A DNA stretch of 64,000 nucleotides from Acidobacteriota bacterium. GTDB taxonomy: Bacteria; Acidobacteriota; Terriglobia; Terriglobales; SCQP01. The stretch covers positions 1 to 64,000 of the forward strand of contig JAJYIU010000016.1 of the NCBI GenBank assembly GCA_021789895.1, in the 5' to 3' direction. This document shows positions 1 to 64,000 of this stretch, piece after piece. The notes beneath the pieces were generated by a model. The model had not been told where the DNA came from and ran no database searches. It was given only the letters and a program-made list of their open reading frames with translations. The translations under genes and the position numbers were made by a program. The stretch's first letter is position 1; the number at the start of each line of letters is the position of its first letter.

Positions 1-69
1 GACGATACGCCGCTTCTCGGCCATCGGCCAGGTCTGGCGCTTGCGTTGAGTGGGCTGCGAAGTGTCCAT
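1..69 (-). CDS. IS66-type transposase accessory protein TnpA, N-terminal fragment
   Basis: Only the first 23 codons are inside the window. They begin MDTSQPTQRKRQTW and continue MAEKRRIV, a basic stretch followed by the 'EKRRIV' start of a helix-turn-helix, as in the small TnpA/OrfA proteins of IS66-family (and related IS3) elements, which bind the element's ends. The ATG at 69 lies inside an 8-bp inverted repeat and close behind the element's terminal repeat at 162, as expected for the first gene of such an element. The rest of the gene is off the window, so intactness cannot be judged. Confidence 0.6.
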   Translation of the reverse strand, partial: MDTSQPTQRKRQTWPMAEKRRIV

Positions 70-87
70 TTAAAAATAGATGGACAC
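62..87. repeat. Perfect 8-bp inverted repeat at the transposase start
   Basis: GTGTCCAT at 62-69 and ATGGACAC at 80-87 are exact reverse complements separated by 10 AT-rich bases. The left arm contains the transposase start codon (minus strand). It could be an operator or an mRNA hairpin limiting transposase translation; this role is inferred only from position. Confidence 0.55.
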
Positions 88-349
88 GTAACCGAAGTGC
101 CCACTTCCCAAGCTTGCGTGGGTTTATCGCTTGAGTCTAGACGGCCTTGGGATGGCGCTTACCTTTAAACGGCGATACGGCATTCATCGATGAACTGCCC
201 AGCGGAAAATGAGCCCATTTTGAACGGCCAACCTCAACTGCAAGCGCCGCCAGCGCCTTCGTGTTCCCTGGATTTTTCAGTGCCTGTCACGCCCGATTGG
301 TACTATGTCGGACAGCAGTGGCTTTACCCACAAATTCTGTGGGAGAGCC

Positions 350-619
350 TTATTTATCTTGTGCAATTTTAAGGGGCAATGATCGGATAGCGCTGATGAG
401 TGAGTGTGCATTTCCACTTCTTAGCTCTCCAACCTGAGACCATCGAACAACTCCATTATTATCAAGTAGTATCACCTCTGGAGTGAGGCGCATACCATAC
501 ATTGCCATGTCAATTGGATCAATCGATATAAATGTGTCCTTCTGAGGTAAATCATGAGCGTTGAGATATGCGTAATTAAGCTTTTCGTTGAGCGGATATC
601 GCGGCGGGCGGAGCGGCAT
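350..619 (-). pseudogene. C-terminal fragment of a thioredoxin-fold (redoxin-like) protein
   Basis: The frame encodes up to 89 residues whose useful part runs from the YPLNEKLNY stretch to the end. The segments FISIDPIDMAMYGMRLTP, VILLDNNGVVRW and VGELRSG match the last two strands and cis-proline region of TlpA/redoxin-like thioredoxin folds. The N-terminal half, with the CxxC active site, is absent, so it cannot be a working thioredoxin. The nominal ATG at 619 overlaps the nuoN stop by one base and is probably fortuitous. Base composition drops to AT-rich below about 600, marking a junction with the GC-rich nuo operon, and an IS66-like element sits 190 bases away. I read it as a remnant left by rearrangement; expression as a small nuo-operon protein is less likely. 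Confidence 0.55.
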
Positions 620-2064
620 TAGCGGATTGCAAGGGCGTGGATGAGGCGGATCATCGGCTCGGGAAAAACGCCCAGCCAGATCAGGCCGACCAGCAGCGCA
701 CCCAGAACCAAGCCGGAGGCGGGGGAGAGGCGAGGCGACGGAGCGGGTGCGAGCGGGGCAAACAGGGCGGCCACGATGCGCAAGTAGTAAAACAGCCCGA
801 TCACGCTGGTGACGACCAACACCACGATCAGCGCCCAGGCGGCGGCGGAGGCTCCGGCGGCGACCAGATAGTATTTGCCCATGAAGCCGGCGGTCGCCGG
901 GATGCCGGCGAGCGAGAAAAGCATCACAGCAAAGATGCCGGCAAGGAGGGGCCGGCGCCAGAACAGGCCCTGGAAGTCTTCGATGCGTCCGGCATCGGAT
1001 TGCGCCGTGGAAAGCACGCCGATAACGCCAAACGCGCCCAGAGTGGTGAGGAAATAGGCGACCAGATAAAAAGCCACCGCTTCGACGGCCAGGCTGCGAT
1101 GAGCGGGGCGCAAGCCGGCGAGCACGGGAACCAGCAGATAGCCCATGTGCGCGATCGAGGAGTAGGCGAGGATGCGTTTTACATTCGACTGCAGCAGAGC
1201 CAGCAGATTGCCAAGGATCATGGAGAGGAAAGCGATCAAGCTTAACACCAGCAGCAGACGGTGGGCGGCGGGGCCGGCGAGGAGGCGGGAGCTGTACAGG
1301 AAGCGGAGCAGCAGGGCGAAGATGGAGCCTTTGGAGAGGGTGGCAATCCAAGCGGCGACGGGGGCGGGAGCGCCTTCATACACATCCGGAGTCCAGAGAT
1401 GGAAGGGAACGAGGGCGAGCTTGAAGCCGATGCCGGCGAGGAGGAGGACGAAGCCGGCCGCGAGGTAGGCGGGAGGGACGGAGGGGGCGGCGAGCGCCGG
1501 AGCAATGCGGCGGAAATCCAGGGTGCCGAGGGCGGCGTAGATCAGCGCGATGCCGAAGAGCAGGAAGGCGGCAGAGGCGGCGGCCAGGACGAGATATTTC
1601 ACGCCGGCTTCGAGCGGGCGGGGGCGGGGGCGGAGGTAGGCAATCAGGGCGTAGAGGGAGATGCTCATCGTCTCCAGGCCGAGGAAGAAGGAGGCAAAGT
1701 GCGAGCTGGCGGCGAGCACCGCGGCGCCCAGGGTGGCCAGCAGGCTGAGCAGGTAGAATTCCTCGCGCGGGACCTCGTGGCGGCGGAGGTAGTCGTAGGC
1801 GAGCAGGGCGATGGCGAACTCGGAGGTGAAGAAGAGGCCGAAGAAGAAGAGCGAGTAACGATCGAGGACGAGCAGCGGCGTGACCTGACAGGGGGCGAGC
1901 GGGGCGGCGATCCAGAGCGAGGCGAAGCCCAGAGCCAGGCCGGCCAGAGTCAAGGCGAGGGTGAGGCCATGGCGGCGGCGCCAGGCGATGGACAGCATGA
2001 CCACGACGATGGTGGCGGCCAGCACGATCAAGGGCAGCAGAGCGAGGAAACCGGCGCGGTTCAT
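619..2064 (-). CDS. nuoN: NADH-quinone oxidoreductase subunit N
   Basis: 481 residues, almost entirely hydrophobic, with about 13-14 predicted membrane helices: the normal size for NuoN, one of the three antiporter-like proton-pumping subunits in the complex I membrane arm. Conserved antiporter features are visible, including [20 protein letters not shown]-like text near residue 210 (here [19 protein letters not shown]) and [15 protein letters not shown] near residue 290, which carry channel lysines. It is the last gene of the operon and starts one base after the nuoM stop, so it is probably translationally coupled. The stop overlaps the nominal ATG of a redoxin remnant. Confidence 0.96.
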   Translation of the reverse strand: [481 protein letters not shown]

Positions 2065-2065
2065 A

Positions 2066-3619
2066 TTAGGGACGCAAGGCTTTCCCCGGGGCGGCCGGCG
2101 CGGCGGGCAGGACCGCCGGGGCGGCCGGCGGCTGGAGAGAAGGGATGACCAGGCGGAAGGTGCGCAGGACGGTCGAGGGGAACAATCCCAGCCATAGCAG
2201 GACGAGGATCATGGGAGCGAGGGCGAGGGTTTCGCGACGGCTCAAGTCGGGCAAGCGCCAAGCGTGGCGGTTGGGGCCATGGAAGGCGCGCTGCACCAGC
2301 CGTAGAGCATAAAAGGTGGCGACCAGGATACCGGCGGCGGCGAAGGCGGCGAGCAGGCGGCTCACCGGCCAGGCGCCAAGCAGCACCAGGAACTCGCCCA
2401 CGAAATCACCCAAGCCGGGCAGGCCGAGCGAGGCGAGCGCGAAAAACAGCGCCACGCCGCTGAGCCGGGGAACCGTATCCCAGAGGCCGTTCATGGCATT
2501 CAGGTCGCGGGTATGCAGGCGCTGTTGCAACAGGCCGGCGAGGACGAAGAGCGCGCCGGTGGAGATGCCGTGAGCGATCATGGTGACCAGCGCGCCGTCG
2601 AGGGCAAGCGCGTTGCCGGCGTAGATGCCGAGCAGGACAAAGCCGAGATGGCTGACGCTGGTGTAGGCCACCATGCGCTTGAAATCGTTCTGGCCGTAGG
2701 CCAGCAGACCGCCGTAGAGGATGCCGAGCACCGCCAGCAGCATCGCCAGCGGGGCGAATTGGTGGGAAACGCGGGGGAAGAGCGGCAGCACGAAGCGGAG
2801 CAGGCCGTAGGCGCCGGTTTTCAGCAGCAAGCCAGCCAGCACCACGCTGCCGGCGGTCGGCGCCTCGGTATGGGCGTCGGGAAGCCAAGTATGCACCGGG
2901 ACGGCGGGCAACTTGACCGCGAAGGCGATGAAGAAGCCGAGCATGATCCACCAGGCGGCGGCGCCGGACAGCGGCGTGCCAAGCAAGGCGGCGTATTCGA
3001 AGGTCAGCACACCGGTCGCGGCGGCATGGGCAAAGACCAGCGCCAGGATGGCGATCAACATGAGCAAACCGCTGAGCTGGGTGAAGAGGAAGAATTTCAC
3101 CGAGGCGTAGCGGCGGCGCTCGTGGCCCCAGAGCGCGATCAGGAAAAACATCGGCACCAGCATCAGTTCCCAGGCGAAATAGAACAGGAAGAGATCGAGC
3201 GCCAAAAAGACGCCGGTCACGCCGGCCAGCACCCAGAGCAGGTTGAGGTGAAAGAAGCCGACGCGCTCGCGGATTTCGGTCCAGGAAACCAGCACGGAAA
3301 CAATGCCGAGGAAGAAGGTGAGCAGCAGCAGCAGCAGGCTGAGGCCGTCGAGGGCGAGATGGAAACGGATACCGAAGCGCGGGATCCAATGCCAATCGAG
3401 CTGCAGCAGCCAGGCGGGAGCGGGGTGAGCGGCGGCGGGCGGGCGGAGCCGGGCGAGCGCGCCGGGGCGGAAATGGATCCAGACGCCCAGGCCGAGAGCG
3501 AAATCGGCGAGCATGGCGGCAAGCGCCAGCCAGCGCGGCGCCTGCGCGTGCCAGCGTTCGGCCACCCAGGCCAGCCCGCCGGCAGACAGGGGAATCAGGA
3601 TGAAGCAGAGCAGAATCAT
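2066..3619 (-). CDS. nuoM: NADH-quinone oxidoreductase subunit M
   Basis: 517 residues of antiporter-like subunit NuoM, a proton-pumping module of the complex I membrane arm. Visible signatures are FYFAWELMLVPMFFLIALWG near residue 145 (with the essential Glu), KLPAVPVHTWLPDAHTEAPT near residue 230, and FKRMVAYTSVSHLGFVLLG near residue 300. I start the gene at the ATG at 3619, which overlaps the nuoL stop in an ATGA arrangement typical of coupled nuo genes. A longer in-frame extension to 3724 would be a soluble, Arg-rich stretch unlike any NuoM start and would overlap nuoL by 100 bases. Confidence 0.96.
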   Translation of the reverse strand: MILLCFILIPLSAGGLAWVAERWHAQAPRWLALAAMLADFALGLGVWIHFRPGALARLRPPAAAHPAPAWLLQLDWHWIPRFGIRFHLALDGLSLLLLLLTFFLGIVSVLVSWTEIRERVGFFHLNLLWVLAGVTGVFLALDLFLFYFAWELMLVPMFFLIALWGHERRRYASVKFFLFTQLSGLLMLIAILALVFAHAAATGVLTFEYAALLGTPLSGAAAWWIMLGFFIAFAVKLPAVPVHTWLPDAHTEAPTAGSVVLAGLLLKTGAYGLLRFVLPLFPRVSHQFAPLAMLLAVLGILYGGLLAYGQNDFKRMVAYTSVSHLGFVLLGIYAGNALALDGALVTMIAHGISTGALFVLAGLLQQRLHTRDLNAMNGLWDTVPRLSGVALFFALASLGLPGLGDFVGEFLVLLGAWPVSRLLAAFAAAGILVATFYALRLVQRAFHGPNRHAWRLPDLSRRETLALAPMILVLLWLGLFPSTVLRTFRLVIPSLQPPAAPAVLPAAPAAPGKALRP

Positions 3620-5499
3620 CGCCACACCGCCAAGGCCAGAAAGAGCATGGTGCCGGCCGTAATCCAGGCCGCGTACCAGCGGATGCGTCCGTTTTCGCTG
3701 CGGCGCAGGGCTTGCCAGCCCCAAACATGGAGGCGGGCGACGGCGTTGTAGCCGGAGTCAATCGCATCCTGGCGGTTGAGGCGGGCGAAGGCGGCCACCG
3801 GGCGCACCAGGAGGCGGTCGTAGAGCCAGTCCATGCCCCAATCGGCGAACCAGAAGCGCTGAATCGCGCCGGCCAAGCCAGCGGCGGGACGCGGCACGCG
3901 GCGGCCGGAAAAGCGCCGCCAGGCGGCGAACAAGCCTGCGGCAAACAGGAGGGCGGCCACCAGTTCGGAGAGCGGTTCGGACATGCCGGGCCGATGCAGG
4001 AGCCCGGCGGGGGGCAGCGCGGAATGCAAAAATCCGGTGAATGCGGGCACGCCATGCAGCCAGCGCGGAATGTTGACGAACCCGCCGGCGATGGCCAGCG
4101 CCGAGAGCGTCACCACCGGCAACTTGATGCGCCAGCCGGGGAGATGAACGGGAGCGGTTTTACGTTCGCCGTAAAAGACTAAAAAGATCAGGCGATAGAT
4201 ATAAAGCGAGGTCAGCAACACGCCCAGCATGCCGGCCAGCCAAAGCACGACGCCGCCGGCGGGCGAACTCCAGGCGCGCCAAAGGATCAGGCCTTTGCTG
4301 TAGAAGCCGGCGGTAATCAGCGGCAGCCCGGCAAGGGCGGAGCCGCCGATGACGAAGCCCCAGAAGGCGTAGGGGAGATCGCGGCGCAAGCCGCCCATTT
4401 TGCGGATATCGTGCTCTTCGTGGAGCGCCTGAATGACGATGCCGGCGACCAGGAAGAGCAGGGCTTTGAAGAAGGCGTGGATCATGAGGTGAAAGATCGC
4501 CGCCGACCAGGCGCCGACCCCGAGTGCGAGGAACATATAGCCGATCTGGCTGATGGTGGAGTAGGCCAGGACGCGCTTGATATCGTGCTGCACCAGCGCG
4601 CTGCAGCCGGCCAGCAGCAGCGTGGCGGCGCCGACCACGGCGACGGCCAACTGGACGGGCGGAGCGAGCGCGAACAAAACATGCGCGCGGGCAATCAGAT
4701 AAACGCCGGCGGTGACCATGGTGGCGGCGTGGATGAGGGCGCTGGTGGGGGTGGGGCCGGCCATGGCGTCGGGGAGCCAGGTTTGCAGCGGGAGCTGCGC
4801 CGATTTTCCCACCGCGCCGCCGAGCAGGAGCGCCGCCGCGGCGACCGGCAGGGCCGAGCCGGGAAGCCAACGCTGCGCGGCAAGATGCATCAGCGGCTGC
4901 AAATCGAGGGTGCCGAGGCTGTGGAAAAGCAGGAGCAAGCCGAGGGTGAAGGCGGTGTCACCGACGCGGGTGACGATGAAGGCCTTGCGAGCGGCCAGGC
5001 CATTGGCCGGATCACGGTACCAAAAGCCAATGAGCAGGTAGCTGCACAGGCCCACTCCTTCCCAGCCGAGGAAGAGCAGCAACAGGTTATTGGCCAGCAC
5101 CAAGGTCAGCATGGAGGCGACGAAGAGGTTCATGTAAGCGAAAAAGCGGCTATAGCCGTCGTCCGCTTGCATAAATTCGGCCGAGTAGAGATGGATGACG
5201 AAGCTGACAAAGCTGACCACGAGCAGCATGATCAGCGAGAGGGCATCGAGGTAGAAATCTATTCGTATACGCAGAGCGCCGGCCGCGATCCAGGTCCAGA
5301 GAGTCTGTGTATAAGCGCCGCCGGCGGGGGGCGCGACGAGGAAGGCGATGGCGAGCAGTCCGGCGACGACGGTGCTGGCGGCGATCGTGCCCACGCCGAC
5401 GGCGGCGACGGCCTTGCGCGCGGTGCGGGGGCCGAGCGTGGCCAGCCAGATAAAGCCAGCGAAGGGGAAGGCGGGGGCGAGGAAAAGCAGGGAGTACAC
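3616..5499 (-). CDS. nuoL: NADH-quinone oxidoreductase subunit L
   Basis: About 627 residues, the distal proton-pumping subunit with the long lateral helix of complex I. Conserved text includes FLGWEGVGLCSYLLIGFW near residue 145, LPLQTWLPDAMAGPTPTSAL near residue 235 and KRVLAYSTISQIGYMFLALG near residue 310. The C-terminal 100 residues contain the amphipathic and anchoring helices. I prefer the GTG at 5499, one base after the nuoK stop and preceded by GAGG, because translation then begins VYSLLFLAPAFPFAG, the usual NuoL start. An ATG at 5526 would add nine residues and overlap nuoK. Confidence 0.95.
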   Translation of the reverse strand: MYSLLFLAPAFPFAGFIWLATLGPRTARKAVAAVGVGTIAASTVVAGLLAIAFLVAPPAGGAYTQTLWTWIAAGALRIRIDFYLDALSLIMLLVVSFVSFVIHLYSAEFMQADDGYSRFFAYMNLFVASMLTLVLANNLLLLFLGWEGVGLCSYLLIGFWYRDPANGLAARKAFIVTRVGDTAFTLGLLLLFHSLGTLDLQPLMHLAAQRWLPGSALPVAAAALLLGGAVGKSAQLPLQTWLPDAMAGPTPTSALIHAATMVTAGVYLIARAHVLFALAPPVQLAVAVVGAATLLLAGCSALVQHDIKRVLAYSTISQIGYMFLALGVGAWSAAIFHLMIHAFFKALLFLVAGIVIQALHEEHDIRKMGGLRRDLPYAFWGFVIGGSALAGLPLITAGFYSKGLILWRAWSSPAGGVVLWLAGMLGVLLTSLYIYRLIFLVFYGERKTAPVHLPGWRIKLPVVTLSALAIAGGFVNIPRWLHGVPAFTGFLHSALPPAGLLHRPGMSEPLSELVAALLFAAGLFAAWRRFSGRRVPRPAAGLAGAIQRFWFADWGMDWLYDRLLVRPVAAFARLNRQDAIDSGYNAVARLHVWGWQALRRSENGRIRWYAAWITAGTMLFLALAVWR

Positions 5500-5500
5500 G

Positions 5501-5809
5501 CTAGCCTCGCATGCGGCTGGCGGCATCGGCGTCCAGCCCCTGGTTGAGGTGATAGAGCTGCAGCACCAGGGCCAGGCCGACGGCCACTTCGGAAGCGGCC
5601 ATGGTCAGAATGAAAAGGAACATGACTTGGCCATCGGGTTGACCCCAGCGGGCGCCGGCGGCGACGAAGGCCAGGCCGGCGGCGTTGAGCATGATTTCAA
5701 TTGCCATCAGGAGGAAAAGCAGATTACGCCGCGCCAGCAGACCGGCGACTCCCAGCGCGAACAGAATCCCGGCCAGAATCAAGGCCGGCTGGGGACTCAG
5801 GTGGGGCAT
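5501..5809 (-). CDS. nuoK: NADH-quinone oxidoreductase subunit K
   Basis: 102 residues with three membrane helices, the normal size for NuoK. Two conserved membrane glutamates of the proton path are visible: [13 protein letters not shown] near residue 37 and [12 protein letters not shown] near residue 72. The start at 5809 has a strong Shine-Dalgarno (GGAGGTG) seven bases upstream. That Shine-Dalgarno and the first 86 bases of the gene lie inside the 3' end of nuoJ, an unusually long overlap for this pair. Confidence 0.96.
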
Positions 5810-6320
5810 CGCGCACCTCCGGAAAGGGTTGGCGGCGCCAGCCGAGGTGGTAGGCGCCGATCAGGGCGGAAAGCAGCAGCAAGGAAGCCAATTCCACGCC
5901 GAGCAGGTAGGGGCCGTAGAGCGCCAGGGCGACGGCGCGCGGGGGGATGGCGGCGGCGGCGACCGGCAGGCGAGGGCCGCGGGCCAGCAGATATACGATC
6001 TCGAAGAGCAGCACTGCGGCGAGGACCGCCGGGCCAATCCAGATGCGAGGCGGCAGCAATCGGGCTTCGGCTTGCGCCGCGCGCCGGCCCAGATTGAGCA
6101 TCATCACCACAAAAATGAACAGCACCACAATCGAACCGGCATAGACGATGACTTCCAGAGCGGCGATGAACGGCGCGCCGTAGCCATAGAAAACGACGGC
6201 GACGGCAATCAGCGAGAGCGCCAGATAGAGCAGCGCCTGCACCGCGTTGCGGCGGGTGATCACCAGCGCGGTGGAAAGCACCGCGATCGCGGCGGCGACA
6301 TAGAAGGCAAATTCGTTCAT
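5724..6320 (-). CDS. nuoJ: NADH-quinone oxidoreductase subunit J
   Basis: 198 residues with five membrane helices. The third helix carries the conserved [16 protein letters not shown] segment of NuoJ, whose pi-bulge is linked to proton transfer between the hydrophilic and membrane arms. The last helix ends near residue 165; the remaining tail is Pro/Arg/Ser-rich and is read in the same DNA as the first 28 codons of nuoK. That tail may be a consequence of a lost upstream stop and is probably not functional. The start at 6320 lies 14 bases after the nuoI stop. Confidence 0.94.
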
Positions 6321-6334
6321 GGCCCCTTCCTCGC

Positions 6335-6850
6335 TCAGGGCAACAGTTGGCGCAGGTCGGCGGGCGGCGCCTCGTTTTCCGACTCGCCCTTGTCCTTGCC
6401 GCCGATCTTCACGCCGGCCACCCGCCAGAAGTTGTAGCCCGGGTACTTGCCCGGGCCTGAGATCAGCAAATCTTCTTTCTCATAGACCAGATTTTGCCGC
6501 CGGAATTCGCTCATCTCGAAGTCGGGGGTGAGCTGGATGGCATAGGTGGGGCAGGCGTCTTCGCAATAGCCACAGAAGATGCAGCGGGAAAAATTGATGC
6601 GGAAGAATTCGGGGTAGCGGCGGCCGGCGGCATCTTCGGTGGCTTGCAGGGCGATGCAATCCACCGGGCAAACAATGGCGCAGAGGTAACAGGCGACGCA
6701 GCGCTCGCCGCCATCGGGATCGCGGGACAAGATGATGCGCCCGCGCCAGCGCGGCGGCAGATAGGCCGGCTGCTCGGGATACTGGCGCGTGACGCGGGGC
6801 TGGAACCCGTGCCGGAAGACATCCCAGATGGTGCGCACGATGCCGAACAT
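6335..6850 (-). CDS. nuoI: NADH-quinone oxidoreductase subunit I (2x[4Fe-4S])
   Basis: 171 residues of the ferredoxin-like subunit that carries clusters N6a and N6b, passing electrons from NuoG towards NuoB. Both cluster motifs are complete: [15 protein letters not shown] near residue 51 and [16 protein letters not shown] near residue 90. The N-terminus ([16 protein letters not shown]) is the usual amphipathic membrane-contact helix. The C-terminal 30 residues are charged and variable. Start is four bases after the nuoH stop. Confidence 0.97.
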
Positions 6851-6854
6851 ACCC

Positions 6855-7814
6855 TTATCTCCGAGGTAAGAACGCCAGCACCAGCGCGCCGGTGACCAGC
6901 AGATTGAGCAGCGCCAGCGGCAGCAGCAGCTTCCAGGCCCAAGCCATGAGCTGATCGAAGCGCGGGCGCGGCAGCGCGGCGCGCATCAGGATGAAGAGGC
7001 TTAAAAAGCAAAACAGCTTCAGAAAGAACCAGAGCAGCGGCGGCAGGCCCGGGCCCAGCCAGCCGCCGAAGAAGAGTATGGCGATCATTGCCGAGATCAG
7101 GGTGATGCCTAGATATTCGCCGACGAAAAACATGCCGAATTTCATGCCGGAGTATTCGGAATGGAAGCCGGCGACCAGTTCGCTTTCGGCTTCGGGGAGA
7201 TCGAAGGGGAGGCGGCGGGTTTCAGCCAGGCCGGCAATGAAAAAGAGCAGAAAGCCGGCAAACTGCGGCACGATGAACCAGAGATGGCGCTGCGCCCGGA
7301 CGATGCCGTTCAGGCTGAAGGTCCCGGCGAGCAAGACCACGCCCATCAACGACAGGCCCATGAAGACTTCATAGCTGAGCATTTGGGCGGCGGCGCGCAT
7401 GCCGCCAAGCAGCGAGTACTTATTGTCGGAGGACCAGCCGGCCAGCACGATGCTGTAAACGCCGAGCGAAGACATCGCCAGAAAGAACAACAGCGCGATA
7501 TTCAAGTCGCTGACGATGACGCCGGGGGCGAAGGGCAGCACAGCGAAGCTCAGCAGCACGGTAACGACGATGATGGCGGGCGCCAGGATGAAGGCGACTT
7601 TATCGGCAAACGGCGGCACCCAATCTTCCTTGGCGAAGATCTTGATCATGTCGGCCAGCACCTGCAGCAGGCCAAAGGGGCCGACGCGGTTGGGGCCATA
7701 GCGATCCTGCCACCAGGCCAGCAAGCGGCGCTCGAACCAGATCAAGCCGCTGGCGAGGGTCAGCGCCAGGAGGAGAATGGCGAGCAGCGAGACGAGGGGA
7801 TGCGGGCTAACCAT
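6855..7814 (-). CDS. nuoH: NADH-quinone oxidoreductase subunit H
   Basis: About 319 residues with eight membrane helices. NuoH forms the quinone-binding chamber with NuoB and NuoCD. Recognisable stretches are [19 protein letters not shown] near residue 28 (the conserved loop), [11 protein letters not shown] near residue 62, and the acidic loop [20 protein letters not shown] near residue 205. I chose the ATG at 7814, which overlaps the end of nuoG by eight bases; a GTG two codons upstream (7820) is possible. Confidence 0.96.
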
Positions 7815-10497
7815 GGCCACGCTCGATTCGGCTCCAGGCGGGGAGCTCGAGGGCCGGCAAGGCTTCCAGGCCGGCAGGGACGCCGGCGCAGCCGGGCGGG
7901 AGATCGGGTCGAATCTTCAGGGACAGGGTGATGGCACGGCCATCGAGCCACAGGGCGACGTTCTCACCGGCATGCAGCCCCAAGCTACCGGCGTCGGCGG
8001 CGCTCAGGGCCAGATAGGGGGCGGGCGACAATTGCCGGATTGCCGGGGCGTAGCGGCTCAACATCTCCGAGCCGAAGATGTGATACAGCGGCAGCAGCAG
8101 CCACTCGCCATCGCGCCCAGCGAGCGGCGGGGGGACGTTACGGAAGAAATCGCCGGCGGGGCGCGGCTCCGGGGCGAGCAGCAAGACGCCGGGATTACCG
8201 CCGCGCAGCGGGCCGTAGATTTCTTCCTGGAACTTGTTCCAGGCCTGGTAGGAATTCCAGCCGGGCGCCCAAGCGAAGGGGAGCAACGCCGCCGGCGGCT
8301 GGTCCGGATTGCCTTCCATGGAATAGGCCAGCGGCGAATCGGGATCGGGCGGCGGGGGCGGTTCGCTGACGTCCAGGTTAGCGAGGATGGCGGTGCGCCC
8401 GCTGTAGCGGTGCGGCTGGCGTGGAATGCGGGCGCCGGCCATGCGGAAGTCCGCAGGAGGGGCGGCGTTCAGGACGGGGGCGAGGGCGGGCAGGTCGCGG
8501 GCCAGGCCGGCGAGCAGATCGTCGAGGGATTGCCATCCGGCTGCCGCCTCGCGTCCGGCTTCCCGCATGGCGTCGCGCAGCCAGCGCCAACTAGATTGAA
8601 TTTCGCCGGGAGGCGGGCAGGCGGCAAAATAGCGTTGGGCGCGGCCCTCGTAATTGACGAAAGTACCCTCATCCTCGGACCAGGCGGCGGCGGGCAGCAC
8701 CAGGGAAGCGCGGCGAGTGGTGGGATGTTCGAGGCAATCGAGCGCGATCAGCCGGCGCTCGCCAGCTAGCAATTCATCCACCCAGCTTGCGGAGGCGCGG
8801 CGGTAGAGATCGTTTTCCAGCACAATCAACGCCTCGGCCCCCGCCGCTTCGGAGAGTGGGCGGGGGTCGAGCAGCGCCAGGCCGAGGCTGTTGGCTTCGG
8901 GAACGGCAATGGCGAGGCGGGCGTGGTCTTGTCGGCTGCGGCGTAGGGCCAGGGCGATATTGGCGGACGCCTCGAGCAGCGCGGCGCTGCGACAGGCCAG
9001 GCCGGAAACCACCAGCGGCCTGCGGGCGGAGGAGAGCGCGGCGGCGATGCGGCCGGCCAAGGCTTGGACAGGCGGAGGCAAATCGGCGACGGCCGGCGCG
9101 GATTCGTCCAGAACACGGGCGACGGCAAAGCCGAGGCGGGCCAACTCGCCGGGGGCGGCATGCCAGGTTTCGGCGGCGATATCGTCCAGGCGGGTGGCGG
9201 CGGGGGTGGCGATATAAAAAGGACCGCGGCGTTCCTGCGCCGCCTCGCGGGCAGCATGATCGAGCCAGACGGGGATTTTTAGCGGCTCCAGTTCCGCCAG
9301 CGGCTGCTGGCGCACCGCCTGGCGCAGGCTGAGCGCCATGCGCGGCGCGGTGTTGGTCACATCCTCGCCCAAGACCAGCACCGCATCGGCAGATTCCATT
9401 TCGCGCAAAGTGGGCGCCGGCTGGCGGCGCAGCAGATCCGCCGCCAGGCGCAGCAACCGCAGCTCGACATCGGAGACGCCGGCAAAGAAGCGCCTGGGGC
9501 CGACCGCGAGGCGCAAGGCGTAATTGGCTTCGAGCGAAGCGCGCGGCGAGCCGATGCCGATGACGTCACCGGCGGCGAGCAGCTTGCCCAGCCAGGCCGC
9601 GGCCGGCTGGGCGGCGAGAGATTGCCATTTCCCGGCCGCGATGCCAAGCCGGGCCTGGCGCAGCCGCGACTCGCTATTAACGAACTCGTAGCCATAGCGG
9701 CCGCGGTCGCAAAGAAAATAGGAGTTCAAATCCTGGTGATAGCGGTTGACGATGCGCCGCAGCAGGCCATAGCGCTCGCCGGGGCTGAGGTTGCAGCCCA
9801 CGCCGCAATGGATACAGATGGAGGGGGCAAACTGCAGATCCCACTTGCGGGTGTAATGCCGCTTATGGGTGGCGTCGGTGAAGACGCCGGTGGGACAGAC
9901 TTCGTCCAGGTTGCCGGCGAATTCATTTTCCAGCACGCCATCCTGATAGCGGCCGAAATAGACCAGATTCCGGATGCCGAAGACATTGAAATCGCGGCCG
10001 CCGGCATATTCGCGGTAGAAGCGCACGCAGCGATAGCATTGGATGCAGCGGTTCATCTCGTGATTGACCAGGGGGCCGAGATACTGATTGCGGAAGGTGC
10101 GCTTGGGGAAGCTATAGCGCCGGTAATCATGGCCGGTCATCACGGTCATATCCTGGAGGTGGCATTCGCCGCCCTCGTCGCAAACCGGACAATCGTGCGG
10201 GTGATTATGCATCATGCCTTCGATGATGCCGGCGCGGAAGGCCAGCGCGTCAGGGTCGGCGAGGGAGATGCGGGCGCCGTCGGCGACCGGAGTCATGCAG
10301 GCCATGACCAGCTTGCCGCGCCGATCGTGGGCGTCGCGAAACAACTTGACCGCGCATTGGCGGCAAGCGCCCACCGAGCCGAGCGCCGGATGCCAGCAGA
10401 AGTAAGGCAGGTTGAAGCCCAGCGACAGGCAGACGTGCAGCAGGTTCTGCTGCGGATCCACCCGACACGGCCGATCGTCCACGTAGATGGTGGCCAT
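7807..10497 (-). CDS. nuoG: NADH-quinone oxidoreductase subunit G (iron-sulfur, molybdopterin-fold)
   Basis: 896 residues, the size of the longer E. coli-type NuoG. The N-terminal 2Fe-2S ferredoxin domain has [16 protein letters not shown] (residues about 33-48); then come the His-Cys cluster motif [17 protein letters not shown] (about 100) and [13 protein letters not shown] (about 152). A further CIHCGVGC with a following Cys near residue 270 would bind the extra N7 cluster, which only some bacterial NuoG proteins keep. The rest is a molybdopterin-oxidoreductase fold without an obvious cofactor site. It channels electrons from NuoEF to NuoI. The start is three bases after nuoF. Confidence 0.96.
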
Positions 10498-10500
10498 GGC

Positions 10501-11814
10501 TCAGCTTTCCCCGCCCGCATTCCCGTTGGAGCCGCCGCGGTAGGGGCAACGCCGTTCGCGGATGTGGGCCAGAAAATCATCGTGAAAATATCGCAGCGCG
10601 CTGCTCAGCGGCTCGACTGCGCCCGGCGCCAAGGCGCAGAAGGTATTGCCGGGGGCGCAGAATTTGACGATCCAGTCCAGCTTTTCCAAATCCGATTCCG
10701 CGCCTTGGCCGCGCTCGAAGGCGGCAAGGATGCGCTCCGCCCAGCGCAGGCCGCTCCAACAGGGGGTACACCAACCGCAAGACTCCTGGGCGAAGAAATC
10801 TTCCAGATTCCAGACCATGCCGACCGGACAGGTGCGGTCATCGAGGATGATCATGGTGCCGGTGCCCAAGCGGCTGCCCGCCTTCTCGACGTTGGTGAAA
10901 TCCATGGGGACATCCAAATGCCGGGGGGTGAGGAAATCGGTGGAGGCGCCGCCCGGCAGCAAGCCGCGCAGCTTCAGGCCGTCGCGCATGCCGCCGGCAT
11001 GCTCTTCCAGCAACACGCCGAGGGGGGTGCCCATCGGCAGTTCCCACAAGCCGGGGCGCTTCACCTTGCCGCTGGCGCCGTAGAGCTTGGTGCCGGCATC
11101 GGCGGCGAGGCCGAGGGAACGGAACCACTCCGCGCCATGATTAACGATGTGCGGCAGGCAGCAAAGGGTTTCGACATTTTGCACGATGGTGGGCTTGCCG
11201 AAAAGACCGGAAGTTTGGGGATAGGGCGGCTTGGCGCGGGGGTTGGCACGCTTGCCTTCGAGCGCGTTGAGCAGGCCGGTTTCCTCACCGCACATATAGC
11301 GTCCGGCGCTGGTGTGCAGATAAATTTGCAGGCTGAAATCCGCACCGAAGCTGTGGCCGCCGAGATAGCCGGCGGCGTAGGCCTCGGCGAGGGCGCGCTG
11401 GATGCGCTGGGCGGCCAGCACGTATTCGCCGCGCAGGAAGACATAGGCGATTTCGGCCTCGATGGCGCGCGCGGCGATCATCATGCCTTCGAGCAACTGA
11501 TGCGGGGTGGCTTCCAGCAGCAGCCGGTCTTTGAAGGTGCCGGGCTCCATTTCATCCGCGTTGGCGGCGAGGTACTTGGGGCGCGGCGCCGCGGGGCCCA
11601 GCGGCACGAAACTCCATTTCTGGCCGGTGGGAAAGCCGGCGCCGCCGCGGCCGCGGAGCCCCGACCGGGTCACCAGTTGGATGATTTCCTGCGGCGCCAG
11701 GCGCAGCGCCTGGCGGATGCCCTGGTAGCCGCCGGCGCGCTCGTAGCCGGGCAAGCTGAGCGCCTCGCCATCGGGCCGCAGGTCACGGGTCAAAGGGCGC
11801 TGGTCGGGATGCAT
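10501..11814 (-). CDS. nuoF: NADH-quinone oxidoreductase subunit F (NADH/FMN-binding)
   Basis: 437 residues, the NADH-oxidising flavoprotein of complex I. The glycine-rich nucleotide and FMN-binding part is seen in LRGRGGAGFPTGQKW (about residue 53) and CGEETGLLNALEGKR (about 175). The N3 cluster motif ESCGWCTPCWSGL (about 345) with a later Cys in the FCAPGNTFCALAP stretch is intact. The start codon at 11814 overlaps the nuoE stop, and nuoG follows three bases after its own stop. Confidence 0.97.
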   Translation of the reverse strand: MHPDQRPLTRDLRPDGEALSLPGYERAGGYQGIRQALRLAPQEIIQLVTRSGLRGRGGAGFPTGQKWSFVPLGPAAPRPKYLAANADEMEPGTFKDRLLLEATPHQLLEGMMIAARAIEAEIAYVFLRGEYVLAAQRIQRALAEAYAAGYLGGHSFGADFSLQIYLHTSAGRYMCGEETGLLNALEGKRANPRAKPPYPQTSGLFGKPTIVQNVETLCCLPHIVNHGAEWFRSLGLAADAGTKLYGASGKVKRPGLWELPMGTPLGVLLEEHAGGMRDGLKLRGLLPGGASTDFLTPRHLDVPMDFTNVEKAGSRLGTGTMIILDDRTCPVGMVWNLEDFFAQESCGWCTPCWSGLRWAERILAAFERGQGAESDLEKLDWIVKFCAPGNTFCALAPGAVEPLSSALRYFHDDFLAHIRERRCPYRGGSNGNAGGES

Positions 11815-12278
11815 CAGCGGTAGCTCTCGAGCACGCGCTCGAGTCCGGCGGGATCGAGATCGCGATGCAGGTCCTGGTCAATCATCAGCACGGGAGCGTG
11901 GTCGCAGGCACCCAGGCAGACGATTGGCAAGAGGGTGAAGCGCCGGTCCGGGGTGGTTTCGCCGAAGTCAATTCCCAGGCGCCGGCGCAGATGCTCGCGC
12001 AATCGGGAGTAGCCCACAATCCAGCAGCTCACGCTATTGCACAGCAGGATGACGTGCCGGCCGACCGGATGGCGATAGATCAGGTTATAGAAGGTGGCGA
12101 CCGCATCGAGTTCGTCCAAGGTCATGCCGAGCAATTCGGCGATGTCGCGCAGGCTTTCATCGGAGATCCAGCCGCGGCGCCGTTGCACAATTTTGAGGGC
12201 ATCGATACAGGCCGCCTGGCGCTGCGGGTAGCGCGGTATTTCCGCCTCGATTTCGCGCCGCTCATCGGCTGAAAGCAT
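11814..12278 (-). CDS. nuoE: NADH-quinone oxidoreductase subunit E ([2Fe-2S])
   Basis: 154 residues with an N-terminal helical bundle and C-terminal thioredoxin-like domain that binds cluster N1a. The four ligands are in LLCNSVSCWIVG (about residue 94) and VCLGACDHAPVLMID (about 131). DAVATFYNLIYRHPVGRH is the usual linker before the fold. NuoE docks on NuoF in the NADH module. Gene order and a 9-base gap from nuoCD fit co-translation. Confidence 0.96.
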   Translation of the reverse strand: MLSADERREIEAEIPRYPQRQAACIDALKIVQRRRGWISDESLRDIAELLGMTLDELDAVATFYNLIYRHPVGRHVILLCNSVSCWIVGYSRLREHLRRRLGIDFGETTPDRRFTLLPIVCLGACDHAPVLMIDQDLHRDLDPAGLERVLESYR

Positions 12279-12287
12279 GCGGACTCC

Positions 12288-14039
12288 TCATCGGTCCACG
12301 TCGGCCAAGACATAATCCAGGCTGCCGAGGATGGCCAAAAGATCGGGAATCATGCGGCCGCGACAGAGGCGCGGCAGGATTTGCAGATGGGGAAACGAAG
12401 GAGTGCGGATATGAGTGCGATAGGAGTTGGTGCCGCCATCGCTGGTCAGGTAATAGCCATTGGCGCCCTTGCTGGCTTCGATCACGCCCAGCGCTTCGCC
12501 CGGGGGAATGACCGGGCCCCAACTGACGCCGAGGAAATGGGTGATCAAGGTTTCAATATCGTGCATGGTGCGTTCTTTGAGCGGGGGGGTGGCCAGCGGG
12601 TCGGCGGATTTATAGGGGCCGGCGGGCATCTGCTCGACGCACTGGCGGATGATGCGCAGGCTTTGACGCATTTCCTCGACGCGCACCAGGGCGCGGTCGT
12701 AGCAATCCCCAGAGCGGCCGGCGGGGATCTCGAATTCGAAGTTTTCATAACCGGAGTAGGGCTGTTTTTTACGAAAATCCCAGGCCAGGCCGGCGGCGCG
12801 CAAGTTGGGGCCGGTAAGTCCCCATTCGAGTGCTTCCGCGGCGGAGCAGCCGCCGATGCCCCGGGTTCGCGCCCGGAAGATGCCATTGCCGAGGATTTCG
12901 CGGTCGTACTCGCGCAGCCGGGGAGGCAGGTAGTCGAGGAAATCGCGGAACATCGCTTCCCAGCCGTCGGGTAAATCCTGGGCCACGCCGCCGATGCGGA
13001 ACCAATTGGGGTGCATGCGCGCGCCGCAGACCGCCTCGATGATGGCGAAGGCGCGTTCGCGGTCGTTGAAGGTGTAGAAGACCGGCGAGAGCTGGCCGAG
13101 ATCCTGGGCGAAGGTACCGTACCAGACCAGATGGCTAATGATGCGAAACAGTTCGGCGAGCATGACCCGGATCACCTGCGCGCGCGGCGGCACGGCGATG
13201 CCGGCCAGCTTCTCGACCGCGGTCAGGTATGCCAGATTGTTCAAGACTCCGCCGAGGTAATCGATGCGGTCGGTATAAGGGATATAGGTATGCCAACTCT
13301 GGCGCTCGCCCATTTTTTCCGCGCCGCGATGATGGAAGCCGATCTCGGGGACGGCATCAAGGATGAGCTCGCCATCGAGTTGCACCACGATGCGCAGGAC
13401 ACCGTGCGTGCCGGGGTGCTGCGGTCCGACATTGAGAAAAATAAAATCGGTTCCTTGTTCGCTGCGGCGCAATCCCCACTCTTCGGGGCGGAAACGCAAG
13501 GCTTCCTGCTCGCGTTCTTCTTTTTCCGGGCTGAGCCGATAGGGGCCCATTTCCGTGGCGCGCGCGGGATGATCCTTGCGAAGCGGGTGGCCCACCCAAG
13601 TGCGGGGCATCAGGATACGTTCGAGATGGGGATGGCCGTTGAAGCGGATGCCGAACATATCCCAGGCTTCGCGCTCGTACCAGTTGGCGGCGGGCCAAAG
13701 GGGCGTGATCGTCGGCAGCGCGAGGCGATCCTGGGGCAGCGCGACCTTGATCCGCACGAACTCATTGCGCTCGAGCGAAAGCAGGGTATAGACCACGGTG
13801 AAGTCGCCGGGCGGCTGCCCGTCGCGATGGAGGCGGACGCGTTCGTCCACCGCGGCGAGGTCGAAGAGCATGGCGTAAGGCGGCGCGGCTTCGTATTTCA
13901 GGAAGCGCAGGATGGGGCCGAGGTTTTCGGCCGGTACCCAGAGGGTCGCAATGTGGTCTCGGGTAGGCTGTTCGAACCGGGGCCAAGCCGGGAATTTTTG
14001 CTGCACGGCATCCGCGATACTGGCCTGCAGAGCGAGCAA
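12288..14039 (-). CDS. nuoCD: Fused NADH-quinone oxidoreductase subunit C/D
   Basis: 583 residues combining the 30-kDa NuoC domain (residues about 1-185; [19 protein letters not shown] near 117) with the 49-kDa NuoD domain (about 190-583; [14 protein letters not shown] near 202, [13 protein letters not shown] near 235). NuoD lines the quinone pocket with NuoB; the His and Tyr that touch quinone lie in the HPGTHG loop and the first helix region. The fused form is found in E. coli-like complex I and in some other phyla, whereas many bacteria keep two genes. The join is a short charged linker rich in Glu, with no stop or frameshift. Confidence 0.96.
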
Positions 14040-14052
14040 GGTTAAACTTTCC

Positions 14053-14694
14053 TCACACCCGATGGGGCGGGCGCAGATCGGTTTCGCGCTGGCGGCGCGG
14101 GCGCTTCAAATCGCGCAGCGAAGGCCGCGGTGCGGGTTCGACGGCTTGCGGGCCCAGCATCCAACTCAGCGGGCGGCGTTCCCGGCCGACGGCATGCTGC
14201 AGCAGCAGCAGTCCTTCCATGAACGCATCCGGGCGGGGGGGGCAGCCGGGCACGTAGACATCCACCGGCAGGAATTTATCCACTCCCTGCACGACGCTGT
14301 AGATGTCGTACATGCCGCCGGAGTTGGCACAGGAACCCATGGAGATGACCCAACGCGGCGCCATCATCTGTTCATACAGGCGTTGGATGATGGGTGCCAT
14401 TTTGATAAAGACGGTGCCGGCGATCACCATCAGATCGGCCTCGCGGGGGGTGCCGCGGATCACCTCGGCGCCGAAACGGGCGATGTCGTATTTGCTGGTG
14501 ATGCTGGTGGCCAACTCGACAAAGCAGCAGGAGAGGCCGAAGTTGAAGGGCCAGATCGAGTTCTTGCGTCCCCAGGCGAGCATGTCCTGCAAGCGGGCGA
14601 CGACCAGGCTACGGCGCACTTCCTGATCGAAGGCATCGGCCTGGGCCTGCAGCAAGCGCTGGGTCTCGCCCGGCGGGGGCAGATTTTCCGCCAT
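14053..14694 (-). CDS. nuoB: NADH-quinone oxidoreductase subunit B ([4Fe-4S] N2)
   Basis: 213 residues holding the terminal N2 cluster that reduces quinone. Ligand cysteines are visible in [11 protein letters not shown] (about residue 60), [11 protein letters not shown] (about 123) and [12 protein letters not shown] (about 153). The first 35 residues and the last 30 (Arg/Pro-rich) are extensions seen in some NuoB proteins. Thirteen bases separate it from nuoCD and 15 from nuoA. Confidence 0.96.
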
Positions 14695-14709
14695 AACTGC
14701 GCCATTTCC

Positions 14710-15108
14710 TCAGCGGGGCCGCGCTTCGCTCCAATCGAGCGCCTTCAGGCGCCAGAGATAAACCAGCGCGGCCAGCAAAACGCCGACAAAAATTACCATT
14801 TCGGCATAGCCGGGCCAGCCCAACTGCCGGCCGGCTACCGCCCAGGCAAAGATGAACGCGGCTTCCAGATCGAACACCACGAAAAACATGGCCACCAAAT
14901 AAAACTTGGCCGAGAGCCGGACATGGGCCGAGCCTTCCGAGACGATGCCGGCTTCGTAGGGAGCGCCAGTGGCGGGCTGAGCGTGGGTTTCGCCAAGAAC
15001 GGCGGAGAGGGCCAACATGCCGGCCACCATGCCCAGCACCAACAGGAAGTAAATTCCCATGGCCCAAAGCGTCATGCGCCCGCACTCCGCAATACCTGCC
15101 TTAAGCAT
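14710..15108 (-). CDS. nuoA: NADH-quinone oxidoreductase subunit A
   Basis: 132 residues with three membrane helices, the usual NuoA layout: GIYFLLVLGMVAGMLALS near residue 17, FYLVAMFFVVFDLEAAF near residue 70 with the conserved acidic pair on helix 2, and a third helix near residue 100. This is the first gene of the operon. The ATG at 15108 gives an 11-residue soluble leader; an internal ATG at 15075 would also give a complete subunit. The N-terminus is therefore less certain than the rest. Confidence 0.94.
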   Translation of the reverse strand: MLKAGIAECGRMTLWAMGIYFLLVLGMVAGMLALSAVLGETHAQPATGAPYEAGIVSEGSAHVRLSAKFYLVAMFFVVFDLEAAFIFAWAVAGRQLGWPGYAEMVIFVGVLLAALVYLWRLKALDWSEARPR

Positions 15109-15503
15109 AGATCAAACTTCAGCGGCGGGGTTGGCATGGCGGCGATCAAATCACCCAAGGGTAAAAGCTTCGATGCGGGCAATTCCAGGAAGGGAAAAAT
15201 TACCCTGGTTCACATCATGGCGACAGAAGCGTTCGCACAAGGCGCCGAGGGCCACCGGCAGGGCGGCGATACCGCCCAACCGACGCACCGAAGCTAGAAT
15301 TCGTCATGGTGGAGCATTGTGCAATGGTTCATTCGTACCTTGCGCCGGAACATTTATCATGCAAACACGCGGAGCGGCAACGAACACCGGGCTGCGAGAA
15401 AACAGAAGGCGGGCAGCAGGAAGCCGCATGATAAAATTTGATGCCTGAAATTTATCGAGGTCCTTGTGGCCGCGGGAAACCGCGGCTGGAGCGGCCGTCA
15501 CCC
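15109..15503. other. Divergent intergenic region, nuo operon / PAS-LuxR gene
   Basis: About 395 bases with no credible gene on either strand. It must hold the nuo promoter (minus) and that of the PAS-LuxR gene (plus). On the minus strand there is a TTGCAC followed 17 bases later by AATTCT around 15300-15330, and on the plus strand a TAAAAT at 15432; neither has a convincing partner hexamer, so I do not annotate them as promoters. Confidence 0.5.
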
Positions 15504-16157
15504 ATGTTGGAGCGAGAACTCTACGAGTTGCTGGAAGGGACCGAGGACGCGGCGTTCAGCGTCAGCGAGGAAGGCGAGATTTTTTCCTGGAACGCCGCCG
15601 CCGAAAAGCTGTTTGGCTACCACGCGAAGGAAGCCCTGCACAAGACCTGCTATGAATTGCTGGAAGGGCACGGGGCGCTGGGCACAGAGGTCTGCAAGGC
15701 CCATGGCGACATTTGGCATTGCGCGACCAAGGAAATGCGCCAATCGAATTTCGACCTCCAAGTAAAAATCCGCTCCGGCCAGCGCATCTGGGTAAACATC
15801 TCGAACCTGGTCTATCGCAATCCGACGAGCGGCAAGACGCTGATCGTCCATTTTGCCCGCGACATCACGGCGCAAAAGCAGCGCGAGGAAATGCTGCAGA
15901 AGATAACCGAGGCCGCGCGGCAATTAACCGAGCTGGCCGGCGATACGGGCCATCCCGCGCCTGTTTCCCCTCTTTCCGAGCACGAGATTGGCATCCTACG
16001 GCTTTTTGCCCAGGGGAAAAACTCCGCCGAAATTGCCCGGCAGATGGGGATTACGCTGCAGACGCTGCGTAATCATCTGCATCACATCAATCAAAAGTTG
16101 CGCACCCACAACCGGCTGGAAGCGGTGACGCACGCGCTGCAACGCAAGCTCATCTAA
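15504..16157 (+). CDS. PAS domain LuxR-family transcriptional regulator (paralogue 1)
   Basis: 217 residues: PAS domain (about 5-130), short coiled linker (about 130-145) and LuxR-type HTH (about 155-217; LSEHEIGILRLFAQGKNSAE, then TLRNHLHHINQKLRTH). There is no response-regulator receiver, so the signal is probably sensed directly by the PAS domain. The PAS carries Cys49, Cys64 and Cys73, with His67-Gly68 where the paralogue at 25044-25697 has Cys68. The start ATG at 15504 is chosen because the paralogue begins identically (MLE-EL--LLEGT-DAAF) and both are then exactly 217 residues. It is divergent from nuoA, so it could sense redox state or a gas and control the nuo operon or the neighbouring cytochrome; that target is a guess. 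Confidence 0.85.
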   Translation: MLERELYELLEGTEDAAFSVSEEGEIFSWNAAAEKLFGYHAKEALHKTCYELLEGHGALGTEVCKAHGDIWHCATKEMRQSNFDLQVKIRSGQRIWVNISNLVYRNPTSGKTLIVHFARDITAQKQREEMLQKITEAARQLTELAGDTGHPAPVSPLSEHEIGILRLFAQGKNSAEIARQMGITLQTLRNHLHHINQKLRTHNRLEAVTHALQRKLI

Positions 16158-16396
16158 CTCCCGGGGGCCCGCTTTCCCATAGCACTCGCAGCGGATCGGG
16201 CACAACCGGTGCGATAGATACGAGCGTCCTGGCCGGCGCTGTTACGGTTGTCCTCCTCGGCGTGATGAAAAGGCTCAAAATCAGGGGTTCAGACGCATTG
16301 GGTGGCGTCATCGTCGCGGCCGGATGACAGCCGGTACGAATCATACGAGAACATCTGAAACCGGCGCCCGCCTCTGATACGGACGGCCGGACAAGC

Positions 16397-16873
16397 TTAA
16401 TGAGGATGGTTGAAGCTCCGGGTATAAAGCACCAATTCCCAGATTTCGCGAGAACTATTCATTTGGGCAAAACCGGGCATGCCGCTCAGGCGTATGCCGT
16501 TCTGGATGACCCAGTACAGATCCCGATTCGAGAGGGCTTGGACCTGTGGCGAGGAGAGGTTCAATACTCGCGGATACATGGATTCACCTACCGCCGATGG
16601 CTTTAGTCCGTTATGGCCGTGACAGAAGGCGCACTCCATATTGAACAAGCCGCGCCCGCGGCGGATGGCGTCAGCGGCACTGGCCGGAGGGGGAGGCAGG
16701 CTGGCGCGGGCAGCCGCGCGGCGAATCGCCCAACCTTTGACGCGATTTGCGATCCAGGTTTCAAAACGTCCCGGCGCGGGCTGCGCGCTGACGCTGGCAT
16801 TCGAAGCGGCTATAGCTAACAGGAGAATGATGCAGGCCAGGACGACAATAAGCCAGATATACTTTTTTTGCAT
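16397..16873 (-). CDS. Membrane-anchored or exported c-type cytochrome
   Basis: 158 residues: an N-terminal hydrophobic segment (about 5-23) that is either a signal peptide or anchor, a linker, then one class I cytochrome c domain. The haem site is C81-A-F-C84-H85 and Met132 in RLSGMPGF is the likely second axial ligand. A SRDIW/REIW-type helix (SSREIWELVLYTRSF) ends the fold. It should transfer electrons in the periplasm, but the partner is unknown. The next gene upstream on the same strand is a small exported protein (16951-17301), separated by an 11-bp hairpin. Confidence 0.88.
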   Translation of the reverse strand: MQKKYIWLIVVLACIILLLAIAASNASVSAQPAPGRFETWIANRVKGWAIRRAAARASLPPPPASAADAIRRGRGLFNMECAFCHGHNGLKPSAVGESMYPRVLNLSSPQVQALSNRDLYWVIQNGIRLSGMPGFAQMNSSREIWELVLYTRSFNHPH

Positions 16874-16889
16874 TTAGCCTCCCCAGACA

Positions 16890-16928
16890 GAGAAAGCCGG
16901 AACGGCAGGCTGGCCGCCCGGCTTTCTC
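16890..16928 (-). terminator. Strong intergenic hairpin between two minus-strand genes
   Basis: GAGAAAGCCGG at 16890-16900 pairs perfectly with CCGGCTTTCTC at 16918-16928, an 11-bp stem with a 17-base loop. It lies between the stop of the gene at 16951 and the start of the cytochrome gene at 16873. No U-tract follows on the minus strand, so it is either a weak terminator or an mRNA stability/processing hairpin. Confidence 0.45.
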
Positions 16929-16950
16929 GCAAGCGCCGCGACGCGAGCGC

Positions 16951-17301
16951 TCAACGCACCCGCCGGATGCTGATCACATGCAAAATTTTCGTGCGTGGAT
17001 TATATTTGCCCACGATTTTCACGTGATCACCCGCAAAACGGCGACCATCGGCCGCGTTATCTATGCGGTAGGCGTGCCGGGTGGATGGGTTGTAGAGCAC
17101 GAAATGCGAGCCGGCCTTGACACATGCCAGGGTACAGGCGCGGGGGGTGTGGGTACCGGTCATCTTATAGCCGGCATTGTGATTGCCGGCCTTGGCGCAT
17201 GCGCTGTCCATGATCTGACCGGTATAGGTCCGGGGCGACGCCGCCAGGGCAATTCCCCCGGCCAGCAGTAAAAACAACAGGGTAAGCAACAACTTTCTCA
17301 T
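16951..17301 (-). CDS. Small exported protein, DUF5818-like
   Basis: 116 residues with a clear signal peptide (MRKLLLTLLFLLLAGGIALA, cleavage near AAS). The mature part has YTGQIMDSACAK, then CTLACVKAGSHFVLYNP and a C-terminal HVKIVGKYNPRTKILHV strand pair. This pattern (GxIMDSxCA, then CTxxCVKxGxxFVL) is common in small exported Acidobacteriota proteins that I recall as DUF5818; function is unknown. The four Cys could form disulfides or bind metal. The start at 17301 is decided by a perfect AGGAGG nearby upstream; a longer frame to 17484 lacks such a site. Confidence 0.75.
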   Translation of the reverse strand: MRKLLLTLLFLLLAGGIALAASPRTYTGQIMDSACAKAGNHNAGYKMTGTHTPRACTLACVKAGSHFVLYNPSTRHAYRIDNAADGRRFAGDHVKIVGKYNPRTKILHVISIRRVR

Positions 17302-17527
17302 AAGGTTTTCCTCCTTCTCTGCGTTGGTGTTAGCAAACGTTGAAATTCGAGCGATCGTAAGGACCAGCGCGTTGGCGCAAGCATGCAGACTGAACCCCAT
17401 ACTCCAGGCCCCGCAAGCCCCGATGCTGCCCGCATCCAAAATGGCCGCCGCGCTTTCCGGCTGCGGGGCCGCTGGCCGTTCCACTTGCCGGCTTGCAGAC
17501 GAAGATGCGAGATCAATCCAGCCGGTT

Positions 17528-18031
17528 TCATTGCAAGCCCCTGATTCCAGCCGCTGCCGGCGGCACGATTGGAGCGGGCGGCGGAGGCACAGCTCGATCC
17601 GCTATCCAGGCATGCTGCGCAAATGCATGAAACCAAAGAGGTATCGCCGCTTGCGGCGGAGTCTGCCGAAGCTGGATTGAGGCGGACTGATTTTCCAGAA
17701 ACTCTTTCAGCGCAGCCGCGGCGCTGTGCCGCGGATCGCGTTCACGGTAAAGCAAAGTCAGCGTGCAGCCATCGCGCGCCAGAGTAGAAAGCGGCTCCCA
17801 GGCCTCAGGCTTCAATTCCAGCTCGCGCATATACCAATGGCAAAAGTCTGCCCACTTCGCCGTCTGCTGATGAAACAAACGGCTCAATGCCGCGCTAGGA
17901 GCTATATCTTGGCACCAGCCAGCCAGATGCAGATCGCCTTTATTCAAGTTGCGCGGCCAGGTGCGAGCAATCAGATAACGCCAGCCATCGTTGCGGCCGG
18001 CGGGGGCATAGATGGATTTCAATCGAAGCAT
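17528..18031 (-). CDS. DUF488 family protein (YeaO-like), extended C-terminus
   Basis: 167 residues. The first 120 match the short DUF488/YeaO family: KSIYAPAGRNDGWRYLIARTWPRNL, then CHWYMRELELKPEAWEPL, DGCTLTLLYRERDPRHSAA and ALKEFLEN are the standard blocks. The function of this family is not established. The last 50 residues, rich in Pro/Ala/Gln, are not part of the domain and may be read-through into non-conserved sequence. The ATG at 18031 is preferred to a TTG two codons upstream. A second, canonical-length family member lies at 29767-30141; the two share block order but differ clearly, so they are not a recent duplication. Confidence 0.75.
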   Translation of the reverse strand: MLRLKSIYAPAGRNDGWRYLIARTWPRNLNKGDLHLAGWCQDIAPSAALSRLFHQQTAKWADFCHWYMRELELKPEAWEPLSTLARDGCTLTLLYRERDPRHSAAAALKEFLENQSASIQLRQTPPQAAIPLWFHAFAQHAWIADRAVPPPPAPIVPPAAAGIRGLQ

Positions 18032-18159
18032 GTCCAATCCTTACCGACTCCAGTTAATAACAGCCTGGTTAGATCGAAACCATTTGACAATGGCCAGGCT
18101 ATGCCAGCTAATGAGCAAAAAATACCAGCCGCAAGCGGCCAGGGATCCACACCCAGCGC

Positions 18160-18525
18160 CTACCCGACATGCAAAGAATTTTGCCGGAAATGCAGATGCA
18201 ACAGATGCGGCTTGGAGTAACGCAGCTGCATCGTATGCCAGTCATATTCCCAGCTTTGGCCGCAATTTATGCAGGTCTGGCGGCCATGCCGAGGCCATCC
18301 CCGGCGGCTGTGCCGGCAGTTTGCCGTCATCAGGCCCCAGAGCTGAAAGCACGATTCATTCGCGATTTCCCGCAGATTGATAGCTGCCGCGGCGCACATC
18401 TGGATGGCTTGCCGGCGCCATATACTCAGGAATGCGCCAAGAGGATGATTTCCGTGCTCTGCAACCGCCATCGGTTCGGCCGGGCGCGGGAGCGACTGGG
18501 TCAAAATAGCGAAAGGCTTTGGCAT
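18160..18525 (-). CDS. Small Cys/His-rich protein with a CxxC segment, function unknown
   Basis: 121 residues, not recognised as a named family. Near the C-terminus TCINCGQSWEYDWHTMQL contains a CxxC followed by aromatic and His residues, resembling half of a zinc ribbon; the middle has three further Cys. There is no signal peptide or membrane helix. The start at 18525 is supported by AAGGAG eight bases upstream; a longer frame to 18585 has no such site and overlaps the aldolase gene. It follows the aldolase by 41 bases and is probably co-transcribed with it and the reductase. Confidence 0.55.
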   Translation of the reverse strand: MPKPFAILTQSLPRPAEPMAVAEHGNHPLGAFLSIWRRQAIQMCAAAAINLREIANESCFQLWGLMTANCRHSRRGWPRHGRQTCINCGQSWEYDWHTMQLRYSKPHLLHLHFRQNSLHVG

Positions 18526-18566
18526 AAAGATAGCTCCTTGAACAACGATGCGATGGGAGAGCGGCT

Positions 18567-19430
18567 TCAGGCTGCATTCCGGCAACTTCCTCCAAACTGC
18601 CTGATTTTCACAAGCGCAGTTTCTTTAATCGCCGCTATGGCCGGCTGCAAGAGCCGGCGAGGATCGATTTCCCGCAAATTGTTGGCCAGCGACTTCCGCA
18701 ACGCGCCGGTGAACGCCATGCGCAATTCCGTATCTATATTGATAATGGAAATCCCACTGACAATGGCTTCGCGAATAATTTGCGGGCCGACGCCGCTGGC
18801 GCCGTGCAGAACCAAGGGCACCTCGACGCGCTGATGGATGGCTCGTATTCGAGGCAAATCCACCTGCGGTTGGACGGCGGACATCTTGATGGCGCCGTGC
18901 ACCGTACCCACTGCGCAGGCTAGGGAATCCACACCGGTAGCCTGCCAAAACCTGAAGGCCTCATCCGGCTCGGTGAGAAGCGTTTGAGCTTCGCTGACGG
19001 AGACCCAATCCTCCGTCCCCCGCATTCGCCCAATCTCTCCCTGGACCCAGGCGCTCCGCTCATGTGCCCACTGGACCATCCGTTGCGTGTCGCGCACATT
19101 TTGCTCGAAGGGGAGCTGAGAATGATCGAGCATAATGCTGGAATAGCCCAGCTCAATGGCGCGTTCGAGCAGGCGCCTATCCTTGCCATGGTCAAAGTGC
19201 AGCACCACCATAGCTTTGGAACTGCGGGCCGCGGCTCTTACCAGGGCGGCCATCACTTCCAGTCCCGCGTAAGCAATCGTTCCTTCGCTGGTGGCGATGA
19301 TCACAGGAGCATTCGACTCTTCCGAGGCCTGAATAATGCCGAGCGTGGTCTCGAGATTTTGCGTGTTAAACGCCGGATAGGCCATACCGGGATGAGAAGC
19401 TGGAAACAATTCTCGAATATGAATGAGCAT
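18567..19430 (-). CDS. Class II fructose-bisphosphate aldolase family protein
   Basis: 287 residues with the class II (zinc) aldolase TIM barrel. PAFNTQNLETTLGIIQASE near residue 19, the zinc-ligand stretch VLHFDHGKD near residue 75, a second His in AVGTVHGAIK near 180, LVLHGASGVG near 210 and SIINIDTELRMAF near 232 are all present. The family includes fructose-1,6-bisphosphate, tagatose-1,6-bisphosphate and related aldolases; the sequence alone does not settle the substrate. It lies 51 bases after the flavin reductase gene, in the same direction. Confidence 0.88.
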   Translation of the reverse strand: MLIHIRELFPASHPGMAYPAFNTQNLETTLGIIQASEESNAPVIIATSEGTIAYAGLEVMAALVRAAARSSKAMVVLHFDHGKDRRLLERAIELGYSSIMLDHSQLPFEQNVRDTQRMVQWAHERSAWVQGEIGRMRGTEDWVSVSEAQTLLTEPDEAFRFWQATGVDSLACAVGTVHGAIKMSAVQPQVDLPRIRAIHQRVEVPLVLHGASGVGPQIIREAIVSGISIINIDTELRMAFTGALRKSLANNLREIDPRRLLQPAIAAIKETALVKIRQFGGSCRNAA

Positions 19431-19481
19431 GTGGGGGTTTCACTTCATCCCGAGATCGAGCGTCGCGGCCAGGCTGCCGGC

Positions 19482-20246
19482 TCAATAGCCGGCGAACTCT
19501 TCGACGCGGATATTGTCTGCATCGGCGCCCCAATCCAGCAGCATCTTGCGCATATCGGCCACCATTGCCGGCGGCCCGGCGAGGTAATACATTGCCCCGG
19601 CGAGGGAAGGATCGGAGCCCTTTTGCACATGCAAATGCTTGCTCAGCATTTCCGGGCGAATCAGGCCGATTTCTCCCCGCCATTGCCAGCGTGGCAAACC
19701 CGGCGCGGTCATGGTGGGCACATAGAGGTAGTTCGCATTCCACATCGCGAGTTGGGTCAGATCGAGCAGGAAAGGCGCGTCTTCCGGCCGATGGTTCGAA
19801 TGAAACAAGACGATGCGGTGGGGAAGCTGTTCGTGGGCCGCTTGCTGGGCGATGCTGTAAAAAGGGGTGACGCCGATACCGCCGGCCAGCATGATGGCCG
19901 GGCGGCGGCCGTGGCGGTGCAGCACCAGGTCGCCGAAAGGTCCTTCGATGCTGACTGCGGAATGGAGCGGCATGGATGCCAGCACGCGTTTGAAGGCCGA
20001 ATTGCGCATGCGGGTCGCCACCATGATCGTCTGCTCGTGAGGCGCACTGGCAATCGAAAAACCACGAACATTGCCCTTCGAATCCGTTTCCGGCGGCTGC
20101 AGCAGGGTGATATCCACGAACTGCCCTGCCTTGTACTCCCATCCGGCCGGCCGTTCAAAGCGGAAGGCCATGGTGCTTGCGGCAATTTTTGTCCGGCTGA
20201 GCAATTTAGAACCAAACACCGGCCAGCTAACTTGCGCTGCGCTCAT
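19482..20246 (-). CDS. FAD/NAD(P)-binding ferredoxin-reductase-like oxidoreductase
   Basis: 254 residues of a ferredoxin-NADP reductase type fold without a 2Fe-2S domain. The FAD part has YKAGQFVDITLLQP (about 40) and RGFSIASAP (about 63); the NAD(P) part has IMLAGGIGVTPFYSIA (about 125) and YYLAGPPAMVADMRKML (about 220). It would pass electrons between NAD(P)H and an unknown acceptor. The ATG at 20246 is preferred because the longer frame to 20390 adds a low-complexity basic stretch. A sigma-54-like promoter lies 36 bases upstream (20282-20297), and aldolase and a small Cys protein follow. Confidence 0.85.
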   Translation of the reverse strand: MSAAQVSWPVFGSKLLSRTKIAASTMAFRFERPAGWEYKAGQFVDITLLQPPETDSKGNVRGFSIASAPHEQTIMVATRMRNSAFKRVLASMPLHSAVSIEGPFGDLVLHRHGRRPAIMLAGGIGVTPFYSIAQQAAHEQLPHRIVLFHSNHRPEDAPFLLDLTQLAMWNANYLYVPTMTAPGLPRWQWRGEIGLIRPEMLSKHLHVQKGSDPSLAGAMYYLAGPPAMVADMRKMLLDWGADADNIRVEEFAGY

Positions 20247-20281
20247 TTCAAAGCTCTTTCTTATCCGTCGCCTTTTCCTAC

Positions 20282-20297
20282 TGCAACCTGGCGGCCA
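20282..20297 (-). promoter_or_regulatory. Candidate sigma-54 (-24/-12) promoter for the reductase-aldolase operon
   Basis: On the minus strand the sequence is TGGCCGCCAGGTTGCA. Against the consensus TGGCACG-N4-TTGCA it keeps TGGC and the whole TTGCA with correct spacing (9 of 12 fixed positions). It lies about 36 bases before the reductase start, and the gene for a sigma-54 activator is 1 kb away. Confidence 0.5.
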
Positions 20298-20564
20298 AAC
20301 GTTCAGAGCAGAACGGCGCGGGCCTTCATTCGCCTTCAAATACGGGGATGAAAACAGCGCGACCGTCGCGCGATGCACTGGCAGCGCCATGCGCGCAGAT
20401 CAGAAAATTGGCAAAGATGACGAAATATTGGCACGCAATAAACAAGGGCTGCCTTTGAGCCGTCAGCTATGAGTCGCAGTATCCCGCACGGCGGACGAAG
20501 CAATAAGCATCTCTGGGCTTGTCCGGCAATGCTTTTAACATACCTGGAGCCCGCGACGAGCTTT

Positions 20565-20580
20565 TGGCAGGACACCTGCA
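20565..20580 (+). promoter_or_regulatory. Candidate sigma-54 (-24/-12) promoter for uspA
   Basis: TGGCAGGACACCTGCA matches the consensus TGGCACG-N4-TTGCA at 10 of 12 fixed positions, including the essential GG and GC with correct spacing. It ends 42 bases before the universal stress gene start, leaving room for a leader with the AAGGAGG site. Confidence 0.6.
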
Positions 20581-20622
20581 GTCCAGTTAGATGGCAAGGG
20601 TATCAACCCAAGGAGGCGAATC

Positions 20623-21129
20623 ATGCCGAAGTCAAAGGTCATGGTGGCTCTGCGCGATCATTCCGCCGAGCTGATGGGGCTGGCGGCGCAATTAACGTCC
20701 GCCCTGGGCGGTGAACTGATTGTCCTGCATGTCGTCCAAATTCCAATTGCGACACCCATTGATGCGCCGGACGAGGTGATTGATCGAGCCGGCCGTGAAG
20801 TGCTGGCTTGGGCGGCGAAAACCGCGAAGGGAAAAATCCAGGGAAGCCTCAAGACGCGACTCTTGCGCGCCCGCAATGTCGCCGAGGCGATCATTTCGGA
20901 AGCCCGGGAAGAAGGAGTGGACCTGCTCCTTCTCGGTCATCGCCGCCATCCTGATTTCGCCAGCATATTCTCCAACTCAATTTCCAATTACGTTACGCGG
21001 CATGCGCCGTGCAAGGTGATCGTGCAAGTATTGCCCCGGTCGTGGAAATACCAGCCGGGTTTATATACACTGGAGCAAGCTGGCGATCTGAAGGATGCAA
21101 GCCGCCACGATCAACCTCACGCGAGCTAA
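20623..21129 (+). CDS. Universal stress protein (UspA family)
   Basis: 168 residues, one Usp domain. It begins KVMVALRDHSAELMGLAAQL and ends its fold with LLLLGHRRHPDFASIFSNS followed by HAPCKVIVQV, the ATP-binding-type loop G-x2-x-x9-x-S of the family, although the usual GxxG is GHRR here, so nucleotide binding is uncertain. A strong AAGGAGG lies seven bases before the ATG. The last 20 residues are an extension. It is preceded by a sigma-54-like promoter and converges on the sigma-54 activator gene, suggesting control by that activator. Confidence 0.88.
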   Translation: MPKSKVMVALRDHSAELMGLAAQLTSALGGELIVLHVVQIPIATPIDAPDEVIDRAGREVLAWAAKTAKGKIQGSLKTRLLRARNVAEAIISEAREEGVDLLLLGHRRHPDFASIFSNSISNYVTRHAPCKVIVQVLPRSWKYQPGLYTLEQAGDLKDASRHDQPHAS

Positions 21130-21288
21130 GCGAAAATGACGGGCGGAAGCAAGATATGAATTCCCGCTGGCGGGCGGAATGATAAGCGCGCTGGGCTTCG
21201 CTGTACGGAGCCAGGGAGCGTTCTACTTTACCCGGCCGTTCATTTCAAACCTTTGCGCGACAATTTCATTTCTGCATTTACGGGGCAG

Positions 21289-23586
21289 CTAAAAATCCCC
21301 GCGGGCAATTCCCAGCCGGCGCATCTTTGCGGCCAAGGTAGTGCGTTTCAGGCCCAGGCGCACGGCGGCACCTCGAGCGCCGCCCACGATGCCATTCACC
21401 TCGCGCAAGGTACGCAAAATATGCTGCCGCTCCGCGGCCGCCAGCGTTTCGTCGGGCGATGCCGGTTCCCGCTGGATATGAGCGTTCCCCAGGGGCGGAA
21501 TTTGCAGCCTGGTTCCAGCGGTTAATATTGCGGCCCGTTCAATAAAATGCTCCAATTCCCTTATATTGCCGGGCCAAGGATAGTTGCACAATTGCTGCAA
21601 CGCATCGGCCGATATGCCCGTAATCTCTTTGCCCATGCGGCGGCTGTATGTTTCCAGAAAATATTTCGCCAGCAGCGGGATATCCTCCCGGCGCTGCCGC
21701 AAAGGCGGCAAGGTGATGGGAAAGACGCACAGTCGATAGTAGAGATCGCTGCGGAAACGCCCCTCCGCGACGAGCGATTCCAAATCCCGATTGGTAGCGG
21801 CGATCAATCGCACATCCACGGTGATAGTTTTCCCACTACCCAGCCGCTCAAATTGCTGTAGTTGGAGCGCCCGCAGCAGTTTAGGCTGGAGTTCCAGCGG
21901 AATATCTCCGACTTCGTCGAAAAATAAAGTGCCATGATGGGCCAACTCCAGGCGCCCGATCTGGCGGGTGGCCGAGCCCGTAAAGGCGCCTTTTTCGTGT
22001 CCAAACAGCTCGCTTTCCAGCAGGCTGGCGGGCAGGGCGGCGCAATTCACGGTGATGAAGCTTTTCTCCCGCCGCGCGCTGGCTTCGTGAATGGCCCGGG
22101 CGATCAGTTCCTTGCCGGTTCCCGTTTCCCCCAGGAGCAGCACGGTCGAATCGGTGGCGGCCACCGTTTGCACCTGCCGCAGCACCTCGGCCAGCGCGGC
22201 GCTTTTGCCCACGATCTTCCCGGTGTTAAAGCGGTTGCGAAGTTCGCTTTCCAGGTAGCGTTTTTCCCCCGCCATTTTATCTTTCAATTCGGCAAGGTGG
22301 CCATAGGAAAGAGCATTGTTGAGCGCCGCCGCGATTGGATCGGCGGCTTCGAGCAAAAGTTCGACGTCTTCGGGCGAAAAGGAATCCTCCCCACGACTGG
22401 CCAGATTTAAAGTGCCGAGGATACGATCGCGGTAGATCAGCGGGATGCGGCAAAGCGAGCGCACCCCCTGGTTCAGCAAGATCCGCGGAATTTCCAGGGG
22501 CCATTGATTTTCGCGCACCCGGCACAAGACCAGCGGTTTCCGCGCTTTAAATGCCCAGCCTGCGGGCGAATTTTGCAACGACACGCGCTGTTCTTGGGGT
22601 TGCAGCTTGCCGGACGAATCGGAGGACAAAGAACAAATTTTGAGTTTTCGGCTCGCCGGTTCGTACAAGGCCAGGCCGGCGTAATCATGCGGCTTGATTT
22701 GCCGTAGCGAGGCGGCAATGGCCGAAAGCAGCTGTTCAAAATCGAGATGCGCGATCAGCCGCTGGCTGATTTCCAGCAGGACCGTTTCCAAGACTTGCTT
22801 CCGGTTGGTGACATCCCGCGCCACCTTGGTAAATCCCAATAATTTACCGCCGGCATCGTGCAGGGCGGTCATGACGATCTGCGCCCAAAAGCGGCTGCCA
22901 TCCTTACGCACTCTCCAGCCTTCAAACTCGATCCGGCCCTTTTGAGCCGCTTCTTTCAATTCTTCCTCGAGCCTGCCGGACAGGCGATCTTCCGGCGTGA
23001 AGAAGATCGCAATCGTGCTGCCGAGTATTTCTTCGCTGCGATAGCCCCGCATCAAGCGAGCGCCTTCGTTCCAGGTCAGCACGCGCCCTTCGGCATCCAG
23101 CATGAAAATCGCATAATCCCGCACTTCTTCCGCGAGCCGGCGGTACAAGGCTTCGCTACGCCGAAGTTCCTGCTCAATTTCATTTCGCCGGCTAATATCT
23201 CGAATCGCGCCCAGGACGTAAAGCGCGCCATTCGCATGCAGGTACGAAAGGGCGATTTCCGCGGGAAAGCAGGCGCCGTCCTGCCGCTGAGCCTGCAACT
23301 CTAAACAATGCGATGCCGAATGCAGCGGGTGGAAAAATACATGGCGATCGAGCCGCGACAGCCCGTCAGAATCCAGGAATAGTTTCTCCAACGTTTGCTG
23401 CAGCAGAGCCTGGCGGGAGTAGCCCAACAAGCGGCAAGCCGGAGCATTGGCCGAAACAATGCGGCCGGAAGCATCGGCTGCGACGAGCGCATCCGGCAGC
23501 CAGTCCAAGGTGGCGCTATCCAGGGCTACATGAACTGGCGTCCCAAACGCAGATATATCCCGTGCCGCGGTTTCAACAACAGCCAT
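21289..23586 (-). CDS. Sigma-54-dependent activator with PAS-PAS-GAF sensory region
   Basis: 765 residues. Order: PAS (about 25-135), PAS with adjoining PAC (about 145-262), GAF (about 270-435), AAA+ sigma-54 interaction domain (about 460-690) and Fis-type HTH (about 720-762). The AAA+ part has Walker [17 protein letters not shown], the sigma-54-contact loop GAFTGSA, Walker [14 protein letters not shown] and the arginine-finger region FRSDLYYRL. The GAF-AAA-Fis layout resembles FhlA/NorR types, but the signal is unknown. There is no receiver domain, so it probably senses a ligand or redox cue directly. Two sigma-54-like promoters 1 kb away are the natural candidate targets. Confidence 0.93.
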
Positions 23587-23613
23587 CGGGTGATTTCCCG
23601 CCGAGTTTCCGCT

Positions 23614-24078
23614 TCAAGCGCTCGCCGCCGCCGGCCGATAAGACCCCGCCACCGCACGGAAGCTGACCGCCAGCCGGTTCCAGCTATTGATCGCGATAAT
23701 CGCCAGGGTCAAATTGACTAATTCCTGCTCGCTAAACTGGCGGCGCGCAGTTTGATACACGTCGTCCGGCACACCGGTGCGCGAGAGCAGGGTTACGGAT
23801 TCGGTCCAGGCCAACGCTGCGCGTTCCCGCTCGCTGAAAAATGGCGCTTCGCGCCAAACGCTAACGGCGTACAGCCGCTGCTCGGTTTCTCCCAAGCCGC
23901 GAGCGTCTTTCGTATGCATGTCCACGCAATAGGCGCAACCATTGAGCTGCGAAGCACGCAGTTTCACCAACTCCAGCAGTTTACTGTCCAGCCCGCAGCG
24001 GTCCACATACTGTTGCAAAGCGCGCAGGGCTTGAATCGCCTCGGGGACAGCACTCCGATAATCGAGCCTGCTTTCCAC
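23614..24078 (-). CDS. AhpD/carboxymuconolactone-decarboxylase family protein
   Basis: 154 residues of the AhpD-like fold. The active-site helix reads QLNGCAYCVDMHTKDAR, with the CxxC and following His of alkylhydroperoxidase-type members; LVNLTLAIIAINSWNRLAVSF is the usual C-terminal helix. Such proteins reduce peroxides via the CxxC pair, though many members are uncharacterised. I use the GTG at 24078, preceded by GAGGAGGG at good spacing, over an upstream frame to 24105. It lies 27 bases upstream of the sigma-54 activator gene on the same strand, so the two may be co-transcribed. Confidence 0.85.
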   Translation of the reverse strand: MESRLDYRSAVPEAIQALRALQQYVDRCGLDSKLLELVKLRASQLNGCAYCVDMHTKDARGLGETEQRLYAVSVWREAPFFSERERAALAWTESVTLLSRTGVPDDVYQTARRQFSEQELVNLTLAIIAINSWNRLAVSFRAVAGSYRPAAASA

Positions 24079-24334
24079 ATTCCCTCCTCTTTCCCATCGC
24101 ACCAATCTATCAAGATGGGCGGCGGCTGTTCAGAGGACATTTGTCATCGCGAATGGTATAAATCGATCTTCGATCTTCGGGTGTATCGCACCCACAATAA
24201 AAGCGATCGTTCCGTGCGGATGCACCCTGAGAAAGAGCATCGAAATGGGCTTCCACTTCATCCCCGATGCAGGCGGCACCAAGAGCAATCATTGCATCGA
24301 TGGAGGATTTGAACGACATATTGGGAGGAATCAA

Positions 24335-24952
24335 ATGAGAAGCCACTTACGCAAGATCGTAATCATGATGATGCTCAGTCTGGCGGCCCTGGCGTCCCCG
24401 GGTATTCATGGCAAGATCAGCGGCGGACCCCCACCGAAATCCATGCCGGGAGCGTTTCCACCACCTCCACCGCGTTCGGTGGTATGGGCGGTTGGAAGCT
24501 CACAGTTGCCGCCGCGGACGGCGAAGGTATACACGATGAACCAAAAATGGACCATGTTCCAGCCGCATGTCCTGGCAATTCCGGTAGGTTCGACGGTCGT
24601 GTTCAAGAACAGCGATACGGTAGAGCACAACGTCTCCTGGAGATCCATCGGCGGCAATCGCGCGCTAGCAAAAAACCTGGGCAACGCCGCGCCGGGACAA
24701 ACGCTCAGCTTTCGCTTCACGCATCCCGGCGTCGTTCATCTACGCTGCACGCTGCATCCTGACATGAGCGCATACATCGTGGTAGTACCGACGCCATATT
24801 TCACCACCACGAAACGCTCCGGCGAGTATCAGCTCAACCTGCCTGCCGGGCGCTATCGCGTGATGGCCTGGCATGAAGGCCAGCGCGAGCAAACCCGCAC
24901 CGTGACCGTAGGCAAGAATTCATCCACGCTCAATTTCAAATTAACGAAATAA
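24335..24952 (+). CDS. Exported cupredoxin (type 1 copper) with C-terminal beta domain
   Basis: 205 residues with a signal peptide (about 1-25) and a Pro-rich segment. A plastocyanin-like domain (about 60-152) keeps all four type 1 copper ligands: His98 (in VEHNVSW), Cys138, His141 and Met144 (in RCTLHPDMSAY). Residues about 160-205 (GEYQLNLPAGRYRVMAWHEG) look like a carboxypeptidase-regulatory/CnaB beta sandwich. It is probably a periplasmic copper electron carrier, or a related sensor-free copper protein. The ATG at 24335 follows GGGAGGA at seven bases. Nearby cytochrome c and reductase genes fit an electron-transfer theme, but the partner is not known. Confidence 0.87.
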   Translation: MRSHLRKIVIMMMLSLAALASPGIHGKISGGPPPKSMPGAFPPPPPRSVVWAVGSSQLPPRTAKVYTMNQKWTMFQPHVLAIPVGSTVVFKNSDTVEHNVSWRSIGGNRALAKNLGNAAPGQTLSFRFTHPGVVHLRCTLHPDMSAYIVVVPTPYFTTTKRSGEYQLNLPAGRYRVMAWHEGQREQTRTVTVGKNSSTLNFKLTK

Positions 24953-25043
24953 TAGAATGGGCAGCGGCGGAAGCAAGACTTTCCGCCGGCGGTGGACGTG
25001 GGTCACCACCAGCAGGCAAACCAGAATCTTCCCGTCTGCACGT

Positions 25044-25697
25044 TTAGATCAGCTTACGCCGGGATGCATTCATCACCGCTTCCAGGCGGTTATGGGTGCG
25101 CAGCTTCTGGTTGATGTGATGCAGGTGATTGCGCAGCGTCTGCTGGCTGACGCCCAGATGCTGGGCAACAGCGGGAGAATTCATGCCTTCGGAAAAAAGC
25201 CGTAACACTCGCACTTCCTGTTCCGAAAGTTGCAAGATGGGCGCCGGCCGGGCGGCAGGATCCCCGATCTGATTGAGTTGGCGGGTCAATTCCAGCATGC
25301 GGTGCAGCATCTCTTCGGAATGTTTGCGATCGGTGATATCGTGCGCCAGATGCACCCACAGCTTCCGGCGATTGCGGGAGTTTTGAAAGCTGATGGTTGA
25401 GATGTTAATCCACAAGCGTTCGCCGGACTTGGTCCTGACGTGGAGATCGAAATTGGGCACGGCCTCACCACTTCCCGTGCAGTCGAGGATACTGCACCCT
25501 TCCTGGCAAACACGCGTTCCGAGCGCGCCGACGCCAGCCAAAATCTGATAGCAGGTTTTATGCAAGGCTTCCGGCGCGGTGTAGCCGAAAAGCTGCTCCG
25601 CAGCCCGATTCCAGGAGACAATTTCGCCTTCTGTGGTCAGCGCGAAGGCGGCGTCGGCGGTGCCTTCCAGCAGCGCAAAGAGTTCACTTTCCAGCAT
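25044..25697 (-). CDS. PAS domain LuxR-family transcriptional regulator (paralogue 2)
   Basis: 217 residues with the same layout and length as the gene at 15504-16157: PAS domain (about 5-130) and LuxR HTH (about 155-217; LSEQEVRVLRLFSEGMNSPA and TLRNHLHHINQKLRTHNRLE). The PAS domain carries a full Cys49, Cys64, Cys68, Cys73 set (TCYQIL..., RVCQEGCSILDC), suitable for a redox or metal/Fe-S site; this is inference. The ATG at 25697 matches the paralogue's start. A weak sigma-54-like site (CGGCCACCTGCTTGCA, minus strand, 25774-25789) lies upstream, weaker than those near 20.3-20.6 kb. Confidence 0.85.
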   Translation of the reverse strand: MLESELFALLEGTADAAFALTTEGEIVSWNRAAEQLFGYTAPEALHKTCYQILAGVGALGTRVCQEGCSILDCTGSGEAVPNFDLHVRTKSGERLWINISTISFQNSRNRRKLWVHLAHDITDRKHSEEMLHRMLELTRQLNQIGDPAARPAPILQLSEQEVRVLRLFSEGMNSPAVAQHLGVSQQTLRNHLHHINQKLRTHNRLEAVMNASRRKLI

Positions 25698-26034
25698 AAT
25701 GTTCGCCCAGGATACTGCATAATATATCGCGGTGCGATTGAATCGGCAAGGGGGCTCGCGGCCTCCGGTCACATGCAAGCAGGTGGCCGACGCGGAAGGT
25801 GAAGCGAAAAGCGTCGCCAGGCTTCGAAGCTGTCAGCGTTCAGCCGTCTGCTTTCAGCCAGAAGCTATGAGCTTCCAGCGCTGCGGCATCCCGTGTGGCC
25901 GGCGAAGCGATAAGCGCGGTAGGCCGCAGCACAGCGGTCTGGCGGGCGGAGCCGTGATTTTTGTCCCTTTTCCCATGATGAACGTTTGATTGCGGAGGTG
26001 CCCGGGAAGGCACACCCTTTTTTATGAGCAGAAG
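25698..26034. other. Intergenic region with degenerate short repeats
   Basis: 337 bases without a gene. The right half holds a run of AGCnGTC/TTC-like heptamers (about 25823-25880) and one copy of a roughly 55-base dispersed repeat also seen near 20464-20520 and 21153-21205. Confidence 0.5.
25823..25925. repeat. Degenerate AGCnTTC heptamer run plus dispersed repeat copy
   Basis: From about 25823 the sequence steps through AGCTGTC, AGCGTTC, AGCCGTC, TGCTTTC, AGCCAGAAGCTATG, AGCTTCC. It then runs into ATCCCG-(3)-GGC-(3)-CGAAGC-(1)-ATAAGC, a pattern shared with about 20464-20520 and, more weakly, 21153-21205. A related TCAGC run occurs at 38415-38436. Confidence 0.45.
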
Positions 26035-26589
26035 ATGGAGGTGATGGCAGGCAAGCCAAGCGAGGGGATTACCACTAAGGATCGAGACCCAGCCAGGGAG
26101 GCAGAGTTGGATACGCAAGAGCAGCGTTCGACGCCGGGCGATGAAGTACTTCGGGGAAAGTTCGGAACACAGGATATTGCTGCTGCCACCCGCATTGCGG
26201 AAAATGTCGCGCGGTTTCTCGAATCGCAGGATTATTTTTTCATCGCGACCAGCAATCGGCAGGGTGAGTGCGATAGCAGCTATCGCGGCCGAGGGAAGGG
26301 GGTCCCTTTAATAAAGATCCTGGATGAAAAAACGATTATTTTCCCCCACTACATGGGCAACGGCACCTTTCGCAGCTTAGGCAATATCCTGGAAAATCCG
26401 CATATCGGAATGCTGTTCATGGACTTCAAGACCGGTCTGCGCCTGCGCGTCAACGGCGATGCGGAAATCAGCGATGATCCGGATTGGCTGGCGATGTTTC
26501 CAGGCAGCGTAGAAACCGTGAAAGTCACCGTCCAGGAGGTTTATAAACAGAATCGGCCTGCGCGACTACCGAATCCAGCGGGAGCGTAG
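26035..26589 (+). CDS. Pyridoxamine 5'-phosphate oxidase-fold protein
   Basis: 184 residues. Residues about 60-165 have the split-barrel flavin-binding fold: ARFLESQDYFFIATSNRQGE, then CDSSYRGRGKG, TIIFPHYMGNGTFRSLGNI and IGMLFMDFKTGLRLRVNGDA. The family binds FMN or F420 and includes many uncharacterised oxidoreductases. The substrate is not clear. The N-terminal 45 residues are charged and not conserved. I start at the ATG at 26035; the ATG at 26044 is also possible. Its stop converges on metE 67 bases away. Confidence 0.83.
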   Translation: MEVMAGKPSEGITTKDRDPAREAELDTQEQRSTPGDEVLRGKFGTQDIAAATRIAENVARFLESQDYFFIATSNRQGECDSSYRGRGKGVPLIKILDEKTIIFPHYMGNGTFRSLGNILENPHIGMLFMDFKTGLRLRVNGDAEISDDPDWLAMFPGSVETVKVTVQEVYKQNRPARLPNPAGA

Positions 26590-26656
26590 GACCGCAGTGG
26601 GGAAAAATCGCGAGCCAGGAGCTGATATTCGGCCAAGCCGATTCCCAATCGTATCT

Positions 26657-28960
26657 TCAAGCGCTGGCCGCCAGATTCGCCGGTATTCTCAGGGCGGCGC
26701 GGCACCGTTCCGCCCGCGCCTGGCGCACGGCGCGCATCATGTTGCGCAGCGCCGGGCGGACTTCTTGCCAGCGGCGGGTCTTCAAGCCGCAATCCGGGTT
26801 GATCCAGAGCCGTTCGGCAGGCAGGGCGTGCAGCGCCTGGCGGATCAGGGCACGAAATTGCGCCACGGCCGGCACGCGCGGGGAGTGGCTGTCATAGATT
26901 CCCGGCCCCCAGGCCGACTGCTTGCCGGGGGCGGCGAATTGCATGCCCGAGCGCGCCGTCTCGACCGAAATGACATCCGCATCCAGCGCCGCGAGGACGG
27001 GCAGGAAATCGCGCAAGTCGGAGTAGCAGATATGGGTGTGGATCTGGGTCTGATCGCGGACCCCGGCGGTGGCCAGGCGAAAAGCCGCCACCGCCCAGGT
27101 CAAGTATGCCGCACGGTCTGCCTGGCGTAGCGGCAAGCCCTCGCGCAGCGCAGGCTCATCCACCTGGATGACGCGGAGCCCGGCCGATTCCAGATCGGCG
27201 ATCTCGTCCCGCAACGCCAGGGCAAGCTGGAACGCAATCTCGGCGGCCGGCAGGTCGTCGCGAACAAACGACCAGCGCAGCAGGGTGAGCGGGCCGGTAA
27301 GGATGCCCTTGACCGGCTTGGCGGTAAGCGACTGGGCAAAGCGCGCCCAGGCGAGCGCGATGGGCCGGCGCCGCTCGACATCACCGAAGAGGATGGGCGG
27401 CTTCACGCAGCAGGGGCCGAAACTCTGCACCCAGCCTGAGGCGGTGGGAGCAAAGCCCTCCAGCCGCTCCGCAAAATACTCGACCATATCGTTGCGCTCG
27501 AATTCGCCATGCACGAGCACATCCAGGCCGATCGCTTCCTGAAAGCGGATGGCGCGTTCGATTTCGCGGCGTAAAAAAGCTTCATATTTGGCCTGCGAGA
27601 TCCGGCCTGCACGCCAGGCGGCGCGGGCGGCGCGCAAGGGCCGAGTCTGCGGGAAGGAGCCGATGGTGGTCGCCGGGAGACAGGGCAGGGGAATCGCTTT
27701 CGCCTGCAGCGCGCGGCGCGCCGGGTAGGGGCTGGCGCGCCGGCGCATCGCCGGGCGGATGCCGGCCACGCGCGCACGTATGCTATTTTTCCGCATTTCG
27801 GGGGCAATCTGCCGTTGATTGCGCAAGCGGCGGGCTTCCGCCAGGCGGCCGGCGATTTCAAACGAGTTTTTGCCGCCGGCGGCGCGCGCCAGGAGCACCA
27901 GTTCCTCGAGCTTTTGGAAGGCGAAGGCGAGCCAACCGCTCAGGCGCAGATCGAGCGCGGCTTCCCGCCTCAGATCGAGCGGGAGATGCAGCAGCGGACA
28001 AGAGGGCGCGAGTTGCAAACGCTCGTCGCCGCAATACCATTGCGCGACGCGCAACAGATCGAGGGCGCGGTCCAGATCGGCGCGCCAGACATTGCGGCCG
28101 TCCACCAGGCCGAGCGATAGATGCATGCCGGCCGGGACCGAGCGGATGGCAGGCTGCAGTTGCCCGGGATCGCTGACCAGGTCGAGATGTATACCGGCCA
28201 CCGGCAGGCCGCAGGCCAGCCGCAGATTGTCGCGCAGGCCGGCATAATAGGCGGCCAGCATAATTTTGGGGGCGCGGGCGGCAAGGCGGGTGTACGCCAA
28301 CTCGTAAAGTTCGCGTTGGGCAGATTCCAGATCCAGCCCCAGGCAAGGCTCGTCGAACTGCACCCAATCCGCCCCGGCGGCGGCCAGGCGAGCCAACAAT
28401 TGCCCATAGACCGGCGACAGGCGCTCCGCCAACGCCCGCAGGTTTTCGGCCCCGGGGCGCCGCTGGCCCAGCAGCAGGAACGACACCGGACCCAGCAACA
28501 CCGGGCGGGTCTGAAATCCAGCCGACTTAGCCTCTAAAAATTCCCGCACCGGCTTATCGCCGGCCAGGCGGAATTCCATGCCGGGTTCGAACTCGGGAAC
28601 GAGGTAGTGATAATTGGTATCGAACCACTTGGTCATCTGCAGGGGGGCGGCGTGCAGGGCGCCGCGCGCCAGCGCGAAATAATCCGCCGCGTTCAACGGC
28701 TGGTCGCCGCGCCGGAAACGCGAAGGAATGGCGCCGGTCATCACCGCGGTGTCCAGCACATGATCGAAGAGCGAGAAATCGTTCGAGGGCAGCAGTTGAA
28801 TGCCGGCCTCGGCTTGCAATCGCCAGCGCGCCAGGCGCAGCTCGCGGGCGGCATCATGGAGCTGGCGCTCATTCCATTTCCCCGACCAGAAGCGCTCGAC
28901 CGCGAACTTCAACTCGCGCTGCAATCCGATTCGTGGGAAACCCAGGTTGGCGGTAATCAT
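26657..28960 (-). CDS. metE: Cobalamin-independent methionine synthase
   Basis: 767 residues, the normal length of MetE, which transfers a methyl group from 5-methyl-tetrahydropteroyl-polyglutamate to homocysteine. The start NLGFPRIGLQRELKFAVERF is the classic N-terminus. Catalytic zinc ligands are visible in HTHICYSDL (His and Cys, about 660) and NPDCGLKTR (Cys, about 745). The TTIGSFPQTRPLRAARAAW segment opens the C-terminal barrel. No cobalamin or SAM riboswitch is evident in the 87 bases upstream. metK lies about 5 kb away on the other strand. Confidence 0.95.
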   Translation of the reverse strand: MITANLGFPRIGLQRELKFAVERFWSGKWNERQLHDAARELRLARWRLQAEAGIQLLPSNDFSLFDHVLDTAVMTGAIPSRFRRGDQPLNAADYFALARGALHAAPLQMTKWFDTNYHYLVPEFEPGMEFRLAGDKPVREFLEAKSAGFQTRPVLLGPVSFLLLGQRRPGAENLRALAERLSPVYGQLLARLAAAGADWVQFDEPCLGLDLESAQRELYELAYTRLAARAPKIMLAAYYAGLRDNLRLACGLPVAGIHLDLVSDPGQLQPAIRSVPAGMHLSLGLVDGRNVWRADLDRALDLLRVAQWYCGDERLQLAPSCPLLHLPLDLRREAALDLRLSGWLAFAFQKLEELVLLARAAGGKNSFEIAGRLAEARRLRNQRQIAPEMRKNSIRARVAGIRPAMRRRASPYPARRALQAKAIPLPCLPATTIGSFPQTRPLRAARAAWRAGRISQAKYEAFLRREIERAIRFQEAIGLDVLVHGEFERNDMVEYFAERLEGFAPTASGWVQSFGPCCVKPPILFGDVERRRPIALAWARFAQSLTAKPVKGILTGPLTLLRWSFVRDDLPAAEIAFQLALALRDEIADLESAGLRVIQVDEPALREGLPLRQADRAAYLTWAVAAFRLATAGVRDQTQIHTHICYSDLRDFLPVLAALDADVISVETARSGMQFAAPGKQSAWGPGIYDSHSPRVPAVAQFRALIRQALHALPAERLWINPDCGLKTRRWQEVRPALRNMMRAVRQARAERCRAALRIPANLAASA

Positions 28961-29047
28961 GCAATTCCTTGTGTGCTGGAGCCAGCTTTCGGCAAAAGCG
29001 GGCGCGGCGCAATGGAACGAGCGTACCCCGGCCCGGAATAAAAATAT

Positions 29048-29767
29048 TCAACGGGCAACGGGCTGCGCTTCCGCGATCCGCCAGCGCGCCCGTTGCAGCA
29101 CCTGGCGGAACATCGCAGGCGTCAATTTTCCGGTTTGGGTATTGTGCTGGCTCGGATGATAAGAACAGACCAGGCGGGGAAGCGGGTCGGGCAAGCGGTA
29201 ATCGGCGCCGTGTGCGAAGGGCATGCGGGAGCGGGGCGGCAAGACCGCCAGCCGGCGGGCGATTTGGAGGTAGGCATCGAAAGCGATTTTGCCCAGCACC
29301 AGCACAACTTTCACCCGCGGCAGCAGGGCCAGTTCCCGGCGCAGAAAGGGCAAGCAGCGCCGGATTTCGCGCGGGGTGGGTTTATTTCCAGGCGGCGCCC
29401 AGCGCACCGCCGCAGTGACATAGCAGTTGATCAATTGCAAGCCATCGCGGCGATGGGACGAGGACGGCTGGTTGGCGAAGCCGGCTTTATAGAGGGCGCG
29501 AAACAGGAAGTCGCCCGAGCGATCGCCGGTAAACATCCGGCCGGTACGGTTGCCGCCGTGCGCCGCCGGGGCGAGGCCAATCACCAGCAACTCGGCTTCG
29601 GGGTCGCCGAAACCGGGCACGGCTTTACCCCAATATGTCTGGCTGCGGTACAGGGGCCGCCGGGTGCGGGCGACAGCAAGGCAGTACCGTACCAGACGGG
29701 GACAAGCGTTCGACCGCTCAATCTGCCGCTGCAGCCGCTTGAAAGCGGCGCGGGAACGGGAGATCAT
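29048..29767 (-). CDS. Uracil-DNA glycosylase, family 5 (UDGb)
   Basis: 239 residues. Removes uracil (and in this family also deaminated purines) from DNA. Motif 1 is GLAPAAHGGNRTGRMFTGD (about 65-83), with the family-5 form that lacks the usual Asp/Asn of other UDGs; the C-terminal motif is SYHPSQHNTQTGKLT (about 205). Early Cys (NACPRLVRYC) and internal Cys in the NCYVTAAVRW stretch fit the Fe-S cluster common in the family. The ATG at 29767 overlaps the stop of the preceding DUF488 gene (TGATG), so the two are translationally coupled. Confidence 0.9.
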   Translation of the reverse strand: MISRSRAAFKRLQRQIERSNACPRLVRYCLAVARTRRPLYRSQTYWGKAVPGFGDPEAELLVIGLAPAAHGGNRTGRMFTGDRSGDFLFRALYKAGFANQPSSSHRRDGLQLINCYVTAAVRWAPPGNKPTPREIRRCLPFLRRELALLPRVKVVLVLGKIAFDAYLQIARRLAVLPPRSRMPFAHGADYRLPDPLPRLVCSYHPSQHNTQTGKLTPAMFRQVLQRARWRIAEAQPVAR

Positions 29768-30141
29768 CAGGCCGCCCGTCCGGCGACGGAGGCCAACTTG
29801 CTCTCCAGGTACTGCTTGAGCGCGACGGCGTTATTGTGCGCCTGGTCGCGGGAGCTATAGAGCAAGGTGACATGGGCATGGTGGGCGGCAGCGGACAGGA
29901 TCTGCCAGGCGGCGGGATTGGCGTCCAGCTCGGCAAAATAGCGGTGCTTGAACTCCTCCCAGCGTTTGGGGTCATGCCCGAACCAGCGGCGCAATTGATG
30001 ACTGGGCGCGGCTTCTTTCACCCAGGCGTCCATTTTCAACTCCTGCTTACGAAGGCCGCGCGGCCAGAGCCGCTCCACCAGGAAGCACTTGCCAGGGCCA
30101 GCACAGCCGTTGGTTTCATACACTCTCGCTAGTTTGATCAT
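29767..30141 (-). CDS. DUF488 family protein (YeaO-like)
   Basis: 124 residues, the standard length of the family. Blocks are VERLWPRGLRKQELKMDAWV, LRRWFGHDPKRWEEFKHRYF and VTLLYSSRDQAHNNAVALKQ. Biochemical function is not established. The ATG at 30141 is fixed by AAGGAG upstream; the upstream frame to 30204 runs into the sugar-nucleotide gene. It is coupled to the uracil-DNA glycosylase downstream, which hints at a shared operon but not a shared function. Confidence 0.88.
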   Translation of the reverse strand: MIKLARVYETNGCAGPGKCFLVERLWPRGLRKQELKMDAWVKEAAPSHQLRRWFGHDPKRWEEFKHRYFAELDANPAAWQILSAAAHHAHVTLLYSSRDQAHNNAVALKQYLESKLASVAGRAA

Positions 30142-30194
30142 CTCCGGCTCCTTTCCATTAGAATTCGTAAAGTTTCGCAATCGTTCCAATCCAT

Positions 30195-31223
30195 TCATGC
30201 GCATGGAACCGCCAAAGCCAAGCTCGCATCATCGAACCGATCCGATTCGGATGCAGGCTGCCGGAGGCGGCATGACCTGCCGGCCGCACACTCGCCGCAA
30301 AATGTTTTGAGGCTGGACGGAATCTGCACGCCGGCCGCGGCCAGCGCTCTGAGAAACCGATGCGGATCGCCCAGATCACTCCAGCCGATGTCTCCGAAGT
30401 CGAGCACGAAAAGCGCGCCGGTATTTGCCGGCAGCACCTGGCGCGAAAAATCAGAAACCGGCAGGCTCGAGTACAGGCTGCGAATTTCCGTTTCGGCAGC
30501 GCCGCCGGGACGGAGGAGCAACCGCTCCATGGATTTACAAAAGCCCGGGGATGCCCGGCGCATCATGGCGAGGAAAGCATCGGCCGCGCCCACCATCACG
30601 AAGGTATTCCAGACACAGCCCCGGGCGAAGAGCCGGGCGGCCAATGCCGGAGCCGGTTTTTCCCAAAACCGTTTCACCGCGGCCACACCCAGGGAGTTCC
30701 TGTTGTCCCGATCGGACTCAATCCAGCCGTACTCAGTTTCCGGATACGCGGGTGCGGCGCCCAACAGCACGACAGAACCAGATCCGGATTCGGCGAAGGC
30801 AAACGCAGCTTCGAGTGCAGCCGCGAAGGCCTGAGGATCCGCGAAATAATGATCCGATGGAAGCAGGGCCACGATGGCGCGCGGGTCGAGCCGGGACACC
30901 CGCAACAAACTCCAGAGAATGGCCGGCAGCGTACCGCGATTCGAGGGTTGCACGACCTTGCGGACCGGCGGCACCGGATGCAGGGCTGCCGTATAGAACG
31001 CCGCGTGCGCCCGGGTCAAGGCGAATACCACGCGATCGGCCGCGATCGTTCCTGAGATCCGGTCCAGGGTCTGCGCCAGCAAGGTTTTTCCGCCCAGCAG
31101 CGGACAGAATTGCTTCGGGCGATTATCGCCACAAGCGAGACGGGTCAGCGGTTTCAGGCGAACCCCATCGCCACCGGCAAGAATTACACCCCAGCGGTGA
31201 TCATATTGGGAAAGCGCCGGCAT
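30195..31223 (-). CDS. Mannose-1-phosphate guanylyltransferase-type nucleotidyltransferase
   Basis: 342 residues. VILAGGDGVRLKPLTR (near 12) is a variant of the GGxGTRLxPLS nucleotide-binding loop, and NRPKQFCPLLGGKTLLAQTL is the signature that distinguishes mannose-1-phosphate guanylyltransferases. DHYFADPQAF, PETEYGWIE and VKRFWEKP complete the active site region. The product would be GDP-mannose for polysaccharide synthesis. The last 45 residues are Cys/Arg-rich and not conserved. The ATG at 31223 is chosen because the domain begins ten residues later; ATG 31259 is possible. Confidence 0.85.
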   Translation of the reverse strand: MPALSQYDHRWGVILAGGDGVRLKPLTRLACGDNRPKQFCPLLGGKTLLAQTLDRISGTIAADRVVFALTRAHAAFYTAALHPVPPVRKVVQPSNRGTLPAILWSLLRVSRLDPRAIVALLPSDHYFADPQAFAAALEAAFAFAESGSGSVVLLGAAPAYPETEYGWIESDRDNRNSLGVAAVKRFWEKPAPALAARLFARGCVWNTFVMVGAADAFLAMMRRASPGFCKSMERLLLRPGGAAETEIRSLYSSLPVSDFSRQVLPANTGALFVLDFGDIGWSDLGDPHRFLRALAAAGVQIPSSLKTFCGECAAGRSCRLRQPASESDRFDDASLALAVPCA

Positions 31224-31434
31224 TCGTATTTTTCGGCCCCCATGCCCTCCGAGCCACATATTGTGGAGTATCAAACTTGAAAGGCAATGGAAGGGCTATC
31301 CCGCGGCATGAAACAGAAATACTCCATTTGGAAAATAGCTTTTACCAAGGCGCAGTATGCGCGTTCCATCACCGGGAACAGATCAAAGCGCCTAACCTGA
31401 TTTTTTCGGACCGCAAAACAGGGAGGATTTTTAA

Positions 31435-31839
31435 ATGCCTACACTTCAGAGCATGGCTCAAGCCAACCCACCCGTTCCAGTCCTCATGCCGGAGCGCGCC
31501 ACGGAAATCGAACTGAGCGCCGAAATCGAGGAGCTGCGGGACCACGCCGAATGGAAGGAGGGCGTGGCCCGCAAAACACTATTGCAGCACCCCGGCTTTC
31601 AAATTACGCTGCGGATGATGCGGGCGCAGGCCTGCATTCCCAAGCACAGCAATCCCGGCCGGGTCAGCGTGCAACCGCTTTTCGGCAAGCTGCGCATGCG
31701 AGCCAACGGGCAAAACTTCGATTTGACTCCAGGAAAGCTGCTGGTGCTGGACCAGTCGGTGCAGCATGACGTGGAAGCGCTGGAGGACAGCGCATTCCTG
31801 CTGACGGTGTCCGAGCCGGTTGACGCCCGGCAGGATTGA
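31435..31839 (+). CDS. Cupin-domain protein
   Basis: 134 residues with one small beta-barrel. Conserved-looking parts are ARKTLLQHPGFQITLRMM, then ACIPKHSNPGRVSVQPLFGK and PGKLLVLDQSVQHDVEALED, which match the two cupin motifs (motif 1 HxNPxxxxVxPLxG; motif 2 PGxxxxLxxxxxHxVEA). Metal binding by the His residues is plausible, but substrate is unknown. GGGAGG lies eight bases before the ATG. The gene is followed 108 bases later by the TGA-containing rhodanese gene on the same strand. Confidence 0.8.
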   Translation: MPTLQSMAQANPPVPVLMPERATEIELSAEIEELRDHAEWKEGVARKTLLQHPGFQITLRMMRAQACIPKHSNPGRVSVQPLFGKLRMRANGQNFDLTPGKLLVLDQSVQHDVEALEDSAFLLTVSEPVDARQD

Positions 31840-31947
31840 AGCCGGAGCCGTGCTGCGGTGGAGGAAGGGCCGGACTCGGGCGCGATGATCCGCATCGCCG
31901 GCGGATCAGCGGCAAGCGCGACGAGGGCCGGTAAAAGGAGATGTTTC

Positions 31948-32301
31948 ATGACAGCGCAGAAACCTACACCGGTTGCAAGAATCAGCATTAACGAGGCGCA
32001 AGAGCTTAGCAGACGGCCGATTTTCGTGGATGCGCGCAGCGCCACGGCGTTGCGCAGAAATCCGCTGCAAGTGCCCGGAGCCATGCATGCGCCGCTCCAG
32101 GACCTGGCGAAATCGGCAAAGCGGCTGCCGCACGGGCGAGTCCTGGTAACGTACTGCACTTGAAGCGGCGAGAAGGCCAGCGCCCGGGTGGCGCGGGAAC
32201 TGCAGGCACTTGGATTTCGGGAAGTGTACGCTTTGCGGGGCGGCTTCAAGGCCTGGCAACGCGCGGGTATGCCGGTCGAAGCGGTAGACGGCCAGCGATG
32301 A
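31948..32301 (+). CDS. Rhodanese-domain protein with in-frame TGA at the catalytic position (candidate selenoprotein)
   Basis: Reading through TGA at 32161-32163 gives one complete 117-residue rhodanese domain. Residues 1-71 end VLVTYCT; after the TGA comes SGEKASARVARELQALGF and then VYALRGGFKAWQRAGMP, the normal end of the fold. In Cys-containing relatives the residue six before the SAR of this helix is the catalytic Cys (as in YC-x-CPNEA-x-SAR), which places the TGA exactly at the catalytic site (U72). Codon use and frame are continuous across it, there is no second lesion, and the ATG follows AAAGGAG. A hairpin with a G-rich loop sits at 32177-32197. Alternative: recent TGC-to-TGA mutation, that is, a pseudogene. 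Sec-containing rhodaneses are known from metagenomic surveys as I recall. Confidence 0.68.
32177..32197 (+). promoter_or_regulatory. Candidate bacterial SECIS-like hairpin
   Basis: GCGCC (32180-32184) and GGCGC (32190-32194) form a 5-bp stem with loop CGGGT; CC at 32177-32178 and GG at 32196-32197 extend it past one A-G mismatch. The loop begins 21 bases after the TGA and has a G at its second position, matching the general spacing and loop rules for bacterial SECIS elements. GC-rich coding sequence makes chance hairpins common, so this is supporting evidence only. Confidence 0.4.
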
Positions 32302-32826
32302 TGGCAAGCAGCAACAGCTCAAACTTGTACCCGATTCGCATACGTAGCGGAAGTTTTGTTGCGTAAAAGGAAATTGATTTCACCTTTGGCTTTCAAGGAC
32401 CGGCGGGGCCGTTTGATTCGAGCTTGGGATTTCAAGCAATTGAGCAATCTCGGTAATTGCATTCCTGATGAGGGTTGCCCTGAATGCGCCCAATCTGCGT
32501 GCACGCTGATCACCTGAAGCCGCGGTTGCAACGATCCGCCGGGCGCACGGGAAGAGGAAGTAATGCCGAACTTCGTACCGGCAAGAAATACCTTGCCCAT
32601 CGCGATGCAGCCGGTTACGGCCGTGCAGAGCGTGTACCCCGCTTTGGTGGAAACGCCCTAGGCGGCAACGATTTACGGAGCCGCAGCCACGCGCTGCGTG
32701 GGTAGCCGCTCTCGGGCAGAAATGCTGTCCGACTCGGCCGTTATGATTATGGTCAGCGCGCAAGTGCGCGCGGCGGCCGGACAAATTCATACTATGCGGC
32801 GAGAGCAGCAGTTCTGGAGAATGAGC
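32302..32826. other. Gene-free 525-base region, possibly decayed
   Basis: No intact gene on either strand. A plus-strand frame starting at 32563 with a fair Shine-Dalgarno ends at a TAG after about 32 codons, and minus-strand frames around 32380-32600 read into one another across stops, as in a decayed gene, but I recognise no family. A CCACGCGCTGCGTGGG-like palindrome lies near 32688. Confidence 0.4.
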
Positions 32827-33228
32827 ATGGAAATCAAACGATGCGGCGCACGGCCTTCCGGAAAAGGGACGGAGGAATATTTCACGGGAGCGGTCCGGGT
32901 GGATCCACTCTTTGAGGCGCCCGAGCCCGCCCGGGCGCGCGGCGCGAGCGTCACATTTGAACCCGGCGCGCGGACCGCGTGGCACACTCATCCGCTCGGG
33001 CAGACGCTGATTGTCACTTTCGGCGCCGGCAGGGTGCAGCGATGGGGCGGTCCGGTGGAAGAAATACGGCCTGGCGACGTGGTCTGGTTCGAGCCGCAGG
33101 AAAAGCATTGGCACGGCGCGAGCCCGACGGCGGCCATGACGCACATCGCCATTCAGGAAGCGCTCAACGGGAAGGTGGTTGACTGGCTGGAAAAGGTCAG
33201 CGACGAGGATTATCCAGGCCGTAAATAA
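32827..33228 (+). CDS. Cupin hydroxynitrile-lyase-like protein
   Basis: 133 residues. From memory it is strikingly similar to the manganese-dependent cupin hydroxynitrile lyase of Granulicella tundricola. The stretch [20 protein letters not shown] is nearly identical, and the metal ligands fall at the same positions: His53, His55, Gln59 and His94, with His96 beside them (EKHWHGASP). That enzyme makes or cleaves cyanohydrins in vitro; the natural role is unknown, and related carboxymuconolactone-type cupins may simply handle other small carbonyl compounds. The ATG at 32827 has GGAGA six bases upstream and gives the same N-terminus (MEIKR-G). Confidence 0.85.
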
Positions 33229-33414
33229 CCAAGAAGGCCCGATGGCGATGCGGGACGCGACGATTGCGGCCCACTTCCGGGCAGGGCGCGGCGAGGCGGG
33301 AAAGGATTTCCGCCCTTTATTTTGCACGGTCTCAACGCGGTTCTAACTATATGCAGGGCGTCTATAATAAGACATTGCGCCGCGGAAGACTGCGGAATTA
33401 CCGGAGATTAAACG

Positions 33415-34041
33415 ATGCGTTTCTTACCATCGAGATCGTGGGGCCGGCTGGCGCTGATCGCGGCCGGACTGGTTGGCGCCGGCATATTAGTTTTCAGCCT
33501 GGGCACCCGCTCCTACAGCGCCGCGGCGGTGGCCGCGCCACGCGTCAAAACCGCGGCACCCGCTGCCGCGACGCCCTCCACTACCGCCGCGTCAGCCGCC
33601 GAGGCCATGCCGAGGATGGCGATGCCGGACATGCCGGGGATGGCGATGCCGGCTAGCAGCGCGCCGCATGCCGGCCCCGCCTGGGCGACGCCGGCGTATC
33701 ACAGCCATGCGCCGCGCGGGCCGCTGCCGGCCACCCTGCCACCGTCGCAGTTCACCGATCCGCGCGTACAGGCGATCTACGCCATGGCGGCCAAGATCGA
33801 GAAGGTGCTCTACCAACAGCCCTGTTATTGCCGCTGCGACCGCGAACTGGGGCACACCAGCCTGCTCTCCTGCTATATCGGCACGCACGCCTCTATCTGC
33901 CAGGTCTGCCTGATGGAAGCCGCATTCGCCTACCATGAAACGCAGCGGGGGCGCACTCCGGCGCAGATTCGCCGCGAGATCATGCAAGGCGCCTGGCGGA
34001 AGATCAATTTGGAGCAGGTCATCGCGCGCTATGCCCATTGA
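33415..34041 (+). CDS. Exported PCYCGC-motif protein (PCYCRC variant)
   Basis: 208 residues: an N-terminal hydrophobic anchor (about 10-30), an Ala/Met/Pro-rich low-complexity region (about 35-110, with repeated MAMPDMPGM-like text that could bind copper), and a Cys-rich domain. The domain has PCYCRC (Cys137, 139, 141), SCYIGTHASICQVC (Cys153, 162, 165) and a C-terminal helical part ending in the 'IRREI' type segment. This arrangement is the PCYCGC-motif family of unknown function, often near metal or redox genes. The metal-binding look is my inference. It starts at 33415 and is followed by metK 183 bases later. Confidence 0.82.
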   Translation: MRFLPSRSWGRLALIAAGLVGAGILVFSLGTRSYSAAAVAAPRVKTAAPAAATPSTTAASAAEAMPRMAMPDMPGMAMPASSAPHAGPAWATPAYHSHAPRGPLPATLPPSQFTDPRVQAIYAMAAKIEKVLYQQPCYCRCDRELGHTSLLSCYIGTHASICQVCLMEAAFAYHETQRGRTPAQIRREIMQGAWRKINLEQVIARYAH

Positions 34042-34223
34042 AGCGGGAGGCGTGAAGCCGCGGTAAAAAACCAGGGTTGAAACGTCGCGAAGCGGGGTTG
34101 AAGCGCCGCGGCGCATTTTTAGCTTGGAGCGGCCCGCTACCGGCTTTATCCTGGAAAAGGTATATTCATCCACTGCCAACCTTCAGCGGCTGGAGAACTT
34201 CTGAATCAAGCAAACGCACTACT

Positions 34224-35399
34224 ATGTCCATGACACTCTTCACTTCCGAATCGGTAACCGAAGGCCATCCGGACAAGATGGCCGACCAGATCTCCGACAG
34301 CGTACTTGACGCCGCATTGCAACAGGATCCGCACAGCCGGGTAGCCTGCGAATCGCTGCTGACCACGGGGCTGATCGTGGTTGCCGGCGAGATTACCACC
34401 GCCGCCCATCTCGATTACCAGCAAATTGCGCGCGAGGCGGTCAGCCGGGTGGGCTATTGCGACGCTGCTTTCGGCTTCGACTGCAACACCTGCGGGGTGC
34501 TGATCAGCGTGCACCAGCAATCACCCGACATCGCCATGGGGGTGGACCGCGACGGGGCGGGAGACCAAGGGATGATGTTCGGCTATGCCTGCGACGAGAC
34601 GCCGGAAAAGATGCCGCTGCCGATCTCGCTGGCGCACCGGCTGGCGCGGCGGCTATCGGAGACGCGGCGCTCGGGGCAGTTGGAATTCCTGCGTCCGGAC
34701 GGCAAAAGCCAGGTCACGGTGGAATACCACGACCATCGTCCGGCGCGGATCGCGGCGGTGGTGGTTTCGACCCAGCATGCCGACTCCATTTCAACGCCTG
34801 AGTTGAGGGAGCGGGTGCGGCGGGACATAATTGACGCCGTGCTGCCGCCGGAACTGGTGGACAAGGCGACCCGGTACCATATCAACCCAACCGGGCGATT
34901 CGTGACCGGCGGCCCGATGGGCGACACCGGGGTGACCGGGCGCAAAATCATCGTGGATACCTACGGCGGGATGGGCCGTCACGGCGGGGGCGCGTTTTCC
35001 GGCAAGGATCCGACCAAGGTGGACCGCTCGGCGGCATACATGGCGCGCTATATCGCGCGCAATCTGGTGGCGGCCGGGCTGGCGCGCCGCTGCGAGATCC
35101 AGTTGGCGTACGCGATCGGGGAAGCGGAGCCGGTTTCCGTGCGGGTGGATACTTTCGGCACGGGAACCCAGGACAGCGAGAAACTGGCGAAGGCGGTGAG
35201 GAAAGTATTTCCACTGACGCCGCGCGGGATCATCGAGCACCTGAAACTGCGCCGGCCGATTTACCGTGCTACCGCCGCTTTCGGCCACTTTGGCCGGGAA
35301 GAGGCCGAATTTACCTGGGAGCGCGAAGACCGGACCGAGGCCTTGCTCGCGGCAGCGGGGAGCAAGGAAACGGGCGTGGTCTCCACAGCCGCCGTGTAA
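34224..35399 (+). CDS. metK: S-adenosylmethionine synthetase
   Basis: 391 residues, the usual MetK length. The enzyme makes AdoMet from methionine and ATP. Signatures: [20 protein letters not shown] at the start (ATP-binding), [13 protein letters not shown] near 115 and [20 protein letters not shown] near 255, with [19 protein letters not shown] conserved. The ATG at 34224 begins [10 protein letters not shown]; a second ATG two codons on is equally plausible. Shine-Dalgarno is weak. In the 180-base leader I see no clear SAM riboswitch. Two hairpins directly follow the stop. Confidence 0.95.
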
Positions 35400-35432
35400 G
35401 GCGGCAGGGCCGCCACCCACGCACTGCGTGGG
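35400..35432 (+). repeat. Two adjacent perfect hairpins after metK
   Basis: GGCGGC-AGG-GCCGCC (35400-35414) is followed by CCCACGCA-C-TGCGTGGG (35416-35432). No T-tract follows. The second palindrome recurs in slightly altered form near 32688, so it may be a short dispersed palindromic element rather than a terminator. Confidence 0.45.
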
Positions 35433-35513
35433 AACCCGAAGTTCAGGCGCTGACGCTATCGAAACGTTCCGGCCGAAACCGGACAATTTGCGAGACATCA
35501 GGCAGCACGCGGA

Positions 35514-36977
35514 ATGAAATCGCTGGCGCAACGGGCCCTCGATACCGCCGTACAGCAGGGCGCCGAATATGCCGACGTGCGGCTGGCGGAAGAGCGGCAC
35601 CGCAGCTTCACCACCAAGAACGGCCGCATCGGGCATGTTGCGGATTCCGAATCCCATGGGGTGGGGGTGCGCGCGCTGGTGGGCGGCTCCTGGGGATTTG
35701 CCGCTACCGACGCGCTGACGCCAGAGGGGGTGGACGGCGCCGCGGCCGAAGCGATCGCGATCGCGCGCGCATCGGCGCGGGTGCAAGCCCGGCCGGCGGT
35801 GCTGGCTCCGGAGCCGGCGCGCAGCGGGGTCTGGGTATCTCCCTGCCAAATCGATCCGTTCAGCATTTCGCTGGAAGCCAGCCTGGAACTGCTGTTCGCG
35901 GTGGACCGCGAGCTGCGGGCGGTTGACGGCGTCACGCTGGCGGAAACCGGGATGGAATTTCACCGGACGCATCAATGGTTTCTTTCCAGCGAAGGCGCCG
36001 ACCAGGAACAGACCCGGACCAGCAGCGGGGCGGGGTTTGCGGCATATTCTTTCGGCGAAAACGAGATACAGAAGCGGTCGTATCCGAATTCTTTCGGCGG
36101 GCAGCACCAGCTCAAAGGCTACGAATTGATTCACGAGCTGCGGCTCGAAGAAAACGCGCGGCGGGTGGCGGAAGAGGCGGTGGCGCTGCACCAGGCGGAG
36201 CAATGCCCGCAGTTCACCGGCACGCTGGTGCTCGACAGCTCGCAGCTTGGGCTGCAGATTCACGAGTCCATCGGGCATCCGATCGAACTCGACCGCGTGC
36301 TCGGCTCGGAAGCCAATTTTGCCGGCGGCAGCTTTTTATCGTTGGATAAACTGCGGCATTTGCGCTACGGATCCGAGCTGGTGAATGTGGTCGCCGACGC
36401 CCGGCTGGAGCATGGGCCGGGGCTGGGCAGCTTCGCATTCGACGACGAGGGAGTGCCGGCGAGCTGTTCGGACATCGTTCGCCAGGGGGAATTTTGCGGC
36501 TATATCATGAGCCGCGAAACCGCCGCGCAGATCGGCGAGCCGCGCTCGAACGGCTGCATGCGGGCGGAATCGTGGAACCGCCTGCCGCTGATTCGCATGA
36601 CGAATATCAGCATCCTTCCCGGCGAGCGCGGGCTCAGCCCGGACGAGCTGATTGCCGACGTGGCCGAGGGGATCTACATGGAAACCAACCGCAGTTGGTC
36701 CATTGACGACAAGCGCTACAACTTTCAATTCGGGTGCGAACTGGGCTGGGTGATTCGCAACGGGCGTAAGGCGCGGATGGTGAAGAATCCCAGCTATTCG
36801 GGCATCACCACCGAGTTCTGGAACTCACTCGACGCGATCTGCTCACGCGAGCACTGGACGCTGTGGGGCACGCCCAACTGCGGCAAAGGACAGCCGCAGC
36901 AGACGATGGGGACCGGGCACGGGGCCGCCCCGGCGCGTTTCCGCAACATCAAGATCGGCAGCGCCTATGCCCGTTAA
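35514..36977 (+). CDS. tldD: TldD metalloprotease subunit
   Basis: 487 residues. TldD is the zinc metalloprotease half of the TldD-TldE heterodimer, which cleaves small unfolded peptides and matures some peptide antibiotics such as microcin B17 in E. coli. The motif HESIGH (His250-Glu251-x3-His255) is in place within LQIHESIGHPIELDRVLG, and a late Cys (FQFGCELGWVIRNG) fits the third zinc ligand region. The downstream partner gene overlaps its end by 11 bases, so the pair is translationally coupled. No precursor peptide gene is seen nearby, so a housekeeping role is more likely. Confidence 0.94.
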   Translation: MKSLAQRALDTAVQQGAEYADVRLAEERHRSFTTKNGRIGHVADSESHGVGVRALVGGSWGFAATDALTPEGVDGAAAEAIAIARASARVQARPAVLAPEPARSGVWVSPCQIDPFSISLEASLELLFAVDRELRAVDGVTLAETGMEFHRTHQWFLSSEGADQEQTRTSSGAGFAAYSFGENEIQKRSYPNSFGGQHQLKGYELIHELRLEENARRVAEEAVALHQAEQCPQFTGTLVLDSSQLGLQIHESIGHPIELDRVLGSEANFAGGSFLSLDKLRHLRYGSELVNVVADARLEHGPGLGSFAFDDEGVPASCSDIVRQGEFCGYIMSRETAAQIGEPRSNGCMRAESWNRLPLIRMTNISILPGERGLSPDELIADVAEGIYMETNRSWSIDDKRYNFQFGCELGWVIRNGRKARMVKNPSYSGITTEFWNSLDAICSREHWTLWGTPNCGKGQPQQTMGTGHGAAPARFRNIKIGSAYAR

Positions 36978-38391
36978 CCGCGAGACGATGGCGTCGGCGC
37001 CGCGCACGCCGGCGATGCGGCGCGACGCGATGGCGCCGCTGCTGAGGCCGGAGTTCGCGCATCAATTGCTCGAGCTGGCGCTTTCAGTCGCGCATGCCGA
37101 TGAGACCGAGCTGACGCTGCAGGCGGGCAGTTCCGCGCTTACCCGCTTCGCCAACAACGGCATACACCAGAACGTAGCCGAGACCCAGACGACGGTTTCG
37201 ATTCGCAGCGTGGTGGAAGGGCGAATGGCGCGCGTCTCGACCAACCGCCTGGATCCGGCATCCATTGCCGAGACCGTGGCCCGCGCGGAAGAACTGGCGC
37301 GCCTGCAAGCGCCGGAGCCCGACCTGCTGCCCATGCCCGACCCGCAGCAGTATCCGCAGGTGGCGCGAGCGTTTGCGAGCGCGATGCTCACGCCGGAGGA
37401 GCGCGCCGAAAAGACGGAAGCGATGATCGCGGTGGCGCGGCGGGAAAAGCTGACCGCCGCCGGCGTGGTCGCCAACCATCGCACGGCGCAAGCATTGATC
37501 AACTCGCGCGGGCTGGAGGCGTATTACGAGGAGACCGGGGCGGAATATTCGGTAACGATGCAGGGCAGCGATAGCTCCGGCTGGGCCAAAGCCAGCTCGA
37601 CCGATGGCGCCCGCCTCGATTTCGCCGGGGGAGCGGAAACCGCCGCCCGCAAAGCGCGGCTGAGCGCGGCGCCAATCGAGCTTCCGCCGGGGCGATATAC
37701 CGTCATCCTCGAGCCGGCGGCGGTGCTGGACCTGCTCGGGTTTTTATTCTGGGACTTTGGCGGGCTGGCGATCCTCGACCAGCGCAGCTTTCTGACCGGA
37801 AGGCTGGGAACGCGGCTGTTCGGGGAGAACATACATATCCACGACGACGTGCTGCATCCGCTGCAATCGGGCGCGCCCTTCGACGGCGAAGGCATGCCGC
37901 GGCAGCGGTTGAAGCTGGTCGAAGGCGGAGTGATACGATCGCTGGCCTATGCCCGGCAGACCGCCGAGCGCATGCGGCGCGAGCATCCGGAAATTCCCGC
38001 TGCGCCGACCGGGCATGGCTTTCCGCTGCCCAACGAGTACGGCGAAGCGCCGTTGAACATCATGATGGAAGGCGGCGAGCAAACGCTAGAAGAGCTGATC
38101 GCCGGGGTCGAACGCGGCATATTGGTTACGCGGCTGTGGTATATACGCGAAGTGGACGCCTACGAGAAGCTGTTGACCGGGATGACGCGGGACGGCACCT
38201 TTCTGATCGAAAAAGGGCAACTCGCGCGCGGGCTGCGCAATTTCCGCTTCAACCAGAGCATGATCGAGCTGCTGAACCAGGTCGAGGCGCTTGGCATCCC
38301 CACCCGCGCCAGCGGGGAAGAGTCATTCGACATGGTCGTGCCACCGCTGCGCGCCGGCGGGTTCAACTTCACCGAGGTCACGCGGTTCTAA
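36967..38391 (+). CDS. tldE: TldE/PmbA partner subunit
   Basis: 474 residues of the TldE/PmbA subunit, which lacks the HExxxH motif and shapes the protease channel with TldD. Conserved parts: GMPRQRLKLVEGGVIRSLAY (about 310), GHGFPLPNEYGEAPLNIMME (about 345) and RGILVTRLWYIREVDAYEKL (about 385). The start ATG overlaps the end of tldD, but the conserved domain begins around residue 30, so an internal start is possible. A possible terminator follows at 38426-38467. Confidence 0.93.
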   Translation: MPVNRETMASAPRTPAMRRDAMAPLLRPEFAHQLLELALSVAHADETELTLQAGSSALTRFANNGIHQNVAETQTTVSIRSVVEGRMARVSTNRLDPASIAETVARAEELARLQAPEPDLLPMPDPQQYPQVARAFASAMLTPEERAEKTEAMIAVARREKLTAAGVVANHRTAQALINSRGLEAYYEETGAEYSVTMQGSDSSGWAKASSTDGARLDFAGGAETAARKARLSAAPIELPPGRYTVILEPAAVLDLLGFLFWDFGGLAILDQRSFLTGRLGTRLFGENIHIHDDVLHPLQSGAPFDGEGMPRQRLKLVEGGVIRSLAYARQTAERMRREHPEIPAAPTGHGFPLPNEYGEAPLNIMMEGGEQTLEELIAGVERGILVTRLWYIREVDAYEKLLTGMTRDGTFLIEKGQLARGLRNFRFNQSMIELLNQVEALGIPTRASGEESFDMVVPPLRAGGFNFTEVTRF

Positions 38392-38425
38392 GGGCGAATC
38401 GGCGGTAGAAATCAACCATCAGCGA

Positions 38426-38467
38426 TCAGCCTTCAGTGAAGATAAGTAGCTGAGGAGGCTGACTTTT
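38426..38467 (+). terminator. Possible Rho-independent terminator after tldE
   Basis: TCAGCC (38426) pairs with GGCTGA (38457) with an inner TCAG/CTGA pair set and a bulge, followed by CTTTTC. The T-run is short, so efficiency is uncertain. Confidence 0.4.
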
Positions 38468-38573
38468 CAGCGCAAAAGCTTGCTTTCGCGACGCCGGGAG
38501 CTATACTGACCGCAGAATCGCTCCCGCCCTGGAACGCATCCGAGTAAAGTAAGGGGTGGAGGGAGAAGGGGAG

Positions 38574-39674
38574 ATGGAGCGCGCAGCCGGAACGAGGCCT
38601 AAAGCTGCGGGGAAGAGCGGATGGAGGGCGGGGAAGGCGGGGATCGCCTGCCTGAGCGGACTGCTGCTGATGGCGGCGGCGCTGCCGGCCGGGGCCGCCG
38701 GCACAGACAGGAAAACCACTCATAAATTGACCGAGCCGGACCGCATCGCCATTCTTCGCAACTTGATTGCGCAGACGGGGTTCTCGCGCTTCAACCTGCC
38801 GCGGGGCAAGCACGTCGTGCATCTTACGGCTGCCGGGCGCGTTCTGAACCTGAAAAAGATCGAGCAAGGGGTGCGGAATGACGGCATCGCCATTCCCCGC
38901 GGCGGGCGAGTGCAGATCACGGCCGTGCATTTCCATTCACATTCGATTGATTTCGACCTGAACGGCGGACCGCATACGACTCATTGGTACAACCATATAC
39001 AGTTTGGGATCGGGAACGGTCCGATGAACTCGATTCCGGACCGAGGGCGCCAGGGCGGCGGGCGGATCGAATTGCGCTTTCGCGGCCCCGTACCGGGGCT
39101 GAGCAGCGCCGAGTTGCGCAAGGCGCTCAGCCCGATGATCGAATGGAACCTGCGCGCCGGCCCGGCGCTGACCTCATACCACATGCCGCCGCGAGTGAAA
39201 AAAGCCATCAGCGCGCATCATGTGCTGGTCGGCATGAACCGCATCATGGTGATCGCCGCGCTGGGGCGCACGCAGCGCAAATATCACGAGCAGAACCTGA
39301 AGACGGGCGAAGTGTACACCGATTGGGTGTACGGCAATCCTCCGGCCAAGACCACATTCGTACGGCTGGAAGGGAACCGCGTGGTGCGGGTGGTGACTTA
39401 TTATCCCGACGGCCATAAGATTATACGGAACCGCCCCGAGGTGTTGATCGTCAGCCGGCAGAATGCGGCGGCGGCAAGCTCAACCGCGGCGGATAACGGT
39501 CCGCGTCCGACGCTGCGCAGCAAACCCACTTACAACCAGCCGGGGTCGAATCCGCTGCCAATGCCGCAGCATCCGATTGTGACCACCCCACCCCTGGGAA
39601 GCGGGCCCAACAACCCGAGCGCCACCTCGACGAATCCGAACACACCCACCTCCGCCGGCGGGATTCCGCATTGA
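38574..39674 (+). CDS. Exported protein of unknown function
   Basis: 366 residues with a signal peptide (about 12-38, ending LPAGAAG). The middle has a His-rich stretch (TAVHFHSHSIDFDLNGGPHT) and LRFRGPVPGLSSAEL. Further on are VLVGMNRIMVIAALGRTQRK and EVYTDWVYGNPPAKTTFVRL, which resemble a BLIP/SmpA-like 'GMxxxxVxxxLG' beta domain. The last 70 residues are Pro/Asn/Thr-rich and probably disordered. I cannot name the family; similar exported proteins with this middle segment are common in Acidobacteriota in my experience. The ATG at 38574 is preferred to a GTG at 38556. Confidence 0.75.
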   Translation: MERAAGTRPKAAGKSGWRAGKAGIACLSGLLLMAAALPAGAAGTDRKTTHKLTEPDRIAILRNLIAQTGFSRFNLPRGKHVVHLTAAGRVLNLKKIEQGVRNDGIAIPRGGRVQITAVHFHSHSIDFDLNGGPHTTHWYNHIQFGIGNGPMNSIPDRGRQGGGRIELRFRGPVPGLSSAELRKALSPMIEWNLRAGPALTSYHMPPRVKKAISAHHVLVGMNRIMVIAALGRTQRKYHEQNLKTGEVYTDWVYGNPPAKTTFVRLEGNRVVRVVTYYPDGHKIIRNRPEVLIVSRQNAAAASSTAADNGPRPTLRSKPTYNQPGSNPLPMPQHPIVTTPPLGSGPNNPSATSTNPNTPTSAGGIPH

Positions 39675-39804
39675 TAAATTTATAAACCGCAGTGGTGCTG
39701 CACGCAAATGATGCCACTATCATTTCGCGGGAAATGCATTTGCTGCGAATACTGATTTATCCATGCCAAAGGCTCAGGCGGGCAAGTGGTGGTTGCGTGC
39801 GCCA

Positions 39805-39960
39805 CTACTTCGCGCCGGCTTTGCGACCCGGCCGGGCATGCTTAAAGAATTCGATCTGGCGCAGGCGTTTTTCGGCTTCCGCCCTGGTGTTGTAGGTTCC
39901 GAAACGGCGGCCGGTGTGCTCGGAAAGCACCACATACTTATGATTGATTTTCCTGATCAT
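39805..39960 (-). CDS. 51-residue conserved small basic protein
   Basis: The peptide reads MIRKINHKYVVLSEHTGRRF then GTYNTRAEAEKRLRQIEFFK and a short basic tail. It resembles short 'KYVVYSExTGRRFGTYxTKxEAEKRLRQIEFFK' proteins that I recognise as a widespread small conserved family of unknown function. The pattern (a beta hairpin followed by an amphipathic helix) fits a nucleic-acid or ribosome-associated peptide, which is only a guess. It lies downstream of dnaX in the same direction, with a 41-base gap. Confidence 0.72.
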   Translation of the reverse strand: MIRKINHKYVVLSEHTGRRFGTYNTRAEAEKRLRQIEFFKHARPGRKAGAK

Positions 39961-40001
39961 GACGAGCCCCGATAGGTTTAGATGCCCGGGAGCGTCAGAT
40001 A

Positions 40002-41771
40002 CTACGAGCCATTGCCATGGCCGTCGAGCGGTCGGGTTTCGAGGACGTCGCCGGGGAGCAACTCGCGCAGGCGCTGCAGGGCGGGATGGCGGGCGGCGCG
40101 CGCTTCGGCCTCGCGCAGCCGGGCAGCATTGGCTTCGCGGATTGAGGGCGCAGGGGCGGCGCGCTCGATGCGGATTTCAGGCACATAACCGAGTGCCTGA
40201 CGGATGGCCTGACGCAACTCCGATTGCATGTTCTGGCCGGCGAAGATGGTGGCGAAGCCGTCGTTTTCACCGTCGAAGCGGAGCAACAGCGCCCGTCCAT
40301 CCCAGATCACTTCGGCCTGGTCGAGCATTTCGGCGAGAGCGACGCGATTTTGAGCGAGGTATTGCCGCAGGCGCTCGACGGGCGAGGGCGGCGCCGCAAT
40401 TGGATCAGAAGCCGGCGGACTTGCGGGCGGTTCCGCGCCAGCGGCGGCCGAGGACGGCTCGGCGAACGATATAACGTCGGCGGAGGAGCCGGCAGGCAGA
40501 ATCGGGGTCGGAGCAGAGGCAGGCGGAGCGGGGGCAGTCGGAGCAGAGGCAGGCGGAGCAGGGGCAGTCGGAACAGGGAGGGATTCGGGGCTAATCAGGT
40601 TTTTTTTTTGCGCCGGAGCGGGCGCGGCAACGCGGGCGCCGGGGTCAAGCGCGCGTATAACTTCTTCCAGGCTGGTCAGATGCGAAGCGTGAATCAGCTT
40701 GACGATGCCAAGCTCAAGGTGCAGGCGTTCGGCGGGGGCGTGGCGCAGGTCGCCGGCGGCGCGCAGCATGATCTGAAGGAAGCGCGTGAGTTGCTCCTCA
40801 CCGAACCAGGCGGCGGCTTCGGCCACCAGCAAGCGCTCGGGGCCGGGCATCGCCAGCAGGGGGCTGTCGGCGCCGGCGGTGCGGGCGATCAGCATGGCCC
40901 GCAGCCATTGCAGCGACTGGCGCGCCAGTTGCGCCGGGGTGACGCCGGATTGCAGCAGATCATCGAGCTCGGAGAGGGCGCGGGCGCTATCGGCGTCGCG
41001 CACGGCGGCCATCAGGTCGAGCAGGCGGCGGCCGGAAACCCGGCCCAGCAGTTGGCGCACGGTTTCGGCGCGCAGCCGCTCGCCGTCGTGCGCGATCACC
41101 TGGTCGAGCAGGGACAGGGCGTCGCGGAGGGAGCCTTCGCCAGCCTCGGCGGCCAGTTCGAGCGCCTGCGGCTCGGCTTCGATGGCTTCGGCGGCGCAGA
41201 TCTGGCGCAGGCGCTCGAGGGTGGTGCCAAAGCTCAAGGCGCGGAAGGCGAAATGCTGGCAGCGCGAGCGAATGGTCGGAGGCAACTGCTCGGGTTCGGT
41301 GGTCGCCAGCACGAACATCACCCACTCCGGCGGCTCTTCCAGGGTTTTCAGCAGGGCATTGAAGGCGTCGTCGGTAAGCTGATGGGCCTCGTCGAGGATG
41401 AAAAACTTAGTACGGTCGCGGGCGGGACGGTAGCGGGCGTTGTCGCGCAACTGGCGGATCTCGTCAATGCCGCGGTTGGAGGCGGCGTCGATTTCCAGCA
41501 CGTCCACCGAATTGCTCTCGGCAATTTCGCGGCAGGCTTCGCATTCGCCGCAGGGAGTGGGGGTCGGGCCGGGGGCGCGGCGGCAGTTCATGGCCTTGGC
41601 CAGGATGCGGGCGACGGTGGTTTTGCCGATGCCGCGGTGCCCGGAGAAGATGAAGCCGTGGGCGACGCGTCCGGAGGCCAGCGCATTGCGCAAGGTCGAG
41701 ACAATCGCTTCCTGTCCTATGACATCGTCGAAGGTTTGAGGACGGTATTTGCGGGCGAGCACCGGCTTCAT
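40002..41771 (-). CDS. dnaX: DNA polymerase III subunit gamma/tau
   Basis: 589 residues if read in one frame. The clamp-loader ATPase begins KYRPQTFDDVIGQEAIVSTL; Walker A is GHRGIGKTTVARILAKAMNC, the zinc motif CGECEACREI, and Walker B ILDEAHQLTDDAFNALLK. Collar domain III runs to about residue 370. A Pro/Ala linker (30-base tandem repeat) and the tau-specific C-terminal domain follow. A run of ten A's (codons 388-391) directly precedes the linker and could direct slippage (see the separate entry). The ATG at 41771 is chosen because MKPVLARKYRP is the standard start; the frame extends upstream into SRP RNA without a homologue. SRP RNA is divergent, 135 bases away. Confidence 0.95.
   Translation of the reverse strand: MKPVLARKYRPQTFDDVIGQEAIVSTLRNALASGRVAHGFIFSGHRGIGKTTVARILAKAMNCRRAPGPTPTPCGECEACREIAESNSVDVLEIDAASNRGIDEIRQLRDNARYRPARDRTKFFILDEAHQLTDDAFNALLKTLEEPPEWVMFVLATTEPEQLPPTIRSRCQHFAFRALSFGTTLERLRQICAAEAIEAEPQALELAAEAGEGSLRDALSLLDQVIAHDGERLRAETVRQLLGRVSGRRLLDLMAAVRDADSARALSELDDLLQSGVTPAQLARQSLQWLRAMLIARTAGADSPLLAMPGPERLLVAEAAAWFGEEQLTRFLQIMLRAAGDLRHAPAERLHLELGIVKLIHASHLTSLEEVIRALDPGARVAAPAPAQKKNLISPESLPVPTAPAPPASAPTAPAPPASAPTPILPAGSSADVISFAEPSSAAAGAEPPASPPASDPIAAPPSPVERLRQYLAQNRVALAEMLDQAEVIWDGRALLLRFDGENDGFATIFAGQNMQSELRQAIRQALGYVPEIRIERAAPAPSIREANAARLREAEARAARHPALQRLRELLPGDVLETRPLDGHGNGS
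40511..40570 (-). repeat. 30-base tandem duplication in the dnaX linker
   Basis: Two 30-base units (40511-40540 and 40541-40570) differ at one base and encode a repeated 10-residue Ala/Pro/Thr/Ser unit (PTAPAPPASA-like). It lengthens the flexible linker between the clamp-loader and polymerase-binding parts. Confidence 0.85.
40600..40609 (-). promoter_or_regulatory. Candidate dnaX slippage site (A10 run) giving a gamma subunit
   Basis: On the coding strand the codons are CAA AAA AAA AAC CTG. If one A is lost the frame becomes CAA AAA AAA ACC TGA; if one A is gained it becomes CAA AAA AAA AAA CCT GAT TAG. Either slip ends translation at once, giving a product of about 391-393 residues, containing domains I-III only. 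The placement matches the tau/gamma split of E. coli (ribosomal) and Thermus (transcriptional slippage on A9). Confidence 0.68.
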
Positions 41772-41895
41772 AGGATAGGTTGAGTATAACGGAGGCGGGG
41801 ATGCCGCCGGCCAGGCGACGACAGCCGGCGGCTTGCAGGTTAATCCGAGCAGGAGAGAACGCCAGGAACCGGCAGCCGAAACCAGGCGCGGGTGG

Positions 41896-41901
41896 TAAAA
41901 T
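41896..41901 (+). promoter_or_regulatory. Likely -10 box of the SRP RNA gene
   Basis: TAAAAT lies 6-7 bases before the expected RNA 5' end at about 41907. A clear -35 hexamer is not visible at the usual spacing. Confidence 0.4.
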
Positions 41902-41906
41902 CGTTG

Positions 41907-42016
41907 GGTCAGACTTCGGGTTTCGCGCAAGCGCTCGCCGCAAACCCCGCCAGGTCCGGAAGGAAGCAACGGTAGTGGATGGAGCCCTGTGCAGCGGATC
42001 ACCCGAAGTCTGATGC
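41907..42016 (+). ncRNA. ffs: Signal recognition particle RNA (bacterial small type)
   Basis: The conserved SRP core CCAGGTCCGGAAGGAAGCAA with the GGAA tetraloop is at about 41949-41970, followed by CGGTAGTGGA-type text. The 5' TCAGACTTCGGGT (41909-41921) pairs perfectly with ACCCGAAGTCTGA (42001-42013), closing the molecule into the single hairpin of small bacterial SRP RNA. The RNA binds Ffh and targets membrane proteins. Ends are inferred from this pairing, so they may be off by a few bases. It is transcribed away from dnaX, 135 bases from its start. Confidence 0.95.
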
Positions 42017-42091
42017 TATTTAGAGCGGTCTATTCCAGTCCACAATAACCAGTCCGAGGGGAAGCGGAATCGCCGGGACGCCGGCGGCGGA

Positions 42092-43138
42092 ATGCCGTAT
42101 TCTGTCACTTCCAGCAACACGGGAGCTCCAGCATTGCCCTCATCGCCTTATCGCGCCCGCATCACCGCCCTCGGCACGTACGTTCCGCCGAGATTGTTGA
42201 CCAACGACGATCTTTCGCAGATGGTGGCGACCAACGATGAGTGGATACGCACCCGCACCGGAATCATCGAGCGCCACCTGGTCGAGCCGGGCATGGCCAC
42301 CAGCGACATGGCAGTAGCGGCGGCGCGGGCCTGCCTGGAGTCGCGCGGCTTCGATCCGGCGCGGCTGCGCATGCTGATCATGGCCACGGTCACGCCGGAC
42401 ATGATGTTCCCATCCACCGCCTGCCTGGTGCAGCACAAGCTGGGGGCGAAGAATTGCTGGGGATTCGATTTATCGGCCGCCTGCAGCGGGTTTCTGTATG
42501 CCCTGACCACCGGGGCGCAACTGGTCGCATCGGGCGCGGCCGAGCACGTGCTGGTGATCGGGGCCGACACCATGTCCAGCATCATTGATTACCAGGACCG
42601 CGCCACCTGCGTGCTTTTCGGCGACGGCGCGGGCGCGGTGCTGCTGGAGCGCGCCGAGGCGGGCGACGAGACCGGACTTCTCGATTTCGAGCACCAGATC
42701 GAGGGCGAAGGGGCGGCCTACCTCTACATGCCGGCGGGAGGCAGCCGGCGCCCGGCGAGCGCGGAAACCGTGGCGAAGCGCATGCACTATGTGCATCAAG
42801 AAGGCCAACAGGTCTTCAAATACGCGGTGCGGAAAATGTACGAGGTCTGCCACGGCCTGCTAGAGCGCAACCATATTACCCCCGCGCAGCTCGATTGCTT
42901 CATTCCCCACCAGGCGAACATGCGCATCATTACCGCGACCGGCGAGCGGCTGGGGCTGGATGCGGAGCGCATCATCATCAATATCGGGCGGTACGGCAAC
43001 ACCACCGCCGCCACCATACCGCTGGCCATGGCGGATGCGCGCGCGCGGGGACTGCTGCGGCCCGGCAGCCTGGCGATGCTGGCGGCGGTTGGGGCGGGCT
43101 ATACCGCCGGGGCATCGCTGGTGCGGTGGAGCATCTAG
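42092..43138 (+). CDS. fabH: 3-oxoacyl-ACP synthase III
   Basis: 348 residues. FabH starts fatty acid chains by condensing acetyl-CoA (or a branched acyl-CoA) with malonyl-ACP. The Cys-His-Asn triad is visible: Cys131 in DLSAACSGFLYAL, His273 in FIPHQANMRI, and Asn about 303 in NIGRYGNTTAATIPLA. TNDEWIRTRTGIIERH and GAGAVLLERAE are also family signatures. A 20-residue N-terminal extension precedes the fold (ITALGTYVPPRLLTN). Substrate choice cannot be told from sequence alone. Confidence 0.95.
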   Translation: MPYSVTSSNTGAPALPSSPYRARITALGTYVPPRLLTNDDLSQMVATNDEWIRTRTGIIERHLVEPGMATSDMAVAAARACLESRGFDPARLRMLIMATVTPDMMFPSTACLVQHKLGAKNCWGFDLSAACSGFLYALTTGAQLVASGAAEHVLVIGADTMSSIIDYQDRATCVLFGDGAGAVLLERAEAGDETGLLDFEHQIEGEGAAYLYMPAGGSRRPASAETVAKRMHYVHQEGQQVFKYAVRKMYEVCHGLLERNHITPAQLDCFIPHQANMRIITATGERLGLDAERIIINIGRYGNTTAATIPLAMADARARGLLRPGSLAMLAAVGAGYTAGASLVRWSI

Positions 43139-43346
43139 ACCGGCCGCAGGGCAGGGCCGGATGGCAAGCTGATTTTCCGGTTTGAAATCGAATCCAAATC
43201 ATGCCGCAGCGCGTCGCAGCGCATCCGCAGCGCGCAAATCCCATCGCCGGAGCAGATGGATGGCATGCGAGCGAGCCATTATGGATGGCTGCAGAGCAAG
43301 CCGTGGCCGACGCCAGTTCGCGGCCCGCAGTTCGGCCCGGGGATAA

Positions 43347-43935
<589 letters not shown>

Positions 43936-44161
43936 GAGATCATAAACCCTGAAAATTGAGCCGCTTGCAGTTTTGCGTAGAGGATTGGTCAACACTTCCG
44001 GGTCAGCAAAAATTGTCTGCTGCGCCGCGACTGCCACACTTTGACAATGAATCCGCGGTCAAAGACTCCCCGCCAGCGCGGGGCGATATCGCGCATGGTG
44101 GAGCAACAATCCGCAGAACAGCCGATGGCCGGGCTGCGGCCAGTCCATTCATATTGAACAC

Positions 44162-45202
44162 TCACCATTCCACCAAGGCTTTGCGGAAGTTGGGGCCGCC
44201 GGCGATCCAGCGGGGGAATTCCTCGGCCACGGCGCGGTGGGTAGCGCGATGAGTGATCCACAACTCGGGACGGAGGCGCCCGCTTTCCAAAGCCAGAAGC
44301 ACCTGGCGAAAGTCTTCGGCAGTGGCGTTGCGGCTGGCTAAGAGGCTGATTTCGCGGGCGTGAAAGAGCGGGTCCTGGAAAGAGATTGACTCCAGGGTGA
44401 GGCCGACGAAGACCAGGCGCCCGCCGTGGGCAACGTCATCAAAGGCGCCGCGCATGGATTGCGGATTGCCGGTGCAGTCGAAGACGATGGTGGGCAGTTC
44501 GCCGCCGCAGGCTTCGCGCAGGCCGGCCGGCGGCGATCCGGCGGCTGGGGGCGAATCTATCCGCAAGGTACGGGCGGCGAGGGCCTGGCGGCAGAAATCC
44601 AGGCGCGCAGGGTCCACGTCCATGACCAGCGGGTCGAGGCCGGCGAGGCGCGCAAATACGAGAGTGGCGAGGCCGATCGGGCCGGCGCCGAGGATCAGCG
44701 CCCGGTCGTCGGGCTGGAGCGAGGCCCGGCGCGCCGCGTGCGCGCCGATGGAGAGCATCTCGACCAGCGCCAGTTGGTCGAACGAGAGCTGCGCCGACTT
44801 ATGCAGCTTCGCCAGCGGCACCGGGAGGAATTCCCGCATGCCGCCATCGGCATGCACGCCGAGCACCTGCAGGCGTTCGCAGCAGTTGGTCCGGCCGCGG
44901 CGGCAGGCGGCGCAATCGCCGCAATGCAGATAAGGCTCGATGGCGCAGCGGTCGCCGGGGCGCAGGCCGAAGGGGTTATCCGGCTCGACCTGCTCGATGA
45001 CGCCGCTGAGCTCGTGTCCCAGGATGCGGGGATAACTGAAGTAAGGTTGAATGCCCTTAAAGGCGCGCAGATCAGTGCCGCAGATGCCGACGCGCCGGAT
45101 GCGCACCAGGGCTTCGCCGGGGCGGGGGGGCGCGGCGTCGGCGAGGTCGAGGGGGCACAGCCGTCCCGGCTGTTCAAGCACCACAGCGTGCATGCTTTTC
45201 AT
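44162..45202 (-). CDS. Zinc-dependent alcohol dehydrogenase family (medium-chain, sorbitol-type)
   Basis: 346 residues of the MDR superfamily. The catalytic zinc region is GICGTDLRAFKG with GHELSGVIEQ; the structural zinc loop CGDCAACRRGRTNCCE keeps four Cys. The nucleotide fold has LILGAGPIGLATLVFAR and VMDVDPARLDF, with Asp favouring NAD+. Substrates in this group include sorbitol, threonine and sugar alcohols. The ATG at 45202 starts MKSMHAVVLEQPG; a second ATG at 45193 is possible. It is divergent from the GH27 gene 100 bases away, so a joint sugar role is possible. Confidence 0.87.
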   Translation of the reverse strand: MKSMHAVVLEQPGRLCPLDLADAAPPRPGEALVRIRRVGICGTDLRAFKGIQPYFSYPRILGHELSGVIEQVEPDNPFGLRPGDRCAIEPYLHCGDCAACRRGRTNCCERLQVLGVHADGGMREFLPVPLAKLHKSAQLSFDQLALVEMLSIGAHAARRASLQPDDRALILGAGPIGLATLVFARLAGLDPLVMDVDPARLDFCRQALAARTLRIDSPPAAGSPPAGLREACGGELPTIVFDCTGNPQSMRGAFDDVAHGGRLVFVGLTLESISFQDPLFHAREISLLASRNATAEDFRQVLLALESGRLRPELWITHRATHRAVAEEFPRWIAGGPNFRKALVEW

Positions 45203-45305
45203 GCTAGCGCAGAGCGGGCGCAGGCGGGCAGGGAGATGCGCCTGGACGAGGCGGCAAGTTCCGGCCGGGGAGAGCCTCAACTTCACGCTGAACCCGAGGC
45301 ATACT

Positions 45306-46706
45306 ATGGCCATGCCAATGACCAGAAACGGTGACTTGCGGATACGAGGGATGTTCTGCGGCCTATTGCTGGCGGCCGGGCTGGCGGCCGGACGTCCGCT
45401 GGCGGCGCAAGCGGCGCCAGCGCTGGCGCCGACGCCGCCGATGGGTTGGAACAGTTGGGATTCCTACGCCATGTCGCTCGACCAGGCGCAGTACAAGGCA
45501 ACCGCGCGCTGGATGGCCCAGCACTTGCGCCGCTACGGCTGGCGCTACATGGTGATTGACGAGGGCTGGTTTCTGAAGAATCCGCTGAGCGGGGGCAAGC
45601 CGGGCTGGCAATACACCCTGGGCGGGGACGGGATTTTGCTGCCCGCGCCCAATCGTTTTCCTTCGGCGCGCGGCGGCGCCGGCTTCAAGCCGCTGGCGGC
45701 GTTTACGCATCGGCTGGGGCTGCGCTTCGGCATACACATCTTGCGCGGGATTCCGCGGGCAGCGGTGGCGCACAATCTGCCGATCGCCGGCAGCCGCTTT
45801 CATGCCCGCGACGCCGCCAATCCCGCCGACACCTGCGCCTGGAATGCCGATAACTACGGCGTGCGCGACAATGCCGCCGGACAGGCCTGGTACGACGCCC
45901 TGTTCCGGCGCTATGCCCAGTGGGGCGTGGATTACGTCAAGGTGGATTGCATTTCCTCGCCCTATAAGGGGGCGGAGATTCGCATGATCCATCGCGCCAT
46001 CGAGCACGCCGGCGGCCGCATCGTGCTCAGCCTCTCGCCCGGGCCGACGCCGATTGCCCAAGCGGCGCAGGTCGAGCGTCTGGCGCAGCTTTGGAGGATT
46101 TCCGGCGATTTCTGGGACCATTGGCCGGCACTGCCCTGGGCTTCGTGGTCGCAAGGCTTATACGGACAGTTCGACCTGCTCGCCCGCTGGGAGCGCTTCG
46201 CCGGTCCCGGGCATTGGCCCGACGCGGACATGCTGCCGATCGGCATGATCGGCCCGCACCCGGGTTTGGGAAAGCCGCGGCGATCGCATTTTACACACGA
46301 TGAGGAACGAACGATCCTGACGCTATGGTCGGTGGCGCGCTCGCCGCTGATGATGGGCGGCAACCTGCTGCAGCTCGACGCCTGGACGCAGCGGCTGTTG
46401 ACCAATCCCGAGGTGCTGGCGGTGGACCAGCATTCCCGCGGCAACCGCGCGCTTTCGACCACGGCGCAGCAGGCGATCTGGGTGGCGCGGCCGGAGCGGG
46501 GCGCGGGGATCTATGTGGCGGTGTTCAACCGCGGGGACCGGAGCCAGGCGATACGAGTCACCTGGACCGAACTGGGCCTGCAGCCGGGCAGCAGCTACCA
46601 GGCGCGCGATCTTTGGCGGCGGCGCAATTTGGGCAACCTGCGGCGGCTGGCGGTGCGGTTGAGGGCGCATGCCGCGGCGCTGTTCCGGCTGCGGCCGGCA
46701 GGATAA
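45306..46706 (+). CDS. Exported GH27-family alpha-galactosidase-like glycosidase
   Basis: 466 residues with a signal peptide (about 12-40). The GH27 barrel is clear: PPMGWNSWDSY (about 45), YMVIDEGWF (about 80), the nucleophile in YVKVDC (about 215) and the acid/base in PDADMLPIGMIG (about 310). The C-terminal 90 residues form the beta domain. GH27 includes alpha-galactosidases, alpha-N-acetylgalactosaminidases and related enzymes; the sequence points to polysaccharide breakdown in the periplasm or outside the cell. The start at 45306 is the first of three clustered ATGs. Confidence 0.9.
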   Translation: MAMPMTRNGDLRIRGMFCGLLLAAGLAAGRPLAAQAAPALAPTPPMGWNSWDSYAMSLDQAQYKATARWMAQHLRRYGWRYMVIDEGWFLKNPLSGGKPGWQYTLGGDGILLPAPNRFPSARGGAGFKPLAAFTHRLGLRFGIHILRGIPRAAVAHNLPIAGSRFHARDAANPADTCAWNADNYGVRDNAAGQAWYDALFRRYAQWGVDYVKVDCISSPYKGAEIRMIHRAIEHAGGRIVLSLSPGPTPIAQAAQVERLAQLWRISGDFWDHWPALPWASWSQGLYGQFDLLARWERFAGPGHWPDADMLPIGMIGPHPGLGKPRRSHFTHDEERTILTLWSVARSPLMMGGNLLQLDAWTQRLLTNPEVLAVDQHSRGNRALSTTAQQAIWVARPERGAGIYVAVFNRGDRSQAIRVTWTELGLQPGSSYQARDLWRRRNLGNLRRLAVRLRAHAAALFRLRPAG

Positions 46707-46710
46707 GGGA

Positions 46711-47568
46711 ATGCGCCTGAGAGCGGCCAGGAAGACAAGCGGACTAAGCCGGGCGTGGTTATTGATTTTGTGCGCGGCCGGCCTGATTGCGGCCCGCCCG
46801 CACGGGCGGAGGGCCCGACCGCCCGCGCTCTCCGCCATGCAAATTGTCGAACGCGCGCTGGCGGCCCATCGCGCCAGCGCGCGGGCCCTGGAACATTACG
46901 CCTGGCAGGAACGCGACCGGAGCTATCGTCTGAATGACGCCGGAAAAATTATAAAAACCCTATCCGATGTCACTCACCAGGTGAATCCTTTTCATGGCGT
47001 GCACCTCAGTTTTCCCATTGCGATCAACGGCAAGCCGTTGAATGCGCAGCAGCAAGCCAGCCTGGCGCGGGCCAAGGCAAAATTTTTCAAGCAACTGACG
47101 CCGGCGCGGCTGGCGAGAATCCGCCAAGGCGTCCAGCATGCGCAAAATCAATTGCAAAAGCTGGAGGCTGCGATTCCGCAGGCATTCGAGCTTCGTCTGG
47201 CCGGCGAGCGAAGCGAGGGCGGCAGGCAGGTTTACATCGTTCAAGCCACTCCCAATCCCGGGTATCGCGCGCCCAATGACAATTTGCGCATGCTCCGGCA
47301 CCTCGCCGGCACGCTTTGGATTGACCGGCGTACGTTTGCCCTGGCGCGGGCCAGGGTGCATGTATTGCAAGCGATTTCGTTTGACTGGGGCCTGGGACAG
47401 CTTGAGGCAGGCAGCCGGATTGTCTATAGCCGCGCACCAGTTGATAAGTACTGGTTTCCTCAATCACTTACGCTGAAATTGACCATACGCAAGTTTTATC
47501 TGGAACACTTGCACCGGGAAAACCTGCAGGATTACTTTAACTATGCACGCGCGCGTGGCACCAGGTAA
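46711..47568 (+). CDS. Exported protein of unknown function
   Basis: 285 residues. A signal peptide (SRAWLLILCAAGLIAARP, about 12-30) is followed by AMQIVERALAAHRASARALE and then a long alpha/beta stretch with IDRRTFALARARVHVLQAIS. The 'TLWIDRRTFALAR' and 'LEAGSRIVYSRAPVDKYWFP' segments are reminiscent of LolA-like/outer-membrane lipoprotein carrier folds, common in exported Acidobacteriota proteins, but I cannot assign function. It is 4 bases after the GH27 gene, so probably the same operon. Confidence 0.72.
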   Translation: MRLRAARKTSGLSRAWLLILCAAGLIAARPHGRRARPPALSAMQIVERALAAHRASARALEHYAWQERDRSYRLNDAGKIIKTLSDVTHQVNPFHGVHLSFPIAINGKPLNAQQQASLARAKAKFFKQLTPARLARIRQGVQHAQNQLQKLEAAIPQAFELRLAGERSEGGRQVYIVQATPNPGYRAPNDNLRMLRHLAGTLWIDRRTFALARARVHVLQAISFDWGLGQLEAGSRIVYSRAPVDKYWFPQSLTLKLTIRKFYLEHLHRENLQDYFNYARARGTR

Positions 47569-47627
47569 ACGCTACAAACGGTTGCCGCACGTAAGCAAAC
47601 ACCCAGGAAGATAAACCAGGAGATCAC

Positions 47628-50600
47628 GTGCTGGCGGCAGAACATTGCGCCGCGGGCCCCCGCTGTTATCAATACCTCCGATTGAAGATGCGGGGTTGGT
47701 GTTGGCTGCCGCTGTTGTTGGGGCTATATGCGCCGGCGCGGTCACAGTCTCCATACCAGACGACTCACTGGCAGTTTGCCGGTCCCACCGCGGTATACGA
47801 TCCACTGACGCTTAGCGCCGGCATGGTAGCCGGGCCCGTGACAGCGATTGCAGCCGACAACAATCTCATCGGCAAAGCCTATATAGGCTCCTGGGATGGC
47901 GGGGTATGGGAGACCAGCGACGGCGGTTATACCTGGCAGCCGCTGACCGATGCAATGCCCGATCTGGCGATCGGCGCGCTGGCAATGGCTCCCTCCAACC
48001 ACACCGTTTTATATGCCGGGACAGGAACGACGGCGCTATCAGGCCCGCTGATTGCGGGCGACGGATTGCTGTACAGCGCCAACGGCGGCACGAGCTGGGC
48101 GGTAATCGGGCGGGCGAATTTTCAGGGGTTGGCGATCACGCAGATACGAGTTGATCCGAACGACGCCCAGCACTTGCTGGTGGCGGCGGCGGCGCTGCCA
48201 GGCAGTTCGTTGACCGGGGGCGGGTTATACGCCAGCAGCGACAGCGGCTCAAGCTGGCAGAAACTGATGGCGGGAGATTGCCGGGACTTTTACTGGTGGC
48301 CGGCACAACAGGCCATCGTGGCCGACCAAAATGGCAGCATCGTAATCTCCACCAATGATGGAGCGAGCTTTCAAGCGCCAATGGCCGCGCCGGCATCCGG
48401 GTATCTGCGGGTGGCGTTTGGCGTATCTTTAGCGGCGCCCAATACGATTTGGGCGCTGGAAGCGAACGCCCAGGGCAATTTCGGCGGATTGTATGAGAGC
48501 GCCGACCGCGGATTGGACTGGGTGCAAGTCAACGTGCAGAACACTTTCTTCATGGAACATCTTTTTGGCCAAGGGCAGGGGAAAAACGATATCGTGCTGG
48601 CGCTCGACCCGGTATCGGGCACGCTCTATGCAGGCGGCGTGGATTTGTGGTCTTCGAGCGATAATGGCGCCAACTGGACCAACCTGACCAACACGCAAAG
48701 CAATTCACCGACGGTGCATGCCGGCCAGCACGCAATCAGTTTCGGTTATGCGCCCTCAGGCTTCCCGCCGCGGCTATGGCTGGGCAATGACGGCGGGGTT
48801 TGGAGCAATCCGAATCCCGGCGGCAGCATGGGCTTCACCAACCTGAACGCCTCGCTTTCGATCATGGGCATCACCCGCCTGGCGGCGGCGGGGAGCGTCA
48901 TGCTGGCGGCAACCGCGACCGAAGGTTTTGCCGAAACCGTCAATGCCGGGGAATGGACCACGATGACAACGCTGGCGTCCGGATCGGCAGCGCTGGCAGC
49001 CGACGGGACAGGCGGGGGATTTGCCTTGGCCGCCCAGGCGCAAGCGTTGAAGATCAACAGCAGCGGCGGCGCGCCTTTTATACAGGAATTCAAGTACACT
49101 CCCAATCCTTCCCAGGATGCGGGCATGGCGGCGCAGAATCCGCCGCTTTGGTCGAATCCCGCCCTGGCAACGTCGCTTTATATCGCCACCGACCAACTTT
49201 GGGCCAGCGGTGACGGCGGTATCACCTGGAGCATGGTAAGCGGCTCGCAAGCCCGGACGACGCTTTCCGCGCTGGCGGCCGCACCGCCGTTGATTGCCGA
49301 AGGCAGCGAGCAGGGACAGGTGCTGGAATCGGGGAACCAGGGCTTGACCTGGAGCGATCTCAGCGCCGGATTGCCGCAGCGGCCGATTACCGGGATGGCC
49401 TGGTCAGCGGCCAATGTCCTGGTAGCGGCATTTGGAGGCACGGATCAAATATTACCGGCGGGGCATGTATTTGCCGACATCAGCGGCGGCTGGGTTGACA
49501 TATCGGCCAGCTTACCCGATCGAACGATTACCGCGCTGGCGGCCGATCCGCAGGATGCCAGCGTGCTGTATGCGTCGAACGAGAGCGGCGTCTGGGCCAC
49601 TCCGGATCTGGGCGGCCATTGGGTCCTGCTGGGGCAAGGGCTTCCGGGCAGCCAGGTGGAAGCGCTGGTGCTTCGGCCGAAGGCGCGGGAACTGCTGGCT
49701 GCCACCGCAGGACGCGGAGTCTGGAGCTTTGCGCTCGAACCTGCGGCCGCAACCGCGGTGACGGTTGCCGGCAATGACCAAACAGCGGATACCGGGGCAA
49801 CGCTACCCCAAACCTTGACCGCGCAAGTGCTGAACGCATTTGGCGAGCCGGTCAGCGGCCAGAACGTCACCTGGACGGATAATAGCGCCGGCGGCGGGTT
49901 TAGCGCAACCCAAGCGGTGAGCGACGCGCAAGGATTCGTCTCTACCACGTATACGCTGCCGGCCCGCGCCGGCACAGTAACGGTGATGGCTATGCCCATC
50001 CTGAGCGGCTCCAGTTGGACAGCAGATTTTCAGGAGACTGCGGTGGCGACGACGGCAACCACGCTGCTGGCCTATTCCGGCTCGGGGCAGTCGCAAACGG
50101 TCGGCCTGCCGCTGCCAATGCCCCTGGTAACGCGGGTGGAAGACAGCATGAGCAACCCGATCGCGGGCTTCACGGTGAACTATTCCGACGGCAACGCCGG
50201 CGGTTCGTTTTCGCCTGCGGCAGCGGTATCGGATGCTTCCGGCAACGCCTCGACCATTTATACCCTGCCGCCGAATGCCGGCCAGATCACCATCACCGCC
50301 GCGGGCGGCAGCCTGGCGCCGGTGCAATTTACCGCGACTGCGCTGGCCGCGCCGAGTTTCACGCTCAGCCTATCGCCCGCCGCGCAAGATGCGAATGCGA
50401 ATACCATCGCGCAGATTCAACTCAACTCGCAATCCATTGGCGGGGATTCGAAGACGATACTGTTGAACTGCACGGCGCCGGTGACCGGATGCTCCCTTTC
50501 GCCGTCCTCGATTGCACCGGGCGGCAGCAGCAGCGTGAGCGTCGGCACCGGATCGCTTACCGCCGGCAGCAACACCATCACGATCAGCGGCACGGATGGA

Positions 50601-51158
50601 GTGCATACGCAGACCGCGAGCGCCACGATCACGCTGACCGGGATGAGCCTGCAATCCACTCCGAGCACGGCCTCGGTCGCAGCGGGCCAAACCGCCAGTT
50701 TTGCGCTGAACTTGAGCGGTGAAGGCGGATTCAGCGGCCAGGCCAGCCTGGCTTGCAGCAATAATGGCGGCGCGCTGCCCTATGGCATGGCCTGCAGCTT
50801 CAATCCCAGCACGTCCGCGCTGGGGTCGAGCCCGGTAACGATCAGCCTGGCTGTATCCACCACCGCGCCCGGGAGCGTACCGCCGGCCATGCCGGCGCCG
50901 CGGAGGCCGGCGGTATGGCTGGGCGCCGGCGCCCTGCTGGTGTTATTGGCCGGGGCTTTCCGGCGGCGCCGGATGCTGCGTCTGGCCGGACTGGCCGGGA
51001 TCGCGGCGGTAGCGCTGGCCTGCGGCGGGGGCGGGAGTTATTCACAGCCGCCGCCACCGGCTCCCGGCACTCCGCCGGGCACCTACAACATCGTCGTGAC
51101 GGCATCCGCCAGCGGGGTGACGCCTCAACAGACGACGCTTTCGATCACGGTGCAATAA
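47628..51158 (+). CDS. Large exported protein: sortilin/BNR-type beta-propeller, Ig-like domains, C-terminal anchor
   Basis: 1,176 residues. After a signal peptide (about 21-40) come repeats of the type WxSxDGGxTWxxL (e.g. VWETSDGGYTWQPL, LYASSDSGSSWQKL, LYESADRGLDWVQV, LWASGDGGITWSMV) forming VPS10/BNR propellers to about residue 705. Two Ig-like domains follow (about 715-805 and 815-905; SGQNVTWTDNSAGGGF, GFTVNYSDGNAGGSF), then further Ig-like repeats, then hydrophobic segments (PAVWLGAGALLVLLAG and MLRLAGLAGIAAVALACGGG) near 1,090-1,130 and a Pro-rich tail. The GTG at 47628 has AGGAG six bases upstream; the ATG at 47688 also fits. Role is unknown; surface binding is plausible. Confidence 0.87.
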   Translation: MLAAEHCAAGPRCYQYLRLKMRGWCWLPLLLGLYAPARSQSPYQTTHWQFAGPTAVYDPLTLSAGMVAGPVTAIAADNNLIGKAYIGSWDGGVWETSDGGYTWQPLTDAMPDLAIGALAMAPSNHTVLYAGTGTTALSGPLIAGDGLLYSANGGTSWAVIGRANFQGLAITQIRVDPNDAQHLLVAAAALPGSSLTGGGLYASSDSGSSWQKLMAGDCRDFYWWPAQQAIVADQNGSIVISTNDGASFQAPMAAPASGYLRVAFGVSLAAPNTIWALEANAQGNFGGLYESADRGLDWVQVNVQNTFFMEHLFGQGQGKNDIVLALDPVSGTLYAGGVDLWSSSDNGANWTNLTNTQSNSPTVHAGQHAISFGYAPSGFPPRLWLGNDGGVWSNPNPGGSMGFTNLNASLSIMGITRLAAAGSVMLAATATEGFAETVNAGEWTTMTTLASGSAALAADGTGGGFALAAQAQALKINSSGGAPFIQEFKYTPNPSQDAGMAAQNPPLWSNPALATSLYIATDQLWASGDGGITWSMVSGSQARTTLSALAAAPPLIAEGSEQGQVLESGNQGLTWSDLSAGLPQRPITGMAWSAANVLVAAFGGTDQILPAGHVFADISGGWVDISASLPDRTITALAADPQDASVLYASNESGVWATPDLGGHWVLLGQGLPGSQVEALVLRPKARELLAATAGRGVWSFALEPAAATAVTVAGNDQTADTGATLPQTLTAQVLNAFGEPVSGQNVTWTDNSAGGGFSATQAVSDAQGFVSTTYTLPARAGTVTVMAMPILSGSSWTADFQETAVATTATTLLAYSGSGQSQTVGLPLPMPLVTRVEDSMSNPIAGFTVNYSDGNAGGSFSPAAAVSDASGNASTIYTLPPNAGQITITAAGGSLAPVQFTATALAAPSFTLSLSPAAQDANANTIAQIQLNSQSIGGDSKTILLNCTAPVTGCSLSPSSIAPGGSSSVSVGTGSLTAGSNTITISGTDGVHTQTASATITLTGMSLQSTPSTASVAAGQTASFALNLSGEGGFSGQASLACSNNGGALPYGMACSFNPSTSALGSSPVTISLAVSTTAPGSVPPAMPAPRRPAVWLGAGALLVLLAGAFRRRRMLRLAGLAGIAAVALACGGGGSYSQPPPPAPGTPPGTYNIVVTASASGVTPQQTTLSITVQ

Positions 51159-51196
51159 GCCATTGCGGGCGCGCAGAGGCATGCGGCGGCGCGCGG

Positions 51197-51922
51197 TTAA
51201 ATGCCGTTGGATGGCGTTTTTTTCAGATCGGCGGCCACGGCTTCGCCCGCGGCAGCATTATCAGCCGCGGTATTGACGGCGTCAGGCGGGAGGGTTTCAC
51301 ATTCCGGCTGAGATTGAAACTGGTGATTGAAAACCAGGCGGTAGAGCAGCCAACCGAACACCAGGAAGCCGAGCGCCAGGGCGAAGATTTTAAAGGCCGC
51401 CAGGTAATCCCCCTGCCAGTGGCGGAGCAGGCGGCGCCCGAAGGCCATCGCCAGCCAGGCTTCGATCAAGTAGCGGGCGCCACGGCCGAGGGCGATGGAG
51501 AGGCTGAAGCGGCGCTTCGGGATGGAAAGAATCCCGGCCGAAATGACGAAGGGCGCGTAAGGGCAAGGCGGCGGCATGACTGCAGCCATGCCGACCGGCA
51601 AGGAGCCATAGCGTTCGGTCCAATGCAAGATGCGGCGCTGCCAGGAACCGGACAGCCGGCTACGCAGCCAGCTTCCACCGCCGCGGCGGCCGACGTTGTA
51701 AGTGAGACGCGCGCCCAGGACCGAACCCAACGTGGCCAGCAGGGCCGCGGCCACTCCCCAAAGCCAATCGTTTTTAGCGATGACGAAGCTGATCAGGACC
51801 AGGTCATTGAGGCCGGGGAGCGCAAACAATAACGAGCTATCCAGCAAGGCAAAGCCGAAGACGCCGGCCAAGCCCAGGGTGCGGGCCAAAGCCAGCAACA
51901 CACGTATCAGGTGCGGATGCAT
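51197..51922 (-). CDS. VTT-domain (DedA/YqaA-like) membrane protein
   Basis: 241 residues with five or six membrane helices. The re-entrant-loop segments DSSLLFALPGLNDLVLISFV (near 28) and GMAAVMPPPCPYAPFVISAG (near 108) are the paired half-helices of the VTT/DedA superfamily. DedA-like proteins are linked to lipid scrambling and flippase-type transport of undecaprenyl or phosphatidyl lipids. The C-terminal 35 residues are a charged, variable tail. It lies 35 bases after tatC in the same direction. Confidence 0.86.
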   Translation of the reverse strand: MHPHLIRVLLALARTLGLAGVFGFALLDSSLLFALPGLNDLVLISFVIAKNDWLWGVAAALLATLGSVLGARLTYNVGRRGGGSWLRSRLSGSWQRRILHWTERYGSLPVGMAAVMPPPCPYAPFVISAGILSIPKRRFSLSIALGRGARYLIEAWLAMAFGRRLLRHWQGDYLAAFKIFALALGFLVFGWLLYRLVFNHQFQSQPECETLPPDAVNTAADNAAAGEAVAADLKKTPSNGI

Positions 51923-51956
51923 TGCGTTCCAGCCGGAGATTGGACGCGTGTTCCGG

Positions 51957-52787
51957 CTACGACCCTGTGTTTTCCTCAGCCCGTTTCCGGCGCTGCCGCC
52001 GTTCGCGACCGAACAAGTACACCAGGCCGATGCTCAGAATATACAAAAGCAGCATCGGAGTTGCGAACACCACCATAGTAGTGATGTCGGCGGTGGGGGT
52101 AATCACCGCCGCGATGATAAAGACAACGAGCACAGCATAGCGGAAATTCCGCAATAAGAAACGTGAATTGACGACGCCGATGATGGCCAGGAAGAGGATC
52201 AGGATGGGCAGTTCGAAGACCAGTCCGGTGCCCAACACGACGGTGGCGAAGAGGTTGAAATATTCGTTGATTTCGGGGAAGGCGGTGAACTGATGGGCAT
52301 AGCCAATGAGGAAATTCAACACCATCGGGAAGGCGAAGCTATAGGCGAAGATGCCGCCGCTGATGAACAGGGCGGAGGTCAGCAGCACGAACGGGATAAT
52401 GTACTTACGTTCGCGCTTATACAGGCCGGGGGCGATAAACAGCCAGACCTGGTAAAGGACCCAGGGCGAGGCCAGGAACAGGCCGGCAACCAGGGCCAGC
52501 TTGACATAAAGGTTAAACGGGTCAATCGGGTTGAGGTAAATCAGTTTCAAGGTCTGGTGATGGGCGGCGAGCGCCTTCACCAGCGGGCGGTCCATGGCAT
52601 TGTAGATGGCGTTGTGGTAGTAAAAACAGACAAAGAAGCCAACGATAATGCCGACGAGGGAATAAAAAATGCGCCGGCGCAGTTCCTCGAGATGCTCGAG
52701 GAACGACATGGCGCCGCCGAGCTGTTCTTCGCCTTCGGCCGGGGCGGTACTGCCGGCGCTGCGGCGGATTCGATCCAGAATGGGCAA
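51957..52787 (-). CDS. tatC: Sec-independent protein translocase TatC
   Basis: 276 residues with six membrane helices. TatC is the receptor for twin-arginine signal peptides. MSFLEHLEELRRRIFYSLVG near residue 27, LASPWVLYQVWLFIAPGLYK and FAYSFAFPMVLNFL are conserved. An N-terminal extension of 26 residues precedes the usual MSFLEHL start. The partner TatA/B-like gene is 140 bases upstream. Confidence 0.95.
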   Translation of the reverse strand: MPILDRIRRSAGSTAPAEGEEQLGGAMSFLEHLEELRRRIFYSLVGIIVGFFVCFYYHNAIYNAMDRPLVKALAAHHQTLKLIYLNPIDPFNLYVKLALVAGLFLASPWVLYQVWLFIAPGLYKRERKYIIPFVLLTSALFISGGIFAYSFAFPMVLNFLIGYAHQFTAFPEINEYFNLFATVVLGTGLVFELPILILFLAIIGVVNSRFLLRNFRYAVLVVFIIAAVITPTADITTMVVFATPMLLLYILSIGLVYLFGRERRQRRKRAEENTGS

Positions 52788-52927
52788 CTACGAAATCCTC
52801 ATTTATTGCGGATTTACCCCCGGATAAGCTCAGCCCGAGAGCGGAAGATTTTCCACTTTACCGGGGAACACTTCAGGGGAACACTTCAAACGCGAATACC
52901 TATTTTCGCATTGAACCCGGGAAAACG

Positions 52928-53461
52928 TCAGCCATGGGTTTCGGATTTGGCAGGCGCCGATGCGGATGGAGCAGCCGGTGCGGCCGGGGTCGAGACAGGA
53001 GCTGGTTCCGAGGGAGCGGGGTACGACGGATGGTCAGGCGGGATGCCATGGGCGTTTTGAGCAGGGGCGGATTCCTGTTCCTGACCCTGCTCCTCCTCTT
53101 CCGGCATCCAGCCGGATTCACCTCCGTCGGCCTCGTCGAAAGGCTCATCCTCAAAGTCGGCCTCCCAGGGCGGCAGTTCATGGCCATGGCCGTTATAGGC
53201 GGCTGCTTCCTGATCAAGGTCTTCTTCAGTGGAGTCGCGGTAAGGCTCGATAGATTCAGGGGTTAAATCCACCGCATCCGGCTTAGGGTTGGATTCTTCC
53301 AGGTTATGAAACTCCTCTTCGAGCGACTGGCGGAACTCGTTGCTGGCGCGGCGCAACTCGGCCATCGCCTTACCGACAGTACGGGCAATTTCGGGCAGGC
53401 GTTTGGGCCCAAAGACGAGCAGGGCGAGCACGGCAAAAAACAACAACTCGGGGAAGTTCAT
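52928..53461 (-). CDS. TatA/TatB-like protein
   Basis: 177 residues. The N-terminal helix MNFPELLFFAVLALLVFGPK, then RLPEIARTVGKAMAELRRAS and NEFRQSLEEEFH give the membrane hairpin of the family; PELLFFAVLALLVFGPKRLPE is nearer TatB than TatA. The remaining 125 residues are acidic and then Pro/Ala-rich, presumably disordered. It is co-directional with tatC, so together they form the core of a Tat system. Confidence 0.9.
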   Translation of the reverse strand: MNFPELLFFAVLALLVFGPKRLPEIARTVGKAMAELRRASNEFRQSLEEEFHNLEESNPKPDAVDLTPESIEPYRDSTEEDLDQEAAAYNGHGHELPPWEADFEDEPFDEADGGESGWMPEEEEQGQEQESAPAQNAHGIPPDHPSYPAPSEPAPVSTPAAPAAPSASAPAKSETHG

Positions 53462-53566
53462 CGGGAGAGCGGTATTTCCGGCCGGGCCAGCTAAAAACCA
53501 GCCGGTATCACGATATTACGCAATGGTTTCGATGCCGTCAAATAAGGCCGGCCGGCAGGCTTGGGA

Positions 53567-54955
53567 TCAAAGCGCACAGGTGCGAAAGCCGGCGAGCACA
53601 TCGCGGCGGTCGCGGGTGTAGAAATTGCGCCAGGTATTGCGCAGGAGCCGCGCGCGCGTCGCCCAGCATCCGCCGCGCAGGACGCGATAGTCGGGGGTAA
53701 ACCAAGGCTGGGAGTAATCGCGATAGGGATCGGCGAGGAAGCCAGGGAAGGGGGCGAAGGGCGAGGCGGTCCATTCCCAGACATTGCCGATCAAGTGGCG
53801 CAGGCCGAAACCGCCGCGGTCGAGCGAGCAGGCGGCAAGCGGCTGCGGGCCCAGACGAACGGCGTCGAGTACGGCATGGGCGGGCGAGGGCGGCTCACTG
53901 CCCCAGGGGAAAGGAGATTTTTGGGCGGCGGCGGCCGAGGCAGCGCCGGAACCCTGCGCCGGCAGGGATCGGATGGAATTCCAGGCGGCGGGGCCGAGCG
54001 AGGCCGCCAGCTCCCATTCCGCCTCGCTGGGCAAGCGCCTGCCCGCCCAGCGGCACCAGGCCTCGGCTTCGTAAAAGTTAACGTGAATGACCGGCGTTCC
54101 AGCGGGGAGCGGTTGCCATTGCTGGTATTGGCGATGCAGCCAGGCGCCGCCTTCGCGTCGCCAATAGAGCGGATGCATGACGTGCTCGCGTTGTAGCCAT
54201 TGCCACCCCTCCGGGCTCCAAAGCTCGCGCCGGCTATAGCCGCCATCATCGGCAAACTCGGCCATTTGCCCGTACGTGACGGGCGAACGGGCGATGGCAA
54301 AGGGCTGCAATTCGACCCAATGCGCCCATTTTTCATTATCGAAGGCCACAGCACCGGGTGCGGCGCCGAGGGGAAAGCGTCCGCCGGGGATGGAGACGTC
54401 GCCGGCAGCATCGGCGGGCGAAGGCGCGGCCGGAAGCGCCAGGGCGACGGGCGGAAGGCTCAACACGGGGGCCGGCCAGGCCAGCGTCTGGCGGGTATAT
54501 AGAAAGGCTTCCCCGTGCATATCTTCGTGCATCAGCGCCAGCCAGCAGAAGTAGGCCTGTTCGGCGCTTAGCCGGGCAGGCAGGGCTGCGAGCACACTAT
54601 CCAGCACCAATTGTAGATAGTCGAGCACCTGGCGGCGGGTGAGCAGCGGCAAATCCCAACGGGTGTCGTGCGCGACCGCGCTGGAGTTCCAGAGGCGGTC
54701 GGCGTCGTCGCGCAGCGGCGGGCGGCCGAGCAGGTGGCGCAGAATCCAAAATTCCTGAAACCAGCCGACATGCCCCAGTTCCCAAATCGGCGGGTTGATG
54801 ATGCGCCATTGAGGGACCTGCAACTGCGGCTCGCTCAAATCCTGCTGCAGTTCGAGGGTGTGGCGGCGGGCATCGAGCAGGGCTTCGGGCAAATTCTGCC
54901 ATTGGCCCCAGGCGGCGTAAGGCGACGCCGAGAGGGGTTGATCCGCGGCCTGCAT
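53567..54955 (-). CDS. EgtB/SenA-type nonheme iron enzyme (DinB-like + formylglycine-generating-like)
   Basis: 462 residues: a DinB-like N-terminal domain (about 20-170) with the iron ligands His62 (WELGHVGWF) and His143/His147 (MHEDMHGEAF), then a sulfatase-modifying-factor fold (about 185-462; GNVWEWTASPF). The C-terminal signature RNFYTRDRRDVLAGFRTCAL matches the EgtB-related subgroup that I associate with selenoneine synthases (SenA), as against mycobacterial EgtB. EgtB makes the C-S bond of ergothioneine; SenA makes the C-Se bond of selenoneine. No EgtD, SenB or SenC gene is within the window, so the substrate is open. It is isolated between tat and ABC transporter genes. Confidence 0.82.
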   Translation of the reverse strand: MQAADQPLSASPYAAWGQWQNLPEALLDARRHTLELQQDLSEPQLQVPQWRIINPPIWELGHVGWFQEFWILRHLLGRPPLRDDADRLWNSSAVAHDTRWDLPLLTRRQVLDYLQLVLDSVLAALPARLSAEQAYFCWLALMHEDMHGEAFLYTRQTLAWPAPVLSLPPVALALPAAPSPADAAGDVSIPGGRFPLGAAPGAVAFDNEKWAHWVELQPFAIARSPVTYGQMAEFADDGGYSRRELWSPEGWQWLQREHVMHPLYWRREGGAWLHRQYQQWQPLPAGTPVIHVNFYEAEAWCRWAGRRLPSEAEWELAASLGPAAWNSIRSLPAQGSGAASAAAAQKSPFPWGSEPPSPAHAVLDAVRLGPQPLAACSLDRGGFGLRHLIGNVWEWTASPFAPFPGFLADPYRDYSQPWFTPDYRVLRGGCWATRARLLRNTWRNFYTRDRRDVLAGFRTCAL

Positions 54956-55025
54956 ATTTCAATTATGGCGCGAGTGGCGGCCAAGCCCAGCGCATGCGGG
55001 CCGGCAGGGTAGAAGGCGCCGAGGG

Positions 55026-56885
55026 TCAGGGCGAGGAAAGGGAAGGAGCGGGAACGGAATCGGAGGCGAGCTCCTGGTCTTTGTATTGCAACTGATAAAG
55101 CCGCCAGTAGATGCCGCGCAGGCGCAGGAGTTGCTGATGCGTACCCTGCTCGCGCAGGCGACCTTTATGCATGACCAAGATCTGGTCAGCGCGCTGGATG
55201 GTGGAGAGGCGGTGGGCAATGATGATGCTGGTGCGGTTTTTCACCAGATGATTGAGCGCGGCGCGAATGCGCAATTCGGTTTCGGTATCGACGCTGGAGG
55301 TGGCTTCGTCGAGGATCAGGTAGGGCGGCTGGGGCGCGAGCGCGCGGGCGAAGTTGACCAACTGCTTTTGACCGGTCGAGAGCTCATTGCCACGCTCGCG
55401 CAAGACGGTGTCGTAGCCCTGCGGCAGCTCTTCGATGAACTCATGCAAGTTGACGCTGCGCGAGGCGTGCAGGATGGCCTCGTCGCTGATGGAACTTTCG
55501 CCCAGGCGGATATTGTGGGCAATGGGGCCGCTGAACAGGTATGGGTCCTGGAGCACAACGCCGAAGCGGCGGCGGAGCTGCTGCAGGTCGAAGGCGCGAA
55601 GATCGCGGCCGTCGAGGCGGATCGCGCCGCGCTGCACATCGTAGAAGCGGAGCAGCAGGCTGATGAGGGTGGTTTTACCCGCACCGGTGTGGCCGACGAC
55701 GGCGGCCGTGGCGCCGGGCTCGATCGAGAAGCTGACGTCCTGCAGCACCCAATCCTCGCCTTTGTAGGCGAACCAGACGCGATCGAATTCAATCCGCCCG
55801 GGGCGATCGGAGACGGCGGCGGGATGGGCGGGAGAGGCCAGGGCGACGGGGGTATCGAGCAGCTTGAAAATACGCTCCGAGCTGGCCATGGCGGACTGCA
55901 TGAGGTTGTATTTTTCGCTCAAATCCTGGATCGGGCGGAAGAAGCGCTGCGCATACAAGATGAAAGCGACGACCACGCCGGCGGTCAAGCGGCCCTGCAG
56001 CACGCTGGTGCCGCCCCACCACAGGATGCCGGCGACGGCCAGATTGCTGAGGATATCCACGACCGGGTAGTAGATGGCGTGGGCGACGACGGCGTCGATC
56101 CAGGCATTGCGATGGGCGCGGTTAATGCTGCGAAACTCCTCCTGCGCCTGGGCTTCGCGATTGAAGACCTGGACCACCGAGATGCCGCTGACGTGTTCCT
56201 GGAGGAAGGCATTGATGTGGGCCAGGGCGGCGCGCATGCGGCGATAGCTATCGCGCACGGCGCGGCGGAAATAGAAGGCGGCGAAGGCGATCAAGGGCAG
56301 CACGGAAAGCGTCAGCAGGGCCAGCCGCCAGTCGTAATGGAAGAGGATGGCGACGATGAAGACCAGCACGAAGCTATCGTCGAAGAACGCCACCAGGGCG
56401 GAGGCGATCATGTCGTTGAGCACCTGAACGTCGTTGGTGACGCGGGTGACCATGCGGCCGACGGGGTTGCGGTCGAAGAATGCGATTTCGAGGCGCTGCA
56501 AATGCTGGAAGAGGTCACGGCGCAGATCGAACATGGAGTGCTGCCCGACCCACTGCATGATGTAGGTTTGGGTGAAATCGAGGGCGAAACCGAGGACCAG
56601 GGCGAGGATGTAGAGGGCGGCAATGAGGGTAATGCCGCGATAGGGATTCTGCGGCAGCCGGGCGGCGAGGAAGCCGGCGGCGCCGGGCCGATGGGTGGGC
56701 GCCAGGTAGCGGTCAATCAGGACCTGGTTGAGGAACGGGCCGGCGACGGCCGCGGCAGAGTGCAGCACCGCGGCCAGGGTGGCCAGCACGACGGCAGCGC
56801 GATAGGGCCGGACATAGCCCAGCAGCCGCCGCATCAGGCGGCCATCATAAGCTTTTCCGACAATTTCCTCGTCTTGCGCGCTCAT
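55026..56885 (-). CDS. Half-size ABC exporter (MsbA/MdlB-like)
   Basis: 619 residues: six membrane helices (about 30-320) then the nucleotide-binding domain. Walker A GHTGAGKTTLISLLLRFYD, signature ELSTGQKQLVNFARAL (an LSTGQ variant of LSGGQ), and Walker B YLILDEATSSVDTETE are present. This type of half-transporter exports lipids, drugs or peptides as a dimer. The next gene downstream... is unrelated, but the gene directly upstream at 56940-58700 is a second half-transporter on the same strand, so a heterodimer of the YfiB/YfiC kind is likely. Confidence 0.93.
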   Translation of the reverse strand: MSAQDEEIVGKAYDGRLMRRLLGYVRPYRAAVVLATLAAVLHSAAAVAGPFLNQVLIDRYLAPTHRPGAAGFLAARLPQNPYRGITLIAALYILALVLGFALDFTQTYIMQWVGQHSMFDLRRDLFQHLQRLEIAFFDRNPVGRMVTRVTNDVQVLNDMIASALVAFFDDSFVLVFIVAILFHYDWRLALLTLSVLPLIAFAAFYFRRAVRDSYRRMRAALAHINAFLQEHVSGISVVQVFNREAQAQEEFRSINRAHRNAWIDAVVAHAIYYPVVDILSNLAVAGILWWGGTSVLQGRLTAGVVVAFILYAQRFFRPIQDLSEKYNLMQSAMASSERIFKLLDTPVALASPAHPAAVSDRPGRIEFDRVWFAYKGEDWVLQDVSFSIEPGATAAVVGHTGAGKTTLISLLLRFYDVQRGAIRLDGRDLRAFDLQQLRRRFGVVLQDPYLFSGPIAHNIRLGESSISDEAILHASRSVNLHEFIEELPQGYDTVLRERGNELSTGQKQLVNFARALAPQPPYLILDEATSSVDTETELRIRAALNHLVKNRTSIIIAHRLSTIQRADQILVMHKGRLREQGTHQQLLRLRGIYWRLYQLQYKDQELASDSVPAPSLSSP

Positions 56886-56939
56886 GGGGATTAACCGGCA
56901 AAATCCATTGCGGGATTATTTCGCTCGAGCGGCGATATT

Positions 56940-58700
56940 TCAGACCGCCTGCAGTTCCTCCTCAAGCAGTTGTTTTTCATAGAGCGAGGCGTAATGCCCG
57001 GCCCGTCCGATCAGTTCGGCATGGCGGCCGGATTCGAGGATGCGGCCGTGATCGAGCACGATGATGAGATCGGCGTGGCGAATGGTAGAGATGCGGTGGC
57101 TGATAAAGAGAGTGGTACGGCCGCGCATGACCTCGCGCAGGCGCTCCAGGATGCTTTCTTCGGTGACGGTATCCACGCTGGAGAGGGCGTCGTCGAGGAT
57201 CAGGATGCGGGGCTGGCGCAGGACGGCGCGGGCGATGGCGACGCGCTGTTTTTGCCCGCCCGACAGGGTCAGGCCGCGCTCGCCGACGAGCGTATCCAGG
57301 CCGCGGGGGAAGCGTTCCAGATCGGGCGCCAGGCCGGCAATGGAAGCGGCTTCGAGCACTTCGGCGTCGCCGGCGGCGGGCTCGCCGAAGCGGATGTTGT
57401 TACGCAAAGTGTCGCTGAATAAAAACGTTTCCTGCGGCACCAGGCCGATGCTGCGGCGGAGGACGGCGAGGGGAAAATCCTGAATAGGGCGGCCATCCAG
57501 CAGCAAGGCGCCGCGGGGAGCGTCGTAGAAGCGTGGAATGAGCGAGGCCAGGGTGGATTTGCCCGCGCCGGTGGGGCCGACCACGGCCAGGCTGGAGCCG
57601 GCGGGGATGCGCAGGCTGAGATCGCGGAGCCGGGGCGGCGCCGCGGGAGGCTCGCCGGGGAAAGAAAAACTCAGGTGGCGGAACTCGATTTCGCCGCGCA
57701 CGGCCTGGAGCGAGCGGTCGGTGGAGGCAGCATCGGCGATTTCGGGCGGTTGATCGAAAATTTCGCGCAGGCGGCTCCAGGAAGCGGAGCCGCGCTGCAC
57801 CAGGTTGATGACCCAGCCCATGGCGATCATCGGCCAGGACATCTGCATCATGTAGGCGTTGAAGGCGACGTAGGTGCCGAGCGAGATCTGATGGCTCGCG
57901 ACCGCGCGGCCGCCAAACCACAGCACCAGCACCAGGGCCAAGCCGATCAGGGCGGCGAGCAGGGGATCGAAGGCGCCGGAAAGCAGCACCAGGCGCAAAT
58001 TGCGGCGGATGTATTCGCGATTGAGCTCGTCGAAGGCGGCGATTTCGGATTGCTCGCGGGCGTAGGCGCGAATGATGCGCAGGCCGGCGAGGTTTTCCTC
58101 CACCTTGGTGGCGAGCACCGCAAACATGGACTGAATGCGCTCGAAGCGATCATGAATGCGCTTGCCGAACCACTGCACGGAGAGGATGACGATGGGCGCC
58201 GGCAGGAAGGCAATCAGGGTCAGCCGGGGATCGAGGCGCAGCATGACGGCCAACACGATCACGAACAGAACGATGGCATTGGCCGAGTACATCAGGCCGG
58301 GGCCCAGCATGTTGCGCACCGCGCTCAGATCGTTGGTGGCGCGGGCCATGATTTCGCCGGTCCGCATGCGCTGAAACCAGGGGCGGGAGAGGGTGGTCAG
58401 GCGCTGAAGCAGGTCGTTGCGGATGTCGTATTCGATATGCCGCGAAGTGGAGATCAGAATCAGGCGCTGCAGATACTGCAGGCCGGCCCGCAGCAGGATG
58501 GCCGCCAGAAACCAGCCGACGTAGATCAGCAGCCGGCGAGGGGACAAGCCGTGTTGCAGGTGATCGAAGACCAGCTTGAGGATATAAGGGACGGCGGCGA
58601 AGGCGGCCACGTTAAACAGCAGGATGAGCAGGCCGAGCAGAATGCGGCGCCGGTAGCGCGCCAGATAAGGTACGAGAGTAAGGAGCTGGCGGCGGGGCAT
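56940..58700 (-). CDS. Half-size ABC exporter (MsbA/MdlA-like)
   Basis: 586 residues. Membrane domain (about 10-300), then NBD with Walker A GPTGAGKSTLASLIPRFYD, signature LSGGQKQRVAIARAVLRQ and Walker B ILILDDALSSVDTVTE, in which Asp replaces the catalytic Glu of the other gene's LDEA. A catalytic Asp here and a Glu in the partner is the asymmetry usual for a heterodimeric pair with one degenerate site. The ATG at 58700 gives MPRRQLLTLVPYLARYRRR; the frame extends further but without similarity. Confidence 0.93.
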   Translation of the reverse strand: MPRRQLLTLVPYLARYRRRILLGLLILLFNVAAFAAVPYILKLVFDHLQHGLSPRRLLIYVGWFLAAILLRAGLQYLQRLILISTSRHIEYDIRNDLLQRLTTLSRPWFQRMRTGEIMARATNDLSAVRNMLGPGLMYSANAIVLFVIVLAVMLRLDPRLTLIAFLPAPIVILSVQWFGKRIHDRFERIQSMFAVLATKVEENLAGLRIIRAYAREQSEIAAFDELNREYIRRNLRLVLLSGAFDPLLAALIGLALVLVLWFGGRAVASHQISLGTYVAFNAYMMQMSWPMIAMGWVINLVQRGSASWSRLREIFDQPPEIADAASTDRSLQAVRGEIEFRHLSFSFPGEPPAAPPRLRDLSLRIPAGSSLAVVGPTGAGKSTLASLIPRFYDAPRGALLLDGRPIQDFPLAVLRRSIGLVPQETFLFSDTLRNNIRFGEPAAGDAEVLEAASIAGLAPDLERFPRGLDTLVGERGLTLSGGQKQRVAIARAVLRQPRILILDDALSSVDTVTEESILERLREVMRGRTTLFISHRISTIRHADLIIVLDHGRILESGRHAELIGRAGHYASLYEKQLLEEELQAV

Positions 58701-58742
58701 GGGATACCGGGCGGACGTCGCAGACGGGCTGGGAATGATCAA

Positions 58743-59276
58743 TTATAGCGAAGCCGGGCGGGGAGCGGCTTTCCGCTGCCGGCGAATTTTCTGCAGCCGC
58801 CGGCGCACCTCGCGCGCTTTCGGGCTGTGCGGGAAGGCTTCCAGAAAGAGCCGCCAATCGCGCTCGGCCTGAGGCCAGCGGCGCAATTTGGAAGCAGTCC
58901 GGCCGCACTGATAGAGCGCGCGCCAGTTGTGGGGATCGTGGCGAAAGGCGCCCTGGAAGCGGGAGAGCGCTCCGCGGTACTGCCGCAGGTGGAAGTAAAG
59001 CATGCCCACCCGGTAATCGTGCCGCGCGCGCTTGGGGTCATAGCGGTGGCCGGGGAAGTAGATGGGCTTGGGCGGCGGCGCGGAGGCGGCAGCCGGCGGC
59101 GCCGGAACGGGGCGGGGAGATGGGGCCGGGGCTTTGGGCGCGGGCGGGTGGGACGGCAGTTGCGGCGAGGGCAAGCGGGGTTGAGTGGCGAGGCGCTGCG
59201 AAGCGAGGCGGCGCGCGGGCGCAGCCGGCGAAACGAGGAAGCCGAGCGCGAGAGCGGCGGCGAACAGCAGGTTCAT
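58743..59276 (-). CDS. Exported TPR-type protein
   Basis: 177 residues: signal peptide (LLFAAALALGFLVSPAAPA), a Pro/Ala-rich linker (about 30-75), then two TPR-like helix pairs (HDYRVGMLYFHLRQYRGALS; WRALYQCGRTASKLRRWPQA) and a basic tail. TPR repeats bind other proteins. It starts divergently from pilB, but neighbours do not settle its job. Confidence 0.78.
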   Translation of the reverse strand: MNLLFAAALALGFLVSPAAPARRLASQRLATQPRLPSPQLPSHPPAPKAPAPSPRPVPAPPAAASAPPPKPIYFPGHRYDPKRARHDYRVGMLYFHLRQYRGALSRFQGAFRHDPHNWRALYQCGRTASKLRRWPQAERDWRLFLEAFPHSPKAREVRRRLQKIRRQRKAAPRPASL

Positions 59277-59509
59277 GGCTCAATTATCGCGCAGACAAAC
59301 GGCGCGCGCGGCCAGGGCAGCGGGGCGCGCGGCGGGCTGCCGCAATTTCAAAAATGTTTCCAAACGTGCCAAAAACGGAAGGGAGCTTTCCGGGCGGGGC
59401 GGGGTAGAGCCGGCAACGTACATGCGCGGTCAACAACAGCGTCAAAACCCGGCGACGCTCATGCTAGGATGCTCTTGCCCTGCTCTCTCCGGCAGGGGTA
59501 GGCGAAACC

Positions 59510-61225
59510 ATGTTTGAACGCATCGGCGATCTGCTGATACAGGATCAGATTCTTACGCCGGCGCAACTGGAAGACGCCCTGAATTATCAGAAGCGCCATG
59601 GCGGGCGGCTGGGCACCTGTCTGATCAAGCTGGGACTGGTGAGCGAGCAGGATGTGGCGCGCATCCTGTCGCGGCAGTATGGCGTGCCGGCGCTGGATCT
59701 GCAGCAGGTCGAGGTGCCGGCCGCGGTGTTAAAGCTGATTCCACGCGAGACCGCCGAGCGATTTCAGGTGCTGCCGCTTTCGCGCGACGGATCGTCGCTG
59801 CGGATGGCGATGGCGGATCCGACCAACGTGTTTGCGCTCGACGACGTGAAATTCATGACCGGCTTGAGGATCGAGCCGGTGGTGGCCTGCGAATCGGCGA
59901 TCAGCCTGGCGATCGAGAAGCTTTACGGCGGGGTGGACCTGGGGCAGGACCAGATCCAGAAGGTGATGCAGGACCTGGACCTGCCGATCTCGACGCTGGA
60001 GGTGGAGACCAACGAGATCGCCGGCATGGAGGAGATGGAGAAGGCGGCGGAGGCGGCGCCGGTAGTCCGGCTGGTCAACGCGATTTTGCAGGAAGCGCTG
60101 CGGCGCGGGGCCAGCGACATTCACGTCGAGCCGTACGAGCGCATCCTGCGGGTGCGCTACCGGGTGGACGGGGTGCTGCAGGAGGTGATGACGCCGCCGC
60201 TGCAGTTGCGCGACGCGATGATCAGCCGGATCAAGATCATGGCCCGGCTGGACATCAGCGAGAAGCGGCTGCCGCAGGACGGTCGCATCGTGCTGCGCTA
60301 CGTGCGCCAGAGCAAGATGAAGCTGCTGGACCTGCGGGTTTCGATCTTGCCGACGCTGTTTGGCGAAAAGGTGGTCATGCGCCTGCTGGACCGCGAGGGG
60401 CTGCGGCTGGACATGACGCGTTTGGGGTTCGAGCCGGACGCGCTGGCGAAGTTTCAAGAAGCGATTCATCAGCCCTACGGGATGGTGCTGGTGACGGGGC
60501 CGACCGGCAGCGGCAAAACCAACACGTTGTACAGCGCCATTTCGCAGCTCAATACTCCGGACACGAACATCATGACGGCGGAAGATCCGGTGGAGTTTCA
60601 ACTGCCGGGCATCAACCAGGTGCAGGTCAAGGAGCAGATCGGGCTGAATTTCGCCGCGGCGCTGCGCTCGTTCCTGCGCCAGGACCCGAACATCATCCTG
60701 GTGGGGGAAGTTCGGGATTTCGAGACCGCCGAGATCGCGGTCAAGGCGGCGCTGACCGGCCATCTGGTGCTTTCCACGCTGCACACCAACGACGCGCCCT
60801 CGACCATGACGCGGCTGATGAACATGGGGATCGAGCCTTTTCTGGCGGCCACCAGCGTCAACCTGGTCTGCGCCCAGCGGCTGATCCGGCGCATCTGCGG
60901 CTACTGCCAGGAAGACTACAAGCTGCCGGTGCGGGATCTGATCGAGCTGGGCTTTTCGCCGGAGGAGGCCGAGACCGTGACGCCGCGGCGGGGGGGCGGC
61001 TGCACGCACTGCCACCAGACGGGCTACAAGGGGAGGGTAGGGTTATTCGAAGTGATGCCGATGGAGGAGAGCCTGCGCGAGCTGGTGCTGGCCGGGGCTT
61101 CGGCGCTGGAATTGAAGCGCAAGGCGGTGGAAAACGGGATGGTGACGCTGCGCCGCAGCGGGCTGGCGAAGATCCAGGCGGGCGTCAGCACGGTTGAGGA
61201 AGTGCTGCGCGAAACAGTGCGCTGA
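59510..61225 (+). CDS. pilB: Type IV pilus assembly ATPase PilB
   Basis: 571 residues. N-terminal MshEN/T2SSE-N domain (about 1-145; GDLLIQDQILTPAQLEDAL), then the secretion ATPase with Walker A GPTGSGKTNTLYSAI (about 327), Asp box EDPVEF, Walker B VGEVRDFETAEI and the His box. A zinc motif of two CxxC pairs (CGYCQEDYKL; GGGCTHCHQTGYKGR) is near the end. PilB drives pilus extension. pilT follows 12 bases later. Confidence 0.95.
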   Translation: MFERIGDLLIQDQILTPAQLEDALNYQKRHGGRLGTCLIKLGLVSEQDVARILSRQYGVPALDLQQVEVPAAVLKLIPRETAERFQVLPLSRDGSSLRMAMADPTNVFALDDVKFMTGLRIEPVVACESAISLAIEKLYGGVDLGQDQIQKVMQDLDLPISTLEVETNEIAGMEEMEKAAEAAPVVRLVNAILQEALRRGASDIHVEPYERILRVRYRVDGVLQEVMTPPLQLRDAMISRIKIMARLDISEKRLPQDGRIVLRYVRQSKMKLLDLRVSILPTLFGEKVVMRLLDREGLRLDMTRLGFEPDALAKFQEAIHQPYGMVLVTGPTGSGKTNTLYSAISQLNTPDTNIMTAEDPVEFQLPGINQVQVKEQIGLNFAAALRSFLRQDPNIILVGEVRDFETAEIAVKAALTGHLVLSTLHTNDAPSTMTRLMNMGIEPFLAATSVNLVCAQRLIRRICGYCQEDYKLPVRDLIELGFSPEEAETVTPRRGGGCTHCHQTGYKGRVGLFEVMPMEESLRELVLAGASALELKRKAVENGMVTLRRSGLAKIQAGVSTVEEVLRETVR

Positions 61226-61237
61226 AGGGGGCATGGG

Positions 61238-62347
61238 ATGGAATACAGCATGACCGATCTGCTGCAGCGGATGCTGGACCTGGAGGGCAGCGACCTGCAC
61301 CTGGCGGCGCACACGCGTCCGATCGTGCGGGTACACGGCGAGTTGCAGCCGCTGGACGACCTGGAGCCGCTGACGCCGGCGGAGACCAAGCAACTCGCCT
61401 ACAGCGTGCTGACGGAGAAGCAGAAGCAGCGGCTGGAAGAGGCGCTGGAAATCGACTTTTCCTTCGGGTTGAAAGGGCTGGCGCGGTTTCGCGGCAACAT
61501 TTTCCACCAGCGGGGATCGGTGGGGGCGGTGTTCCGGCTGATTCCGATGGAGATCAAGAGCTTCGACCAACTGCGGCTGCCGGCGGTGGTGGCGAAGCTG
61601 TGCGAGCGCCCGCGCGGATTGATCCTGGTGACCGGGCCGACGGGGAGCGGGAAATCCACCACCCTGGCGGCGATGCTGGACCGCATCAATGCCACGCGCC
61701 CGCACCATATCCTGACGATCGAGGATCCGATCGAGTTCGTACACCGCAACCAGAAATCGCTGGTGAACCAGCGCGAGATCGAGGCCGACACGCACAGCTT
61801 CGCCAACGCGCTGCGGGTGGCGCTGCGGCAGGACCCGGACGTGGTGCTGATCGGCGAGATGCGCGACCTGGAGACGATCGAAGCGGCGCTGCGCATAGCC
61901 GAGACCGGGCACCTGACCTTCGCCACGCTGCACACCAACTCGGCGGCGAGCACGGTGAACCGCATCATTGACGTGTTTCCGGCGCACCAGCAGGCGCAAA
62001 TCCGGACGCAGCTTTCGCTGGTGCTGGAGGGAATCCTGTCGCAGGCGCTGCTGCCCAAGCGGGGCGGAGGGCGGGTGATGGCGATGGAGATACTGATTCC
62101 GAACGCCGCGATCCGCAACCTGATTCGCGAGGACAAGGTGCACCAGATTTACTCCAGCATGCAAACCGGACAGGACAAGTTCGGCATGGTCACGTTCAAC
62201 CAAACCCTGGTGCAACTGGTGCAGAGCCGTCAGATCGAAACGGCGACGGCGCTCAACGCCACGTCGCTGCCGGACGAATTGCAGGAACTGCTGCGGCGAG
62301 CGCAGGCGGCGGCGCCGGCGAGCGCCGCCGGGGGAATGCGGCATTAA
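61238..62347 (+). CDS. pilT: Pilus retraction ATPase PilT
   Basis: 369 residues. Walker A GPTGSGKSTTLAAMLD, Asp box EDPIEF, Walker B IGEMRDLETIEAALR and the family's C-terminal retraction motif AIRNLIREDK are present. The enzyme pulls pili back, giving twitching motility and DNA uptake. The ATG at 61238 begins MEYSMTDLLQRML. Confidence 0.95.
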   Translation: MEYSMTDLLQRMLDLEGSDLHLAAHTRPIVRVHGELQPLDDLEPLTPAETKQLAYSVLTEKQKQRLEEALEIDFSFGLKGLARFRGNIFHQRGSVGAVFRLIPMEIKSFDQLRLPAVVAKLCERPRGLILVTGPTGSGKSTTLAAMLDRINATRPHHILTIEDPIEFVHRNQKSLVNQREIEADTHSFANALRVALRQDPDVVLIGEMRDLETIEAALRIAETGHLTFATLHTNSAASTVNRIIDVFPAHQQAQIRTQLSLVLEGILSQALLPKRGGGRVMAMEILIPNAAIRNLIREDKVHQIYSSMQTGQDKFGMVTFNQTLVQLVQSRQIETATALNATSLPDELQELLRRAQAAAPASAAGGMRH

Positions 62348-62365
62348 TGGCAGAAGGAGGTTCCA

Positions 62366-63571
62366 ATGCCCGTATATGTCTATGAAGGCAAATCACTCAG
62401 CGGCGCCCGCATTCGGGGCGAGCGCAACGCTGCCAACCGGCAACAACTGGAGCAGGCGCTGCGGCGGGAACGCATCTCGCCGGAACGAATCATCGAGAAA
62501 ACGGTGTCGCAAGGCCGCAAGAAGAAAGTGCCGACGCGGGACCTGGCGATCTTTTTCCGGCAATTTTCGGTGATGATTGACGCCGGACTGCCGCTGGTGC
62601 AGTGCCTGGACCTGATCGGCGGCAACCTGGAGAACGAGAATTTCGGCCGGGTGCTGGCCGAAGTGCGAGGCGACGTGGAAGGCGGGGCCTCGCTGGCGGT
62701 GGCGATGAAGCACCAGCCGAAAGTTTTCGACGACCTGACCTGCAACATGATTGCCGCGGGCGAAAGCGGCGGCATTCTGGATGTCATCCTGCAGCGGCTC
62801 TCGGTGTACCTGGAAAAAGCGGTCAAGCTGCGCACGGCGGTCAAGAGCGCGCTGATCTATCCGATCTCGGTGGTGACCTTCGCCGGCCTGATCGTCTTTT
62901 TCCTGCTGTGGAAGATCGTGCCGATTTTCGTGCATTTGTTCGCCAGCCTGAACGCGACGCTGCCGCTGCCGACGCGGATCGTGATCGAGTTGAGCCGATT
63001 CGTCAGCTCGTTCTGGTGGTTCATCCTCGGTTTTCCGGTGGCGCTGATCTTCGGGCTGCGGCGCTATCACGCCACGGCGGAAGGGAGGATGGTGCTGGAC
63101 CGGCTGATTCTGCGAGTACCGGTGCTGGGGATGGTGCTGCGCAAGATATCGATTGCGCGCTTTTCGCGGACGCTGGGAACGCTGGTGAGCTCCGGGGTTC
63201 CGATTCTGGACGCGCTGACGATCACCGCCCGCACCAGCGGCAACGCGCTGATCGAAAAGACGCTGATGGAAGTGCGGACGGCGGTGGAGCAAGGCAAGAC
63301 GATGATCGAACCGCTGCGGGAGAGCGAAGTTTTTCCCAACATGGTGGTGCAGATGGTCGGGGTGGGCGAGCAGACCGGCAGCATGGACGCGATGCTGCAG
63401 AAAATCGCCGACTTCTACGAAGACGAGGTGGACGCGGCGACGAAAAACATGCTGTCCTTGCTGGAACCGATCATGATCGGGGTTCTCGGCTTCAGCGTAG
63501 GCGGCATCGTGATTTCGATGTATATGCCGATGTTCAGCCTGATCTCGCAGCTCTCGCACCAGGTGCATTAA
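62366..63571 (+). CDS. pilC: Type IV pilus inner-membrane platform protein PilC
   Basis: 401 residues. Two T2SSF domains (about 70-190 and 270-395) with three membrane helices (LIYPISVVTFAGLIVFFLLW, WWFILGFPVALIFGL, and a helix near the C-terminus, MIGVLGFSVGGIVISMYMPM). FRQFSVMIDAGLPLVQCLDL and GESGGILDVIL are conserved. It anchors PilB and PilT. AGGAGG precedes the start. Confidence 0.95.
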   Translation: MPVYVYEGKSLSGARIRGERNAANRQQLEQALRRERISPERIIEKTVSQGRKKKVPTRDLAIFFRQFSVMIDAGLPLVQCLDLIGGNLENENFGRVLAEVRGDVEGGASLAVAMKHQPKVFDDLTCNMIAAGESGGILDVILQRLSVYLEKAVKLRTAVKSALIYPISVVTFAGLIVFFLLWKIVPIFVHLFASLNATLPLPTRIVIELSRFVSSFWWFILGFPVALIFGLRRYHATAEGRMVLDRLILRVPVLGMVLRKISIARFSRTLGTLVSSGVPILDALTITARTSGNALIEKTLMEVRTAVEQGKTMIEPLRESEVFPNMVVQMVGVGEQTGSMDAMLQKIADFYEDEVDAATKNMLSLLEPIMIGVLGFSVGGIVISMYMPMFSLISQLSHQVH

Positions 63572-63577
63572 GCCACG

Positions 63578-63727
63578 ATGGAGCCGAAAAAAGCCTTTTG
63601 GCTGCTGTACAGCACCACGGATTTCATTTTGGGGGTGCTGGCGCCACTGCGCTGGTGGCCGCTGCTCGGCGCCGCCAACCTGCTGGCCTGCTGGTGGGTA
63701 GTGTTTCGCAGCGGCTGGCTGCCCTAG
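63578..63727 (+). CDS. 49-residue membrane peptide after pilC
   Basis: The peptide starts MEPKKAFWLLYSTTDFILGV and has a second hydrophobic segment (PLLGAANLLACWWVVFRSGW), so it probably forms two membrane helices. It starts 6 bases after the pilC stop and so is likely co-transcribed. I know no family. Its stop codon overlaps the stop of the convergent propeller gene in a CTAG. Confidence 0.5.
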   Translation: MEPKKAFWLLYSTTDFILGVLAPLRWWPLLGAANLLACWWVVFRSGWLP

Positions 63728-64000
63728 CTGGCGGGCGCGGGCGAGGGCGGCTGGTGGAAGGTGACCAGGCTCATGGCCGCGGCCTGCGGCGGGGAAGGCA
63801 GCAGGGTGAGCATGGCGTCGAGATCGGTTTGCACGACGGCAATATCGTTGGAGCCGGCGTCCAGGACGTAAAGGAAGCGGCCGAAGGGGCCGAGCAAGAG
63901 CCGCTCGGGGCGGATGCCGACGGGGATATCGGCGAGCGCTTTGCGGTCTTGCAAGCGCAGCACGCTGACGGTGTTGGATTGGGCGTTGGCGACGTAGAGA
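63724..64000 (-). CDS. YncE/lactonase-like beta-propeller protein, C-terminal fragment
   Basis: The window ends within this gene; 92 C-terminal residues are visible. The repeat pattern LYVANAQSNTVSVL, then GRFLYVLDAGSNDIAVV is the 40-residue propeller unit of the YncE/6-phosphogluconolactonase type. The last 30 residues are Pro/Ser/Ala-rich. Many such proteins are exported; the N-terminus is not in view, so export and function cannot be judged. Confidence 0.75.
   Translation of the reverse strand, partial: LYVANAQSNTVSVLRLQDRKALADIPVGIRPERLLLGPFGRFLYVLDAGSNDIAVVQTDLDAMLTLLPSPPQAAAMSLVTFHQPPSPAPAS

Follow-up and report, generated by a model that had tools for sequence, protein, structure and literature searches.

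A rhodanese-domain gene with an in-frame UGA codon, very probably read as selenocysteine, in an Acidobacteriota genome

In the window (the whole stretch of 64,000 nt of Acidobacteriota DNA that was analysed), we found a short gene for a rhodanese-domain protein in which codon 72 is TGA, and comparison with relatives in the same order indicates that this UGA is very probably decoded as selenocysteine (Sec). The coordinates of the gene and its features are given in Table 1. The frame translates as MTAQKP...VLVTYCT, then the TGA, then SGEKASARVARELQALGF...GGFKAWQRAGMPVEAVDGQR, and ends at a stop of its own that is likewise TGA (32299-32301). The codon-72 TGA is the only internal one, and the preliminary description of this DNA was correct in calling it the single lesion of the frame. 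When the read-through protein was compared with Pfam, the Rhodanese family (PF00581) was matched at E = 1.9e-12 and 48 bits, above the gathering threshold of 22.2, which confirmed the domain assigned earlier. An AlphaFold model built from a six-sequence alignment (mean pLDDT 86.2) has the strand and helix order of a rhodanese, and solved rhodaneses matched this model at Z scores of up to 16.0. As modelled, the fold is that of an ordinary sulfurtransferase-like rhodanese, and the product is probably cytosolic. A normal gene caller would wrongly end the protein early, and standard annotation would give a 71-residue fragment or a pseudogene.

Table 1. Features of the rhodanese gene in the window, numbered from the first nucleotide of the window.
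Feature	Position	Strand	Remarks
Rhodanese-domain gene, predicted selenoprotein	31948..32301	+	117 aa with the codon-72 TGA as Sec
In-frame UGA, very probably read as Sec72	32161..32163	+	codon is TGA in 27 relatives and TGC/TGT in 18 others
Good Shine-Dalgarno, AGGAG	31936..31940	+	7 nt 5' of the ATG; read from the sequence
Cys70 codon, first residue of the C-T-U/C motif	32155..32157	+	best alignment with the usual rhodanese catalytic Cys
Putative bacterial SECIS hairpin GCGCC-CGGGT-GGCGC	32180..32194	+	5-bp stem GCGCC/GGCGC, loop CGGGU

Neighbouring genes were also inspected. The upstream gene (31435-31839) had been described as a cupin gene, a label that was not sustained, as no Pfam match was obtained and an ectoine-synthase match was weak (E = 0.008). 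A cupin protein is encoded at 32698-33228 (+), where the (R)-mandelonitrile lyase model NF049940 was matched at 198.7 bits (cut-off, 140). About 1.1 kb downstream of the TGA rhodanese gene, 33415-34041 (+) encodes a CYCXC family (seleno)protein in its Cys form (NF041379, 98.4 bits against a cut-off of 90), with a match to Pfam PCYCGC.

For the comparison of codon 72, 298 genomes of the same order were searched, and loci were then fetched and read. Among the fetched loci, which were the best matches together with those flagged for a TGA and hence are not a census, YCT-TGA was present at the identical codon in 28 (the window gene and 27 relatives), and TGC or TGT was present in 18 others (YCTC or FCTC); codon 72 was either TGA or a Cys codon in these relatives. 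The closest relative, from genome G007, is 55% identical to the window protein and has the rarer YCTUS(G/H)EK loop. Identity between the two amounts to 33/60 before the TGA and 24/39 after it, and on either side of it the third position of codons is the most divergent. Because identity is maintained past the TGA and third-position differences are highest, the downstream part is under protein-level selection. The 3' half is as conserved as the 5' half and carries no other lesion, which agrees with the earlier remark that the frame looks coding on either side of the TGA; the loss of purifying selection downstream that had been named as an argument against a selenoprotein was not observed.

In a phylogenetic tree, the window gene (on a longish branch, 0.55) and its G007 relative were sister to 14 small TGA rhodaneses with support of 92/91, and the Cys forms of the order made up one group beside longer TGA proteins. 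The distribution of the gene is patchy: within the family it was found in the window genome and one other only, of 14 genomes, and a TGA rhodanese was absent from a genome of the same genus. When the contigs of genomes were scanned with the single window protein as query, no match was obtained; when an alignment was used as query, the scan returned only Cys-type antiporter-like rhodanese fusions, because Sec was back-translated there as Cys codons. The genes around the G007 locus and three others have nothing in common with the window except the rhodanese, and context is therefore silent on function.

The preliminary description had also pointed to a hairpin of 5-7 bp with a G-containing loop, the hairpin beginning 16-21 bases past the TGA. 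Published rules for bacterial SECIS elements specify a loop of 3-9 nt, a stem of 4-16 bp and a spacing of 16-37 nt (PMC13188914), together with a G in loop position 1 or 2 and a minimum free energy (MFE) of at most -7.5 kcal/mol (PMC13188914). The window hairpin conforms to all of these rules: it begins 16 nt after the TGA, its 5-bp stem closes a 5-nt loop with G at position 2, a spacing of 21 nt separates the UGA from the loop, and the MFE of the 15-nt hairpin alone is -7.6 kcal/mol. In context, the MFE was -11.7 kcal/mol and the mean pair probability was 0.91 with the ribosome-covered stretch left out; folded over 54 nt unconstrained, the window sequence prefers a different structure, and the clean hairpin appears only beyond the ribosome footprint.

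The same element was seen across the relatives. When the 28 TGA loci were aligned without gaps, columns 20-24 were found to pair with columns 30-34, enclosing a 5-nt loop whose second position is always G. Pairing holds in 98.6% of cells, two of the pairs are changed on both sides and so are compensatory, and pairing fell to 21-56% when the partners were shifted by 1-3 columns. A null was generated by keeping the protein and drawing synonymous codons from the same genes (2000 draws). Of the 27 distinct TGA sequences, 25 had all five pairs, where this null, which treats related sequences as independent, gave a mean of 1.3 and a maximum of 6; no Cys gene among 18 had the full stem (mean under the null, 0.63), and the null probability of the window hairpin by itself was 0.044. 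When nt +14 to +42 were folded by MFE, at least four of the five pairs formed in 28/28 TGA genes and in 8/18 Cys genes. The stem is thus kept with the TGA even where the encoded peptides differ (SARVA, SASLA or SARAA) and in its full form is gone where the codon is Cys, and these matched Sec and Cys genes constitute an unusually clean natural test of bacterial SECIS elements. The hairpin first noticed in the window has held up, with 5 bp and a start 16 nt after the TGA, and across the set it exceeds what chance would give.

Genes for the synthesis and insertion of selenocysteine were then sought in the same genome, and all four that had been named beforehand were present. The tRNA-Sec (selC) has the anticodon UCA and scored 66.8 bits, above the cut-off; selA was matched at 511 bits, selB, together with its neighbours, at 296.7 bits, and selD at 357.5 bits. 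The SelD of this genome (L018, on contig C6) is itself a selenoprotein, with TGA at the Sec position of the GUAGK motif (AAGUAGKLSP), and 3' of this TGA lies a 7-bp hairpin with a GGU loop, as would be expected for a bacterial SECIS. Judged by its gene content, the organism is predicted to make selenocysteine. A plain rhodanese gene without TGA (L054, contig C33, 15572-15886, minus strand; YCRSPYC) adjoins selB.

Moreover, selA was present in 28/28 genomes with a checked TGA rhodanese, compared with 136/298 in the order sampled (hypergeometric 5e-11, a figure that overstates independence as the genomes are related), and in 4/19 genomes whose best match was a Cys form. Two genomes from a wider list of TGA matches (G144 and G211) had no convincing selA match, and tRNA-Sec was present in both; because both are drafts of 260-350 contigs, the missing selA is likely an assembly gap. 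Taken together, the Sec machinery, the shared TGA, the SECIS and the association with selA support the selenocysteine rhodanese that the preliminary description had proposed.

The position of Sec72 within the active site was examined by alignment. The C-T-U/C motif is invariant in 46/46 sequences, and the window protein has it as C70-T71-U72, a CxU motif. The usual C-x-x-G-x-R-S active loop is absent from the window protein, in which the corresponding C-T-U-S-G-E-K-A-S is two residues longer and lacks the Arg. Cys70 was matched to the usual catalytic Cys by both hhalign profile-profile alignment and MAFFT, and in the profile-profile alignment Thr71-Sec72 form an insertion of two residues in the loop; a gapless phmmer alignment to the solved rhodanese 6mxv placed Sec72, not Cys70, at the usual catalytic position. 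Of the earlier claim that the TGA falls exactly at the catalytic Cys, part can be kept: Sec72 does lie within the catalytic loop, but Cys70, two residues earlier, aligns best with the nucleophile. From the alignments, an exact coincidence of Sec72 with the catalytic Cys is possible.

Based on these findings, a mechanism can be proposed. SelA and SelD would make Sec-tRNA(UCA), which would be delivered to the codon-72 UGA by SelB sitting on the hairpin 16 nt further on; the ribosome would then continue as far as the TGA stop at 32299. The resulting protein would have Cys70 and Sec72 together in its active-site loop (C-T-U), able to make and break a Se-S bond. Either sulfane sulfur or an oxidised thiol would be taken up by Cys70 (or Sec72); its resolution by the partner residue would give a Se-S bond, and the pair would be reset by a cellular thiol, for example thioredoxin. 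At somewhat less than even confidence, we infer a Sec-assisted thiol/sulfane-sulfur reaction, its exact form and its substrate included.

Another reaction has to be weighed against this one. The Sec protein might serve redox chemistry (as a thiol peroxidase or disulfide reductase) or selenium handling instead of sulfur transfer, with the rhodanese fold acting as a scaffold only; such a role would oppose the proposed reaction, not Sec insertion. CxU pairs are typical redox motifs, which favours this role, and the lengthened loop without its Arg also speaks for it, but the predicted fold is that of an ordinary sulfurtransferase-like rhodanese. We place this alternative only just short of an even chance. 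The C-T-U motif itself suggests a loop for redox or sulfur handling, and no assay for C-T-U was found in the literature searched.

Sec insertion itself could be disputed if a nonsense mutation had made a pseudogene of a former YCTC rhodanese gene. The TGA is indeed one base away from TGC/TGT, and the longish branch of the window gene also speaks for this reading. However, the same TGA recurs in 27 other loci, further lesions are lacking and conservation downstream equals that upstream, the full hairpin stem is limited to TGA genes, and the genome has the complete Sec machinery; on the strength of the common TGA, the conserved 3' half, the SECIS and the machinery, we rejected a pseudogene as very improbable. 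Decoding of the TGA as another amino acid, by a reassigned code or a suppressor tRNA, would agree with a frame open on both sides but was rejected as scarcely credible, given that TGA is the normal stop of this same gene and of the preceding one, that relatives have Cys and not Trp at the position, and that both a SECIS and the Sec machinery are present.

Sec-type codons were also encountered in other rhodaneses of the order. Longer rhodanese proteins have a TGA at the same YCTU codon (L041, L048, L074, L075, L079 and L080, and likewise L082-L084, L086, L089 and L090). The two that were checked (L041 and L080) carry a fused DedA/VTT membrane domain, and open frames of ~320-374 aa suggest that the remaining ones are DedA/VTT fusions as well. 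The Cys forms may descend from within these longer TGA proteins and have lost the full SECIS stem in the process. A different rhodanese, whose TGA lies elsewhere in the loop (YCWGHD-TGA-QLSAKAALQLAE), was found at L070 (G007:C22) and L056 (G025:C340); the L070 protein scored only 49 bits against the curated selenoprotein model NF041203, and this type is possibly a further Sec rhodanese subfamily. For the order as a whole, we tentatively suggest that the C-T-U rhodaneses are a large uncurated selenoprotein subfamily of two builds, one small and soluble and the other made of DedA/VTT membrane fusions in which Sec gave way to Cys and the SECIS was lost; their Sec-Cys loop might catalyse something other than classic sulfurtransfer, perhaps with membrane coupling in the fusions.

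Several known systems resemble the window protein. E. coli GlpE has the rhodanese fold (Z 13.8, rmsd 2.7 over 105 residues, against the model), as does the rhodanese domain of YgaP, but both have a shorter loop with one Cys and no Sec. Fusions annotated as DedA family protein / thiosulfate sulfurtransferase GlpE, as in a Burkholderia relative, have a rhodanese part with YCTC at the same place and occur in the same order; they differ from the window protein in being longer and Cys-containing and in lacking the full SECIS stem. Among the best matches listed for literature on DedA, rhodanese and selenoproteins, none contained both DedA and selenoprotein.

Surveys from that of the Sargasso Sea onwards have listed rhodanese selenoproteins (PMC1088965, PMC9312934, PMC13188914). 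Forms 1, 2 and 4 and TsoB likewise have Sec in a rhodanese domain, but in UxxS, UxxG or UxxxxU motifs instead of CxU (PMC13188914), and TsoB, unlike the window protein, is a DsbD-like fusion. A CxU form is also among those published, with the model NF041203 (PMC13188914). This model, rhodanese_LYCAU ('rhodanese-like protein form 3'), scored best among NCBIfam models for the window protein and matched 9/9 aligned sequences, and it shares with them the rhodanese domain and Y-C-x-U, with Sec two residues past Cys. However, the window protein scored 79.9 bits and a closer relative 107.3 bits, below the curated cut-off of 115, which was passed in 0/298 genomes of the order; the model thus misses the window gene and every relative in the order sampled, where a single TGA is present in dozens of the matches listed. 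The window protein further differs from LYCAU in its YCTU motif, and some of its relatives in their fusion to a DedA/VTT membrane domain. Because NF041203 is the best match and yet its cut-off is not reached, and because rhodanese selenoproteins have already been published, we conclude that the window protein is a new variant of the known CxU rhodanese selenoproteins and not a new kind.
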